Below are positions 1 to 44,911 of a stretch of 44,911 bases of DNA, piece after piece. The DNA is from Candidatus Omnitrophota bacterium. Lineage in GTDB: Bacteria > Omnitrophota > Gorgyraeia > JABMRN01 > RBG-13-46-9. Both the position numbers and the translations under genes were made by a program. Under the pieces are notes generated by a model. That model saw only the letters and a list, made by a program, of their open reading frames with translations, was not told where the DNA came from and ran no database searches. Positions within the stretch are counted from its first letter, which is position 1, and each line of letters opens with the position of its first letter. The stretch covers positions 599,205 through 644,115 of the forward strand of contig CP070780.1 in NCBI GenBank assembly GCA_020346285.1. Reading direction: 5' to 3'.

Positions 1-298
1 TAGTTATGTATTGTCCTATCTTCGAAAAAATATCGTCCTCGGGCATTTGCTTGACATGCATCATGCTATCCACGTATTTTCTATACCCCAGGTCCGTGGG
101 AATTCTCCCCGCGGAAGTATAAGGCTGTCTTACGTAACCCTCCGCTTCCAGCTCAAACATCACATGCCTTATAGTCGCGCTTGATAAATTAAGCATTTGA
201 GCTATATATTTTGAGCCTACGGGAAGGGCAGTTGTTATATGGACCTTTACAATCGCCTCTAATACCCTGTTTCGTCTTTTCTCTCTATCTATTGTCAT
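1..298 (-). CDS. hrcA: Heat-inducible transcription repressor HrcA (5' part only)
   Basis: Only the first 99 codons are inside the window; the gene continues past the left edge. The translation starts MTIDREKRRNRVLEAIV and carries the HrcA winged-helix signature: a PVGSK segment, LSSATIRHVMFELEAEGYV, then PYTSAGRIPTDLGYRKYVD. HrcA represses chaperone operons by binding CIRCE, with GroEL as its usual co-effector. A perfect CIRCE lies 78 nt upstream of the ATG, so this gene is very probably autoregulated. In many bacteria it heads hrcA-grpE-dnaK-dnaJ; the downstream genes cannot be seen here. Family assignment is firm from the motifs. Confidence 0.95.
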   Translation of the reverse strand, partial: MTIDREKRRNRVLEAIVKVHITTALPVGSKYIAQMLNLSSATIRHVMFELEAEGYVRQPYTSAGRIPTDLGYRKYVDSMMHVKQMPEDDIFSKIGQYIT

Positions 299-375
299 AC
301 TAACCCTTTTAACCTTTTATTCGACCGTAATTAGGTAGGTAGGATAGCGGTTAATATATAAACCGCATAAAGCAT

Positions 376-402
376 TTAGCACTCTCGTTAAGGGAGTGCT
401 AA
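376..402 (-). promoter_or_regulatory. CIRCE operator (HrcA binding site)
   Basis: Perfect match to the consensus inverted repeat TTAGCACTC-N9-GAGTGCTAA, arms at 376-384 and 394-402. It sits immediately downstream of the predicted -10 box, where a bound repressor would block initiation. Confidence 0.97.
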
Positions 403-408
403 AGTGGT

Positions 409-436
409 ATTTTAACAAAAAACTCTTATATGTCAA
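409..436 (-). promoter_or_regulatory. Sigma-70-type promoter of hrcA
   Basis: On the minus strand a perfect -35 TTGACA (431-436) is followed after 16 nt by TAAAAT (409-414). The predicted start falls at the edge of the CIRCE element. Seen directly; activity is inferred. Confidence 0.8.
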
Positions 437-462
437 GTAAATTATTCTATTTCTTTTTTGTT

Positions 463-514
463 ACTGTTCGAGGTTCGACCTCGCTCAATTGAGCGAGGTC
501 GAACCTCGAACAGT
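463..514. repeat. 52-nt perfect palindrome, GAGGTTCGACCTC family
   Basis: Two 26-nt arms with no spacer. The repeat unit reads GAGCGAGGTCGAACCTCG followed by AACAG. It lies 8 nt past the hflX stop. Related copies occur at 20871-20901, 23769-23797 and 27769-27855. There is no T-run on either side, so it is not a simple intrinsic terminator. Confidence 0.9.
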
Positions 515-522
515 TCTCACTC

Positions 523-1767
523 CTATATCCTCATATCCTTCTTTATCCTTTTGTAAAGAGTTACAGGCAACTGCACTTCTAAATATACCTTATCGCCTTG
601 ATATTCTCTTTTTACAACATGCCCTTTTTCGTATAGCAAGCTTATAAGGCGCGCTTTACTTTGAGGCAGGAAAATTTTATATGTTTTTATGGCATTATTA
701 AGATATAATACAACCCTGTCTATCAGGGATTCGAAATTTATTTTTTTTAATGCGGAAATAGGTATGGAACGGGTGAATTCCTTCGTGAATCTACGTATTT
801 CATCATCATTTATTTTATCCATCTTATTCAAAAGTGTAATCATGGGTTTGTCGGTGGCCTTTAGCTCGGCCAATACGTCAAAAACCGCTTTTTCCATCTC
901 CCTGGCTTTCGGGTGGCTTATATCTATAAGATGCAACAAAATATCCGCGTTCACCACTTCTTCGAGGGTGGCTTTAAAAGATTCTATGAGGTGATGAGGG
1001 AGCTCATTTAAAAATCCGACCGTGTCCACGAACAATACCTTCTGATTATTCGGAAGAGTGAAACTTCTTATGGTGGGGTCCAGGGTACTGAACAGCCTGT
1101 CCTGGGTATATATATGCGACTCGGTCAACGCGTTTAAAAGGGTCGATTTGCCGGAATTTGTGTACCCTATGATAGCAATGGTTAAAAGCGAAAATTTCGC
1201 TCTCTGCTTTCTGCGGGTGGACCTTTGTAAACTAAGTTTAGCCAAATCCCTTTTTAACCTGGTTATCCTGTCCCTTATTCTTCTCCGGTCAATCTCTAAT
1301 TTTTGCTCACCCGGCCCTCTTGTGCCTATCCCGCCGCCGAGCCTTGAAAGAAAAATGCCTCTGCCTGTAAGCCGCGGCATCAAATAAAGAAGCTGCGCTA
1401 ATTCCACCTGGATTTTGCCCTCGTTTGAATGCGCGCGTTGTGCGAAAATATCCAAAATAAGCTGTGTGCGGTCTATTGTCTTGGTATTTATAATATTCTC
1501 CAGGTTTTTTTGTTGCGTCCCCGTGAGATCGTTATTGAACATGACGACATCTATGTTTTTTTCCATGCAAAGCTGCGCTATCTCCTCGACTTTTCCTTTG
1601 CCTATAAAATAAGCGGGTGAAGGTTTTTCCCGCGTCACAATCATCCCGCCGACAACCTTTGCGCGACTTGAGGCGGCAAGTTCCGAAAGCTCGGCCTGCC
1701 TTTCCTCCGGAGTCCACAGGCCCTTATGCTGCTTTAACTTTAATGTTACGAGTAATGCTTTCTCCAT
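523..1767 (-). CDS. hflX: Ribosome-associated GTPase HflX
   Basis: A 414-residue HflX-family GTPase that binds the large ribosomal subunit and can split stalled or heat-damaged ribosomes. The N-terminal HflX domain spans about 1-185 and includes the glycine-rich GGGIGTRGPGE at 144-154. The G domain has G1 GYTNSGKST (201-209), the switch region STLDPT (227-232), G3 DTVG (248-251), G4 NKMD (314-317) and G5 SAL (338-340). Length is typical of the family. It starts 7 nt after the miaA stop, and the miaA-hflX pair is a common bacterial arrangement. It is the last gene of this run; a long palindrome follows it. Confidence 0.96.
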   Translation of the reverse strand: MEKALLVTLKLKQHKGLWTPEERQAELSELAASSRAKVVGGMIVTREKPSPAYFIGKGKVEEIAQLCMEKNIDVVMFNNDLTGTQQKNLENIINTKTIDRTQLILDIFAQRAHSNEGKIQVELAQLLYLMPRLTGRGIFLSRLGGGIGTRGPGEQKLEIDRRRIRDRITRLKRDLAKLSLQRSTRRKQRAKFSLLTIAIIGYTNSGKSTLLNALTESHIYTQDRLFSTLDPTIRSFTLPNNQKVLFVDTVGFLNELPHHLIESFKATLEEVVNADILLHLIDISHPKAREMEKAVFDVLAELKATDKPMITLLNKMDKINDDEIRRFTKEFTRSIPISALKKINFESLIDRVVLYLNNAIKTYKIFLPQSKARLISLLYEKGHVVKREYQGDKVYLEVQLPVTLYKRIKKDMRI

Positions 1768-1774
1768 TTCCGGG

Positions 1775-2635
1775 TTACCTTAACCATATAATTCGTTTAT
1801 CGGCCCTAAACCAGCTAAGCTGCCTCTTGGCAAAGTGCCGCGTGTCTCTTTTTAAAAGTTCTTTTGCGGTTTTTAAGTCGTATTTTTTATCTAAATATGC
1901 TTTTATCTGTTTAATGCCGAGCGCCTCTTTCGAGGTCATGCTTAAATTTAAACCTAAAAGTTTTTTAACTTCTCTGACGATACCTTTTTTAAACATCGAA
2001 TCCACTCTCTTATTAATCCTTCTATATAACTCATCTCTATCCGTAATCAAACCAAAAATTCTAATATCGTATTCGTCTTTTATGCCTTTTGTTTCTGCCT
2101 TTAAGCTCGTTTTCGTCTTTTTCTCAACCTCGTATATTTCGAGGGCTCTTATAACCCTTCTTAAGTCATTCGGGTGTATATTTTGAGCCGAAACCGGGTC
2201 TATATCTTTAAGCCTGTTGTATAAAAAGAGACGGCCGTTTTTAGCGGCTGTATTTTGCAGGCTTTTTCTTACCTTTTCGTCTTTTCCCTTTGAAGGAAAA
2301 ATTCCGTCCACAAGCGCTTTTACATAAAGGCCACTACCGCCTACGACAATGGGAACTTTTTTCCTTCCAATTATATCCCGGATTGTCTTTTGAGCCAACT
2401 TGGAAAAGGCGCTGGCGCTATATTCGTCCGATGGATTTAAGAAACTTACGAGATGGTGTTTTACGCCCTCTTGTTGAGGCCTGGTGGGTCTCTGGCTTAT
2501 TATATCCATGCCTTTGTAGGCCTGCATGGAGTCCGCCGAAATTATCTCTCCTTTGATTTTTTTTGCCAGTTTTATCGCAATGGCCGTTTTTCCGACTGCG
2601 GTAGGGCCTATTATAACTATTACTGTATTTCTCAA
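1775..2635 (-). CDS. miaA: tRNA dimethylallyltransferase MiaA
   Basis: A 286-residue MiaA. It transfers the dimethylallyl group of DMAPP to N6 of A37 in tRNAs that read UNN codons, giving i6A. The P-loop GPTAVGKT is at residues 10-17, followed by the family segments ISADSMQAYKGMDI, GGSGLYVKAL and the NDLRRVIRALEIYE region. The C-terminus ends in the usual RHFAKRQLSWFR element. Its product is the substrate of MiaB, encoded two genes upstream in the same run. It starts 1 nt after the stop of the TPR-SPOR gene, which indicates translational coupling. Confidence 0.97.
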   Translation of the reverse strand: MRNTVIVIIGPTAVGKTAIAIKLAKKIKGEIISADSMQAYKGMDIISQRPTRPQQEGVKHHLVSFLNPSDEYSASAFSKLAQKTIRDIIGRKKVPIVVGGSGLYVKALVDGIFPSKGKDEKVRKSLQNTAAKNGRLFLYNRLKDIDPVSAQNIHPNDLRRVIRALEIYEVEKKTKTSLKAETKGIKDEYDIRIFGLITDRDELYRRINKRVDSMFKKGIVREVKKLLGLNLSMTSKEALGIKQIKAYLDKKYDLKTAKELLKRDTRHFAKRQLSWFRADKRIIWLR

Positions 2636-2636
2636 T

Positions 2637-3419
2637 TTATTCTACTATAACCTTTGCCGAAAAGCCGCTTTTTTTTAATCTCCTCAAAAGCCGCATAGCG
2701 TAATATTTGTTAGAGAACTTACCCCCTCTTACTTTATATAAAACATTCCCGTCTTTTTTGGCCTTCTGAATATAGGAATCATATCTTTTTCTTCTTAATC
2801 TTCTGACTAATTTCTTTGCGTTTCCTATGCTTTTAAACGCGCCCAGCTGAATAATATAATAATCCGGTTTTTTCTCGGCCGGCAAATATGCGGGTCTATC
2901 GGCTTCGAAGCTGTTGTTGTATTGTTTTTTAATCTTCGCGAAATAATAACTTGCCCTATCAAAGTCCTTCTTTGCGTTAAAGATGGCTCCGAGATTATAA
3001 TAGACGCTGCTTAGCCTATCGCTCTTCGGGTATATTCTCAATACCTGCTCATACGCGCTGATTGCTTTGCTAAAATTTTTTTCGTAAAAATATGAATCGC
3101 CTATGCCTATATATGCGCCCTGCCTGAAGTTATCACCTTTCATCGCTAAAATTTTATGAAACATTTTTCGCGCTTCGCGAAAATTGTCTATTTTAATGTA
3201 AGACAATCCCATTAAATATAAAACTTCTTTCTTTTCCTTTCTGTTAAGCCGGTAAACATCGGACTTTTTTTCTGCATTTTTTATTAAACCGGCATAATCT
3301 TCCTTAAGAAATAAGATATTTATATTCTCGATAAAATCTATTTTAGAAATCTCCCGGGCGCCGACGGAAATGTTAAAAATAAAGAGACTAATTAACGCAA
3401 TGACAACGAGTTTTTTCAT
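2637..3419 (-). CDS. Secreted TPR-SPOR domain protein
   Basis: A 260-residue protein. An N-terminal hydrophobic segment (about 5-20) looks like a signal peptide or anchor. TPR-type helices follow between about 65 and 175, including GAYIGIGDSYFYEKNFSKAI and VYYNLGAIFNAKKDFDRA. A C-terminal SPOR domain (about 185-260) starts YYIIQLGAFKSIGNAKKL. SPOR domains bind denuded peptidoglycan glycan strands, so a periplasmic cell-envelope role is likely; the exact function is unknown. Its start overlaps the 3' end of miaB by 32 nt, which is large and coincides with loss of the MiaB C-terminal domain. It resembles CpoB/YbgF-type proteins in architecture, but the domain order differs. Confidence 0.85.
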   Translation of the reverse strand: MKKLVVIALISLFIFNISVGAREISKIDFIENINILFLKEDYAGLIKNAEKKSDVYRLNRKEKKEVLYLMGLSYIKIDNFREARKMFHKILAMKGDNFRQGAYIGIGDSYFYEKNFSKAISAYEQVLRIYPKSDRLSSVYYNLGAIFNAKKDFDRASYYFAKIKKQYNNSFEADRPAYLPAEKKPDYYIIQLGAFKSIGNAKKLVRRLRRKRYDSYIQKAKKDGNVLYKVRGGKFSNKYYAMRLLRRLKKSGFSAKVIVE

Positions 3420-4548
3420 ATATTTTCCTCTTATGGATTTCTCTCTGCAAATCGAGAAGAATTTTGTGCCTTTTTCCTTTCACATCCGCAGGCACGTCAT
3501 CGGCTAATTTAGCTGCCTCTGTGCCCGTACGAGGCGAATACTTAAATATATACGCCATGCCGAACTTTGTATCTTTCATCAAATTTAACGTATCGTTAAA
3601 ATCTTCTTCTGTCTCGGTAGGAAAGCCGACGATAATATCCGTCGTAAGGTGTAGGCCCTGTATGATATTTCTTGCCTCCCCGATAAGATTTAAATACTTC
3701 TCTCTCGTATAGCCCCTGTTCATTAATTTTAAAATTCTATCGGAGCCGGATTGCAAAGGTAAATGAAGATGCTTGATAATCTTATCCGAATCTTGTATTG
3801 CTTTGAATAATTCGATATTTGCGTCTTTGGGATGGCTGGTTAAGAAGTTGATTTTTTCAACGCCTTGGATTTTATTTATCTCTCCCAGTAAATTCACAAA
3901 ATCCGGGCGATAGGAATTCACGTTTTGCCCCAAAAGCGTAATATCTTTAATGCCCCTTTTTCCCAAACCCTTTATCTCATTAAGGATGTATTCAATTTTT
4001 CTCGAGCGTTCCCTCCCCCTCACATATGGAACAATGCAGTAACTGCAGAAATTATCGCATCCCCTCATTATGGATACGTAAGCGCGCTTGTTGTTTTCTC
4101 TATAGCGAGAACGCAATTCAGGAATATCTCCGTCGATATTTTCGCAAGCTAAAATCTTTGATTTTCTTGCCTCCTCTAAGTAGCGGAGGTTTAAACCTCC
4201 GCTACTGTCTACGATCTTTTCAACAAGCTCTGGTAATTTTGCAATCTCGCCCGTCCCGCAAACAAGGCCCAATTTCGGCAATCTCTCAAAAAGCTTACCT
4301 TTTAAGGCCTGTGCCGCGCACCCAACCATGCCGTATATTTTGTTCTTATACTGTTTCATCAAATGCCCCATATTACTTATGGCGCGTTCTTCGGCATGTT
4401 CTCTTACAGAGCACGTATTAAATAAGACGATATCGGCCTCTTCCGGAGAATCAATAAGCTCGTAACCCTTCTCCATAAAGAGCCCCGCGATAAACTCCGA
4501 ATCCCTCTCATTCATCTGGCAGCCGAACGTTCTAATATAGACCTTCAT
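3388..4548 (-). CDS. miaB: tRNA methylthiotransferase MiaB, lacking the TRAM domain
   Basis: Radical SAM enzyme that converts i6A37 to ms2i6A37. Cluster-binding cysteines of the UPF0004 domain are C10, C46 and C77. The radical SAM CxxxCxxC is C164, C168, C171 in RGCDNFCSYC. I chose the ATG at 4548 (MKVYIRTFGCQMNE) over an in-frame TTG two codons earlier because AGGGG lies just upstream. At 386 residues it is short for MiaB (about 430-450). The protein ends shortly after the radical SAM domain, and the TRAM domain that normally binds tRNA is absent. Residues S115-L124 are encoded by a 28-nt perfect palindrome (4179-4206). Assignment is firm; activity without TRAM is uncertain. Confidence 0.93.
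   Translation of the reverse strand: MKVYIRTFGCQMNERDSEFIAGLFMEKGYELIDSPEEADIVLFNTCSVREHAEERAISNMGHLMKQYKNKIYGMVGCAAQALKGKLFERLPKLGLVCGTGEIAKLPELVEKIVDSSGGLNLRYLEEARKSKILACENIDGDIPELRSRYRENNKRAYVSIMRGCDNFCSYCIVPYVRGRERSRKIEYILNEIKGLGKRGIKDITLLGQNVNSYRPDFVNLLGEINKIQGVEKINFLTSHPKDANIELFKAIQDSDKIIKHLHLPLQSGSDRILKLMNRGYTREKYLNLIGEARNIIQGLHLTTDIIVGFPTETEEDFNDTLNLMKDTKFGMAYIFKYSPRTGTEAAKLADDVPADVKGKRHKILLDLQREIHKRKIYEKTRCHCVN
4179..4206. repeat. 28-nt perfect palindrome inside the miaB coding region
   Basis: Arms AGTAGCGGAGGTTT and AAACCTCCGCTACT with no loop. It is translated in frame as ten linker residues between the N-terminal and radical SAM domains of MiaB. Its centre GAGGTTTAAACCTC resembles the GAGGTTCGACCTC palindromes elsewhere in the window. 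Confidence 0.9.
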
Positions 4549-4586
4549 AATCAACCCCTATTATAAAAGATTTTTTTCACCTAAGG

Positions 4587-4623
4587 CGAATACATCCCGA
4601 AGGGACTGCTTTAGCAGTATTCG
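4587..4623. repeat. Nested hairpin upstream of miaB
   Basis: CGAATAC (4587-4593) pairs with GTATTCG (4617-4623), and an inner ACTGC-TTTA-GCAGT hairpin sits at 4605-4618. T- and A-rich flanks extend the pairing. On the minus strand the T-run precedes the hairpin, so it is not an obvious terminator for the upstream gene. Confidence 0.6.
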
Positions 4624-4678
4624 GGGAGGTAAAAAATAAGGCTTATTTTGAATTTTTTAAATAATAATTAACTAAGTT

Positions 4679-5278
4679 CTACCCGAAAAAGGCGCCTCGA
4701 TTTGCTTCTGCGAACTTGACAGCATAGGAAGGATTAGTAAAACGGAAACGAATGATTAAACCTTTTCTTTTAAACTCCGCCTTAAATCCTAATGACCCAC
4801 CAATGAAAAGTAAGGGGGTATGCCTCGCGGTCTTCAGGAATATTGCAAGAATAGGGTGCAAAATAAACGCACCAAATAACATACCAGCCAATGCCCCAAC
4901 AACCAGTCCCGATACCATGATTAATATAGGGTTAAGCAAGTATTTCCGCCACCACACATCCCGAGCGAAATCACCGCCAACAAACCCTATTATCAACGAG
5001 ACAATTGCCGCTATGAATCCATATATCATACCAATTCCTATGGGCTTCGCATATAGCATATTCTCAAGCTTTTCAAGCTCTTTAAAATGTTTCTCGCAGT
5101 ACGGTATCTTTAGTTTTGTTTTGTAAGTACGTATCTTTACTCTTTTTCCTCTACGCTCTGTTTCGTAAGAAGCCTCGACTTCAACCTCTCTCTGTTTGGA
5201 CGCGGGTTCGCAGCAGTAGACACAGTATCCTGGGAATTGTACAGAAGTATCCGATAGGACTTCAACTTTCATAGCCAT
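4679..5278 (-). CDS. Unknown membrane protein with an N-terminal zinc-ribbon-like motif
   Basis: I do not recognise this 199-residue protein. The N-terminus has C19-x2-C22-C23 and later C61-x2-H64, a plausible zinc site in a soluble domain of about 75 residues. Two hydrophobic segments follow (about 81-101 and 115-142), the second rich in small residues (GLVVGALAGMLFGAF). The C-terminal region (160-199) is soluble and basic. There is a second ATG two codons in, and no strong ribosome site separates the two starts. Flanked by a gene-free gap on each side, so it may be its own transcript. Confidence 0.6.
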   Translation of the reverse strand: MAMKVEVLSDTSVQFPGYCVYCCEPASKQREVEVEASYETERRGKRVKIRTYKTKLKIPYCEKHFKELEKLENMLYAKPIGIGMIYGFIAAIVSLIIGFVGGDFARDVWWRKYLLNPILIMVSGLVVGALAGMLFGAFILHPILAIFLKTARHTPLLFIGGSLGFKAEFKRKGLIIRFRFTNPSYAVKFAEANRGAFFG

Positions 5279-5391
5279 GTTTTATCTTCACTTTCGCACA
5301 TAATGAGCCAATATTCTGAAAGAAAATTTCCAGCGCAGCCGCTGCTATTGAACCACAGATAAAAAAGCCTACGGCCAGCACCTAGGCTTGT

Positions 5392-6051
5392 CTATACCCG
5401 ATGAATGGTCCCACAAATCAGACATTGTTGTGACGGGTTCGGCCCCTTGAATATACGCTTGAAGAGAAGGCCGATCCCGGACTCTACGTGAGGCGTAATC
5501 TCCTTACATTTCTCGCAGGCATTGATACGCCACCGTTTAGTGAAGAGACGATGGCCGGCCTGAGTATCTGGACGTACGACATACTGGTCTTCACCAATAT
5601 TCTCGGTGGAGAAGATAACCTTAGGAAGATCCCCCAGAATCTCGCCGGTGCTGTATGCAGCAGTGCCTGAAAAGACCATGCATTTTTCGGGAGGTTCTCC
5701 CCCTTGGAACACGAAGGCTTCAATCAAAATCTTTGTATCTTTATTGAAAAAAGCAACGGTAACATCCGCACGTAACCCTCTGTAGTTGGACGAGTGCTGA
5801 CGACCTATGAACTCAATGTCATAAGATCGATAGTAAATTCCGTCCCACATCATATAGATCATTGTCCGAGCATCGTCAATGCTACGGCTTGTCGGGATTT
5901 GCGGTTCGAGACAGAATTCACACAGCTCACTGAGTGACTCGGCAGAACGCCTTAGACCAAGTCCTCCTATATCGAGGGAATTCCAAGCTGCCGATTTAAT
6001 GATTACAGGAGCGGCAACGGTGATCTTATGTTTCGACTTCTCTTCTTGCAT
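5392..6051 (-). CDS. Unknown protein with a C-terminal zinc ribbon
   Basis: A 219-residue protein with no family I recognise. Two CxxC knuckles near the C-terminus, C179-x2-C182 and C210-x2-C213, form a likely zinc ribbon. A further CxxC (C44, C47) lies in the N-terminal part. No signal peptide or membrane segment is seen. The start has a good upstream purine stretch, GGAAAGGACG, 8 nt before ATG. Base composition looks more GC-rich than the metabolic genes around it, and it borders a GC-rich gene-free stretch, so recent acquisition is possible. It is separated from its neighbours on both sides. Confidence 0.6.
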   Translation of the reverse strand: MQEEKSKHKITVAAPVIIKSAAWNSLDIGGLGLRRSAESLSELCEFCLEPQIPTSRSIDDARTMIYMMWDGIYYRSYDIEFIGRQHSSNYRGLRADVTVAFFNKDTKILIEAFVFQGGEPPEKCMVFSGTAAYSTGEILGDLPKVIFSTENIGEDQYVVRPDTQAGHRLFTKRWRINACEKCKEITPHVESGIGLLFKRIFKGPNPSQQCLICGTIHRV

Positions 6052-6479
6052 GGTCGTTCGTCCTTTCCAGAGAACAAACCAATAAATTCTACTATAATAT
6101 TTTCTCTAGCAACTAATGAACGTCTACAATATAGTTGTTTTACGGTCTTTATCGTCTTATTGGGATTATATATTACCAAAAACAAAATGTCTATAAGAAA
6201 TTGACTGGGGTCCCGGGTCCCTTTTAGGGGAAAAGCAGGCTTTGAGCGCAGGCAACGGAAACCCGAAGGGCTGAAGCCACCCGACTGTGACTGCTGGGTG
6301 GGTGGGGTGTAGCCAACCACCTCTGTATCCACGAAAGATTCGGCTTCCCCGCCCCGATACATCGGGGCGGGGCGGACTCGACCGAGCAAAAATTAACACC
6401 TTTTAAAAATTTTTTGGCCGCCGCCGCAATATAAAAAGGACTTCTTTATTTATGATTTTTGCGAGGAAGAGGACGCAAA

Positions 6480-6521
6480 GTGTTTGGCGCATTTTGCCGC
6501 CGCCCAAAATGCGCCAAACAC
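6480..6521. repeat. Perfect 17-bp stem hairpin
   Basis: Arms GTGTTTGGCGCATTTTG (6480-6496) and CAAAATGCGCCAAACAC (6505-6521), loop CCGCCGCC. It is the most stable structure in the gene-free region. No T-run follows on either strand. Confidence 0.85.
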
Positions 6522-6654
6522 GAAGAAGCCGAATCGAAACCCTTGCATAACCACCAAGCGAGCGGCCTAGCGAGCGAAGCAGTGAGGCCGAGCCCCCAGG
6601 CGAGGCCGAACGGTGCATGCACCACAAAGGCAGCCCGCCCCAGCGGGCGGTGCA

Positions 6655-6744
6655 TTAGATCATTGAATTTGAAAGAACGAAAAAAGAACATTGTAAAGCC
6701 GAAACAAAAGGCCATCCGAAAGTCCTGATAAATACTTTCTTCAT
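6655..6744 (-). other. Short ORF starting MKKVFIRTFG (29 codons)
   Basis: ATG at 6742-6744 with GAGGAA just upstream encodes MKKVFIRTFGW and then unrelated sequence before TAA. The start closely resembles the N-terminus of MiaB-type methylthiotransferases (MKVYIRTFGC in this window's miaB). It is either a decayed gene start or a leader peptide. A homologous start is at 9098 and a third, more distant one at 16854. Confidence 0.45.
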
Positions 6745-6755
6745 AATTTCCTCGA

Positions 6756-6785
6756 TTCTAACCTAACAAATCTAACCAGGTTAGA
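6756..6785 (-). promoter_or_regulatory. Operator-like GGTTAGA palindrome, copy 1
   Basis: Contains TCTAACC-A-GGTTAGA (6771-6785), a perfect palindrome around one base, plus another TTCTAACC at 6756-6763, so three GGTTAGA half-sites. It lies 11 nt upstream of the MKKVFIRTFG start. The half-sites resemble the TTAGGTTAG of DtxR/IdeR operators; that regulator assignment is inference. Confidence 0.5.
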
Positions 6786-6815
6786 ATATTATTCTTTGCT
6801 CATAAAAATCCTCCT

Positions 6816-7325
6816 TTATATTTTTCTCGAGTCGTAAGCCCAGTGAAGTATTGCCTGGCGTTGTTTAGGCCTGCAAACGGCTTTTCCCTTTTTGCAGTTT
6901 TTCCTGACTTGAGAAATATGCCTTTGAATAGCCTTCCATCTTTTAATCTGTCGTTTGTCTTCTTCCGGCAGGCGCCTTCCCATATAATACCGACAGTACC
7001 ACTGAAACCACCCTCTTGGGTCGTCTTTGTATATCCACCCTTTTTTTCTCCAGACAGAAAGAGGCTGGCTTGCGTTTATTCCGAAATAGTTTAGCTTTGC
7101 ATCATGCCTTTCCGGGCAAAGCTTGGCTTTCTTATACCATGATTTTGGGAATTCTTTTCCGCAGTCGGTCATGTATTTGCCGCCGAATATACCCATTTCT
7201 AGCATATCTTTGGGTGTTAGTTCCGGCCCAAATTCAGCGTCTAAATTCCTGCCAATGGGTTCTGTGAGAACGTATCTGAAATCCCTCTGCATTTTGTCAT
7301 TAACTAATACTGTTTTTTTCTTCAT
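6816..7325 (-). CDS. Conserved unknown protein, Trp/Tyr/Arg-rich
   Basis: A 169-residue soluble protein. I recall this sequence type as a widely distributed uncharacterised family but cannot name a function. Distinctive segments are ELTPKDMLEMGIFGGKYM, FPKSWYKKAKL, NYFGINASQPLSVWRKKGW, DDPRGWFQWYCRYYMGRR and the C-terminal CRPKQRQAILHWAYDSRKI. The many aromatics and arginines in fixed motifs suggest nucleic-acid or nucleotide binding, but that is a guess. It ends just before the first operator/leader module and lies 30 nt downstream of uvsE, so it may be co-transcribed with that repair gene. Confidence 0.75.
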   Translation of the reverse strand: MKKKTVLVNDKMQRDFRYVLTEPIGRNLDAEFGPELTPKDMLEMGIFGGKYMTDCGKEFPKSWYKKAKLCPERHDAKLNYFGINASQPLSVWRKKGWIYKDDPRGWFQWYCRYYMGRRLPEEDKRQIKRWKAIQRHISQVRKNCKKGKAVCRPKQRQAILHWAYDSRKI

Positions 7326-7355
7326 TTCCTTGCCTAATATAAGGAGTTTTATTTA

Positions 7356-8252
7356 TTAATATTTTACGAAACGCCTATCGGTACGAAGTGCTTTTACCGC
7401 TTTGAGAGCGCTTTTTTCTTTATCCTTTATCTCTAACATGATATCAAAATCATATGGTTTTGACTTCTCTAAAAAACTTTTAAAGCTTTTAATATTTATC
7501 GATTCAGCGTGGCTTCCGGCCCTCGCGCCTTTTTTCTGCAGGCTGTAATCTACCATTAAAATTCCGTCTTTTTTCTTCCATGTCTTTAGGGCGACGTTTA
7601 TGGCATCATGAATCGATTCGCCAGAGCTGTTTAACGAATGATGAAATACATCAAAAAGAACTGGAATACGGGTTTTGGCGCTTATAGAAAGGCAGTTCTT
7701 TAAAGTATAACTCGAATCGTCATTCTCCACTACAAGTCTCTTTCGTATTATATTATCAAGCTTGTGAAAGCGGTATATGAATCTATCTATGCTTTTTTGC
7801 TTGTCTCCATAGACTCCCCCTACATGTATCTGTATCTTTGCCGTGCTATCCAGGCCCATTAAATCAAGAACCCGGGCATGATAACTAAGTTCTTTATGGC
7901 TTCTATTGAATATATTCTTATCGGGCGAGTTTATAAGCGTAAATTGATCGGGGTGCATTGATATTCTTATTTTATTTTTTTTAACAAAATTGCCTATATT
8001 TAGAAAAGTTTTCCTGAAATGTCGCTGCCAGTCATATTTGCATACCGGATGTGAAGCGAAAGGCACAAGAACAGAAGATAGCCTAAAGAAAAAAATATTA
8101 TTTCTTACATTGAACTCCAGCATCTTTAAAAGGCAATCAAGGTTATTCTCAATTGATTCAATAAGACGATTATCGGAATAAGACGCAATCCTAAAGGTCT
8201 TGCTTCCCTTGCATCCTAAAGTCCAATTTAAGCAAGGATATCCGATACGCAT
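7356..8252 (-). CDS. uvsE: UV DNA damage endonuclease UvsE/UVDE
   Basis: A 298-residue TIM-barrel endonuclease that nicks DNA 5' to UV photoproducts and other lesions, starting an excision pathway independent of UvrABC. Family marks: MRIGYPCLNWTL at the start, FRLSSVLVPFASHP, RISMHPDQFTLINS, KIQIHVGGVYGDK, LVVENDDSSYTL and PVLFDVFHH, followed by LMVDYS. The His/Asp/Glu residues in these segments are the known metal ligands of the family. Length is typical. A possible 24-codon ORF lies immediately upstream (8261-8335). Confidence 0.93.
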   Translation of the reverse strand: MRIGYPCLNWTLGCKGSKTFRIASYSDNRLIESIENNLDCLLKMLEFNVRNNIFFFRLSSVLVPFASHPVCKYDWQRHFRKTFLNIGNFVKKNKIRISMHPDQFTLINSPDKNIFNRSHKELSYHARVLDLMGLDSTAKIQIHVGGVYGDKQKSIDRFIYRFHKLDNIIRKRLVVENDDSSYTLKNCLSISAKTRIPVLFDVFHHSLNSSGESIHDAINVALKTWKKKDGILMVDYSLQKKGARAGSHAESINIKSFKSFLEKSKPYDFDIMLEIKDKEKSALKAVKALRTDRRFVKY

Positions 8253-8260
8253 TTTATAAT

Positions 8261-8335
8261 TTATCCCTCAGTTCTTTTCGGCTTCGGAATAAAATTCTCT
8301 TCTCCTATTATTTCATCAATCGCATATTTTGGCAT
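8261..8335 (-). CDS. Possible 24-codon small ORF before uvsE
   Basis: ATG at 8333-8335 to TAA at 8261-8263 encodes MPKYAIDEIIGEENFIPK and a short basic end. It fills the gap between the PNPOx-like gene and uvsE (8 nt before uvsE), which is why I list it. It has no strong ribosome binding site and no family I recognise. It could be a leader peptide or chance. Confidence 0.25.
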   Translation of the reverse strand: MPKYAIDEIIGEENFIPKPKRTEG

Positions 8336-8339
8336 AGTT

Positions 8340-8738
8340 TTATTTCTTTTTCTTATCGTAAACAACCATAGGTAAAATCGATTCAACTTTAAAATTTACA
8401 AGAAAAGCGCCTTCCAAATAATGTGGAGCGCAATAGGGGCCCGGCCATTCCTCTTTGCAGGTATTCTCTATAATCTTTTTATCTTTTGTTTCGCTATCTT
8501 TTTTTAAATATAGACGTTTTCCCTCGTATCCGGGGCCATTTTTCCTAAAAAGATAAACTGCATATGGATTCTTTTCCAGGTTTGCGTGGGTAAGCTTGTC
8601 ACCCATTATAAAGGCTATATGTTTATCATCTAAGACTTTAGGCTTTGCATATGCGGCAGCGTCTACTTTACCTTTATCGTCTGCGGTACTCAAAACACCG
8701 AATCCATTCGTATTTTTAAAATAATCTTTTAGATTCAT
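8340..8738 (-). CDS. Pyridoxamine 5'-phosphate oxidase-like (split beta-barrel) protein
   Basis: A 132-residue protein of the FMN-binding split-barrel superfamily. It has the typical opening FGVLSTADDKGKVDAAAYAKPKVLDD, then HIAFIMGDKLTHANLEKNPYAVYLF, and a C-terminal strand AFLVNFKVESILPM. Such small relatives bind FMN or heme and act as reductases or oxidases of unknown substrates; this one is too short to be assigned as true PdxH. It follows the UPF0016 gene by 39 nt and precedes uvsE. Confidence 0.8.
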   Translation of the reverse strand: MNLKDYFKNTNGFGVLSTADDKGKVDAAAYAKPKVLDDKHIAFIMGDKLTHANLEKNPYAVYLFRKNGPGYEGKRLYLKKDSETKDKKIIENTCKEEWPGPYCAPHYLEGAFLVNFKVESILPMVVYDKKKK

Positions 8739-8777
8739 ATCTTTACCTCCTTTTTTAATTATTTAATTTTTACTTTG

Positions 8778-9050
8778 TTAAATCTTTCCAAAAAACATCA
8801 AAATACCAATCATAATAAAAATTGACGCGCCGGCAAACCTTATTAGCTCGGGTTTTATGTATTTTCCGAGCGTTGCTCCAATTAATACTGATACAGCAGT
8901 AACAATTATATACGCAGAAACAGAGCCCAACCATACAGCTAGAGGTTTTCCAGATTTTGCCGACATTCCAATTCCAACTAGTTGTGTTTTATCTGCAAGC
9001 TCTGCCACAAATATCGCTGAAAATGTCGCTAAAAATATCTTCCAATCCAT
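8778..9050 (-). CDS. UPF0016/TMEM165-Gdt1-family half transporter
   Basis: A 90-residue membrane protein with three hydrophobic segments. The N-terminal segment carries the family signature as ELADKTQLVG (classically E-x-G-D-K-T/S). Members are cation transporters, with manganese and calcium known for characterised homologues. Most are about 200 residues with two inverted copies of the motif; this is a single half and would have to dimerise. A good AAGGAG ribosome site precedes the ATG. Upstream on the same strand are a 10-codon ORF (9066-9098) and a GGTTAGA palindrome (9111-9139), a plausible metal-responsive control region. Confidence 0.85.
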   Translation of the reverse strand: MDWKIFLATFSAIFVAELADKTQLVGIGMSAKSGKPLAVWLGSVSAYIIVTAVSVLIGATLGKYIKPELIRFAGASIFIMIGILMFFGKI

Positions 9051-9065
9051 TTACTTCTCCTTGTT

Positions 9066-9098
9066 TCACCCGAAACTGCGAATAAATACTTTCCCCAT
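9066..9098 (-). other. Leader-like ORF MGKVFIRSFG-stop
   Basis: ATG at 9096-9098, TGA at 9066-9068. It is in the same frame as the downstream UPF0016 gene, separated by two stops. It is homologous, with identical spacing to the operator, to the ORF start at 6744. The stop TGA stands where MiaB proteins have the first cluster Cys codon. Confidence 0.45.
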
Positions 9099-9110
9099 AA
9101 CTTTCTCGAT

Positions 9111-9139
9111 TCTAACCTGACAAATCTAACCTGGTTAGA
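9111..9139 (-). promoter_or_regulatory. Operator-like GGTTAGA palindrome, copy 2
   Basis: TCTAACC-T-GGTTAGA (9125-9139) plus a third half-site TCTAACC (9111-9117). It is nearly identical to 6756-6785 in sequence and in distance to the following ATG. It precedes a probable Mn/cation transporter, so a DtxR/MntR-type metal regulator is an attractive but unproven reader. Confidence 0.5.
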
Positions 9140-9148
9140 TGGATGATG

Positions 9149-9343
9149 TTAGGCATTTAAAAACTTCTTCATCTCCTCAACCAATCCTACGTGCCTACTC
9201 TCGTCTTTCATTATTGAAATAACAGTATTTCTCATGGCTTCATCTTTAATTTCATCGGCCAGTTCTTTATACAGGCTAACCATGCTTTTTTCTAGGTTAT
9301 ACATTTGCTGTAAATGCTTGTTATAATCTTCTTTTGAAAGCAT
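9149..9343 (-). CDS. Two-helix ferritin-like protein (EncFtn-like spacing)
   Basis: A 64-residue all-helical protein. The first helix has E18 and Y25, and the second has E48-x2-H51 in KDESRHVGL. The E to E distance of 30 and E-x2-H, with a Tyr seven residues after the first Glu, match what I recall of the ferroxidase site of encapsulated ferritins (E32, Y39, E62, H65), which form the four-helix site by dimerising. No encapsulin gene is visible. It follows another two-helix protein by one nucleotide. Iron binding is inferred from residue spacing. Confidence 0.65.
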   Translation of the reverse strand: MLSKEDYNKHLQQMYNLEKSMVSLYKELADEIKDEAMRNTVISIMKDESRHVGLVEEMKKFLNA

Positions 9344-9344
9344 T

Positions 9345-9572
9345 TTAGGCCCCTTCTTTCAGCTTATTTATTAAACCTTCTACCATTATTTTATGCCTTC
9401 TTGAATCATTTATCAATTGTTCTAATATCTCTTTTATCCTTTCGGATTTTTCTTCCGCGATACCTGTCCAAAATATCGATGAGCTTAAGTGCCTGTTATA
9501 TATCGGTATTGCTTTCTCCTCTCCTACCAAAGCCCTGTTAAGAATCTCGATAATTTTTTCCTTCTTCATCAT
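9345..9572 (-). CDS. Two-helix ferritin-like protein, second half-size partner
   Basis: A 75-residue helical protein. Helix 1 carries GEEKAIPIYNRHL (E18, E19, Y25, H28), typical of ferritin/rubrerythrin-like helices. Helix 2 ends NDSRRHKIMVEGLINKL, with D56 and H60 where family members usually have E-x2-H, so the metal site may be altered. It begins one nucleotide after the GH26 gene and ends one nucleotide before the 64-residue partner. The tight spacing suggests co-translation, and the two may assemble as a hetero-oligomeric four-helix bundle. Confidence 0.6.
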   Translation of the reverse strand: MMKKEKIIEILNRALVGEEKAIPIYNRHLSSSIFWTGIAEEKSERIKEILEQLINDSRRHKIMVEGLINKLKEGA

Positions 9573-9573
9573 A

Positions 9574-10506
9574 TTACTCCTTATCTTTAAAATACGGATC
9601 TTCGAATTGCTTTTTCAGTTCCCTTCCGCCATCATTGTGAATTGAAAATTTCCAATTTGCTTCTTTATTTACGTTGAAAAGAATAAATCCTTTTATATTC
9701 GGTAATTTTTTAATATCCCCCATTGCTTCCCTGATCCAGCCTGATTTATCGCCGCCTTTATCCGCGCATCCGAATTCGGTAATAATGACGGGCTTATCAA
9801 GGGAGCGCGTTATCTCATTATAGGATTTTTCGAATATCTCTTTGAAGCTCATCCACCTGCTCCACGGCTTTGTGTTTCCCCAATTATAACCATCAAGGCC
9901 TATATAATCAACGTAGTCGTCTCCGGGATAATAATTCATAAAGTAATTACTTCTTGCGGAAGGCACGCTTTCCCAATTTATAGAAAAAATCCATTTAACG
10001 TTATTTAAGCCTTTTTTATCAAAAAAATCTTTGACATACCTGTATATATCGATGTATTTACGGGGGGCTATTTTGCTGCCGGACCACGGGTACCAATCGC
10101 CGTTCATTTCATGCGCAAACCGCAAATAAACGGGTTTATTGAAACCGCTTATTTTTTTCGCAAACTCATCCAGGTATTCGTCGTAACCGCCCTTTAGCAG
10201 GCTGTCATATTTAATCCCGGTCTCGCTGTTCGCGTACCAGGGTTCCAGTGTAATCACGGGAACGCACCCCGAAGAAAATATGTCATTTAATACCGCTTTT
10301 TCGGGAAAGCTCTCCCAATCAAAAAATATAAGTACGAAATACGGCTTCTTGCCGTATGCCTTCCGAAATTCAGCTATTTTTTCCTTCGTAGGCCTATCCG
10401 CGATAAAAGCCCCGGTAAAACACTTCCCGTGTTTTGCGTATACGGCTGTATGCATAATAATTAAAGCCATTGCCGTTAAAATTATTGCAATGATAACGCG
10501 TTTCAT
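9574..10506 (-). CDS. Secreted glycoside hydrolase family 26-like endo-glycosidase
   Basis: A 310-residue protein with a signal peptide (about 1-24, MKRVIIAIILTAMALIIMHT then AVYA). The GH26 architecture is visible: the acid/base motif RFAHEMNGDWYPW gives E133, and ITEFGC gives the nucleophile E244, on a TIM barrel. The family includes beta-mannanases and beta-1,3-1,4-glucanases. The start overlaps the upstream GT2 synthase stop by 4 nt (ATGA), so it is part of the polysaccharide operon. Synthase-dependent exopolysaccharide loci normally include such a hydrolase to trim or release polymer, as BcsZ does for cellulose. Substrate cannot be read from sequence; a mannose- or glucose-containing polymer is likely. 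Confidence 0.88.
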   Translation of the reverse strand: MKRVIIAIILTAMALIIMHTAVYAKHGKCFTGAFIADRPTKEKIAEFRKAYGKKPYFVLIFFDWESFPEKAVLNDIFSSGCVPVITLEPWYANSETGIKYDSLLKGGYDEYLDEFAKKISGFNKPVYLRFAHEMNGDWYPWSGSKIAPRKYIDIYRYVKDFFDKKGLNNVKWIFSINWESVPSARSNYFMNYYPGDDYVDYIGLDGYNWGNTKPWSRWMSFKEIFEKSYNEITRSLDKPVIITEFGCADKGGDKSGWIREAMGDIKKLPNIKGFILFNVNKEANWKFSIHNDGGRELKKQFEDPYFKDKE

Positions 10507-12014
10507 TTTTTTTCCTCGTTAAAATAAAATATACCGCACAGAAAAATAAAATGATAGAATGCCCAGAATCCGTTGACTAAAACGGCCGGCTCCCTTTCAT
10601 ATATAAATCTGTTCATCCCCCAGACAAAGGCTATGAAATTTAACGATAACATTATAATCTGCGGCCAAAGTTTAATATACGGCAGCATTTTGCCCTTGGT
10701 TTTTTCCGTGATTCCAAACGTTACCTTGATGCCCAGCAAGGCCGACAAGGCTCCCCTTATATAAACAGAAAATGCGGCAACGCCAAGCAGTTGCCCGAGG
10801 AACAGGTCTTTTAATCTATAATTTCTTGTGCTTAAAACTCCGTGGAAGATGCTCATCGAAAGTACAATATAAGGCAGAAATGCTAAAAAATAAATTTCCG
10901 GCTTGGTAAAAAATGAAGGGACTTTAAATAGGAGATAAATGATAGGGCATATCATGAGAGCGAAAAAGGCAAGCCCTACCAGATAGTAAGAACTGGACAA
11001 CAAGTATTCCCACCATTGATTAAATCTTAATGAAAAGGGTTTGGTCAGAAATTTCGCGATAAGTTTCTTGAAAACAGATATTGTGCCTGTAGCCCAGCGA
11101 AATTGCTGTTTGAAATATCCCGATAAATTTTCGGGGCCCATGCCAAAAGCGTAGGCATGATTATAATATAAAGACTTCCAGCCTTTAGCGTGTAATTTAA
11201 CAGAAGTTGCAAAATCCTCCGTTACCGTCGATTCATCCAGGCCTTCAACTTCCAAAAGCGCATCCCGCCTAAAAACTATGTTTGTCCCGCAGCAAAACAT
11301 GGCGCCCTGCGTACTTTTACCTTCGCATATGTATTCATAAAATACGGCCTGCTGAAACGCCGAACCTCTCGCGACCCTGCTTTTCTCTATATTCGTATAG
11401 AATTGCGGGGTCTGGATAAACGCCAGTTTATCGTCCTGTTCCATTATCGGTATTAAAACATTTAGAAACTCCGGTAAAGGATTCTGGTCAGCGTCAAAAA
11501 TAGCCACATATTTTTGAGTCAGCGTTTTCAGGCAATCATTTACTATCCCTGCCTTGGCTCCATGCCTGGTTTTACGCCTGAATAGAATTAAATCGTATGT
11601 TTTGGCAAGTTCCTCGGCTTCCCGTAAATATTTTTCCTCGCTGCTATCGTCCAAAAAATAAACGGATTTTTCGCCATAATTTAAATCCTTCAACGTAATA
11701 AAAGTATTTTCCAGAACTTCCCTGGGCTCGTGCCTGGCGGCAACCAAAATAGCTACGGAGGGCTTTGTCTTGAGCGGCCCGGGAACAAAACTTCGTTCCT
11801 TCTTTTTTCTCACTGTCCTGAAAACATTTATTGCATAACCGAAACCATGGATAAGCACGAAAAATTCTCCGAATATAAGTATAATGGCGAAAAATTTCTC
11901 TAACGGCTCATATTCGGCAAAAAGAAAAAGGGTTGTCCTTACAATTACATAAACAAGGATTGCGATAAGCGTTGATATAATCAGGGCGTCTATCAAATAT
12001 CTTTTTGTTTTCAT
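10503..12014 (-). CDS. Membrane GT2 processive glycosyltransferase (exopolysaccharide synthase)
   Basis: A 503-residue cellulose-synthase-like enzyme in the inner membrane. Two N-terminal membrane helices (about 9-31 and 41-65) precede the cytosolic GT-A domain with DD at 122-123, DAD at 174-176, the catalytic TED at 265-267 and QxxRW at 303-307 (QQFRWA). About five further membrane segments lie between 320 and 500. These motifs mark processive beta-glycosyl transfer from NDP-sugar coupled to export. It lacks a PilZ domain, so c-di-GMP control is not apparent within this protein. It follows the beta-barrel exporter gene by 4 nt. Confidence 0.92.
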   Translation of the reverse strand: MKTKRYLIDALIISTLIAILVYVIVRTTLFLFAEYEPLEKFFAIILIFGEFFVLIHGFGYAINVFRTVRKKKERSFVPGPLKTKPSVAILVAARHEPREVLENTFITLKDLNYGEKSVYFLDDSSEEKYLREAEELAKTYDLILFRRKTRHGAKAGIVNDCLKTLTQKYVAIFDADQNPLPEFLNVLIPIMEQDDKLAFIQTPQFYTNIEKSRVARGSAFQQAVFYEYICEGKSTQGAMFCCGTNIVFRRDALLEVEGLDESTVTEDFATSVKLHAKGWKSLYYNHAYAFGMGPENLSGYFKQQFRWATGTISVFKKLIAKFLTKPFSLRFNQWWEYLLSSSYYLVGLAFFALMICPIIYLLFKVPSFFTKPEIYFLAFLPYIVLSMSIFHGVLSTRNYRLKDLFLGQLLGVAAFSVYIRGALSALLGIKVTFGITEKTKGKMLPYIKLWPQIIMLSLNFIAFVWGMNRFIYEREPAVLVNGFWAFYHFIFLCGIFYFNEEKK

Positions 12015-12018
12015 GTTT

Positions 12019-13533
12019 TCAAAAATAATATTTCAGTGACACGGCCAGGCTCTTATCATTATAAATATCGTTGCTTGTATTCGTGATCGAACCTTGCATG
12101 TTAAAATTTAATTTTTTGTTTATGTCCCAATTAAATTCGCCGCTAAATTTATGGCCCACTATCTCTTCCGAATCGATTGTTATATCGTATCTCAAATCAT
12201 AATAAAGGTTATCGGCGCCGAAAAATACCTCTTCTTTATTGAGAAAATGCCTCCAGTTCAGGCTTATTTTATTCGTAGAAAAGCCTTTCGGCGAGAAATA
12301 ATCGCTTACCTTATCCTTAAATTCCCTGTAAAAATACCCGTATTTAACGCTGAACCGCATGGGTTCCAAAGATAAATAATAGAGCAGATCAAATGCCGGT
12401 TCCATTCTCCAATTGCCATCGGAATAACAGGAAAACTGAAAATCCCCCCCCAGCTTCAGGCGTTTACCCGCATCTATATCTACCCGTTCTTTGAAAATAT
12501 CGTTATAATAATGCTCCCTTATGACGGCGCTATTATTTTCGAGGCGTTCCCTCCGGTAAGAAAAGCGTGATATGCCTGTATCGAATACCCTGATATTCAA
12601 GCTGCTCCCGAAATTATGCATTGCTTTTATATCTTTATCATAAGCATAAATGGAGTAGAAGCCGTCGAGCCAACCGTCCGGGTTCTGGTTATACATAAGC
12701 CGTATACCGGCATTGTTCTCTATGATATCGTTGAAATCGCTGAAGTTTCTGACAAGGAAATTGTAATTCGTGATGATTCGCAACTTGTCATTCACCGGAA
12801 AACCGACCTCCTCCCTGAAAGCATGCCATCTTATATCATTATGCCGGCCGGAGCTATCTGCCTCAAAAAACCCGTATCCTGTTTCCGAACAAATGTGCCT
12901 CGAGATAAGCCCTGTCTTTTGCAGGGCATCTTCTGCCCTGAAATGAGTAGGGGCTACATGGAGTATATGCTTGTACTCGGCTTCGGCTTCTTTCCACATA
13001 GACTGGTAAGAATAAATCTGGCTTAAATCGAATCTTGCCTCGAGATTGCCGGGGTCTTTTTCTATAAGTTCTTTATAATAAAAAATTGCCTCCTCTACCC
13101 TGTTGGCCCAATATGCCGTCTTGGCGTTCATCTCCAGCTTGACAAGTTTATCATATTCCATGTCCAATATTTTTCGGTATTCCTTTAGTGACTTATCATA
13201 TTTCCTTGCCCAGCCCAAAATGCGCGCTTTCTGCAACCTGATTTTTACATTTTCCTCTTCGCCGAGAACCTCATCATACAAGGCTATCGCATCAGCGTAT
13301 TTTTTCTGCCAGCTTAATATATCCGCAAGGCCGATTCTTGCGGCTATATTTTTCGGGTCCTCCTTCAAAGCTTTCCTATATTCGGCCTCCGCGCTTTCAT
13401 AATCTTCGGCCATGATATAGGCCTCTCCTAACAACTTCCTTATTTCGTCGTCTACGTTATTTTCGCCTAAAACCGAACGGTGGAAAAAAATCAGGCATGA
13501 GAGAATTATTGTAAAGATGGCGCCTTTTTTCAT
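12019..13533 (-). CDS. TPR / outer-membrane beta-barrel polysaccharide exporter (YaiO/PgaA-like)
   Basis: A 504-residue protein. A signal peptide (about 1-23) is followed by TPR repeats to about 215, for example AEAEYRKALKEDPKNIAARIGLADI and EARFDLSQIYSYQSMWKEAEA. The last 280 residues have alternating aromatic/polar strands typical of an outer-membrane barrel and end KYYF, the C-terminal Phe recognised by the BAM machinery. TPR plus barrel in one chain is the design of PgaA, BcsC and YaiO. It is placed directly before the GT2 synthase and directly after another TPR protein. It also shows the organism has an outer membrane. Confidence 0.88.
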   Translation of the reverse strand: MKKGAIFTIILSCLIFFHRSVLGENNVDDEIRKLLGEAYIMAEDYESAEAEYRKALKEDPKNIAARIGLADILSWQKKYADAIALYDEVLGEEENVKIRLQKARILGWARKYDKSLKEYRKILDMEYDKLVKLEMNAKTAYWANRVEEAIFYYKELIEKDPGNLEARFDLSQIYSYQSMWKEAEAEYKHILHVAPTHFRAEDALQKTGLISRHICSETGYGFFEADSSGRHNDIRWHAFREEVGFPVNDKLRIITNYNFLVRNFSDFNDIIENNAGIRLMYNQNPDGWLDGFYSIYAYDKDIKAMHNFGSSLNIRVFDTGISRFSYRRERLENNSAVIREHYYNDIFKERVDIDAGKRLKLGGDFQFSCYSDGNWRMEPAFDLLYYLSLEPMRFSVKYGYFYREFKDKVSDYFSPKGFSTNKISLNWRHFLNKEEVFFGADNLYYDLRYDITIDSEEIVGHKFSGEFNWDINKKLNFNMQGSITNTSNDIYNDKSLAVSLKYYF

Positions 13534-13537
13534 ATTC

Positions 13538-14131
13538 CTATTTCCCTTTATTCTTTTTTCTCTTTAACAATTTCTTATAGATTTCGATGGCCTTTTCCGC
13601 TTCTCCCGAATAATGCAATGCTTTTGCATATAGCAATTCCGCCTGAAAATTACCCGGGTCTTTATCCAATACTGTCTGCAGTGTTTTTTTTGCGTTATCG
13701 AACTGCTTATTCCATATATAAACCTGCCCCAATAGAATCTGCGCTTTAATATCCCCGGTCGAATTTATAATGTTTTTACATACCGCTGTAGATTCTTCAT
13801 ATTCTTTATTCCATGCCAGGGTCTCAGCCAAGGCAAACATTATTTTATAGTCTTCGGGCTCTATGGAAAGAAATTTATTAAAAATTTCTATTGCTTCTTC
13901 GAAATCCCCTGTCCATTGGTATGAATATGCAAGGCCTCTTAGCGCGGGTTTGTAGGAAGGATTTATGCTGAGGGATTTTTTATAAAATTCCCTTGCTTTA
14001 GCATAGCTTTTCTTCTCAAAAAATCTGTGTCCTTTATAATAATTTATATCTGTCTGCTGGGTGCCGTGATATATTAATGTCGTTGCCGCGGTTGTAAATA
14101 TTAAGATAGTTGACGCCAAAAACAATCTCAT
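13538..14131 (-). CDS. Periplasmic TPR protein of the exopolysaccharide locus
   Basis: A 197-residue protein with an N-terminal hydrophobic segment (about 1-20) acting as signal peptide or anchor, then at least four TPR units: ARGFYKK-type helices around 40-75 (KAREFYKKSLSINPSYKPAL), then EEAIEIFNKFLSIEPEDYKI, NAKKTLQTVLDKDPGNFQAE and a final KAIEIYKKLLKR. Such proteins scaffold polymerase and barrel in synthase-dependent systems (compare AlgK and PelB). It ends 4 nt before the barrel gene. A 111-nt gap with repeats separates it from the GNAT gene upstream. Confidence 0.82.
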   Translation of the reverse strand: MRLFLASTILIFTTAATTLIYHGTQQTDINYYKGHRFFEKKSYAKAREFYKKSLSINPSYKPALRGLAYSYQWTGDFEEAIEIFNKFLSIEPEDYKIMFALAETLAWNKEYEESTAVCKNIINSTGDIKAQILLGQVYIWNKQFDNAKKTLQTVLDKDPGNFQAELLYAKALHYSGEAEKAIEIYKKLLKRKKNKGK

Positions 14132-14171
14132 TTATTACCCCACTTACCCAAAGACATCATCTATTCCAACA

Positions 14172-14208
14172 GGACATTGTTCTTTTTCACGCAGAACAGA
14201 CATTGTCC
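14172..14208. repeat. Imperfect GGACATTGT repeat pair
   Basis: The element opens GGACATTGTTCT and closes AGAACAGACATTGTCC, with direct copies of GACATTGT and an inverted AGAACA/TGTTCT. It resembles the GGGGACA...TGTCCCC type of interspersed repeat also seen at 28718-28734. Confidence 0.55.
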
Positions 14209-14213
14209 ATTTC

Positions 14214-14247
14214 AATAGTAGGTCACCGTTAAGGGTGACCTACTATT
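14214..14247. repeat. 14-bp palindrome supplying the GNAT stop codon
   Basis: Arms AATAGTAGGTCACC (14214-14227) and GGTGACCTACTATT (14234-14247), loop GTTAAG. The TAG stop of the upstream GNAT gene (14243-14245) lies inside the right arm. No T-run follows on the minus strand. Confidence 0.85.
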
Positions 14248-14872
14248 TATCCATAATGTCAATCGTAGCAAACAGATTACTACCGGTTTTTTCAATACGC
14301 CACCCGGTAGATATATGCAATCGGATGCTGGCAAGGTTGTCAAAGCTGATATTGGCATCTATGCGCTTCAGGCCACGATTTGCCAGAAGCCTAAAAAGGT
14401 TATTATATAAGTTTTTTCCGACCCCTTTACCCCTAAAATCTCCTGAAACGCCGATGTTTAATATCTTGGCTATTTGAGGGGTAGATTCCCGCCAGGTACG
14501 GCCCGAAGGCCCGTCGGAAACCTCTTTTGGAAGGCTTATACATGAAGGTATTTTCTTGTTTTTTTTAGCTAATTTGTTAATGATTTTAAGAGCGCCGACA
14601 ACTATTGCCATAAACGGGTGGCGAAGCGTAAAATTTCTCCAATATAATGCTCTATCAATTACGGCTAATACGTAGCCTGTTATACGCCCTTTCATCGAAG
14701 AAACAAGCGCCACCACTTGCTTATTCAAAAGGGCATCCTGACAGATGGTGTAGTTCAGCCTTCCTGAACATACGCCATTAATGGAAGTATTCGTATCCTC
14801 CATAAGGCGGACAAGTTGCGGAATTTCGTCTTTGCGAAGTAATCTAAATACCGGCGATTCGTTTTCTTCCAT
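14243..14872 (-). CDS. GNAT-family N-acetyltransferase
   Basis: A 209-residue GNAT protein. The acetyl-CoA binding motif A is ILNIGVSGDFRGKGVGKNLYNNL (roughly R-G-K-G-V-G at 154-159), followed by ANISFDNLASIRLHISTGWRIEKTG, the usual motif-B end. Its place between a FemAB-like transferase and polysaccharide export genes suggests modification of a sugar or amino sugar, but the acceptor is unknown. Its 3' end runs into a 34-nt palindrome that provides the stop codon, so the last residues may be repeat-derived. Confidence 0.85.
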   Translation of the reverse strand: MEENESPVFRLLRKDEIPQLVRLMEDTNTSINGVCSGRLNYTICQDALLNKQVVALVSSMKGRITGYVLAVIDRALYWRNFTLRHPFMAIVVGALKIINKLAKKNKKIPSCISLPKEVSDGPSGRTWRESTPQIAKILNIGVSGDFRGKGVGKNLYNNLFRLLANRGLKRIDANISFDNLASIRLHISTGWRIEKTGSNLFATIDIMDK

Positions 14873-14879
14873 AAAGGCC

Positions 14880-15989
14880 CTATTTAGCTTTGTACCATAT
14901 ATTCATAATCGGCCTTATTTTCTTTATCTGTTGTTTTACTTTACTTGTATAAAAATTTTTTATCAATCGATAAAAATGGCCGGTTTTATTTGAAAGAGGG
15001 CGCTCCGAATAACCAAGGCACCTAAAAAGATTTTTTGTACTGTCGGTCCACATTGCCTTATATGGCTCCTCTCCTCTTAAAAAATCGAAGCGCATAAATC
15101 CCTTGTTGGCGGAATGCTCCAGGAGCCTCATAATAAATATATTCCCCGGCGAAAAACGCGCAAAGTCCGGATTAAATGTGGGCATATACCAGTGAAATGC
15201 ATTGTTGAAAATAAATCCAAAATGACACGCCACTATGTTTGAATTTAATTTGAGATATGATAAATCGACGTAAGATTTCTCTAAAAAAATCGCAGAGATT
15301 TCTCTTACAAAATTCCTCCAATTTTCATATTGAAATTGGCTATACCGGCCGCTAAAATCTCTCCATCTTTTAACATGGATTTTGAAATAATCTTTTAAAA
15401 AAATATCTATTCCTTCTCTGTCCTTAACATAACCAAATTCCAGCTTTCCCGCTTTCATGGCAGCTTTTTCTCTTCGAGCTACATATTTCTTAATAGTTTT
15501 ATTAAGGCGCTTATAGGTGTTATCCCAGTTTTTATCCAAATCCAAATAAGGGCTTTTATCAACAAGAAACGATTTCACCTGCTGCGATCTAAGCGTATAT
15601 GATGCTTCGGGGATAAAGGCAAGGTTCATTTCAATAAAATTGATCTTTTTAATATACGATAAAAAATGAGAAATAATTTCTTGTTCCCTGCCTTTAACTA
15701 TAATGAAATCTATATAATCACAAACAGGAGATCCGACGAACTTAATAACAGGATTGGGTACCAGGGGTATTCTCTCGGTCATAAGCGGCGCTATACCTAC
15801 CGTTACCCCATCATCTATTGCAACCAAGAGCAAAAGTTGTCTTTTACTCGTTTCGCCAAAATGCTTCCACCATATAGATTGATATTCAAATGTCTGGAAA
15901 ATAGACGTATTGACCGCTGATTCAAGCAATGCATCCCAGGCATCTTTTTTGATACCGGTGAATGATTCTATTCTTTCGATTTTAAGCAT
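14880..15989 (-). CDS. FemAB/BioF2-like acyltransferase
   Basis: A 369-residue protein of the FemAB-like double-GNAT fold (Acetyltransf_6 type). Evidence: FQTFEYQSIWWKHFGE near 35-50, LLLLVAIDDGVTVGIAPLM, the central basic KRLNKTIKKYVARREKAAMK, then ACHFGFIFNNAFHWYMPTFNPDFARFSPGNIFI and DFLRGEEPYKAMWTD. Members in exopolysaccharide clusters transfer acyl or aminoacyl groups to sugar polymers; the substrate here is unknown. It overlaps the deacetylase by 8 nt and precedes the GNAT gene by 7 nt. Confidence 0.82.
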   Translation of the reverse strand: MLKIERIESFTGIKKDAWDALLESAVNTSIFQTFEYQSIWWKHFGETSKRQLLLLVAIDDGVTVGIAPLMTERIPLVPNPVIKFVGSPVCDYIDFIIVKGREQEIISHFLSYIKKINFIEMNLAFIPEASYTLRSQQVKSFLVDKSPYLDLDKNWDNTYKRLNKTIKKYVARREKAAMKAGKLEFGYVKDREGIDIFLKDYFKIHVKRWRDFSGRYSQFQYENWRNFVREISAIFLEKSYVDLSYLKLNSNIVACHFGFIFNNAFHWYMPTFNPDFARFSPGNIFIMRLLEHSANKGFMRFDFLRGEEPYKAMWTDSTKNLFRCLGYSERPLSNKTGHFYRLIKNFYTSKVKQQIKKIRPIMNIWYKAK

Positions 15990-16698
15990 ATTTCTTTCTT
16001 AAGAGCGTTAGCCAATCATAACACCCGAGGAGTTTTCTTTCAAATTTACCGGGCGTGTCATCAAATGCTGTTATTTCAGTTCTTCGTAATGCAAAAAGGT
16101 CGGCGCCTAAACTATTGACGCCTTCGATACTCGAGCAAGCGGAATGAAAATCATTGTCCTCGAGCAGCCCGGGTACTTCCCTGTTATATGAACCATGCGG
16201 ATAGCAAAATAGATTTATTCGTTCGTTTATGTTTTTTTCTATTGTTTTTTTAGATTCTACGATTTCGAAGGTGAGCTTTTCTTTATCCATACCTGCAAGC
16301 CTCCCGTGAGTAAATGCATGAGAACCTATGGATATACCGTTGACATTCAGCGCTCTTATGTCATCCCACGTAAGTGTCGGCCAATTATGGCAATAGAGCT
16401 CTTTTGGTAAATTTCTTTCTATAAAGTTAATATTTACAAAAACAGTTGCGGTAAAACCGAATTTTTTCAAGACCGGGAGAGCATACTTCAAAATACCCTT
16501 GTATCCGTCATCAAATGTAATCACAACTGACTTTTCAGAAAGTTCCTTTTTATGCTTTATGCTCTCTGCCAGGTTAGATAGGCTAATTACGCGAAACCCA
16601 TTGTCTCTTAAATATTGCATGTGCATCGAAAATTTTGAAACCGGAACGACAAGCCCCATGGTATCATTCTCCCTGGCTTTATCAATCGAATGGTACAT
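15982..16698 (-). CDS. NodB-type polysaccharide deacetylase (start uncertain)
   Basis: Metal-dependent carbohydrate esterase (CE4) fold. From the ATG at 16698, TFDDGY is at 61-66, SHAFTH gives the metal His residues 127 and 131, and FCYPHGSYN is the later motif. The MYHSI that opens this start is normally internal in the family. The same frame stays open upstream to a TGA at 16816-16818 with plausible coding sequence (AFVKRAIKGLIADFVYLYRR), but it contains no ATG, GTG or TTG. Reading further back, the frame before the TGA starts at an ATG overlapping the nadA stop (16852-16854). So the true N-terminus is likely about 40 residues longer, by a rare start or readthrough. Confidence 0.85.
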   Translation of the reverse strand: MYHSIDKARENDTMGLVVPVSKFSMHMQYLRDNGFRVISLSNLAESIKHKKELSEKSVVITFDDGYKGILKYALPVLKKFGFTATVFVNINFIERNLPKELYCHNWPTLTWDDIRALNVNGISIGSHAFTHGRLAGMDKEKLTFEIVESKKTIEKNINERINLFCYPHGSYNREVPGLLEDNDFHSACSSIEGVNSLGADLFALRRTEITAFDDTPGKFERKLLGCYDWLTLLRKKYA

Positions 16699-16815
16699 AA
16701 GAATGCGGCAGGTCTTGCGGCCTAAAATATTTTGTCTTATAGCTCGCCTGTACAGATAGACAAAATCTGCGATAAGGCCTTTTATCGCCCTTTTAACAAA
16801 TGCTTTATTAATGAC

Positions 16816-16854
16816 TCACCCCCGGCCAAAAGTACGGATATAGATTTTCCTCAT
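16816..16854 (-). other. 12-codon ORF MRKIYIRTFGRG-stop overlapping the nadA stop
   Basis: ATG at 16852-16854 overlaps the nadA TGA as ATGA; the ORF ends at TGA 16816-16818. Its start resembles MKVYIRTFGC of MiaB and the leader-like ORFs at 6744 and 9098. It is in frame with the deacetylase that follows. Confidence 0.4.
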
Positions 16855-17765
16855 CCGATGCGGCACATTCTATCTACCGCTTTTATGGCTTTGACTCGAA
16901 TATCTTCGGGTACCTTGATTTCGTATTTCATGTCTTCCAGCGACCATAATACCTTCTCTAATGTATTCATCTTCATGTTAGGACATGTGGCTTCTTCTGA
17001 AGCGGGGTAGAATTTCTTTTTGGGGTTTTCCTTGCGCAACCTATAGAGCAGGCCTATCTCTGTACCCACAATTATCTCGTATGCGTCGGTTAATTTCGCG
17101 TATTTGCACATACCTTCGGTGGACAGGGCTTCGTCGGCGAGATCGATAACAGGCGGGGTGCATTCGGGATGTACAATAATTTTGGCTCCGGGGTGAAGGC
17201 GCTTCTGTTTTAAAATATGCTCGGGCAGGATCTTAACGTGGGTGGGGCAATACCCGTCCCATGCGATTAATTTACGCCCGGTTTTCCTGGAAGCATAGTC
17301 GGCCAAATATTTATCGGGAACAAAGATGATTTCTTTGGAGTTTTTCAATGAATTTATTATTTTAATCGCGTTCGTGGATGTGCAGCATATATCGAGCTCT
17401 GTTTTGACATCGGCGCTGGTATTAACGTAACCTACTACCGTTGCATGAGGATGCTCCCTCTTTAAAGTTCTCAAACCCTCCTTGGTAATCATATCTGCCA
17501 TGGGGCATCCGGCATTTATATCGGGCATGAGGACCTTTTTATCGGGGCAAAGGATAGATGCTGTCTCGGCCATAAAGTGGACTCCGCAAAAAATGATTAC
17601 CTTAGCGCGGGTTTGGCTTGCAATTCTGCTTAAGCCGAGAGAATCGCCCAGATAATCAGCGATATCCTGGATCTCGGGGGTCTGGTAGTTATGAACCAAT
17701 ATGACGGCTTTTCTCTTTTTCTTTAGTCTATTGATTTCTCCCATTAGCTTGTTTTTCTTATCCAC
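16851..17765 (-). CDS. nadA: Quinolinate synthase NadA
   Basis: A 304-residue 4Fe-4S enzyme that condenses iminoaspartate with DHAP to quinolinate for de novo NAD. Motifs: VHNYQTPEIQDIADYLGDSLGL, FCGVHFMAETASIL, MPDINAGCPMADM (first cluster Cys region), VNTSADVKTELDICCTSTNA, VHPECTPPV (second) and EEATCPNMKMNTLEKVLWSL (third). Length is typical. Its start overlaps the mnmA stop by 8 nt. Aspartate oxidase (nadB) and nadC are not in the window; nadE is at 32275-33000. Confidence 0.96.
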   Translation of the reverse strand: MDKKNKLMGEINRLKKKRKAVILVHNYQTPEIQDIADYLGDSLGLSRIASQTRAKVIIFCGVHFMAETASILCPDKKVLMPDINAGCPMADMITKEGLRTLKREHPHATVVGYVNTSADVKTELDICCTSTNAIKIINSLKNSKEIIFVPDKYLADYASRKTGRKLIAWDGYCPTHVKILPEHILKQKRLHPGAKIIVHPECTPPVIDLADEALSTEGMCKYAKLTDAYEIIVGTEIGLLYRLRKENPKKKFYPASEEATCPNMKMNTLEKVLWSLEDMKYEIKVPEDIRVKAIKAVDRMCRIG

Positions 17766-18825
17766 GCAAAACCCCCTCTATTATACCTCCGCCTAAGATG
17801 GTATCGCCGCCGTAAAGCACAACGGATTGCCCCGGTGTTATGGCGGACTCTCGTTTCTTAAACATTATCTTGAGTTTTTTACCTTTTATCGAAATATTGC
17901 ATTTGGCCTCTTTATCGGCATAGCGTATTTTGGCAAAAGCGGTCCTTGGCAGTTTTTCTACAAGAATATTTACATCGCTTGCCATAAAACCCTTTGCTTT
18001 TAAATCTTTTTCCTCTCCGACAATAATTTTATTATTCTTCGCGTCCGTGGAAACAACATAGAGAGGCCTTTTGGAGCTTATGCCCAGGCCTTTTCTCTGC
18101 CCGATAGTATAGAAAATTACTCCCCTGTGTTTGCCCAAAAAATTGCCTTTTGTGTCTACTATTCTGCCGGGAGCGGTCCCCTTGATTCTCTCCAGAAGAA
18201 ACATATGATAATTCTTTTCGCGAATAAAGCATATATCCTGGCTCTCCGGTTTGCGCGCTACCGGCAACCCCGCATCGTTAGCAATTTTCCTTACCTCTTT
18301 TTTGGTGAGATCGCCTAAGGGAAACATTATGCATTTAAGGCTGTGCTTCTTTATGGGATACAGAAAATATGCCTGGTCTTTCGCTTTATCTTTGGCTCTT
18401 TTTAAAAGGAAATTTTGCTCCTTTGCCTCTATTCTTGCATAGTGCCCTGTCGCCAAAAAGTCAAAGCCCATGGCCTGCGCTTTTCCGAGAAGAATCGCAA
18501 ATTTCAAGTATCTGTTGCATTCTATGCACGGATTCGGCGTTCTTCCCTTCGAATATTCAGATACAAATTTATTAATTACGTGTTTTCTCAAATCTTTTGA
18601 AAAATCCATCACGTAGTGAGGGATATCTAACTTGTGACATACCCTCCTGGCATCCTCTATTGCCCGCGAACCGCAGCACCTGGGTTTTCTAACGTCAGTC
18701 GCCTCATCTTCGTTACCAAAACACATCGTAACGCCTGTTACGTCGAAATTATTTCTTTTAAGTAAAAGCGAGGCGACGGAAGAATCTACGCCTCCCGACA
18801 TCGCTACTAAAATCTTTTTTCTCAT
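17758..18825 (-). CDS. mnmA: tRNA-specific 2-thiouridylase MnmA
   Basis: A 355-residue MnmA, which thiolates U34 of Lys, Glu and Gln tRNAs using persulfide sulfur passed from a cysteine desulfurase. The PP-loop is AMSGGVDSSV (8-17). Catalytic cysteines are C100 in NPCIECN and C199 in ESQDICFI. Other marks: ATGHYARI, KDQAYFLYP and the GxxIGQRKGLG segment. It follows nifS by 13 nt, a sensible partnership because NifS can be its sulfur donor. Confidence 0.96.
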   Translation of the reverse strand: MRKKILVAMSGGVDSSVASLLLKRNNFDVTGVTMCFGNEDEATDVRKPRCCGSRAIEDARRVCHKLDIPHYVMDFSKDLRKHVINKFVSEYSKGRTPNPCIECNRYLKFAILLGKAQAMGFDFLATGHYARIEAKEQNFLLKRAKDKAKDQAYFLYPIKKHSLKCIMFPLGDLTKKEVRKIANDAGLPVARKPESQDICFIREKNYHMFLLERIKGTAPGRIVDTKGNFLGKHRGVIFYTIGQRKGLGISSKRPLYVVSTDAKNNKIIVGEEKDLKAKGFMASDVNILVEKLPRTAFAKIRYADKEAKCNISIKGKKLKIMFKKRESAITPGQSVVLYGGDTILGGGIIEGVLRG

Positions 18826-18838
18826 TTTTTACAATCCT

Positions 18839-19999
18839 CTAAGAGGCACGATAAGGGGATATTCCTCTTAACCGTTTTATAATAGGTGGCAAGCGTTTAA
18901 CAATATAATCTACGTCGCCCGCCGTATTATACCGGCTTAAACTGAAACGGATAGACCCTTGAACAAAGGTGAACGGAATACCCATAGCGCGCAATACATG
19001 TGAAGGCGATAAAGAGCCTGATGTACATGCCGAGCCCGAGGAAGCCGCTATACCTTTTTCGTCAAGCATAAGTAAAATGGCCTCTCCCTCTATGAATTCA
19101 AAACCTATGTTTGATGTATTAGGGAGCCTGTTCTTTTTATTTCCGTTTAACCTTGTCCTTGGAATATGTTGTAAAAGCGTATTTTCCAGCCTGTCACGCA
19201 AATTTTTAATCCGCGTCCTCTCTTCTTTGATGGTTTTCTTGGCTAACCGGCATGCCACCCCTAATCCGACGATAGAAGCAATATTTTCTGTGCCCCCGCG
19301 ACGGCCGCCTTCCTGGTGCCCGCCTATTAAAAATGGCGTAAATCTTGTTCCCTTGCGAACGTAAAGCGCCCCTACGCCCTTCGGCGCGTGTAACTTATGC
19401 CCGGATATAGAAAGAAGGTCTACCGGTAGTTCGGTTAACTTGAAAGGAATCTTGCCTACTGCCTGTACGCCGTCGGTGTGAAGTATGAGTTTCCTTGCCC
19501 TGGCGATTTCGGCGATTTCCTCAATGGGAAAAATCACGCCGGTTTCATTATTCGCGTACATTATGGAAATAAGCGCCGTATCTTCGTCGATTGAACTTTT
19601 AAGCTCGTTTAAATCTATCATTCCTTCATTATCTACGCTTAGATACGTTATCCTGTATCCGGCTGTCTCTAAATACTTGCACAAATTGAGCACCGCCGGG
19701 TGCTCCACCTTTGTTGTTATGATGTGCTTTTTATCGGGGTATGATCTTAACGTGCTCATAATTGCGGTGTTGTCGCTCTCCGTTCCGCAACTGGTGAATA
19801 TAATTTCTTGCGGGTCGTTTGCGCCTAATAAATCGGCAACGCTTTCTCTTGCGCTATCAATATTCTTATGAATTCTCCCGCCAAAAGCGTGCATGCTGGA
19901 CGGGTTTCCATACTGGCCTTGCAGAAAGGGCTTCATTGCCTCAAAGACCTCCGGCGCGACCATGGTTGTTGCGTTGTTATCTACGTATACGACCCTCAT
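18839..19999 (-). CDS. nifS: Cysteine desulfurase NifS
   Basis: A 386-residue PLP enzyme producing persulfide sulfur and alanine from cysteine. PLP lysine K202 lies in SGHKLHAPKG and the catalytic C325 in SSGSACTSG. Other family marks are VDNNATT at the start, YGNPSSMH and RRGGTENI. The gene overlaps nifU by 4 nt, as expected for a desulfurase-scaffold pair. No nitrogenase genes are present, so this is a housekeeping Fe-S/sulfur route. Confidence 0.95.
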   Translation of the reverse strand: MRVVYVDNNATTMVAPEVFEAMKPFLQGQYGNPSSMHAFGGRIHKNIDSARESVADLLGANDPQEIIFTSCGTESDNTAIMSTLRSYPDKKHIITTKVEHPAVLNLCKYLETAGYRITYLSVDNEGMIDLNELKSSIDEDTALISIMYANNETGVIFPIEEIAEIARARKLILHTDGVQAVGKIPFKLTELPVDLLSISGHKLHAPKGVGALYVRKGTRFTPFLIGGHQEGGRRGGTENIASIVGLGVACRLAKKTIKEERTRIKNLRDRLENTLLQHIPRTRLNGNKKNRLPNTSNIGFEFIEGEAILLMLDEKGIAASSGSACTSGSLSPSHVLRAMGIPFTFVQGSIRFSLSRYNTAGDVDYIVKRLPPIIKRLRGISPYRAS

Positions 20000-20856
20000 T
20001 CCTTAACCTCTTCCACCACGATATCCTCTTTAACAAACTCCTTTAATTTTGATTCTACCAGGTTCTTTAAGGTGACCCCTGTCGACGGGCACCCCAGGCA
20101 TGTACCCAAAAATTTTACATAGACCTTATTGCGGTCTATATCCACGAGCTCTATATCTCCCCCGTCGGCCTTGAGTTGCGGCCGTATCTCTCTTTCTATC
20201 GTATCCTGTATCAATGCTATCCGTTGCAAATTGGTGGATTTTTTTCCTGCCAGCTCTTTCTTCGGGCGGCTGATTTTCGTAGCTTCTTTACCCCAGAATT
20301 CCTGAAGCAATTTTTCTATTTCGGGCTTGCATTTACCGCATCCGCCGCCTGCCTTGGTATAATTAGTTACTTCTTCTACCGTTTTCAAATTATTTTCTTT
20401 TATAGCGCGGATTATCTTTTTATCCGTTACGCTAAAACATTTACATACGATTTGTTCCTCACCTACCATCTCCTTTTTCGTGGGAACCCCCCTGTAATTA
20501 TCGATTGCCCTCTCCAGGGCTTCCATGCCCATGACAGAACAGTGCATCTTCTCATTCGGCAAGCCGCCGAGGTAATCGGCGATATCCTTGTTGGTAATCT
20601 TAGACGCTTTCTTGATTGTCATGCCTTTAATCATTTCGGTAAGCGCCGAAGAAGAGGCAATGGCGCTTGCGCAGCCAAAGGTCTGGAATTTGGCATCTAT
20701 AATTTTATCCGTCTTTTTATCTATGCGTAATGTAAGGCGCAGGGCATCCCCACAAATAATATTGCCCACTTCTCCTACGGCATCGGGATTTTTAATTTCG
20801 CCTACATTTCGCGGGTTTCGGAAATGCTCTATTACCTTTTCTGTGTAATTCCACAT
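19996..20856 (-). CDS. nifU: Three-domain Fe-S scaffold NifU
   Basis: From ATG at 20856 (MWNYTEKVIEHFRNPRNVG) the protein has 286 residues in full NifU order. The IscU-like domain has C35, C62 and C106. A BFD-type 2Fe-2S domain has C138, C140, C173 and C176. The C-terminal Nfu domain has C253-x2-C256. I reject the upstream extension to 20970 because it translates a palindrome and overlaps bioA. The protein assembles clusters with NifS for enzymes such as NadA, BioB and MiaB. The start lies 15 nt downstream of the palindrome at 20871-20901. Confidence 0.94.
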   Translation of the reverse strand: MWNYTEKVIEHFRNPRNVGEIKNPDAVGEVGNIICGDALRLTLRIDKKTDKIIDAKFQTFGCASAIASSSALTEMIKGMTIKKASKITNKDIADYLGGLPNEKMHCSVMGMEALERAIDNYRGVPTKKEMVGEEQIVCKCFSVTDKKIIRAIKENNLKTVEEVTNYTKAGGGCGKCKPEIEKLLQEFWGKEATKISRPKKELAGKKSTNLQRIALIQDTIEREIRPQLKADGGDIELVDIDRNKVYVKFLGTCLGCPSTGVTLKNLVESKLKEFVKEDIVVEEVKE

Positions 20857-20870
20857 ATCTGATCTTTCTC

Positions 20871-20901
20871 GAGGTTCGACCTCCGGAGGAGGTCGAACCT
20901 C
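20871..20901. repeat. Palindrome between bioA and nifU, GAGGTTCGACCTC family
   Basis: Arms GAGGTTCGACCTCC (20871-20884) and GGAGGTCGAACCTC (20888-20901), loop GGA. It lies between the bioA stop and the nifU start on the minus strand. Confidence 0.88.
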
Positions 20902-20917
20902 ACTTAGAGGTTTTATA

Positions 20918-22270
20918 TCATACGCAAATACTATTGTCAAATGAATTAATAATTTGAAACGTCTCTTCAAGGATAAACTTGAGCTCGGCCTTGCTTATAC
21001 ATAAGGGTAAATTTAGATATATAATATTACCCAGGGGCCGCAGGATAAGCTTCCTCTTGAGGCCCTCTTCATAGATCCTAAGCCCGATTCTCTCCTTAAG
21101 GGCGAACGGCTTCTTGGTTATCTTGTCTTTAACTAACTCTATAGCGCCTATCATGCCCATATATCTCACATCACCTACGATGGAAAGCCCCCTGAAACGC
21201 TCCAGGTAACTATGAAATACGGGTATTAATTTCCCGATTCTACTTAGGGTGCCCTCTTCCTCAAAAACCGATAAACTTGCCACTGCCGCGGCAGAGGAAA
21301 CCGGGTTTGCGGTATAGGTGTGGCCATGAAAAAATGTCTTTTTTTCTTCATAATCGGCGTAGAATGCCCTGTAGATTTTTTCGGTAGTCAATGTCGCGCC
21401 AAGAGGAAGGTACCCAGATGTTATGCCTTTAGAAAGGCAGATAAAGTCAGGTTTTGCGTTTACGTGCTCACATGCGAACATTTTGCCTGTCCTGCCAAAA
21501 CCTGTGGCCACTTCGTCAAGTATCAGGTGAACATTGTATCTCCCGGCAAGTTCGGCTACTCTTTTAAGATATTCCCCGGGATAAATTATCATGCCGCCTG
21601 CAGCCATGATTAAAGGCTCTAAAATAACTGCCGCAATTTCGTTATTTTTCTTTTTCAGCAGGGTTTCCAACGATTTTATACAATCGATGTTACAATCGGA
21701 TATGCTTTTGCCTTCCGGGCACAGGTAGCAATATGGCGCGGGCGCCTTAAAGGATGAAAAAAACAAAGGGCTGAATACCTCGTTAAATAAATCTACCCCG
21801 CTTATGCTCATCGCGCCGACGGTATCGCCGTGATACCCGCGGTCCAGGGATACAAATTTTGTCTTTTTTCTCCTGCCTGTATTCTGCCAATATTGAAAAG
21901 ACATCTTGAGCGCTGTTTCAACGGCCGTCGAACCATTGTCGGAAAAGAATACTCTCTTCAAATTTCCCGGCGTAATGGAAACGAGTTTTTCCGCTAAAAG
22001 AATCGCGCTTTTATGGGTGAAACCGGCGAATAAAACGTGTTCCAGGTTGTCCAGCTGTTGTTTAATGGCTTTTTTTATCCTCGGATGGTTATGGCCGTGC
22101 ACGTTGCACCACCAGCTCGATATGGTATCGTAGTAAAAGTTTCCTTTATCGTCGTAAAGTTTGGCGCCTTTTGCCCTCTCTATTAAAATAGGCGGAAATC
22201 TCCGGCAATCCTTCATTTGCGTATAAGGGTGCCAGATATATTTTAGGTCTTTTTTTATCCAGTTATCCAT
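20918..22270 (-). CDS. bioA: Adenosylmethionine-8-amino-7-oxononanoate aminotransferase BioA
   Basis: A 450-residue class III aminotransferase that makes DAPA from KAPA. Motifs: WHPYTQM near the start, SSWWCNVHGHNHP, FFSDNGSTAVETALKMSFQYW, YHGDTVGAMS, LILDEVATGFGRTG, the PLP lysine in CLSKGITSGYLPLG, and FFHGHTYTANP. Length is typical. It follows bioD by 5 nt and is the last gene of the biotin operon, before a palindrome and nifU. Confidence 0.96.
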   Translation of the reverse strand: MDNWIKKDLKYIWHPYTQMKDCRRFPPILIERAKGAKLYDDKGNFYYDTISSWWCNVHGHNHPRIKKAIKQQLDNLEHVLFAGFTHKSAILLAEKLVSITPGNLKRVFFSDNGSTAVETALKMSFQYWQNTGRRKKTKFVSLDRGYHGDTVGAMSISGVDLFNEVFSPLFFSSFKAPAPYCYLCPEGKSISDCNIDCIKSLETLLKKKNNEIAAVILEPLIMAAGGMIIYPGEYLKRVAELAGRYNVHLILDEVATGFGRTGKMFACEHVNAKPDFICLSKGITSGYLPLGATLTTEKIYRAFYADYEEKKTFFHGHTYTANPVSSAAAVASLSVFEEEGTLSRIGKLIPVFHSYLERFRGLSIVGDVRYMGMIGAIELVKDKITKKPFALKERIGLRIYEEGLKRKLILRPLGNIIYLNLPLCISKAELKFILEETFQIINSFDNSICV

Positions 22271-22275
22271 CTTAT

Positions 22276-22905
22276 TTATTGCCAGCCGGCAATTTTCTCT
22301 CCGATAGGTATAAATCTCTTATATAGCAATTCTTTGCTTTTCGAGAAGGGTAAAATACCGAGAACCCTCTCGCCCGTCAGTTTTTTTATTATCCGGGGGT
22401 TATCTTTAGAAATAATATTTTCTTTTTTTCCGAGTTGATTGAATATAATCCCGATGATCTTCATGTTCCTTCTTTTCATGGCCTCTATGGTAAGCAAGGT
22501 ATGGTTGATGCAGCCCAATTTATTGGCCACTACGAGTAATGCCGGTATATCGAGCTCCTTTGCTATATCTATTACAAGGTCTTTCCCGTTAAAAGGCACT
22601 AATGCCCCGCCTATCCCCTCTATTATAATAAAATCAAACCTGTCTTTTAAAAAGAGGAAACTTTTTTTGATCCGGGTTTTGTTGATTCTCTTCCGTTCCA
22701 GCCTCGCCGCTAAATGCGGGGATGCGGGAAATTTAAAGGTATACGGCTGCCGGGCTATGTCTTTCGGGAATTTATTGCTACCGGTCTGGATCCATTTCTG
22801 GGTTACGGCCCGGTGGCCGTTATCCAAAAGAAACCGCCCCAGTAAACCCGTTACCGTTGTCTTGCCTACCCCTGTATCGGTTCCGGTGATAAAAACTGCC
22901 TTCAT
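22276..22905 (-). CDS. bioD: Dethiobiotin synthetase BioD
   Basis: From ATG at 22905 (MKAVFITGTDTGVGKT) the protein has 209 residues. It makes dethiobiotin from DAPA, CO2 and ATP. P-loop TGTDTGVGKTT (8-18), the substrate lysine region RAVTQKWIQTGS (a variation on KPVQTG), and IIEGIGGALVPFN. I chose this ATG, which overlaps the bioC stop as ATGA, over a GTG five codons upstream. AAGGGCG precedes it. Confidence 0.95.
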   Translation of the reverse strand: MKAVFITGTDTGVGKTTVTGLLGRFLLDNGHRAVTQKWIQTGSNKFPKDIARQPYTFKFPASPHLAARLERKRINKTRIKKSFLFLKDRFDFIIIEGIGGALVPFNGKDLVIDIAKELDIPALLVVANKLGCINHTLLTIEAMKRRNMKIIGIIFNQLGKKENIISKDNPRIIKKLTGERVLGILPFSKSKELLYKRFIPIGEKIAGWQ

Positions 22906-23669
22906 TTCACGCCCTTGCACATAAAAACCTGATATGTCGCCACTATCCCGTCAAATTTTTTTTTGTATATATTTTCTAACTTATCTATTCTTTCGGAAAC
23001 CCAAAAATTCTTTGTATTTACGCCGCTCCCCCTTATGCCGCTGTATTTTATTTTTTTCAATAATTCTCTCAATGAAACATGGCTTTCTTTAAATGTCTCT
23101 TCTTCTATCTCAACCTTTTTAAAAAGGCCTTCCATGATTTTTGTTATTCTTATTTTTTCCAAAAACCGGCGGGAATTTATCTCTTTCTTCTCTTTGAATA
23201 ATTCTTTTAAGGCATTATTCAATTCGTAAAACGTAAGCGGCCCGAACGTGGAAAACAGCACGGCCCCTCCGGGTTTTAGCGATTTTTTATAATTTAACAG
23301 CGCCTTCTCTAAATCTACAAACCACTGAAAACTTACATTAGAGGTTATGAGGTCGAGCGGGTCTTTGGAATCTATTTTTTCCGCGTCCCTTACGGCAAAT
23401 TCTATTTGTTTGTCTTGCAGTTTCTTCCTCGCTATCTCAATCATTTCACCCGATATATCTACGGCCTTTATTTTCGCAAGAGGGAATCTCTTTCTAAGAA
23501 GCCCGGTATAATTTCCCGTGCCGCAACCAACGTCCAGGATGTTGCCAAAACCATCCGAATTAAGCTTGCCAATAAGCTTGAGCCCGCAGCAGTCCTGGAT
23601 ATCGGAATAATTATCGTAATATCGCGCGTATCTTGAAAAATTTCTCTTTATTATCTCTTTATTATTCAT
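22902..23669 (-). CDS. bioC: Malonyl-ACP O-methyltransferase BioC
   Basis: From ATG at 23669 (MNNKEIIKRNFSRYARYYDNYSDIQ) the protein has 255 residues. It methylates malonyl-ACP to start the BioC-BioH pimelate route. The SAM-binding motif I is ILDVGCGTGNYTGLL, followed by AVDISGEMIEIARKK and the VSFQWFVDLEKAL segment typical of BioC. I reject the extension to 23750, which translates a repeat (23679-23745). A 318-nt repeat-filled gap separates it from bioH. Confidence 0.92.
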   Translation of the reverse strand: MNNKEIIKRNFSRYARYYDNYSDIQDCCGLKLIGKLNSDGFGNILDVGCGTGNYTGLLRKRFPLAKIKAVDISGEMIEIARKKLQDKQIEFAVRDAEKIDSKDPLDLITSNVSFQWFVDLEKALLNYKKSLKPGGAVLFSTFGPLTFYELNNALKELFKEKKEINSRRFLEKIRITKIMEGLFKKVEIEEETFKESHVSLRELLKKIKYSGIRGSGVNTKNFWVSERIDKLENIYKKKFDGIVATYQVFMCKGVK

Positions 23670-23678
23670 ATTCTCAAT

Positions 23679-23745
23679 AGCCTGTGAGGCCATCGGGCTC
23701 TCAGCGAATGTTTTCGACCGTAGAACCTCTTTGGCCTCACAGGCT
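23679..23745. repeat. GGCCTCACAGGC inverted repeat
   Basis: AGCCTGTGAGGCCA (23679-23692) and TGGCCTCACAGGCT (23732-23745) form a 14-bp stem around 39 nt. A further copy of TGGCCTCACAGGC at 23983-23995 overlaps the bioH 3' end. Confidence 0.85.
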
Positions 23746-23768
23746 TCCAAGCATTAGCCAAATGAACC

Positions 23769-23797
23769 AACTGTTCGAGGTCGAACCTCGAACAGTT
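23769..23797. repeat. Palindrome of the GAGGTTCGACCTC family
   Basis: Arms AACTGTTCGAGGT and ACCTCGAACAGTT (13 nt each), loop CGA. It shares CGAGGTCGAACCTCGAACAG with the copies at 463-514 and 27769-27855. Confidence 0.88.
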
Positions 23798-23808
23798 AGA
23801 TTATGTTG

Positions 23809-23963
23809 AAGGATAGGATTTAAGCTGATTGCCGGAGCGACTGTCAAAAATTGCGAATACAATGGCGCCATTTAGGCCATGAGCAATTTTTGTCACAGTG
23901 AAGCAAGGGGCGCCTATCCCCGAGCGAACGGCAAGCGGAGGCAACAGCTTAAATCCTATCCTT
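23809..23963. repeat. 155-bp foldback element with 19-bp terminal inverted repeats
   Basis: Terminal arms AAGGATAGGATTTAAGCTG (23809-23827) and CAGCTTAAATCCTATCCTT (23945-23963) are perfect. A second, imperfect inner pair is CTGTCAAAAATTGC with GCAATTTTTGTCACAG. No coding content. It looks like a small MITE or foldback repeat between bioH and bioC; no clear target duplication is seen. Confidence 0.75.
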
Positions 23964-23987
23964 ACGTGAGCCGAGAAGCCGGTGGCC

Positions 23988-24653
23988 TCACAGGCGCTCA
24001 AATCCATCTTCCAAAAACGGCATGTGCCCTGCGTGCTCAACAGATACAAACTCCGCATGCGGTAGATTGTTTTTAATTTCGAGCGCCTCCTGAACGGGCG
24101 CTATTCTATCGCATTCACCGTGTATTATTTTTATCTTCTCTACGGGTTTTAACGATTCCGGCCGTATCTCGGCATTTTGTAAATAGCCCAAAGAATCCGT
24201 TAAATAATCTAAGTCCAGTTCTTCGCAGTAGGTTTTAAGGAGATTTTTTCTAAACCATTGCATATTTTCTTTTTTAAAAAAACACCGGGTATAAAATTTG
24301 TAAAGATAGCCCTTTTTATTTTTCCCAAGATACTCTTTTATCTCTCTCAAACCTTTTTTATCATACTTTTTTCTTATGCTTACCAAAATAAGCCGGTCTA
24401 TAAGCTCTTTATGCCTTGAAGCAAATTCTGCCGCCAAAAATCCCCCCAATGACCAGCCGAACAAAGAGAATTTATCTATCTTATTTTCTCTCAATGCCCT
24501 TAAAAGGTTTGTCTCGAACGTATCGGGATAAAAAGTAATGGGCATCAAATAATTGAATTCTAAATTTAAGGAGCCGAAGATTCTGTAGTCGGTTGCCCAG
24601 CCGGGAATCAATACGGCTACATCCTTATAACCATTATCTATAAATTTAAACAT
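23988..24653 (-). CDS. bioH: Pimeloyl-ACP methyl ester carboxylesterase BioH-like
   Basis: An alpha/beta hydrolase of about 221 residues that removes the methyl ester from pimeloyl-ACP. Nucleophile in FGWSLGGFLAAE, oxyanion region LIPGWATD, acid in HGECDRIAP, and His in HAGHMPFLED. I place the start at 24653 (MFKFIDNGYKD) because AAAGG lies 6 nt before it; an ATG seven codons upstream overlaps bioF more deeply. The TGA stop comes from the CCTGTGAGG repeat, and the C-terminus is shorter than usual after the catalytic His. Context in the bio operon supports BioH over generic hydrolase. Confidence 0.85.
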   Translation of the reverse strand: MFKFIDNGYKDVAVLIPGWATDYRIFGSLNLEFNYLMPITFYPDTFETNLLRALRENKIDKFSLFGWSLGGFLAAEFASRHKELIDRLILVSIRKKYDKKGLREIKEYLGKNKKGYLYKFYTRCFFKKENMQWFRKNLLKTYCEELDLDYLTDSLGYLQNAEIRPESLKPVEKIKIIHGECDRIAPVQEALEIKNNLPHAEFVSVEHAGHMPFLEDGFERL

Positions 24654-25800
24654 GAGAGACCTTTGAGATATCATCGATAAGCTTTTCCAACATATCCTTC
24701 GTGTGATGATATGTTAACGAGAACCTTAACCTTGCTTCCCCTTCCGGGATAGTAGGCGGCCTTATGGGAAGGACCCAATATCCCTCTTTCTGTAAATCCC
24801 GGCTTATTTTGGCCGCCTTCTCGCTGTCTCCAAATATTAGAGGGACAATCTGGGATGTGCCTCTCGCGGAAAATCCCCTTTTCCCCAGTTCCTGCCGGAA
24901 ATAATCGCTGTTACGGAGAAGCGTTGACCTGCGAAAGGGCTCTTCTTCAATCAAATCCAAACCGGCCAGATTGGCGCCTATTATAGACGGCGGTAGAGAT
25001 GTAGAATAGATAAAGCTTCTCGCGGAATTCACGAAATACTTCTTTAGCTCGGAAGAACAAGCTACATAAGCGCCGAAACTTCCCATGGCCTTCCCGAATG
25101 TGCCCATAATCAATTCAATCCTGCCGGCCATGCCCGCTTCTTCTACCACGCCTTTTCCTTTTTCTCCGAACACCCCCGTAGCATGGGCCTCGTCTACCAG
25201 CAGCATGGAGGAATATTTTTCTTTCAAGAAAACCAGCTCTCCCAGCGGGGGCTTATCCCCTTCCATGCTGAAGACCGTCTCCGTAACAATCAAGCTGTCT
25301 TTATAATTATTTCTTTGGCTTTTCAATAAAAATTCAAGGTGTTCCGTATCGTTGTGACGAAATCGAAAAATTTTTGCTCCCGATAAAAGCATGCCGTCTA
25401 TAATGCTGGCGTGATTTAATTTATCGGAAAAGACGGCGTCGCCCTTTCTTAAAAGAGAACTTATTATGCCTACATTGGCCTGGTACCCGGAATTGAATAA
25501 AAGAGCGTCTTCCTTCTCTTTAAAAGAAGCTATCCTTTTCTCCAGCTCATGGTGAATGTTTAAATCCCCGCTTAAAAGCCGGGACGCGGAAGAACTTGTC
25601 CCCAATGCCGTTATGCTTTTTTCCGCGGCTTCCTTAATCTTAGGATGGCCCGATAATCCCAGGTAATCGTTGGAGGAAAAATCTATAAAGCTTTTGTCTT
25701 TAAAATAGATTTTTCCTTCTTTTCTAAAGCGGGCGGGCCGCAAAACCCTCAAAAGGCGCTTCTCTTCCCTGTCGCGTAAAAATTTTCCTATTCTTTCCAT
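24646..25800 (-). CDS. bioF: 8-amino-7-oxononanoate synthase BioF
   Basis: A 384-residue PLP enzyme joining pimeloyl-ACP and L-alanine to KAPA. Marks: FSSNDYLGLSGHPKI, GTSSSASRLLSGD, LLFNSGYQANVG, LVDEAHATGVFGEKGKG, and the PLP lysine in MGTFGKAMGSFGAY. Length is typical. It overlaps bioB by 13 nt and the bioH start by 8 nt, consistent with one operon. Confidence 0.96.
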   Translation of the reverse strand: MERIGKFLRDREEKRLLRVLRPARFRKEGKIYFKDKSFIDFSSNDYLGLSGHPKIKEAAEKSITALGTSSSASRLLSGDLNIHHELEKRIASFKEKEDALLFNSGYQANVGIISSLLRKGDAVFSDKLNHASIIDGMLLSGAKIFRFRHNDTEHLEFLLKSQRNNYKDSLIVTETVFSMEGDKPPLGELVFLKEKYSSMLLVDEAHATGVFGEKGKGVVEEAGMAGRIELIMGTFGKAMGSFGAYVACSSELKKYFVNSARSFIYSTSLPPSIIGANLAGLDLIEEEPFRRSTLLRNSDYFRQELGKRGFSARGTSQIVPLIFGDSEKAAKISRDLQKEGYWVLPIRPPTIPEGEARLRFSLTYHHTKDMLEKLIDDISKVSHV

Positions 25801-26687
25801 AATCTTTTTATCTCTTCGATAAGCTTATAATCGTCTTCGAGGGCCCTTCCTTTGATGGTCAGATAACCGCCTATGAGCATGCCGTTGGCGCCGGCGGTAA
25901 ATCCCATCGCCTGGGAATTTTTAAGGATAGCTTCTCTGCCTGCCGCTATTTTTATAATCTTGTCTTTCAGGATAATTCTAAAGATAGAAATAGTCCTTAT
26001 GGCGTCCTTACGGGAAATCGGCGGCAGGGACTCCAGGGCGGTGCCTTTCACGGGAACCAGTAGATTTATAGGCACGGAATCCACGTCTAATTTTTTTAAA
26101 AGGCGCGCCATGTCTATCCGGTCCTGCCAGCTTTCGCCCATGCCTATTATTCCGCCCGAGCATACCTCAAGCCCTGCAATCTTGGCTTGCTCAATTGTCC
26201 GGATTCTCTCATCAATGCCATGGGTGGAAACAATCCGGGGATAAAAACGCGATGAGGTCTCGATATTATGATGATATCGCGAAAGCCCCGCTTCTTTTAA
26301 GGTCTTTAACTGGGGCTTTTCAAGGGCGCCTAACGACGCGCATACAGTGATACCGATTTTATTCTTTATTTCGGATACGCAGGATGCGATATTATCCAGC
26401 TCCTTGGGAGAAAGTTTATTTCCGCTTGTTACGATGCCGAATTTCCGGGCGCCGATTTTTTTTGCGTTCCGGGCTCTTTTTACGATTTCGTCTTTTCCTC
26501 TAAGGGAATAATGGGATATCCTGGCGGGGTGCCTGGAGGATTGGGCGCAGAATTTACAGTCTTCGTTGCACAGGCCTGATTTCGCGTTTATGATGCTGCA
26601 CAGCTCTAATTTATTGCCCGCGCACTCTTTTCTAATCTTATCGGCGCGGGAGGCCAGCTCCGCAAGAGGTTGTCTCAAAAATTCCAT
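25788..26687 (-). CDS. bioB: Biotin synthase BioB
   Basis: A radical SAM enzyme inserting sulfur into dethiobiotin. From ATG at 26687 it has 299 residues. Radical SAM cysteines C40, C44 and C47 lie in KSGLCNEDCKFCAQSS; later motifs include CASLGALEKPQL, ETSSRFYP and GGIIGMGESWQDRIDM. The alternative GTG at 26708 falls inside the BirA-type operator, which argues for the ATG at 26687. There is no strong ribosome site, so the leader is probably very short. It is the first gene of bioB-F-H-C-D-A. Confidence 0.94.
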   Translation of the reverse strand: MEFLRQPLAELASRADKIRKECAGNKLELCSIINAKSGLCNEDCKFCAQSSRHPARISHYSLRGKDEIVKRARNAKKIGARKFGIVTSGNKLSPKELDNIASCVSEIKNKIGITVCASLGALEKPQLKTLKEAGLSRYHHNIETSSRFYPRIVSTHGIDERIRTIEQAKIAGLEVCSGGIIGMGESWQDRIDMARLLKKLDVDSVPINLLVPVKGTALESLPPISRKDAIRTISIFRIILKDKIIKIAAGREAILKNSQAMGFTAGANGMLIGGYLTIKGRALEDDYKLIEEIKRLWKE

Positions 26688-26689
26688 AA

Positions 26690-26721
26690 TCGTAAACCAT
26701 TTTAGCACTTAGGGTTTACAA
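26690..26721 (-). promoter_or_regulatory. BirA-type biotin operator
   Basis: TCGTAAACC (26690-26698) and GGTTTACAA (26713-26721) are separated by 14 nt. This matches, with one mismatch, the TTGTAAACC-N14/15-GGTTTACAA consensus of the bifunctional repressor-ligase BirA. It lies directly upstream of the bioB ATG. Confidence 0.88.
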
Positions 26722-26747
26722 TTACTACAAAAAAATTATATTCTCAA
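26719..26747 (-). promoter_or_regulatory. Probable bioB promoter overlapping the operator
   Basis: On the minus strand TTGAGA (26742-26747) is followed after 17 nt by TAATTG (26719-26724), which overlaps the operator edge. Repressor binding would occlude the polymerase. The -10 match is moderate. Confidence 0.5.
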
Positions 26748-27737
26748 ACCCTTAAGCGTCTCTTCGGTTATCGGCAAGGATACGATAGAATCCTGCCCGC
26801 CGCCGGGCATCTTCTCATACAGAACCTCTATCCGGCGGCTTTCGTCTTTATCGCTGTATCTGGCAATTATCGAGCCGGCTATGGAAAAATGCTCCTTGTC
26901 AAAATTTCCCCTTCCTATGCCGACCGGCCCTTTTACTTTAGCCGGCTCAAACCGGAAATCTTCGCTACCTGCCAGGTTTGTTAATTTCTCGTTCTCTTCT
27001 TTATTCCTGCCCACGATGAATTTGGTTTCCGGCGAGACCCGGAAGTGCCTGCCCAGCTTGAGCAGCTGCACCTCGCCCATTGTAAAATCGGGCTTGTGTT
27101 TTATCAAATCCCGCATTCTGTTTGCGAACCCGGGGTCGGTTAAAAGGCACCCGCCTGCCGGGTCAGGATAGTCGTTAATGCCTAATTGACGCGCCAGCTC
27201 TATTTGCGGTTTTCGGGAGCGGCCTTTGACAGCCAGGAGCTTTTCTCTATCGACCACGCCTTCCTTTTCGGGGATTGTGGGCTCTAATAATCTTGCCGAA
27301 AGCGGCCTTAAGATTAATCCCTTTAATCCACTATCCCTTTCCGCGATCCTCATCGCCTCTTTTCTCTGGGACATCGGCCGCTGTCCCAATACCTCGCCGG
27401 TAATCAAAAAAGATGCCCCGATTTCTTTCATATATTGGGCGGCTTTTTTAATCATAAATATGCGGCAGTCCAGGCATGGGTTTATATTACTACCGTATCC
27501 ATATCTTGGATTTTTAACTATTTCAAAGCACTCTTTGCTGACTTCGAATACCTTAAGTTTAATTCCTAATTTATCGGCGGCGGATTTGGCCGAAGAGCAA
27601 TCTTTCCCGCGGGCAGTACGGTCACAGAACACGGTTAAAAAATTAACCGCTTCTACCTCTATGCCCTGCTCCAAGACAAGCCGTGTAGCCAGGATACTGT
27701 CCAATCCACCAGATAATAATGATATTGCTTTAACCAT
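26736..27737 (-). CDS. ThiI-like PP-loop sulfurtransferase/ATPase
   Basis: A 333-residue PP-loop protein (SGGLDSILATRLV at 9-21), with NPCLDCRIFM carrying a CxxC and ITGEVLGQRPMSQR, as in proteins annotated tRNA 4-thiouridine synthase or MnmA-like. The C-terminal half has PDPAGGCLLTDPGFANRMRDL and the DUF814-type LLKLGRHFRVSPETKFIVGRN. It lacks the THUMP and rhodanese domains of classical ThiI, so the substrate is uncertain: tRNA thiolation or another adenylation-sulfur reaction. It reads toward bioB with a 48-nt gap that holds the bio control region. Confidence 0.75.
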   Translation of the reverse strand: MVKAISLLSGGLDSILATRLVLEQGIEVEAVNFLTVFCDRTARGKDCSSAKSAADKLGIKLKVFEVSKECFEIVKNPRYGYGSNINPCLDCRIFMIKKAAQYMKEIGASFLITGEVLGQRPMSQRKEAMRIAERDSGLKGLILRPLSARLLEPTIPEKEGVVDREKLLAVKGRSRKPQIELARQLGINDYPDPAGGCLLTDPGFANRMRDLIKHKPDFTMGEVQLLKLGRHFRVSPETKFIVGRNKEENEKLTNLAGSEDFRFEPAKVKGPVGIGRGNFDKEHFSIAGSIIARYSDKDESRRIEVLYEKMPGGGQDSIVSLPITEETLKGLRI

Positions 27738-27768
27738 TTTTTTGTCTAAAAAAGAGGTCCGGCCTTAC

Positions 27769-27855
27769 ATGTTCGAGGTTCGACCTCGCTCAAATAAATA
27801 TTTGTATTTGAGCGAGGTCGAACCTCGAACATGAGCGAGGTCGAACCTCGAACAG
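27769..27855. repeat. 27-bp-stem palindrome plus an extra half copy
   Basis: Perfect arms at 27769-27795 and 27806-27832 (ATGTTCGAGGTTCGACCTCG then CTCAAAT, and its complement), loop of 10 nt. A third unit GAGCGAGGTCGAACCTCGAA then CAG follows at 27833-27855. It lies between thi4 and the ThiI-like gene. Confidence 0.92.
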
Positions 27856-27870
27856 CATTAAACGCGAAAC

Positions 27871-28686
27871 CTATATAGTAAGCTCTTCCTTTACCGAAGG
27901 CTCTTTTTTTGTTTCACCCGATAGAATCTTCATCGCTATCTCGGCGGCCTTCCTCCCCGAAACCAGCATTCCGCCAAAAGTGGGCCCCATGCGGGGAATT
28001 CCGTAAGCGGTCGAAACCGCCATACCTGTTATAATCAAACCCGGATGAATTTCACATGTTTTCTCAACAACTAAATCCTCGGAAGCATTGGCATCCATCG
28101 GGCCAAAATCGGCCAGCTTTAGAATATTTCTTTTTGCCAGGCTTCGGCAGACCGAGGCATCGTGGCCGGTAGCATCGATAACCACCTTTGACTCCAGGGA
28201 AATAGGGTCAAGAGACCTGACCTGTTTCGGCAAGGCCGATATGGGTGCCCAGTTTATGACCGTGCCCTCTACCCTTTTATCGCGATAAACTACGTCGTCG
28301 AACCTGGTCATATTTAAAACCTTGGCGCCTGTATCGTAAGCTGCGGATATAAGCTTGGAGCAGGCATTCGGGGCGTCCGAGACAAACAAGCCTTCCTGCA
28401 CCTCTTTATATGGTATTTTAACCTCTTCTAATATTTTCTCTGACGGGGCCCTGAATGTCAGCGCATTCATCAGGTATCCGCCTATCCAGAAACCGCCTCC
28501 GAGATAGTTATTGCCCTCGATTATCAGTGTCTTAAAGCCCTCTTTCGCTAAATCCCTCGCAGCCATAAGCCCGCTTGGCCCGCCTCCGACTATAATTACA
28601 TCCGAGGTAATATAATCCTCGAGCCATTTGCTGAACTCCCTTAGAATTGCCCTGCTTATCACCGCGTCACTAACCTGTTGAAACAT
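27871..28686 (-). CDS. thi4: Thi4-family thiazole synthase with Ser at the sulfur-donor position
   Basis: A 271-residue FAD/NAD-fold protein making the ADP-thiazole precursor of thiamin. Motifs: VIIVGGGPSGLMAARDLA (30-47), GGGFWIGGYLMN, DATGHDASV and MGPTFGGMLVSGRKAAE. In yeast Thi4, as I recall, the suicidal sulfur-donor Cys lies two residues before an invariant DP; sulfide-using archaeal enzymes have His there. Here the segment is VRSLDP with Ser158, so it is neither type. A sulfide-dependent catalytic mode is likely. A GGAGGTG ribosome site precedes the ATG. No TPP riboswitch is visible in the leader. Confidence 0.88.
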   Translation of the reverse strand: MFQQVSDAVISRAILREFSKWLEDYITSDVIIVGGGPSGLMAARDLAKEGFKTLIIEGNNYLGGGFWIGGYLMNALTFRAPSEKILEEVKIPYKEVQEGLFVSDAPNACSKLISAAYDTGAKVLNMTRFDDVVYRDKRVEGTVINWAPISALPKQVRSLDPISLESKVVIDATGHDASVCRSLAKRNILKLADFGPMDANASEDLVVEKTCEIHPGLIITGMAVSTAYGIPRMGPTFGGMLVSGRKAAEIAMKILSGETKKEPSVKEELTI

Positions 28687-28717
28687 ATCTACGCACCTCC
28701 AACTTTATACTCAAAAT

Positions 28718-28734
28718 TGTCCCCAGAGGGGACA
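28718..28734. repeat. TGTCCCC/GGGGACA hairpin in the thi4 leader
   Basis: TGTCCCC-AGA-GGGGACA. On the minus strand it is followed by ATTTTG, so it could be a weak attenuator, but it also resembles dispersed GGGGACA repeats. Confidence 0.6.
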
Positions 28735-28749
28735 CGATTAATTAAACAT

Positions 28750-28778
28750 ATTACAGCATATCCTTAAGCTCATGTCAA
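28750..28778 (-). promoter_or_regulatory. Sigma-70-type promoter of thi4
   Basis: TTGACA (28773-28778), 17-nt spacer, TGTAAT (28750-28755) on the minus strand. The leader before the thi4 ATG is about 55 nt and contains the GGGGACA hairpin. Confidence 0.7.
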
Positions 28779-28779
28779 T

Positions 28780-29514
28780 CTATAAAATTACCCTGGCCAG
28801 CGCCATAAATAGAAGGCCCAAAACAAAGGTAACAAAAGCGATATTCGACCTTTTGGCATCTTTTTGCCTGTGAAGCTCGGGTATTAAATCAGAGGCGGCG
28901 ATATAGATAAACCCGCCTGCGGTGAAAGAGATAAGAAATAAGGATGCGTTCTTCGTGATATTGGAGAGCGCATATCCTATTACAGCGCCCAGGACAGCCA
29001 TAAGGGCGCATATAAAGTTAAACAAAAGCGCCCTGGATTTGCTAAACCCCCCATAGACAAGTACGCCAAAATCTCCCATTTCCTGGGGAACTTCGTGGAA
29101 AATAACCGCCAGCGTAGTAATTATACCCAATTTTATATCTGTTATGAAGCTGGCTGCTATGATGAGGCCATCGGTAAAATTGTGTATTCCGTCGCCGATT
29201 AAATTAAGATATGTAAAGGTGTGCACATCGCAAACGCCGTCATGGCAGTGCCGCCAGTAAAAGTATCTTTCCATTAAGAAAAATATGGTAAAACCGATAA
29301 GCGCGTAAAAGAAAACGCGCTCCGGCTGGCACGACTCCATTGCTTCGGGCAGCAGGTGCAAAAAGGCGCTCCCTATAAGCGCGCCTGCGGCAAATCCTAC
29401 GATTAAAATGAGAAACCTTTCAAAGGCCTTTGTTTTTATTCCGAAAGTTAATATTCCTATTAATGAAATAAGGCCGACAAGCGCTGTGGCTGATAAAATC
29501 CATATGAGCGTCAT
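28780..29514 (-). CDS. ZIP-family divalent metal transporter
   Basis: A 244-residue inner-membrane protein with about eight hydrophobic segments. The ZIP signature helices are present: NLIGDGIHNFTDGLIIAASF (helix IV) and VIFHEVPQEMGDFGVLV (helix V), which form the binuclear metal site. A His/Cys-rich loop (RHCHDGVCDVH) lies before helix IV. Likely takes up Zn, Fe or Mn. It overlaps the hexokinase stop by one nucleotide. Confidence 0.92.
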   Translation of the reverse strand: MTLIWILSATALVGLISLIGILTFGIKTKAFERFLILIVGFAAGALIGSAFLHLLPEAMESCQPERVFFYALIGFTIFFLMERYFYWRHCHDGVCDVHTFTYLNLIGDGIHNFTDGLIIAASFITDIKLGIITTLAVIFHEVPQEMGDFGVLVYGGFSKSRALLFNFICALMAVLGAVIGYALSNITKNASLFLISFTAGGFIYIAASDLIPELHRQKDAKRSNIAFVTFVLGLLFMALARVIL

Positions 29515-30773
29515 TAAAAACTCCTCGCTCCAACGGCGGCGGCTATTATAGCTGCGCCTTTCGCCGATGCGTCTTTGGTTAAACTCAACCTGATATTAGC
29601 GGCTTTTTTATTTCCAAAAATTTCCTTAAGGGTGGCTTTTATCCTCCTCGAAAAACCGGTGTATTTTTCATACACCGAGCCATCGACGGCAATCGTATGT
29701 TTCCCGGAAAGACGCGGGTCTATCTTTGTTACCACCGAGGCTATGGCCAGGGCGCTTAAGCGCGCGGCGCGCGTGGAAATTATAGCGCATATCTTTTTTA
29801 GAAGCTTCCTATCGCTATATTTTGAATCCCTGATACGGAATTTCTTCAGGAGTTTATCTGTATGGGATAGGTTCTTCGAGGTATCGGCTTCGACTATTGA
29901 CATGTGTTCTGCCTTAAAAGCTTCGGGAATCGCCTCTCTTATTAAATCCCTGGCAACGAGCCTTGTAAGCACCCCTAAATACATGCCTGAAATCATCTTC
30001 TCCAGGATTTGTTCGCCCGGGTTTTGCGAAAGATGATTAAGCGTTCTATCGTAAGGCGTAAGGCGAATCTTATTAAAATTACCCCATTCTATATTGATAA
30101 TCATCTGCTTTTCGGGATAGCAGGCATTCGTACCCGTTCCCAATATTACCCCGACATCGCAGGTTTTATCCTCATAGCTTTTGGCGACAAGCGTGCTAAC
30201 GGTGTCATTGGCGATGGCAACGACTTTTGTATTGTGCAATCCTTTTCTTTCAAGGGATTCATTGAGCAATTCAACCACATCTTTTCCTTCGACGGCGCCG
30301 GCCTTAAACCCCTTGGTCCATCGAAGAAGTATGCCCGAAGAAATTCTTCTCTTTTTCATCGGAAATGAAAATGTAAAGCCTATATTATGTTTTTGGCCTG
30401 TATCTATTTTATATTCGTCCATAAAAGTTTTTATGCAACCGGCGATAAAATCAAAAAGCGTTTTTCCCGTGCCTGTAATATGCTTTTTCTTCAAAATAAA
30501 TTTTTTCGATCCAAGGACCGAAATCCTCCTTTTCCCTTTCAGCCGCAATGCCAATACCCGAAAATTTGTTCCGCCAAGGTCAAGGGCCAGAAACTCGCCA
30601 CGTTCCGTGCCCTTTGGCTTTTTCACGTATGCAGGGAGCATCTTGAGCGAGCTCTTGCGGCGGGAAAGCCCCTTTCGCATCTCGGAATGGAAATCGCGAA
30701 TGATTCTTCCTATATCTTGCCGGGAGACATCAAACGCGTCTGCGATATTTTTAAGTCTTTTGTTATCCGGCAT
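29514..30773 (-). CDS. Eukaryote-type hexokinase
   Basis: A 419-residue member of the hexokinase_1/hexokinase_2 family, uncommon in bacteria, which usually use ROK or Glk-type glucokinases. Motifs: LALDLGGTNFRV (62-73, phosphate 1), IGFTFSFP (131-138), LRWTKGF (150-156), AIANDTV with the catalytic Asp190, and LGTGTNA (211-217). About 50 kDa, like a single yeast unit. It would make hexose 6-phosphate in the cytosol. It sits 2 nt after the PurF-like gene, so it is probably co-transcribed. Confidence 0.92.
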   Translation of the reverse strand: MPDNKRLKNIADAFDVSRQDIGRIIRDFHSEMRKGLSRRKSSLKMLPAYVKKPKGTERGEFLALDLGGTNFRVLALRLKGKRRISVLGSKKFILKKKHITGTGKTLFDFIAGCIKTFMDEYKIDTGQKHNIGFTFSFPMKKRRISSGILLRWTKGFKAGAVEGKDVVELLNESLERKGLHNTKVVAIANDTVSTLVAKSYEDKTCDVGVILGTGTNACYPEKQMIINIEWGNFNKIRLTPYDRTLNHLSQNPGEQILEKMISGMYLGVLTRLVARDLIREAIPEAFKAEHMSIVEADTSKNLSHTDKLLKKFRIRDSKYSDRKLLKKICAIISTRAARLSALAIASVVTKIDPRLSGKHTIAVDGSVYEKYTGFSRRIKATLKEIFGNKKAANIRLSLTKDASAKGAAIIAAAVGARSF

Positions 30774-30775
30774 AT

Positions 30776-32278
30776 TTAATATACCGTGCTGTCATTGCGA
30801 GGAGGGAGCGGAACCACCGGCGAAGCGATCTCATCCTTTGAGGCTCGTTCGTCCCTTTGGGGCTCGCAATGAGGTTTCTTCGGGCATTCCCCGGTCCAGC
30901 AATACAGGCACAGTTTTTCCTTTGGAAGGCCGATTGCCTTCACCATGTCATCCACGGTCTGATACCGAAGGGTTGTGACTTCCAAATCGCGGGTAATCCA
31001 ATCCACCATTTTCTTATATTTTTCGGCGTTCGGGTCAAGATATTCTGAAATGTCCTCTAAATCCTTACCTTCCAAAGCCCTTATGGCCCTGCGCGCGGCG
31101 AGCTCCTTTATGCTGCGCGTAGAAAGACAGAACCTGCACGGAAACATCAAGGGCGGGCAGGCGGGCCGCACGTGAACCTCTTTCGCCCCGCAATCCCATA
31201 GTTTTCTTACGGTAAAATTTTTAAGCTGCGTACCTCTTACGATGGAATCTTCGCACACAACGATTTTATTCCCTTCTATTATTTCCCTGATGGCAATAAG
31301 CTTCATTCGCGCTATCAAATCCCGCGTCTCCTGGGAAGGCGGTGTATAGCTCCTGCCATAGCCGGGGGTATATTTGATAAGGGGCCTCCTGTAAGGTTTC
31401 CCGGATTCCATGGCATATCCCAGGGCATGCGCTGACCCCGAATCCGGAACGCCTGATACGAAATCCATGTTTATATCTTTATCTTTTCTTGCCAGCGCCC
31501 TTCCGCATCTTTCCCTTACTACTTCCACGTTTATTCCTTCATAACTCGAGGCGGGAAAACCCGTGTATATCCATAAAAAGGTGCAAATTTGCGTTGCATC
31601 GCGGCCCTTTCTCCTTTGTTCCAGGCCCTGCTCGCCTATCTGGACTATCTCACCGGGTTTAAGGTATTTCACTATGTTAAAGTCAAGATTCGTAAAAGCG
31701 CCTGTTTCGGATGTTATGGCCCATGCGCTGTCGCCCTTACCCACCACAAGCGGGGTATATCCCAGCCTGTCGCGGGCTGCATAGATGCTGTCCCTGGTTA
31801 ACAATAATAATGAACACGACCCCTGTATCGAGGTAAACATATTTTCTATCCCCTCGATTAAGCTGTTGCCGCGGCTTATTAACTTGGCTACCAATTCTGT
31901 TGAATTGATTCCGCCGGAGGCGCCTACCTCGCTGAAAGATACCCCCTCCGCTAAAAGCGACAAGGCCAGTTCCTCTTTATTTTCGATAAGCCCCGTGCAA
32001 ACAAGACAAAAAGGCCCGAACTTGGAATTTAGATATACAGGCTGCTCTTCACAATCGCTGATGACGCCGATGCCTTTGTTGCCTTCCATGTGTTTGTAAT
32101 CTTCGTAGAACTTTGACTTGAACTGGCTCTGGCTTATGTTGTGTATATGCCTCGTAAAATCCTTTCCTGCTATCGCCATGCCGCCGTATTCCGTTCCCAG
32201 GTGCGAATGATAATCTATCCCGTGTAAAAGAGTTTCTGCGCAATTATCTTTTGAAACTACCCCGAAAATCCCGCTCAT
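30776..32278 (-). CDS. PurF-like amidophosphoribosyltransferase homologue lacking the Cys nucleophile
   Basis: A 500-residue protein with an Ntn-amidotransferase half and a type I PRTase half (VVCEDSIVRGTQLKNF is the PRPP motif region). Canonical PurF begins MCGI, where Cys becomes the N-terminal nucleophile; here it is MSGIFGVV, so glutaminase activity is doubtful. Cysteines near CPPLMFPCRFC and LCLYCWTGEC resemble the Fe-S ligand region of PurF. Residues about 469-496 are encoded by an 81-bp interspersed repeat and look like non-native tail. The gene overlaps nadE by 4 nt rather than sitting with purine genes. A PRTase using ammonia or another amine is possible. Confidence 0.85.
   Translation of the reverse strand: MSGIFGVVSKDNCAETLLHGIDYHSHLGTEYGGMAIAGKDFTRHIHNISQSQFKSKFYEDYKHMEGNKGIGVISDCEEQPVYLNSKFGPFCLVCTGLIENKEELALSLLAEGVSFSEVGASGGINSTELVAKLISRGNSLIEGIENMFTSIQGSCSLLLLTRDSIYAARDRLGYTPLVVGKGDSAWAITSETGAFTNLDFNIVKYLKPGEIVQIGEQGLEQRRKGRDATQICTFLWIYTGFPASSYEGINVEVVRERCGRALARKDKDINMDFVSGVPDSGSAHALGYAMESGKPYRRPLIKYTPGYGRSYTPPSQETRDLIARMKLIAIREIIEGNKIVVCEDSIVRGTQLKNFTVRKLWDCGAKEVHVRPACPPLMFPCRFCLSTRSIKELAARRAIRALEGKDLEDISEYLDPNAEKYKKMVDWITRDLEVTTLRYQTVDDMVKAIGLPKEKLCLYCWTGECPKKPHCEPQRDERASKDEIASPVVPLPPRNDSTVY
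30792..30872. repeat. 81-bp TCATTGCGAG inverted-end repeat in the PurF-like 3' end
   Basis: Ends TCATTGCGAG (30792-30801) and CTCGCAATGA (30863-30872), with an inner GAAGCGATCTC segment. I recall TCATTGCGAG...GAAGCGATCTC as an interspersed repeat type in many bacterial genomes. Here it is translated as the C-terminal tail. Confidence 0.8.
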
Positions 32279-33000
32279 TTTACACCTCCGAATACCGGTA
32301 TTTTAGCCCTTTTATGTTCCGAATTTGTTATCATCCTCTTCACTTTTTGCAACGTCTTTTTGTCTATGCCTTCTGTTTTCTTTTTTTCAAGCGCTTTAAT
32401 AGCTTTATCAAGTTCTTCGTAACTAATGCCTATCTCGCCCTCATCCGTCTGGCCATGCCACAGGCCGGCCGCAGGCGGCCTCGTAATTATTTCATCGGGA
32501 ACGCCTATCTCCTTAGCTAATTCCCTCACCTCGGTTTTAAGCAGTCCGCCCAAAGGTAAAATATCAGCGCCGCCGTCGCCATGCTTTGTAAAATAGCCGA
32601 TGGCTATTTCGCTCTTATTGCCAGTTCCGGCTACCAGGTAGTCGAAAGTATTCGCGAAATAATACAGCACGGTCATTCGCAGGCGCGGCTTCAGGTTACC
32701 TTTTGCTAAATTATTCGCTTCCGGATATATATTAACAAGCTCATCGAATATATTATCTAACTGTATCTCTTTTGTTTTGATATTGAATTTTTCGGCTACT
32801 TTCAGCGCGAGCTCCACATCCTTTGGATCATTTTTACACGGCAGGATTAAACCCAACGCATTATCGCCCGCCGCTGACCCGGCAAGACAAGCCAGGACTG
32901 CCGAATCAAGCCCGCCGCTCAAGCCAAATACGACTCCCTTTTTATGCGCTTTCTCAACTTGCTTCTTTATCCAGCCCGCTATTTTTTTAGAAAGATTCAT
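32275..33000 (-). CDS. nadE: NH3-dependent NAD synthetase NadE
   Basis: A 241-residue synthetase-only NadE that amidates nicotinate adenine dinucleotide. PP-loop GLSGGLDSAVLACLAG, RLRMTVLYYFAN, GTGNKSEIAIGYFTKHGDGGADILPLGGLLKTEVREL and RPPAAGLWHGQTDEGEIG. The absence of an N-terminal nitrilase domain means it uses ammonia. It overlaps both neighbours (4 nt with the PurF-like gene, 14 nt with the ATP-grasp gene). Confidence 0.95.
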   Translation of the reverse strand: MNLSKKIAGWIKKQVEKAHKKGVVFGLSGGLDSAVLACLAGSAAGDNALGLILPCKNDPKDVELALKVAEKFNIKTKEIQLDNIFDELVNIYPEANNLAKGNLKPRLRMTVLYYFANTFDYLVAGTGNKSEIAIGYFTKHGDGGADILPLGGLLKTEVRELAKEIGVPDEIITRPPAAGLWHGQTDEGEIGISYEELDKAIKALEKKKTEGIDKKTLQKVKRMITNSEHKRAKIPVFGGVK

Positions 33001-34069
33001 ATTCCATACCCCTTTCGGCCAATCTTACCAGCTCCCTGACCATGCGTTGCGTAAGATTAAAGGTTTTTATTTTGGGAAACCCCGGAAAAAGATTCACGTC
33101 TATAACGTATATATCCTTGAGATTGCTATCCATCATGATATCCATTCCCACTAAATTCAGCCCCAGGAGCGCTGATACTTTTGTTGCCAATTTTTTTGCT
33201 TTTCTTACCAAATCTTTCGGCAATTTTGGCAAAATACCCGGATCGCCCTTGGCGCCCTGAGAAATGTTTGTCGTAATGCTATCGGCTCTATTCCTGCGGG
33301 GATAGATATAGATGACTTTGTTAAAAAACGTATATATCCTCATATCTACTTTCATTTCCTTGAGAAGTAACGAATCCACCGCCTTTTCTATCAATATATC
33401 TTCCCTGATAAGCTTATGTAAAAATGCGTTGTTTCCCGTGATATCCCTGAATTTCCATCCGTGATCGGATTTTTTACTTATTATCTTGCCATTCTTAAAC
33501 ATGAAATTTGTCTGCCAGCTCGACCATGTTAAAAACGTAATGCCCTTCCCCATCGAGCCGTACCGGGGTTTCAGGAAAAGATTATGCCCTTTATTGAGTA
33601 AATCTTTAAGTTTTTTGACGTTGGATATATTATATAATTTCGGAGCCGGGATATGCTCATGCAAAAATTTCCTCGTTACCTCAACTTTATCTCTATATAA
33701 TCCGCAAAAGCGAGGGGAATTTACAAAAAACACCTCTTTATCCAACAAAGAATTTTTAAGCGTTTTGTTTACTCTATTCCAAAAATGCCTGAATTTCTTA
33801 TAAAAAGCGCGATTGCCGTATATGCCTTTATAATTTTTGTGCTCTATATATTTATTCCAATGGACAAACGGGAAAAATAAAAACACAATAACTCTTTTTG
33901 TTTTTATTAGCGGCATGCCTCCGGTTAAAAATCGTTTATAATTCACGCTTACGTAATCGAAGCCGGATTTAAAAATAAATGCTCTTTCTTTATGGAATTT
34001 TCTATATGAGTCGCGGTCGACTCTATCTCCGATAGTTAAAATTGTAATTCGTCTTTTTATTTTACCCAT
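32987..34069 (-). CDS. ATP-grasp enzyme (RimK/LysX/YheC-like)
   Basis: A 360-residue protein. The ATP-grasp fold spans about 110-350: KVEVTRKFLHEHIPAPKLYN, HNLFLKPRYGSMGKGITFL (glycine-rich loop), EMKVDMRIYTFF, and the metal-binding LNLVGMDIMMD...YVIDVNLFPGFP. These enzymes make amide or peptide bonds through acyl phosphates. The N-terminal 100 residues are basic with aromatic patches and not recognised. It overlaps the LKR-like dehydrogenase stop by 13 nt, which points to a joint pathway. Substrate unknown. Confidence 0.8.
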   Translation of the reverse strand: MGKIKRRITILTIGDRVDRDSYRKFHKERAFIFKSGFDYVSVNYKRFLTGGMPLIKTKRVIVFLFFPFVHWNKYIEHKNYKGIYGNRAFYKKFRHFWNRVNKTLKNSLLDKEVFFVNSPRFCGLYRDKVEVTRKFLHEHIPAPKLYNISNVKKLKDLLNKGHNLFLKPRYGSMGKGITFLTWSSWQTNFMFKNGKIISKKSDHGWKFRDITGNNAFLHKLIREDILIEKAVDSLLLKEMKVDMRIYTFFNKVIYIYPRRNRADSITTNISQGAKGDPGILPKLPKDLVRKAKKLATKVSALLGLNLVGMDIMMDSNLKDIYVIDVNLFPGFPKIKTFNLTQRMVRELVRLAERGMEYESF

Positions 34070-35364
34070 TTTTTTAAGTATCCGAATTCCCCGGCCAATT
34101 TATCGTTTTGCGTAATAACGGCCCTGCGGATTTCCGCCGGTATCGCGACATGGTTTGTTATATCGCGCGCGCCATGCGCCGCGATCTGGTACACATAATC
34201 ACGCACGAGAATGCTGAATTCCTGTGACGCATCCCTTGGTAGCTCCGATGGCAGGTTGTCTATTGCGAGAACCGTAATGCCGGGAGATTTGTATCCGTCT
34301 GTAAAACTTTTTCTTCCGGGGTCATACGTAAAGGTGGGATTCTGTTGTGTCGTTGTTTTATATGTCAACTCGACGGAACCTTTGATATCACAGGATATAT
34401 CCGTAATAAACTTCAATCGAAAGTGTTTTCTTCCGCTTAATTTATCAACCATCTCCCTGGTGATTATGCGCGGATAACGCTTATCCCAATAGCTTGCGTG
34501 GATAAGCATATTAAGATACGGCAGGTAGGTATCCAGGTTGGATTGGAATTTTTGCGGATTTTTGAGGTATTCCTCAAAATAAAACCCCTTGCCTTCTTTG
34601 GAACGAAATTTTTCTTCACGCAGAAAAACAATCTTATATATGTCATGCCGCATTTTTTTCTGGTGTTTAATAAATCTCGTCATGTCTCTCGGATGGATTT
34701 CTACGGGGCCCAATGGTTCGAGTATCTCCTGCACGCCGCCTGAAACGCGGCCGTGCCCCGTAATACCGATGATAAAAGGGCTTAATTTTTTAATAAATCC
34801 TTTGGCGCGAATCTCGTTATCAAGTTTAGCCATGGCCTTTTTCGCGGCTTTCAACGAGCCATATTTATGCGCCGGTTGAATTGACGAGAAGGGGTTCTTA
34901 AACCCCTGCCATTCTAATTTCTTTCCCATGTAATGTAAGCTATCAATCAATCCGCAGATTCCCGCGAATCTGCCGAAATAAACAAGCCGCCTCCCGTGCA
35001 AATCTACGATTTTTTCATAGTCGATTAAGGTAATATTTTTTTTGAGACAGGCCTTAAGAAGTGATATGTTATGCGATTGGCCCTTTATGGTGTGCGAAAA
35101 CACCATGTAGATTTTATCTTGATACAAATTTTCTATCTGCGGCCCTTTAATGCCTAAAAGAAGCGTGGCGTTCCGGAATTTATTTACGACTTTCGCCCCG
35201 GCCGCTTTATATTCTTTATCGCTAAAAACCCGCGCGGGGTTAGATTCAACCTCGACTTTAACGCCTCGCTTAATGAGCCACTTTACGTCGGAAGGCGTAA
35301 GAGGGGCGCGCCTTTCCCCAGTCCTGGTTTCCGCTAATATGCCAACACACAAATTTTTTCGCAT
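34057..35364 (-). CDS. Lysine-ketoglutarate reductase/alanine dehydrogenase-like protein
   Basis: A 435-residue AlaDh/PNT-fold dehydrogenase, most like the LKR half of animal and plant AASS. Marks: VGILAETRTGERRAPLTPSDVKWLIKRG, LLGIKGPQ...YMVFSHTIKGQ, LIDYEKIVDLHGRRLVYFGRFAGICGLID, the Rossmann start FIIGITGHGRVSGGVQEIL, and ITDISCDIKGSVELT. The family reduces imines such as saccharopine, or oxidises amino acids, with NAD(P)H. No saccharopine-cleaving partner is nearby; instead an ATP-grasp ligase follows with overlap. A promoter and a hairpin boundary lie directly upstream. Confidence 0.8.
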   Translation of the reverse strand: MRKNLCVGILAETRTGERRAPLTPSDVKWLIKRGVKVEVESNPARVFSDKEYKAAGAKVVNKFRNATLLLGIKGPQIENLYQDKIYMVFSHTIKGQSHNISLLKACLKKNITLIDYEKIVDLHGRRLVYFGRFAGICGLIDSLHYMGKKLEWQGFKNPFSSIQPAHKYGSLKAAKKAMAKLDNEIRAKGFIKKLSPFIIGITGHGRVSGGVQEILEPLGPVEIHPRDMTRFIKHQKKMRHDIYKIVFLREEKFRSKEGKGFYFEEYLKNPQKFQSNLDTYLPYLNMLIHASYWDKRYPRIITREMVDKLSGRKHFRLKFITDISCDIKGSVELTYKTTTQQNPTFTYDPGRKSFTDGYKSPGITVLAIDNLPSELPRDASQEFSILVRDYVYQIAAHGARDITNHVAIPAEIRRAVITQNDKLAGEFGYLKKWVK

Positions 35365-35392
35365 AGATATAATGCTCCTCTTATAGGATATT

Positions 35393-35421
35393 ATTATAAC
35401 CTATAATATATATTTTTTGAA
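35393..35421 (-). promoter_or_regulatory. Probable promoter of the LKR-like/ATP-grasp operon
   Basis: TTCAAA (35416-35421), 17-nt spacer, perfect TATAAT (35393-35398) on the minus strand, then AGAGGAG before the ATG at 35364. Confidence 0.6.
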
Positions 35422-35435
35422 CTAAAATTTGAATT

Positions 35436-35475
35436 GAAGCTGTTTCACGCGTAAATATGCGCCTGAAACAGCTTC
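35436..35475 (-). terminator. 12-bp stem hairpin, possible terminator
   Basis: GAAGCTGTTTCA (35436-35447) pairs with TGAAACAGCTTC (35464-35475). It lies between the small membrane protein gene and the next promoter. On the minus strand it is followed by AATTCAAATTTTAG, a weak U-run only. Could equally be a dispersed palindrome. Confidence 0.4.
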
Positions 35476-35520
35476 ATAAACCGGGCTCTCCCGGAGCACA
35501 GGGCAGGCTGTTTTGAAGAA

Positions 35521-35808
35521 TTAATTCTTGATGTCTATGTACTTGGCTAAAGTAGGATTTGTTTTGCTGCATATAACCGTTATTCCCCAAGAAATAAGGA
35601 TAACGGCTGTGATAGCTACCCCTAATAACAAATCGCTGATTATGTTTTCGGAGATAAGAAACAACTCGCCGTTCCAGAGATGGTCTATTACTCCGAAGAG
35701 CGCCCCTCCGTAAAACAGCAGGTTCAGCCACCAAATTTTCACATTCTTTGTCTTTTTCCATGCTATAGACGTAACTACAGCCCCTACTAATGGCGCGGCA
35801 TAACACAT
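35521..35808 (-). CDS. Small membrane protein, unknown
   Basis: A 95-residue protein with three hydrophobic segments (about 5-17, 26-46 and 57-80: LLLGVAITAVILISWGITVI). No family recognised. It has its own good promoter (35835-35863) and an AGGAAG ribosome site, and lies downstream of hypE, so it may be expressed separately. The first segment MCYAAPLVGAVVTSIAW could be a membrane anchor. Confidence 0.65.
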   Translation of the reverse strand: MCYAAPLVGAVVTSIAWKKTKNVKIWWLNLLFYGGALFGVIDHLWNGELFLISENIISDLLLGVAITAVILISWGITVICSKTNPTLAKYIDIKN

Positions 35809-35834
35809 TTTTATCTTCCTCCTCTTTTTTATTT

Positions 35835-35863
35835 ATTTTAACATTAAATGAACCGGAAATCAA
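35835..35863 (-). promoter_or_regulatory. Sigma-70-type promoter of the 95-residue membrane protein
   Basis: TTGATT (35858-35863), 17-nt spacer, TAAAAT (35835-35840) on the minus strand, between hypE and the small gene. Confidence 0.65.
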
Positions 35864-35877
35864 CCTATCCTTTTTGA

Positions 35878-36867
35878 TTAACATATACGCGGAAGCTGGT
35901 CGGATTCAAGCATGGGAAGAATCCGGCCTGAGCCGATTTCGGTCTTTAGATGAACTTCTTTTTTGTGATTAGATACGACCTTTCCCATGATACGGGCATT
36001 CTTGCCGATAGCTTTTTTTACTTTCGAGGCGTCTTTTTTGTCCACGAAACAGATAAATTTTCCTTCATTGGCAATATATAACGGGTCGAACCCCAATATG
36101 TCGCACATGTTCTTCACGGCCGGTTTTATCGGGATATCTTCTTCATTAATTTCTATGCCAAGATTTGAAGAAATCGCTATCTCGTTCAGGGCCATCGCCA
36201 GCCCTCCCCTCGTCGGGTCCCGCATCACGCTGATATTTTTCGAGGCAGCCAGGCATCGCCCGACTTCAAGGTTAAGATTGCGGCAATCGCTTTTTATACC
36301 GGATACAAATCCGAGTTTTTCTCTCGCGTTTAATATGGCTATCCCGTGCTCGGCAATTGTGCCGTTTATTATGATTACGTCATCTACTTTTGCTTTTGTA
36401 CCAATATGTTTTCCCTGATGGGATATAACGCCTATGCCCGAAGTATTTATAAATATTTTATCCAGAGAGCCCTTTTCAACGACTTTTATATCTCCCGTAA
36501 CGACCTGGATTTTCGCTTTTTTAGATGCTTCTTTTACGGATTGGGCTATCCTGTCTAAAATCGATAATTCCAATCCTTCCTCGATAATAAATGCGAGGGA
36601 CATAAAAAGCGGTCTTGCCCCTTTCATTAAAATATCGTTTACCGTGCCGCAAACGGCAAGTTTTCCTATATCCCCGCCGGGAAAAAATATGGGCTTTACG
36701 ACATAAGAATCCGTGCTGAAAGCTAATTTATTTCCGGGGACATTCAGCTCTGCCGCGTCTGCCATCTCGTTTAATATCTTATTCGAAAACTTAAGCCGCA
36801 GCCTGTCAACAAGCTCGTGCATTAACCTTCCGCCGTTACCGTGAGCTAACGTTATTTTATTATCCAT
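35878..36867 (-). CDS. hypE: Hydrogenase maturation protein HypE
   Basis: A 329-residue PurM-like ATPase that dehydrates the carbamoyl group on its C-terminal Cys to make the CN ligands of [NiFe] hydrogenase. It starts ITLAHGNGGRLMHELV and has FSTDSYVVKP, VCGTVNDILMKGARP, VTGDIKVVEKG and MRDPTRGGLAMALNEIA. It ends PRIC, the essential C-terminal cysteine. It overlaps hypD by 8 nt. HypF is its carbamoyl donor. Confidence 0.97.
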   Translation of the reverse strand: MDNKITLAHGNGGRLMHELVDRLRLKFSNKILNEMADAAELNVPGNKLAFSTDSYVVKPIFFPGGDIGKLAVCGTVNDILMKGARPLFMSLAFIIEEGLELSILDRIAQSVKEASKKAKIQVVTGDIKVVEKGSLDKIFINTSGIGVISHQGKHIGTKAKVDDVIIINGTIAEHGIAILNAREKLGFVSGIKSDCRNLNLEVGRCLAASKNISVMRDPTRGGLAMALNEIAISSNLGIEINEEDIPIKPAVKNMCDILGFDPLYIANEGKFICFVDKKDASKVKKAIGKNARIMGKVVSNHKKEVHLKTEIGSGRILPMLESDQLPRIC

Positions 36868-37876
36868 ATCTATAATACGCCGCGCAGGTTCCTTCCGACG
36901 ATACCATGCAGGGCCCGACCGGATTTTGCGGTGTGCATATCTTTTTAAACAATTTGCAGTTCCGCGGCGATTTTATACCCTGTAGCACCTCGCCGCAAAG
37001 GCAGCCCGGTATTTTGCGGGTTTTCGGAATTTTAACTTTGAATATTCTTTCCGCGTCAAAATCTTCGTATTCTTTCCTTAATTTCAGGCCGCTTTTTTTA
37101 ATTATCCCGAGCCCGCGCCATTCCGAATCGCCAACCTCAAACACCGAATCCAGAATTTTGCGCGCGGTGCTATTGCCTCGTTTTTTAACAGCCCTTTTAT
37201 ACGCAATCTCTACCTCGTATTTATGATTTTTTATCTGGTTGATTAACCGTTCGACTCCTCTAAAAATATCAATCGTGCCGAATCCCGTTATAACAGAGGG
37301 TTTTTTATAGCGCTTCGCTATTTTTTCATATGGTATGCTTCCCGTGATAACGCTTACGTGCCCCGGGCATATAAAACCGTCTATTTTAATTTTTTCCGAG
37401 CCGGCAAGGGCTTCGAGGGCGGGAAAGATAAGTTTAAAATTCGATAATATAAAAAAGTTTTGTGCTTTTTTTCTTTTTGCTTCTATTATTGTCGCGGCTA
37501 TGGTCGGCGATGTCGTCTCAAAGCCGATACCCATTAATACCACTTTTTTGCCGGGGTTATCTTTCGCTATATTCAGCGCATCGAGCGAGGAATAGACCAC
37601 GCGAATATCATAGCCCTGCCTTTTCATGCCCTCGAGGCTGCCGTTCGTCCCCGGCACGCGCATCATATCGCCAAATGTAGCCATTATCACATCTTTTATG
37701 CGGGATATTTCTATTGCCCTGTCAATATCGCCCTGGGAAGTTACGCACACCGGGCACCCGGGCCCCGATACGAGCTCTATATTAGCGGGTAAAAGTTTCT
37801 TTATGCCGGCCCTGGCAATTGCCATCGTATGCGTCCCGCATACTTCCATCAGTTTTATCTTACTCTCTTGCCGCAT
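36860..37876 (-). CDS. hypD: Hydrogenase maturation protein HypD
   Basis: A 338-residue Fe-S protein that, with HypC, carries the Fe(CN)2CO unit. Motifs: MEVCGTHTMAIARAGI (the conserved Cys), SGPGCPVCVT, MATFGDMMRVPGT, GFETTSPT, PGHVSVITG and the C-terminal cluster region with PGCLCGEVLQGIKSP...GPCMVSSEGTCAAYY. Complete length. It overlaps hypC by 17 nt. Confidence 0.97.
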   Translation of the reverse strand: MRQESKIKLMEVCGTHTMAIARAGIKKLLPANIELVSGPGCPVCVTSQGDIDRAIEISRIKDVIMATFGDMMRVPGTNGSLEGMKRQGYDIRVVYSSLDALNIAKDNPGKKVVLMGIGFETTSPTIAATIIEAKRKKAQNFFILSNFKLIFPALEALAGSEKIKIDGFICPGHVSVITGSIPYEKIAKRYKKPSVITGFGTIDIFRGVERLINQIKNHKYEVEIAYKRAVKKRGNSTARKILDSVFEVGDSEWRGLGIIKKSGLKLRKEYEDFDAERIFKVKIPKTRKIPGCLCGEVLQGIKSPRNCKLFKKICTPQNPVGPCMVSSEGTCAAYYRYG

Positions 37877-38084
37877 TCCTGAGTTCCTCCAAAGCTTTTA
37901 ATGTATCTTCCGCCTCGACCTTTTTTATCTTTCCTATCGCGAAACCGGCATGGATAAGGACATAGTCCCCGATTTTTACGCCATCCAGGATCCCGAGAGA
38001 AATCTTTTTTCGGACCCCGCCAAAATCGACGAGCGCATCTTTTTTATCTATGCTTTTAATTTTTGCCGGTACGGCGAGACACAT
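37860..38084 (-). CDS. hypC: Hydrogenase maturation chaperone HypC
   Basis: A 74-residue OB-fold chaperone. It begins MCLAVPAKI with the essential Cys2, followed by ALVDFGGVRKKISLGIL and IGDYVLIHAGFAIGKI. It partners HypD and the hydrogenase large subunit. It overlaps hypF by 29 nt. Confidence 0.95.
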   Translation of the reverse strand: MCLAVPAKIKSIDKKDALVDFGGVRKKISLGILDGVKIGDYVLIHAGFAIGKIKKVEAEDTLKALEELRNAARE

Positions 38085-39108
38085 GGAATTGTCCTAACGA
38101 TATATTAAAATCGTTTACGGGTGTTTTATTGTTGATAAAAACATTAAATTTCGAAGATAACAACTTCTCGATCGTTTTTGTCCTTAAGAACCTGTTTTGA
38201 AACACGCCTCCTGATAACGCGATATCCTTAATACCCGTATCTTTTGATAACCTTTTAACGGTTTTGACGATAATCCGGGCTATGGAATTATGAAATTTCG
38301 CCGCGATAACTTTTTTATCTTTTCTTTTTTTCATATCTTCAACCATGCCTAAAAACAGGGGTTCCGCATCAATTATATACCTGCCGTCATCTTTTGATAT
38401 TCCAAATTCATAATCTTCCTCTACCCCGTTTTTACACATCGCCTCGAGTTTTACGGGCCCTTCCGCCTCATGCCGGGCTTTCTCGCATATGCCAAGAAGC
38501 GCCGCTGCGGCATCGAATAGCCTGCCACTGCTTGATGTCAGCGGCGAATTTATATTTTTTGCGCATATGGAAAGGATTAATTCTTTATCCTCTTTTTTAA
38601 CGCTTTTTATGAAAGGAATCCCGCGCCTGCCCAGTATGCTTAAAACCATTCTCCACGGCTCGCCCGCAACCTTATCACCGCCCGGCATCTTTATATATTT
38701 GAAATGGGCAAGCCGGTTGAATCCACGCCTGCTAACAACGAGAAATTCGCCGCCCCATATATTTCCATCCGTGCCCAAACCCGTCCCGTCGAAAGCTACC
38801 CCGATTACGGGGTTTTTTAAATCATGCTCCTCGATTACGCTGGCTATGTGGGCGTGATGATGCTGGACGGGCCGGCTGTTTTCTTTAACGAACTTCGTGG
38901 AAAAATAACCGGGGTGTAAATCGCATGTAATAATATCCGGCCTGATATTTTTTGTGGCTCTTCGTATTTCCTTTTTGAAAAGCTCGTAGTTAGAAGCGTT
39001 GCTTAAATCGCCTATATCGGGGCCAAAACGCAAATTTCTCCCCTCCGCCAACAGAAATCGATTCTTTATATCCGCACCCGCCGCAAGCACTATAAGGGAA
39101 GATTTCAC
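38056..39108 (-). CDS. hypF: HypF, C-terminal Kae1-like domain only
   Basis: A 350-residue protein covering only the last half of HypF: LAAGADIKNRFLLAEG, IGDLSNASNYELF, CDLHPGYFSTKF, VQHHHAHIASVIEEH (metal-binding His), GVAFDGTGLGTDGNIWGGEFLV, SSSGRLFDAAAALLG and IALSGGVFQNRFL. Full HypF (about 750 residues) also has acylphosphatase, zinc-finger and YrdC-like domains that make carbamoyl-adenylate; these are absent and the space upstream is occupied by hypA. The GTG start lies inside a 23-nt repeat (39092-39114). It would need the missing activity in trans. Confidence 0.9.
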   Translation of the reverse strand: MKSSLIVLAAGADIKNRFLLAEGRNLRFGPDIGDLSNASNYELFKKEIRRATKNIRPDIITCDLHPGYFSTKFVKENSRPVQHHHAHIASVIEEHDLKNPVIGVAFDGTGLGTDGNIWGGEFLVVSRRGFNRLAHFKYIKMPGGDKVAGEPWRMVLSILGRRGIPFIKSVKKEDKELILSICAKNINSPLTSSSGRLFDAAAALLGICEKARHEAEGPVKLEAMCKNGVEEDYEFGISKDDGRYIIDAEPLFLGMVEDMKKRKDKKVIAAKFHNSIARIIVKTVKRLSKDTGIKDIALSGGVFQNRFLRTKTIEKLLSSKFNVFINNKTPVNDFNISLGQFHVSRRTGKN

Positions 39109-39114
39109 TTTGCC
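39092..39114. repeat. 23-nt dispersed repeat at the hypF start
   Basis: ATAAGGGAAGATTTCACTTT followed by GCC; 19 of 23 positions match 39806-39828. It contains the hypF GTG start codon on the minus strand. Confidence 0.65.
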
Positions 39115-39125
39115 GCAACTCCTTC

Positions 39126-39371
39126 TTAGTTTTCGATATCGAAAGATAAAACTTCGACTCTCGAACCCGGGAAAAACGTCAGTTCGAGTTCGCTGCCCTC
39201 AAGTATCGTTCCCTTCGCCAGAGAATAAAAAGTTTCCTTAAACGAATTCTCTTTAGCGCCTGTAAATTCACCGACTTTAAGCCTCACTTTTGATACAAGC
39301 TTAGCGCCTTCCTTTTTAGCATGCCGGGATATGCCTTTTATTATCGGCTCTATCAGATGTGTCTCATGCAT
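39126..39371 (-). CDS. hypA: HypA-like nickel chaperone without the zinc domain
   Basis: An 81-residue HypA. It has the N-terminal Ni site (MHETHL, His2), VRLKVGEFTGAKENSFKETFYSLAKGTILEGSELEL and then ends. Standard HypA (about 113 residues) continues with two CxxC zinc knuckles; here the C-terminus is FPGSRVEVLSFDIEN with no Cys. I see no frameshift that restores them before hypF. It overlaps the protease gene by 8 nt. HypB is not in the window. Confidence 0.85.
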   Translation of the reverse strand: MHETHLIEPIIKGISRHAKKEGAKLVSKVRLKVGEFTGAKENSFKETFYSLAKGTILEGSELELTFFPGSRVEVLSFDIEN

Positions 39372-39840
39372 TTTTTATCAACTCCGTTATCTCGTCAAGC
39401 GCCGTTTTAACGCTATCGGACATCTCTTTTCCTAAAGAAATATTTTGCGGCTGGACTCCTAACAGAAAAATTCTTGCCCCGGTCCGGCTCTCGAGATATT
39501 CGATAAACATCCCGGCTGAAATATCATGGGTAGTAAAACCGCTTTTCAATATATCTTCCGGCGTTAAAATTTCATATCGGCCGGGCGCCAGTTCCAGGTG
39601 CGTCGCATCAACAAGCAATATGGTATCGGGATTGTGTTTCGCGATAGCGCCGGTATAATTTTCCGGCGCGCTACCCGCATCGATACAAACCGCTTTTATT
39701 TTTCCGTCCAATCTCTTAATGAGCGCGGGACCAAAGCCGTCATCGCCTTTCATTATATTACCTATGCCTACGATGACAACCTTCCCCTTCAATATCTCTC
39801 CTAACATAAGGGGACGTTTCACTTTGTCATAACTATACAT
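39364..39840 (-). CDS. hycI: HycI-type hydrogenase maturation endopeptidase
   Basis: A 158-residue (or 147 if started at ATG 39807) M52 peptidase that trims the C-terminus of the hydrogenase large subunit after Ni insertion. Motifs: VVIVGIGNIMKGDDGFGPALI (Ni-sensing Glu/Asp), CIDAGSAPENYTG, LLVDATHLELAPG, FTTHDISAGMFIEYL and FLLGVQPQNISLG. DAGSAPEN and GIQP-type motifs point to the group-4 (HycE/EchE-like) protease. The first 11 residues fall in a dispersed repeat, so the later ATG may be original, though the first has the better ribosome site. Confidence 0.92.
   Translation of the reverse strand: MYSYDKVKRPLMLGEILKGKVVIVGIGNIMKGDDGFGPALIKRLDGKIKAVCIDAGSAPENYTGAIAKHNPDTILLVDATHLELAPGRYEILTPEDILKSGFTTHDISAGMFIEYLESRTGARIFLLGVQPQNISLGKEMSDSVKTALDEITELIKNA
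39806..39828. repeat. 23-nt dispersed repeat at the hycI start
   Basis: ATAAGGGGACGTTTCACTTT followed by GTC; similar to 39092-39114. It covers the second possible ATG region of the protease gene. Confidence 0.65.
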
Positions 39841-39870
39841 TTTTCGGTATATCCTTCTGATGTTGGAAAA

Positions 39871-40476
39871 TTAGAGGGTTGTCTGTCTTCTGCAACGGGC
39901 GCAGAGAATCTTTACCCTGTCGGAACGGCCATTATCCTTCATCGCAGATATGATATTTTCATCTATAATGCCGAGGTTTTTAAGGCGGGATAGATATAAG
40001 GTAGGACTTGAATATGTCAATTCACCTAATTTTTCGGAAATCCATTTTAAATGGTCTTTACAAGCAATCGGCGAAGCGCATATCTCACAAAGTTGAAGTT
40101 CCTTCTCAATCGCTTCCTGCCCCTCTTTTTTTCTATCGAAAAACGAGAGTTCCCACTCGTTAGATTGTTTAATTCCTTCATGCTCGGCGATACAAGCTGC
40201 CTGGCATTGGCCGCAGAATATGCAGGTATCCGAATAATGAATCATTTTCCTTTTTGGCCATTCGCCGCCATCGGTTATATCTTCATGCGCGATAGCGCCT
40301 GGAGGACAAACCTCTTCGCACGCAAGGCAGCCTACGCATTTCTTATCATCAAATTTGGGCTTGCCCCTGAAATTCGGATGCGGCTCGTGCGCCACCGTAG
40401 GAAATTTAGACGTGTAAGGCCCTTTTATAAGCGCCGTTATTGCCTCTATGAGTTCTCTGATCTTGGGTAACTTCAA
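39871..40476 (-). CDS. Group-4-hydrogenase/complex-I-like 4Fe-4S subunit (HycF/MbhN/NuoI type)
   Basis: A 201-residue polyferredoxin. The first 4Fe-4S motif is C47-x2-C50-x2-C53-x3-C57 and the second is C85-x2-C88-x2-C91-x3-C95. The C-terminal part has C130-x2-C133 and C192-x2-C195, an extra zinc or Fe-S site seen in HycF-like subunits. It should carry electrons to the membrane hydrogenase module. It overlaps mnhG by 4 nt, linking antiporter and redox subunits. Confidence 0.88.
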   Translation of the reverse strand: MKLPKIRELIEAITALIKGPYTSKFPTVAHEPHPNFRGKPKFDDKKCVGCLACEEVCPPGAIAHEDITDGGEWPKRKMIHYSDTCIFCGQCQAACIAEHEGIKQSNEWELSFFDRKKEGQEAIEKELQLCEICASPIACKDHLKWISEKLGELTYSSPTLYLSRLKNLGIIDENIISAMKDNGRSDRVKILCARCRRQTTL

Positions 40477-40808
40477 ATCTCTCCCTCTTTATCTTCCTTG
40501 TACTTGTCGATAACGCTGCCGTCCCACAGTTTAATACCGGACCTGTGAGCGCCCCTTGCTATCGCATGCGCCGCTACAGGCGAAGTCAAAACAAGAAATA
40601 CCATGCACAAAAGCGCCTTTATTCCGGGGGCGCTGAATCCCATTATAAGAAATGTCCCGAACAATATGCTGCATGTTCCCACGGTAACGCATTTGGTAGC
40701 GGCCTGTAAACGGTTATATACGTCCGGAAGCCGCACAAGCCCGAGGCAACCGAAAACATCAAAGGTAAGGCCGATAAAAATAAATATCAATCCTATAATA
40801 TCACTCAT
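40473..40808 (-). CDS. mnhG: Mrp/Mbh antiporter subunit G-like
   Basis: A 111-residue membrane protein with three helices and the MnhG/MrpG/MbhC signature GCLGLVRLPDVYNRLQAATKCVTVGTCSILFG. A basic C-terminal tail follows. It overlaps mnhF by 8 nt. Part of a Na+/H+ translocating module in Mrp antiporters and Mbh-type hydrogenases. Confidence 0.93.
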   Translation of the reverse strand: MSDIIGLIFIFIGLTFDVFGCLGLVRLPDVYNRLQAATKCVTVGTCSILFGTFLIMGFSAPGIKALLCMVFLVLTSPVAAHAIARGAHRSGIKLWDGSVIDKYKEDKEGEI

Positions 40809-41169
40809 CGAATCCCTTCCCCTCCAGGTACTTGGAAAGCGCCAATGTGCCTATAAAGCTTTGAAGAGCCCATGCTATTCCGATGTCGATATACCATGAC
40901 CTTCCCGTAGAAATAGTAAGTATCGCGCATAAACCTATAATCATGATACCAAGAATGTCTATAGCCACAATCCTGTCAGCGCCTGTCGGGCCTCTCCATA
41001 TACGGTAAAGGCAGAGGACGCATGCCAGGATGATTATGTAAAGCCCTCTTCCCAAAAACCCTACATGCGGGAGGTCCGGATAAAAAAGAAATGGCAGCGG
41101 CCGCACGATAATCAAAACAGCTATGCAAAGTAGCATCAGCGTCCCGATAAGCCATCTTAAAATCTTCAT
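40801..41169 (-). CDS. mnhF: Mrp/Mbh antiporter subunit F-like
   Basis: A 122-residue three-helix protein with the MrpF/MbhB mark YRIWRGPTGADRIVAIDILGIMIIGLCAIL. An N-terminal extension of one extra hydrophobic segment (about 8-30) makes it longer than the usual 85-95 residues. It lies 12 nt after mnhE. Confidence 0.92.
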   Translation of the reverse strand: MKILRWLIGTLMLLCIAVLIIVRPLPFLFYPDLPHVGFLGRGLYIIILACVLCLYRIWRGPTGADRIVAIDILGIMIIGLCAILTISTGRSWYIDIGIAWALQSFIGTLALSKYLEGKGFDE

Positions 41170-41181
41170 ACCGCCCTACTC

Positions 41182-41679
41182 CTAATCGAAAATCTTCTTT
41201 AATATTTTCTCAAAACGCTCGACGATAATCTTCGTCGCGGGTTCAACGTCCTTTTCCTTTACATCAATCCAGTGCACATACAAAACGCCTTTTTTTCTGT
41301 CGATATCCACGCTCAAGGTTCCCGGTGTAAGCGTTATGGAATTGGCTAAAAATGTCAGAGCCGTATCCGACTTCAACCTGGTTTTCACCCTGACAATGCC
41401 GGGATTTATCGGGAGCCGTGGATGTAAAACGCGATAGGCAACATCTATGTTCGCCTTGATAACCTCCCACAAAAACGTGGGTAAATAAGAAAATATGAAG
41501 CACCAGTAACGCGAAGCGTGTTTTAACCTGTGAGGCCGTTGTATAAAAAAGTCCCCCATGATAAGCGCGACAAAAGCGGCTACAAGAACCCCTACGATAA
41601 CATGCTGGTAATCCGGCGGCCAGGATAGAAACAGCCATATGAAAATCGCCAAAACAAATAAAATTATCCTGCTTTTCAT
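41182..41679 (-). CDS. mnhE: Mrp/Mbh antiporter subunit E-like
   Basis: A 165-residue MrpE/MbhA homologue. Two or three N-terminal helices are followed by the cytosolic domain with FLWEVIKANIDVAYRVLHPRLPINPGIVRVKTRLKSD and LANSITLTPGTLSVDI, then LYVHWIDVKEKD, all typical. One nucleotide separates it from the mnhD-like stop. Confidence 0.94.
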   Translation of the reverse strand: MKSRIILFVLAIFIWLFLSWPPDYQHVIVGVLVAAFVALIMGDFFIQRPHRLKHASRYWCFIFSYLPTFLWEVIKANIDVAYRVLHPRLPINPGIVRVKTRLKSDTALTFLANSITLTPGTLSVDIDRKKGVLYVHWIDVKEKDVEPATKIIVERFEKILKKIFD

Positions 41680-41680
41680 T

Positions 41681-43183
41681 TTATTTTATACTCTCCAAAA
41701 CTACGGCAACGTATTTTGTGCCCTCTGAAAGCGCTTCCTGCGCTCCCTGTAAAAATGGCCCTTGCATACCGGAAAGAAGGAGCATCCCTCCTACTACGCA
41801 TACAACCGCCAGCGTCCCCATGGATAACTTCATAAAAATCGGCACCTCTTTTATGCTGCCCCACGCCTCTTTCAGCTTGCCCAAAAACGCGTACTTGATA
41901 ACTTTTACGTACATCGCCAGGGTTAATACGCTTATAATGACCGCCCAAAAAGCGTATCCAAATTTTCCCGCCTGCACGAGCGCTATTATGATAATAAGCT
42001 TACTCCAAAAGCCGCTAAAAGGAGGAATGCCTGCAATCGACATGGATGCCACCACCCCTGTTATCCCTGTCAGCGGCATTCTTGAACCCAAACCCCCCAT
42101 TTTCTGTAAATCGCGCGTTCCTGTCGTGTACTCTATGGCCCCGGAATTCAAAAAGAGGAGCGACTTAAATATCGAATGATTAAAAAGGTGAAAGAGCCCT
42201 CCCAATATGCCAAGCGGCGTGCCCAAACCGATACCAAGAATAATATATCCTATCTGGCTTATGGAAGAATAAGCTAAAAGGCGTTTAAGATCCCATTGCC
42301 CGAGAGCCAGTAGCCCGCCCACAATCATAGACAGGGCTCCTAAAAACATCAGGATTGCCGATATGTTCTCGTTCACACCGATTACGTTATAAAATATCCT
42401 GCATATAGCGTATACGCCGAGCGATTTTATTAACACGCCCGAAAGCATGGCCGATATAGGCGCCGGCGCGGAAGGATGGGCGTCGGGTAACCACGCGTGA
42501 AAAGGAACAAGCGCTGCTTTAAGCCCGAATCCCATTATGAAGAGAATCATTGCAAGAATGGTTATGTTGGCGTTTCCGCTCTGCGCTAAAATATTTCCCA
42601 TATCCGCCATGTTCAACGTAGAGGTATAACTATATAAAAATGCTATGCCAAGCAGAACAAAAAGCGAGCCCACCGTGCACATAACCGCGTATTTAAAAGC
42701 GGCTTCAAGCTCGTGGCGCTCTGTCCCAAACGCGACCAGCGCATAACTTGCGACAGCGGCTATCTCCAAAAAGACAAAGAGATTAAATATATCCCCTGTT
42801 ATTATAACGCCGTTCATCCCGCCCAACATTAAAAAGAACAAGGTATAAAATTTCCATTTCGAGGTAAACTTTTCCATGTAATTTATCGAATAGACGGCGA
42901 TACAAAACGCGGCGAAATTCACGGTCACAAGCATAAACGCCGTCAAGCCATCCAGGACCATGCCTATGCCTATCGGCGGCCTCCACCCCCCTACGCTATG
43001 GGTAAGGATTCCGTTCGCATTGTAGAGGCGAAGGGCCACAAGCGATAAGGCGCATAGAATAAATGACGTCGAAACGCCTATTATATCAGTGAGTCTCTTT
43101 ACCTTTTTCCCGAGAAGAGAATTTAAAAATGCCCCTCCGAGCGGTACGGCTACGAAAAGTGGTATTATGCCCGAACCTGCCAT
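41681..43183 (-). CDS. mnhD: Mrp-D/NuoN/MbhH-like ion-pumping subunit
   Basis: A 500-residue polytopic protein of the proton-conducting antiporter family (about 14 helices). Marks: INYMEKFTSKWKFYTLFFLMLGGMNGVIITGDIFNLFVFLEIAAVASYALVAFG is the usual glutamate-bearing helix pair region; then KYAVMCTVGSLFVLLGIAFLY, ALVPFHAWLPDAHPSAPAPISAMLSGVLIKSLGVYAI with its conserved lysine, and YSSISQIGYIILGIGLG. These residues form the proton channel. It shares the single overlapping base pattern with mnhC. Confidence 0.92.
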   Translation of the reverse strand: MAGSGIIPLFVAVPLGGAFLNSLLGKKVKRLTDIIGVSTSFILCALSLVALRLYNANGILTHSVGGWRPPIGIGMVLDGLTAFMLVTVNFAAFCIAVYSINYMEKFTSKWKFYTLFFLMLGGMNGVIITGDIFNLFVFLEIAAVASYALVAFGTERHELEAAFKYAVMCTVGSLFVLLGIAFLYSYTSTLNMADMGNILAQSGNANITILAMILFIMGFGLKAALVPFHAWLPDAHPSAPAPISAMLSGVLIKSLGVYAICRIFYNVIGVNENISAILMFLGALSMIVGGLLALGQWDLKRLLAYSSISQIGYIILGIGLGTPLGILGGLFHLFNHSIFKSLLFLNSGAIEYTTGTRDLQKMGGLGSRMPLTGITGVVASMSIAGIPPFSGFWSKLIIIIALVQAGKFGYAFWAVIISVLTLAMYVKVIKYAFLGKLKEAWGSIKEVPIFMKLSMGTLAVVCVVGGMLLLSGMQGPFLQGAQEALSEGTKYVAVVLESIK

Positions 43184-43521
43184 TATCCTTTCAACTCCCT
43201 TATCCTTGTAATGTCAAACGTCCCGTATTTCTCGTATATTCTCATCGCGATACCGATAAGAAGCGCCGTCGTCGCCAGGCCTATGACTATCGCGGTGAGC
43301 ACCAACGCGTGAGGCAGCGGATCGACCATGTTTTTGATTTCTGCCTCGGCCGAAAATATCGGAGAGCGGCCCCGCATGCGGTATGCCACGAGGACCAAGA
43401 ATAGATGCGCCGCATATTCCGCTATAATAACGCCTATTATAATCTTGATAATATTACGTTTTCTTAAAATGCAGTAAATCCCGCACGAGAAAAGTATAAG
43501 GCACAATAAATAAATACTCAT
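43183..43521 (-). CDS. mnhC: Mrp-C/NuoK/MbhG-like subunit
   Basis: From ATG at 43521 (MSIYLLCLILFSCGIYCIL) it has 112 residues and three helices, the NuoK-like fold. The family part DPLPHALVLTAIVIGLATTALLIGIAMRIYEKYGT is well conserved. I reject the 26-residue upstream extension because it overlaps mnhB in another frame. The start overlaps the mnhB stop by 4 nt. Confidence 0.93.
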   Translation of the reverse strand: MSIYLLCLILFSCGIYCILRKRNIIKIIIGVIIAEYAAHLFLVLVAYRMRGRSPIFSAEAEIKNMVDPLPHALVLTAIVIGLATTALLIGIAMRIYEKYGTFDITRIRELKG

Positions 43522-43970
43522 TCTTTCTCCTCCGTCTCGAATTTCAATAAGACGAGCGCTGCAAATATCGCGAAAAGCCCGGCGCCCACCTTGAGGCATA
43601 TCGCTATATTACAGAGCGGAATGATGCCGGCTGAGAAAAGATTGAAGGGCTTTCCTTTAGATATAAAATTTAAGAAAAAGTAGCCGCCGGTAAATCCTAA
43701 AAGCGCTATGACCAAAAAGAACACAGCGCCGAAACTCTCAAAAAATGAAGCGGCCGACCGCGAAAGTTTTTTAAGAGCCACCTCTTTACCGTAAGCAAGC
43801 ATGATATGAACAAAGGAAAGAGCTATAATAACGCCGCCGGCGAACCCGCCTCCCGGCGAGACATGGCCGTGCAAAACAATATATATACCGTAAAGCAGTA
43901 TAAGCCCTACCGTAAGCCGCGTAATCGTCTTTACAATAAGGGACATGCCTTTATCGTGTTCTCTACTCAT
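43518..43970 (-). CDS. mnhB: Mrp-B/MbhF-like subunit
   Basis: A 150-residue four-helix protein. The family motif GIYIVLHGHVSPGGGFAGGVIIALSFVHIMLAYG is plain. It corresponds to the C-terminal part of MrpB (MbhF in archaeal Mbh). It overlaps the preceding gene by 8 nt. Confidence 0.92.
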   Translation of the reverse strand: MSREHDKGMSLIVKTITRLTVGLILLYGIYIVLHGHVSPGGGFAGGVIIALSFVHIMLAYGKEVALKKLSRSAASFFESFGAVFFLVIALLGFTGGYFFLNFISKGKPFNLFSAGIIPLCNIAICLKVGAGLFAIFAALVLLKFETEEKE

Positions 43971-44511
43971 TCTCTTCCCCTACTTTTTCGCCGAGCTTTT
44001 TTCTTCCTTTTCGCCTGACGATTGCCAGGACGCCGATAACCGCCGTAAAGAGTATAGTCGCCTCCCCTAAAGTATCATAGGCCCTGAAGTCGAGTATTAC
44101 CGAGCCAACGAGATTTGTCGCGCCTGTCTCGCTAAGGCCGGTCTCCAGGTATGTCCTGGCGACTCTCATTATCGGGTATCCGAATTCCGGCAAATCCTTG
44201 AAACACTTCGCGGCCACCCTTAAAAGCACTGCAATGAAACCCACCGCAATGATTGTGTTGAGAAGCCACCTGCCCGAGGTCGAAAACGGGAGGTCCTTTT
44301 TCAGGGTTGCCCTGATTAATATAATGAGCGCTAATATTTCAACGACAAGCTGCGTAATTGCCACGTCGGGCGCTTTAAGTATTAAGAAAACTATCGAAAG
44401 CCCCAGGCCTACGGCTCCTACAGCCACCACGGATGAAAGCAAATCTTCCATCTGTATGGCAACTATCGCGCCGATAATCATGAATATCAGTAAAATATAC
44501 AGCTCTATCAT
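43963..44511 (-). CDS. MbhD/MbhE-like (MrpA-C/MrpB-N) subunit
   Basis: A 182-residue membrane protein. The N-terminal half is DUF4040/MbhD-like (QMEDLLSSVVAVGAVGLGLSIVFLILKAPDVAITQLVVEILALIILI). The C-terminal half is MbhE-like (ATNLVGSVILDFRAYDTLGEATILFTAVIGVLAIV). In Mrp these segments belong to MrpA and MrpB; here MbhD and MbhE appear fused in one short chain, as in several group-4 hydrogenase loci. It starts 4 nt before the stop of the next gene upstream. Confidence 0.88.
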   Translation of the reverse strand: MIELYILLIFMIIGAIVAIQMEDLLSSVVAVGAVGLGLSIVFLILKAPDVAITQLVVEILALIILIRATLKKDLPFSTSGRWLLNTIIAVGFIAVLLRVAAKCFKDLPEFGYPIMRVARTYLETGLSETGATNLVGSVILDFRAYDTLGEATILFTAVIGVLAIVRRKGRKKLGEKVGEENE

Positions 44512-44515
44512 GCTA

Positions 44516-44911
44516 CTACCTTAATAAAAGATACAAAAGTATTCCCATGCCCAAAAGACACCAGGCAAGGTACGTGGGAAGCACCCCGTTATGGATATAA
44601 CGCAATATCTTCGTAAAACCAAGCGTTATTTTAGTTCCCACGTTATATATGTCAAACACCTTTTTTTCGGCCAATGCATAGATGGTTTTCAAAAATCCTA
44701 TTTCTTTTATCGTGTTATAGAATTCAACCCCTGAAATTCGCATCTCGGGCACGTCGGTTAGAATCTCTCCGCCCACGAACATCGAGGCCTCCCTTGTTTT
44801 AATTGCTGAACCCGAAACATAAATTATAAAACCGATTGCGATTCCCGCCAATATCAGGATACCGGCGAGGCCCGAAAACCACGTGCCGGAAAAAAGCACC
44901 GCCTGCTCTAA
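44516..44911 (-). CDS. C-terminus of a NuoL/MrpA/HyfB-like ion-pumping subunit (partial)
   Basis: The frame is open to the right edge, so only about 131 C-terminal residues are seen. Content: a helix GLAGILILAGIAIGFIIYVSG, then KTREASMFVGGEI, a stretch VEFYNTIKEIGFLKTIYALAEKKVFDIYN that resembles the long lateral amphipathic region, and a last helix LAWCLLGMGILLYLLLR. This fits the end of a large antiporter-like subunit that starts the operon or continues it from outside the window. Confidence 0.75.
   Translation of the reverse strand, partial: LEQAVLFSGTWFSGLAGILILAGIAIGFIIYVSGSAIKTREASMFVGGEILTDVPEMRISGVEFYNTIKEIGFLKTIYALAEKKVFDIYNVGTKITLGFTKILRYIHNGVLPTYLAWCLLGMGILLYLLLR

Follow-up and report, generated by a model that had tools for sequence, protein, structure and literature searches.

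A conserved synthase-dependent polysaccharide locus with a GH26 or GH8 hydrolase and a pair of half-ferritin-like genes in Omnitrophota and other phyla

A gene unit found in a Candidatus Omnitrophota genome, which encodes a TPR protein, a TPR protein with a 16-strand barrel, a GT2 synthase, a hydrolase and two small proteins, F1 and F2, is conserved in this order, and appears to represent a widespread, apparently undescribed bacterial system that probably makes and secretes a cellulose-like polymer. The explanation that best covers the whole, to which we give a probability of roughly 0.55, is that a linear beta-glucan is secreted in a synthase-dependent manner, with F1 and F2 tuning this process to redox state or iron through c-di-GMP. 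According to this model, the GT2 would polymerise UDP-glucose and extrude the chain through its own membrane channel, the chain would be brought to the outer membrane and passed across it by the periplasmic TPR protein and by the TPR domain of the barrel protein, and the periplasmic GH26 would trim or clear chains, a role that BcsZ and AlgL have in their own systems. As a cytosolic di-metal module of ferritin-like type, F1 and F2 together would adjust synthesis, through c-di-GMP, in response to iron, oxygen or peroxide. The extrusion, export and editing steps are proposed because of homology and fold.

The window, which is the whole stretch of 44,911 nucleotides that was analysed, comes from a single-contig genome of 1.43 Mb with a completeness of 91.44% (GenBank assembly GCA_020346285.1, contig CP070780.1). 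A sequence-only reading had described seven open reading frames, from a deacetylase to a GH26 hydrolase, as a complete synthase-dependent polysaccharide locus of unassigned type. All seven were found at the positions and in the order given there, all on the minus strand, and their families were borne out by Pfam above the curated cut-offs (Table 1). The synthase-dependent nature and the unassigned type of the locus also held, based on the loci of relatives and on a GT2 tree, proposed in that reading as the refuting comparison, in which the GT2 fell outside every known synthase clade among the references used. The completeness of a single seven-gene locus did not hold: the first three genes are absent from the 80 related loci examined, and the unit runs on below position 9574 into F1 and F2, both of which had been missed. 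An Rfam search of the window gave no matches.

Table 1. Genes of the conserved unit and the three genes upstream of it (positions in the window)
Gene product	Position	Strand	Basis
Polysacc_deac_1 deacetylase	15982-16698	-	Pfam, above curated cut-off
Acetyltransf_6, FemAB-like	14880-15989	-	Pfam, above curated cut-off
Acetyltransf_1, GNAT	14243-14872	-	Pfam, above curated cut-off
TPR protein, 197 aa, N-terminal hydrophobic anchor/signal	13538-14131	-	Pfam TPR
TPR protein with C-terminal 16-strand outer-membrane barrel (predicted), 504 aa	12019-13533	-	Pfam TPRs and predicted structure
GT2/Cellulose_synt processive synthase, 503 aa, BcsA-like, without PilZ	10503-12014	-	Pfam, NCBIfam
Glyco_hydro_26 hydrolase, 310 aa, N-terminal signal, predicted lichenase (CtLic26A) branch	9574-10506	-	Pfam, sequence comparison
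F1, rubrerythrin-like half-ferritin, 75 aa	9345-9572	-	Pfam Rubrerythrin
F2, ferritin-like half-ferritin, 64 aa, E...ExxH	9149-9343	-	Pfam Ferritin_2, just below cut-off

Relatives were collected in two ways. A GT2 search of 59 genomes, the source genome included, gave seven with a GT2 of at least 54% identity, after which identity dropped to 26%; in the neighbourhoods fetched from this search, a TPR gene and/or the barrel gene lies upstream of the GT2 and a GH26 gene often lies downstream. A scan of named genomes with a GT2 alignment gave 151 relatives; the 80 best of these were retained, and together with the window they make up the 81 loci referred to below, each covering up to 10 kb on either side of the GT2, with some shortened by contig ends. 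The closest named relatives are mostly from Candidatus Omnitrophota MAGs, and the hosts of the family include Omnitrophota, Elusimicrobiota, Planctomycetota, Chlorobi, Desulfobacterota and others.

Synthase, export pore and hydrolase

The NCBIfam family nearest to the GT2 is cellulose synthase TIGR03030, with a score of 237.4 bits that is far below the cut-off of 699.1, and the score for PgaC was 97 bits against a cut-off of 422. BcsA was the first match of the GT2 both among PDB sequences and by fold (TMq 0.77); the GT2 model is only moderate (mean pLDDT 69.5), and therefore the fold match counts as supporting evidence only. The QxxRW and TED motifs were present in all of the 81 GT2s (the window and the best 80 of 151 relatives), the F-x-V/I-T-x-K/R motif in 80 and the D-A/V/C-DQN motif in 66. 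In the window's GT2, the gating-loop-type motif at F433-K438 reads FGITEK and fits the FxVTxK gating-loop signature, which is common to BcsA and the Romboutsia ilealis (1,3;1,4)-beta-glucan synthase RiGT2 (excerpt of PMC10374906). Pfam found no PilZ domain on the window's GT2, and it gave no confirmation for a C-terminal extension that looks PilZ-like on some other GT2s (e.g. L034). BcsB (PF03170) had no match in the source genome, at its 91.44% completeness, while the E. coli positive control was matched. A careful tree was built from 56 rows, comprising 46 of the 81 family members and 10 of 12 reference sequences. In it, the family formed its own clade (support 98/93) next to a clade of BcsA and BgsA-type sequences (99/99), in which BgsA grouped with HlyD-linked GT2s and BcsA, apart from the 46 family rows; PgaC and IcaA formed the outgroup. 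A quick 94-row tree agreed. Among the references used, which left out RiGT2, CcsA, CrdS, Alg8, PelF and plant synthases, the window's GT2 is placed by its sequence in a clade sister to BcsA and BgsA.

A single N-terminal hydrophobic stretch is common to the TPR, barrel and GH26 proteins (residues 2-21 in the TPR protein and 1-25 in the GH26). The TPR protein is probably a periplasmic scaffold, and in relatives a TPR homologue or a fused TPR region lies upstream of the barrel. The AF2 model of the barrel protein (pLDDT 83.6) has 12 helices and exactly 16 strands, and its best Foldseek matches were BcsC (9b8a), PelBC (9h80), PgaA (4y25) and BcsC (6tzk). The query-normalised TM-scores were 0.45-0.47, perhaps due to a different angle between TPR and barrel or a different extent of the targets, and the target-normalised score for the PgaA barrel was 0.73. 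On this model, the protein is predicted to be the export pore, and the barrel was present in 65 of the 74 loci, among the 81, with at least 1 kb upstream of the GT2.

The window's GH26 matched the GH26 module of Clostridium thermocellum Endoglucanase H, which we take to be the lichenase CtLic26A, at 9.9e-52, and the best mannanase at 6.5e-14. The title of a structure paper cited in PMC13390465 and PMC6556568 (both in excerpt) agrees with this identification. The same difference was obtained with a profile of six GH26 sequences (8.1e-69 and 1.6e-14) and with six GH26s from phyla other than Omnitrophota (1.2e-59 and 1.3e-15), and the motifs HE..NGDWYPW, with the acid/base in HE, and TEF, with the nucleophile, align with Endoglucanase H. 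Since Endoglucanase H scored far above any mannanase, the beta-mannan or glucomannan proposed in the sequence-only reading was rejected as the polymer. Within GH26, lichenases form a branch apart from two mannanase branches (excerpt of PMC6556568), and the window's GH26 is predicted to belong to this lichenase branch. GH26 relatives are also found on plasmids, and one case of a GH26 in an exopolysaccharide cluster, the Wzx/Wzy cluster of Actinoplanes, has been described (excerpt of PMC13390465).

That a GH26 occupies the hydrolase slot was confirmed, and in a sister clade the same slot holds a GH8: of the 81 loci (the window and the best 80 of 151 relatives), 41 have a GH26 near the GT2 and 28 a GH8; no locus has both, and 12, among them some incomplete stretches, have neither. 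On the 94-row tree, the 68 rows labelled with either hydrolase need 2 changes, compared with 16-26 in 50 shuffles of the labels. The one GH8 tested among the 28 was nearest to the C. thermocellum endoglucanase CelA (5.6e-26) and matched E. coli BcsZ at 3.5e-12. In CAZy, the known specificities common to both hydrolase families are those on beta-glucans, lichenan in particular. The switch of hydrolase could mean a switch of polymer, and the exchange of a predicted lichenase-branch GH26 for a GH8 in one slot offers a natural experiment on the co-evolution of hydrolase and polymer.

From these sequences, export of a beta-glucan is very probable, and the lichenase branch together with the beta-glucan specificities shared by GH8 and GH26 makes a mannan less likely than a mixed-linkage or beta-1,4-glucan. 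Mixed linkage as such we would put at slightly under an even chance. The proximity of the tested GH8 to CelA makes plain cellulose a candidate. A system without BcsB that makes plain cellulose, with the GH26 as a cellulase-like editor, would agree with the finding that BcsA is the best match of the GT2 by sequence and by fold, but we consider it rather unlikely, because the GT2 lies far below the cellulose synthase cut-off and outside the BcsA clade, the GT2 lacks PilZ and the genome lacks BcsB matches, and the GH26 is assigned to the lichenase branch.

The F1/F2 pair

F1, followed by F2, lies directly after the stop codon of the GH26 gene. Iterated profile searches of the 81 loci (the window and the best 80 of 151 relatives) found F1 and F2 in 68 loci each and a close pair in 63, most commonly with an 11-nt overlap (37 pairs). 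Among the 70 loci that extend 2 kb or more past the GT2, 60 have both within about 4 kb downstream and on the same strand; the ten others (L091, L093, L094, L100, L103, L105, L112, L113, L115 and L117), of which L093 and L100 carry a pair at another place in the locus, indicate that F1 is not essential to all of these systems. The F1, F2, GH26 and barrel profiles matched nothing in twelve reference GT2 loci (Bcs, Bgs-like, Pga, Ica and others).

F1 matched Pfam Rubrerythrin (2.2e-5, 25.3 bits) above the cut-off of 22.8, and F2 matched Ferritin_2 (4.3e-5) at 24.1 bits against a cut-off of 24.7. Conservation in F1 (76 sequences) is 89% for E18, 87% for H28 and 86% for H60, which is not a full ExxH, and in F2 (75 sequences) 64% for E18, 69% for E48 and 72% for H51. 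By eye, several of the copies directly after the GT2 lack part of the E/ExxH set, and therefore metal binding may not be universal. When F1 alone was searched, 13 of the 59 genomes matched, the source genome included, namely all seven that carry the GT2 and six that do not. In six of the seven there was a match at the GT2 locus, and in G009 the matches were on other contigs; in L045, the profile found an F1/F2 pair beside the GT2. Eight F1 regions were fetched and inspected by eye: in five, the pair directly follows a thioredoxin-reductase-like ORF, and the neighbourhoods of these pairs mostly contain rubrerythrin-, rubredoxin- or peroxiredoxin-like ORFs. This proximity is the reason for the redox/iron reading, and the occurrence of pairs away from the GT2 indicates that polymer synthesis is not the only use of the module.

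A regulatory role is proposed for F1 and F2 because of their position in the operon and the fusions to PilZ and GGDEF. F2-PilZ fusions were found in all three cases tested by Pfam (L043, L056 and L071) and an F2-GGDEF fusion in L068; in L099, a second copy of F2 shares its chain with a CofD domain and a weak match to a receiver, and in L137 the gene before the pair encodes a GGDEF-V4R protein. There is no PilZ domain on the F2 of the window, and the source genome has 8 PilZ and 7 GGDEF matches. The PilZ and GGDEF fusions suggest an iron or redox input into c-di-GMP control, and regulation of polymer synthesis by F1 and F2 is put forward tentatively, at odds close to but below even; the direction of such control is likewise tentative. 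It is doubtful that F1 and F2 instead store iron, scavenge peroxide or serve as helical structural subunits of the synthase: paralogous pairs in several relatives do adjoin the thioredoxin-reductase-like ORFs, mostly near rubrerythrin- or peroxiredoxin-like ones, but the fusions of F2 to PilZ and GGDEF, and pairs that lie beside single receiver domains, point to signalling. A more specific form of the signalling reading, which is more speculative than regulation as such, is that F1 and F2 constitute a new two-piece ferritin-like sensor, in which each half-bundle would give part of a di-iron site and the two would link c-di-GMP effectors (PilZ, GGDEF) to oxygen, peroxide or iron. In anaerobic phyla, such a sensor might turn on the secretion of a beta-glucan with a protective role, via an undescribed BcsB-less class of synthase system that can swap GH26 for GH8. 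If F1 and F2 do sense redox state or iron, they would provide a ferritin-based input to c-di-GMP control of a biofilm polymer, for which only hemerythrin precedents were found in the open-licence PMC literature.

The upstream trio and the border of the unit

The deacetylase, the FemAB-like transferase and the GNAT had been taken as parts of the locus. None of them was present in the GT2 neighbourhoods fetched from the genome search, and at an E-value of 1e-4 none of the 80 related loci (the best 80 of 151) had a relative of any of the three. FemAB was found in 11 of the 59 genomes, the source genome included; in the six other genomes with the GT2, there was one match only, weak and over 52 residues. 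The deacetylase and the GNAT have no hydrophobic stretch and FemAB has a single internal one, so that the three proteins, having no signal-like start, would not be on the side of the membrane to which the chain is extruded. A 26-base palindrome lies between the GNAT and TPR genes and occurs at 7 places in the genome; as a hairpin it is strong (-25.9 kcal/mol, z -7.3). Because no related locus has the trio and a repeated palindrome lies between, the trio is treated as a neighbour outside the unit. An intrinsic terminator was rejected as the boundary, since the hairpin was not among the results of a terminator scan and the palindrome, at 7 genomic places, is a repeat; nor is a mobile element claimed, as the surrounding 136 bases gave only short partial matches beyond the palindrome. 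That the seven genes form one locus for a beta-mannan or glucomannan with acyl groups and partial deacetylation, for which contiguity and shared direction of the genes speak, is therefore highly improbable given the 0 of 80 loci, the distribution of FemAB, the location of the trio and a GH26 that is not mannanase-like.

Comparison with known systems

In the open-licence PMC literature, with subscription papers outside its scope, neither a GT2-GH26 synthase-dependent operon nor the F1/F2 pair was found described; PMC7112194, a pipeline paper on synthase-dependent operons, contains neither the word Chlorobi nor the word Planctomycet in its main text. With this unit, a synthase-dependent polysaccharide system is defined that spans several little-studied phyla, and the resident hydrolase is a testable predictor of its polymer.

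The unit resembles Bcs (BcsA-BcsB-BcsZ-BcsC) in its BcsA-like GT2 with the gating-loop motif, in a BcsC-like TPR-barrel, predicted by model and Foldseek to give the window a TPR and 16-strand outer-membrane pore, and in a periplasmic glycoside hydrolase, which is GH8 in the sister clade. In contrast to Bcs, the source genome has no BcsB match, the window's GT2 lacks PilZ and falls below the BcsA equivalog score, a GH26 replaces the GH8 BcsZ in the window, the GT2s form a separate clade, and the F1/F2 pair is present. BgsBA of Sinorhizobium meliloti likewise has a BcsA-like GT2 with no recognisable PilZ and a mixed-linkage product (excerpt of PMC5567048), which is a candidate product here. However, BgsBA has an HlyD-type partner, no barrel or hydrolase is annotated in the Bgs stretch fetched, and the window's GT2 is in another clade than BgsA. 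RiGT2, compared by description and outside the tree, shares the lack of BcsB, glucan synthase motifs and the candidate mixed-linkage product, but it has a Gram-positive host and a C-terminal PilZ (excerpt of PMC10374906). The similarity to Pga, which makes PNAG, lies in the PgaA-type fold of the TPR-barrel (4y25), whereas the GT2 is well below the PgaC cut-off and far from PgaC and IcaA in the tree, and the nearby deacetylase scores 79 bits against 322 for PgaB, lies outside the unit and is absent from relatives. For F1 and F2, a precedent for non-haem iron control of c-di-GMP is the hemerythrin-cyclase Bhr-DGC of Vibrio cholerae; it and PG_0686 of P. gingivalis have a non-haem iron, redox-responsive domain tied to c-di-GMP (excerpt of PMC10101095), a property that is predicted for F1/F2. 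Bhr-DGC and PG_0686 have a hemerythrin fold in one chain, whereas F1 and F2 would be separate ferritin-like half-bundles encoded together with a polysaccharide synthase.

F1/F2 pairs at and away from the synthase loci

In three loci from relatives' genomes (L054, L062 and L064), the pair of small half-ferritin ORFs, F1 and F2, is found twice, after the GT2 gene and after the hydrolase gene, and by eye part of the metal-ligand residues has been lost from the post-GT2 copy. In L068, F2 is part of a fusion that also includes a membrane segment and a GGDEF domain. Paralogous F1/F2 pairs are also found away from GT2, in L131, L132, L133, L135 and L136, where they are flanked by thioredoxin-reductase-like and endonuclease III-like ORFs; with ORF names assigned by eye, the surroundings of most of these pairs are of the oxidative-stress type.

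Sequences flanking the conserved unit

Features of the window and of related loci
Feature	Position	Remark
169-aa ORF	window 6816-7325	homologue at L044 13472-13999
F2, membrane segment and GGDEF domain	L068 12955-14574	one fused ORF
Palindrome GTAGGTCACC(N6)GGTGACCTAC, 26 bases	window 14219-14242	repeated in own genome

The 169-aa ORF gave no match in a Pfam search, and its homologue lies immediately downstream of the L044 GT2/GH26 locus. Seven copies of the palindrome were found in the genome (G000:C1), in two groups at 580-613 kb and 915-919 kb. Upstream of the deacetylase ATG, the frame stays open for 39 further codons (window 16699-16815), whose residues resemble the usual N-terminus of the deacetylase family; this extension contains no ATG, GTG or TTG start, and initiation at a rare start codon upstream of the ATG is possible.

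More distant GH26 loci

The GH26 proteins of L027, L028, L029 and L031 are more distant, about 490-510 aa in length, and are adjoined by a long ORF of about 910-1280 aa and, in most of these loci, also by an ORF of 260-285 aa. These might be chaperone-usher-like secretion loci.
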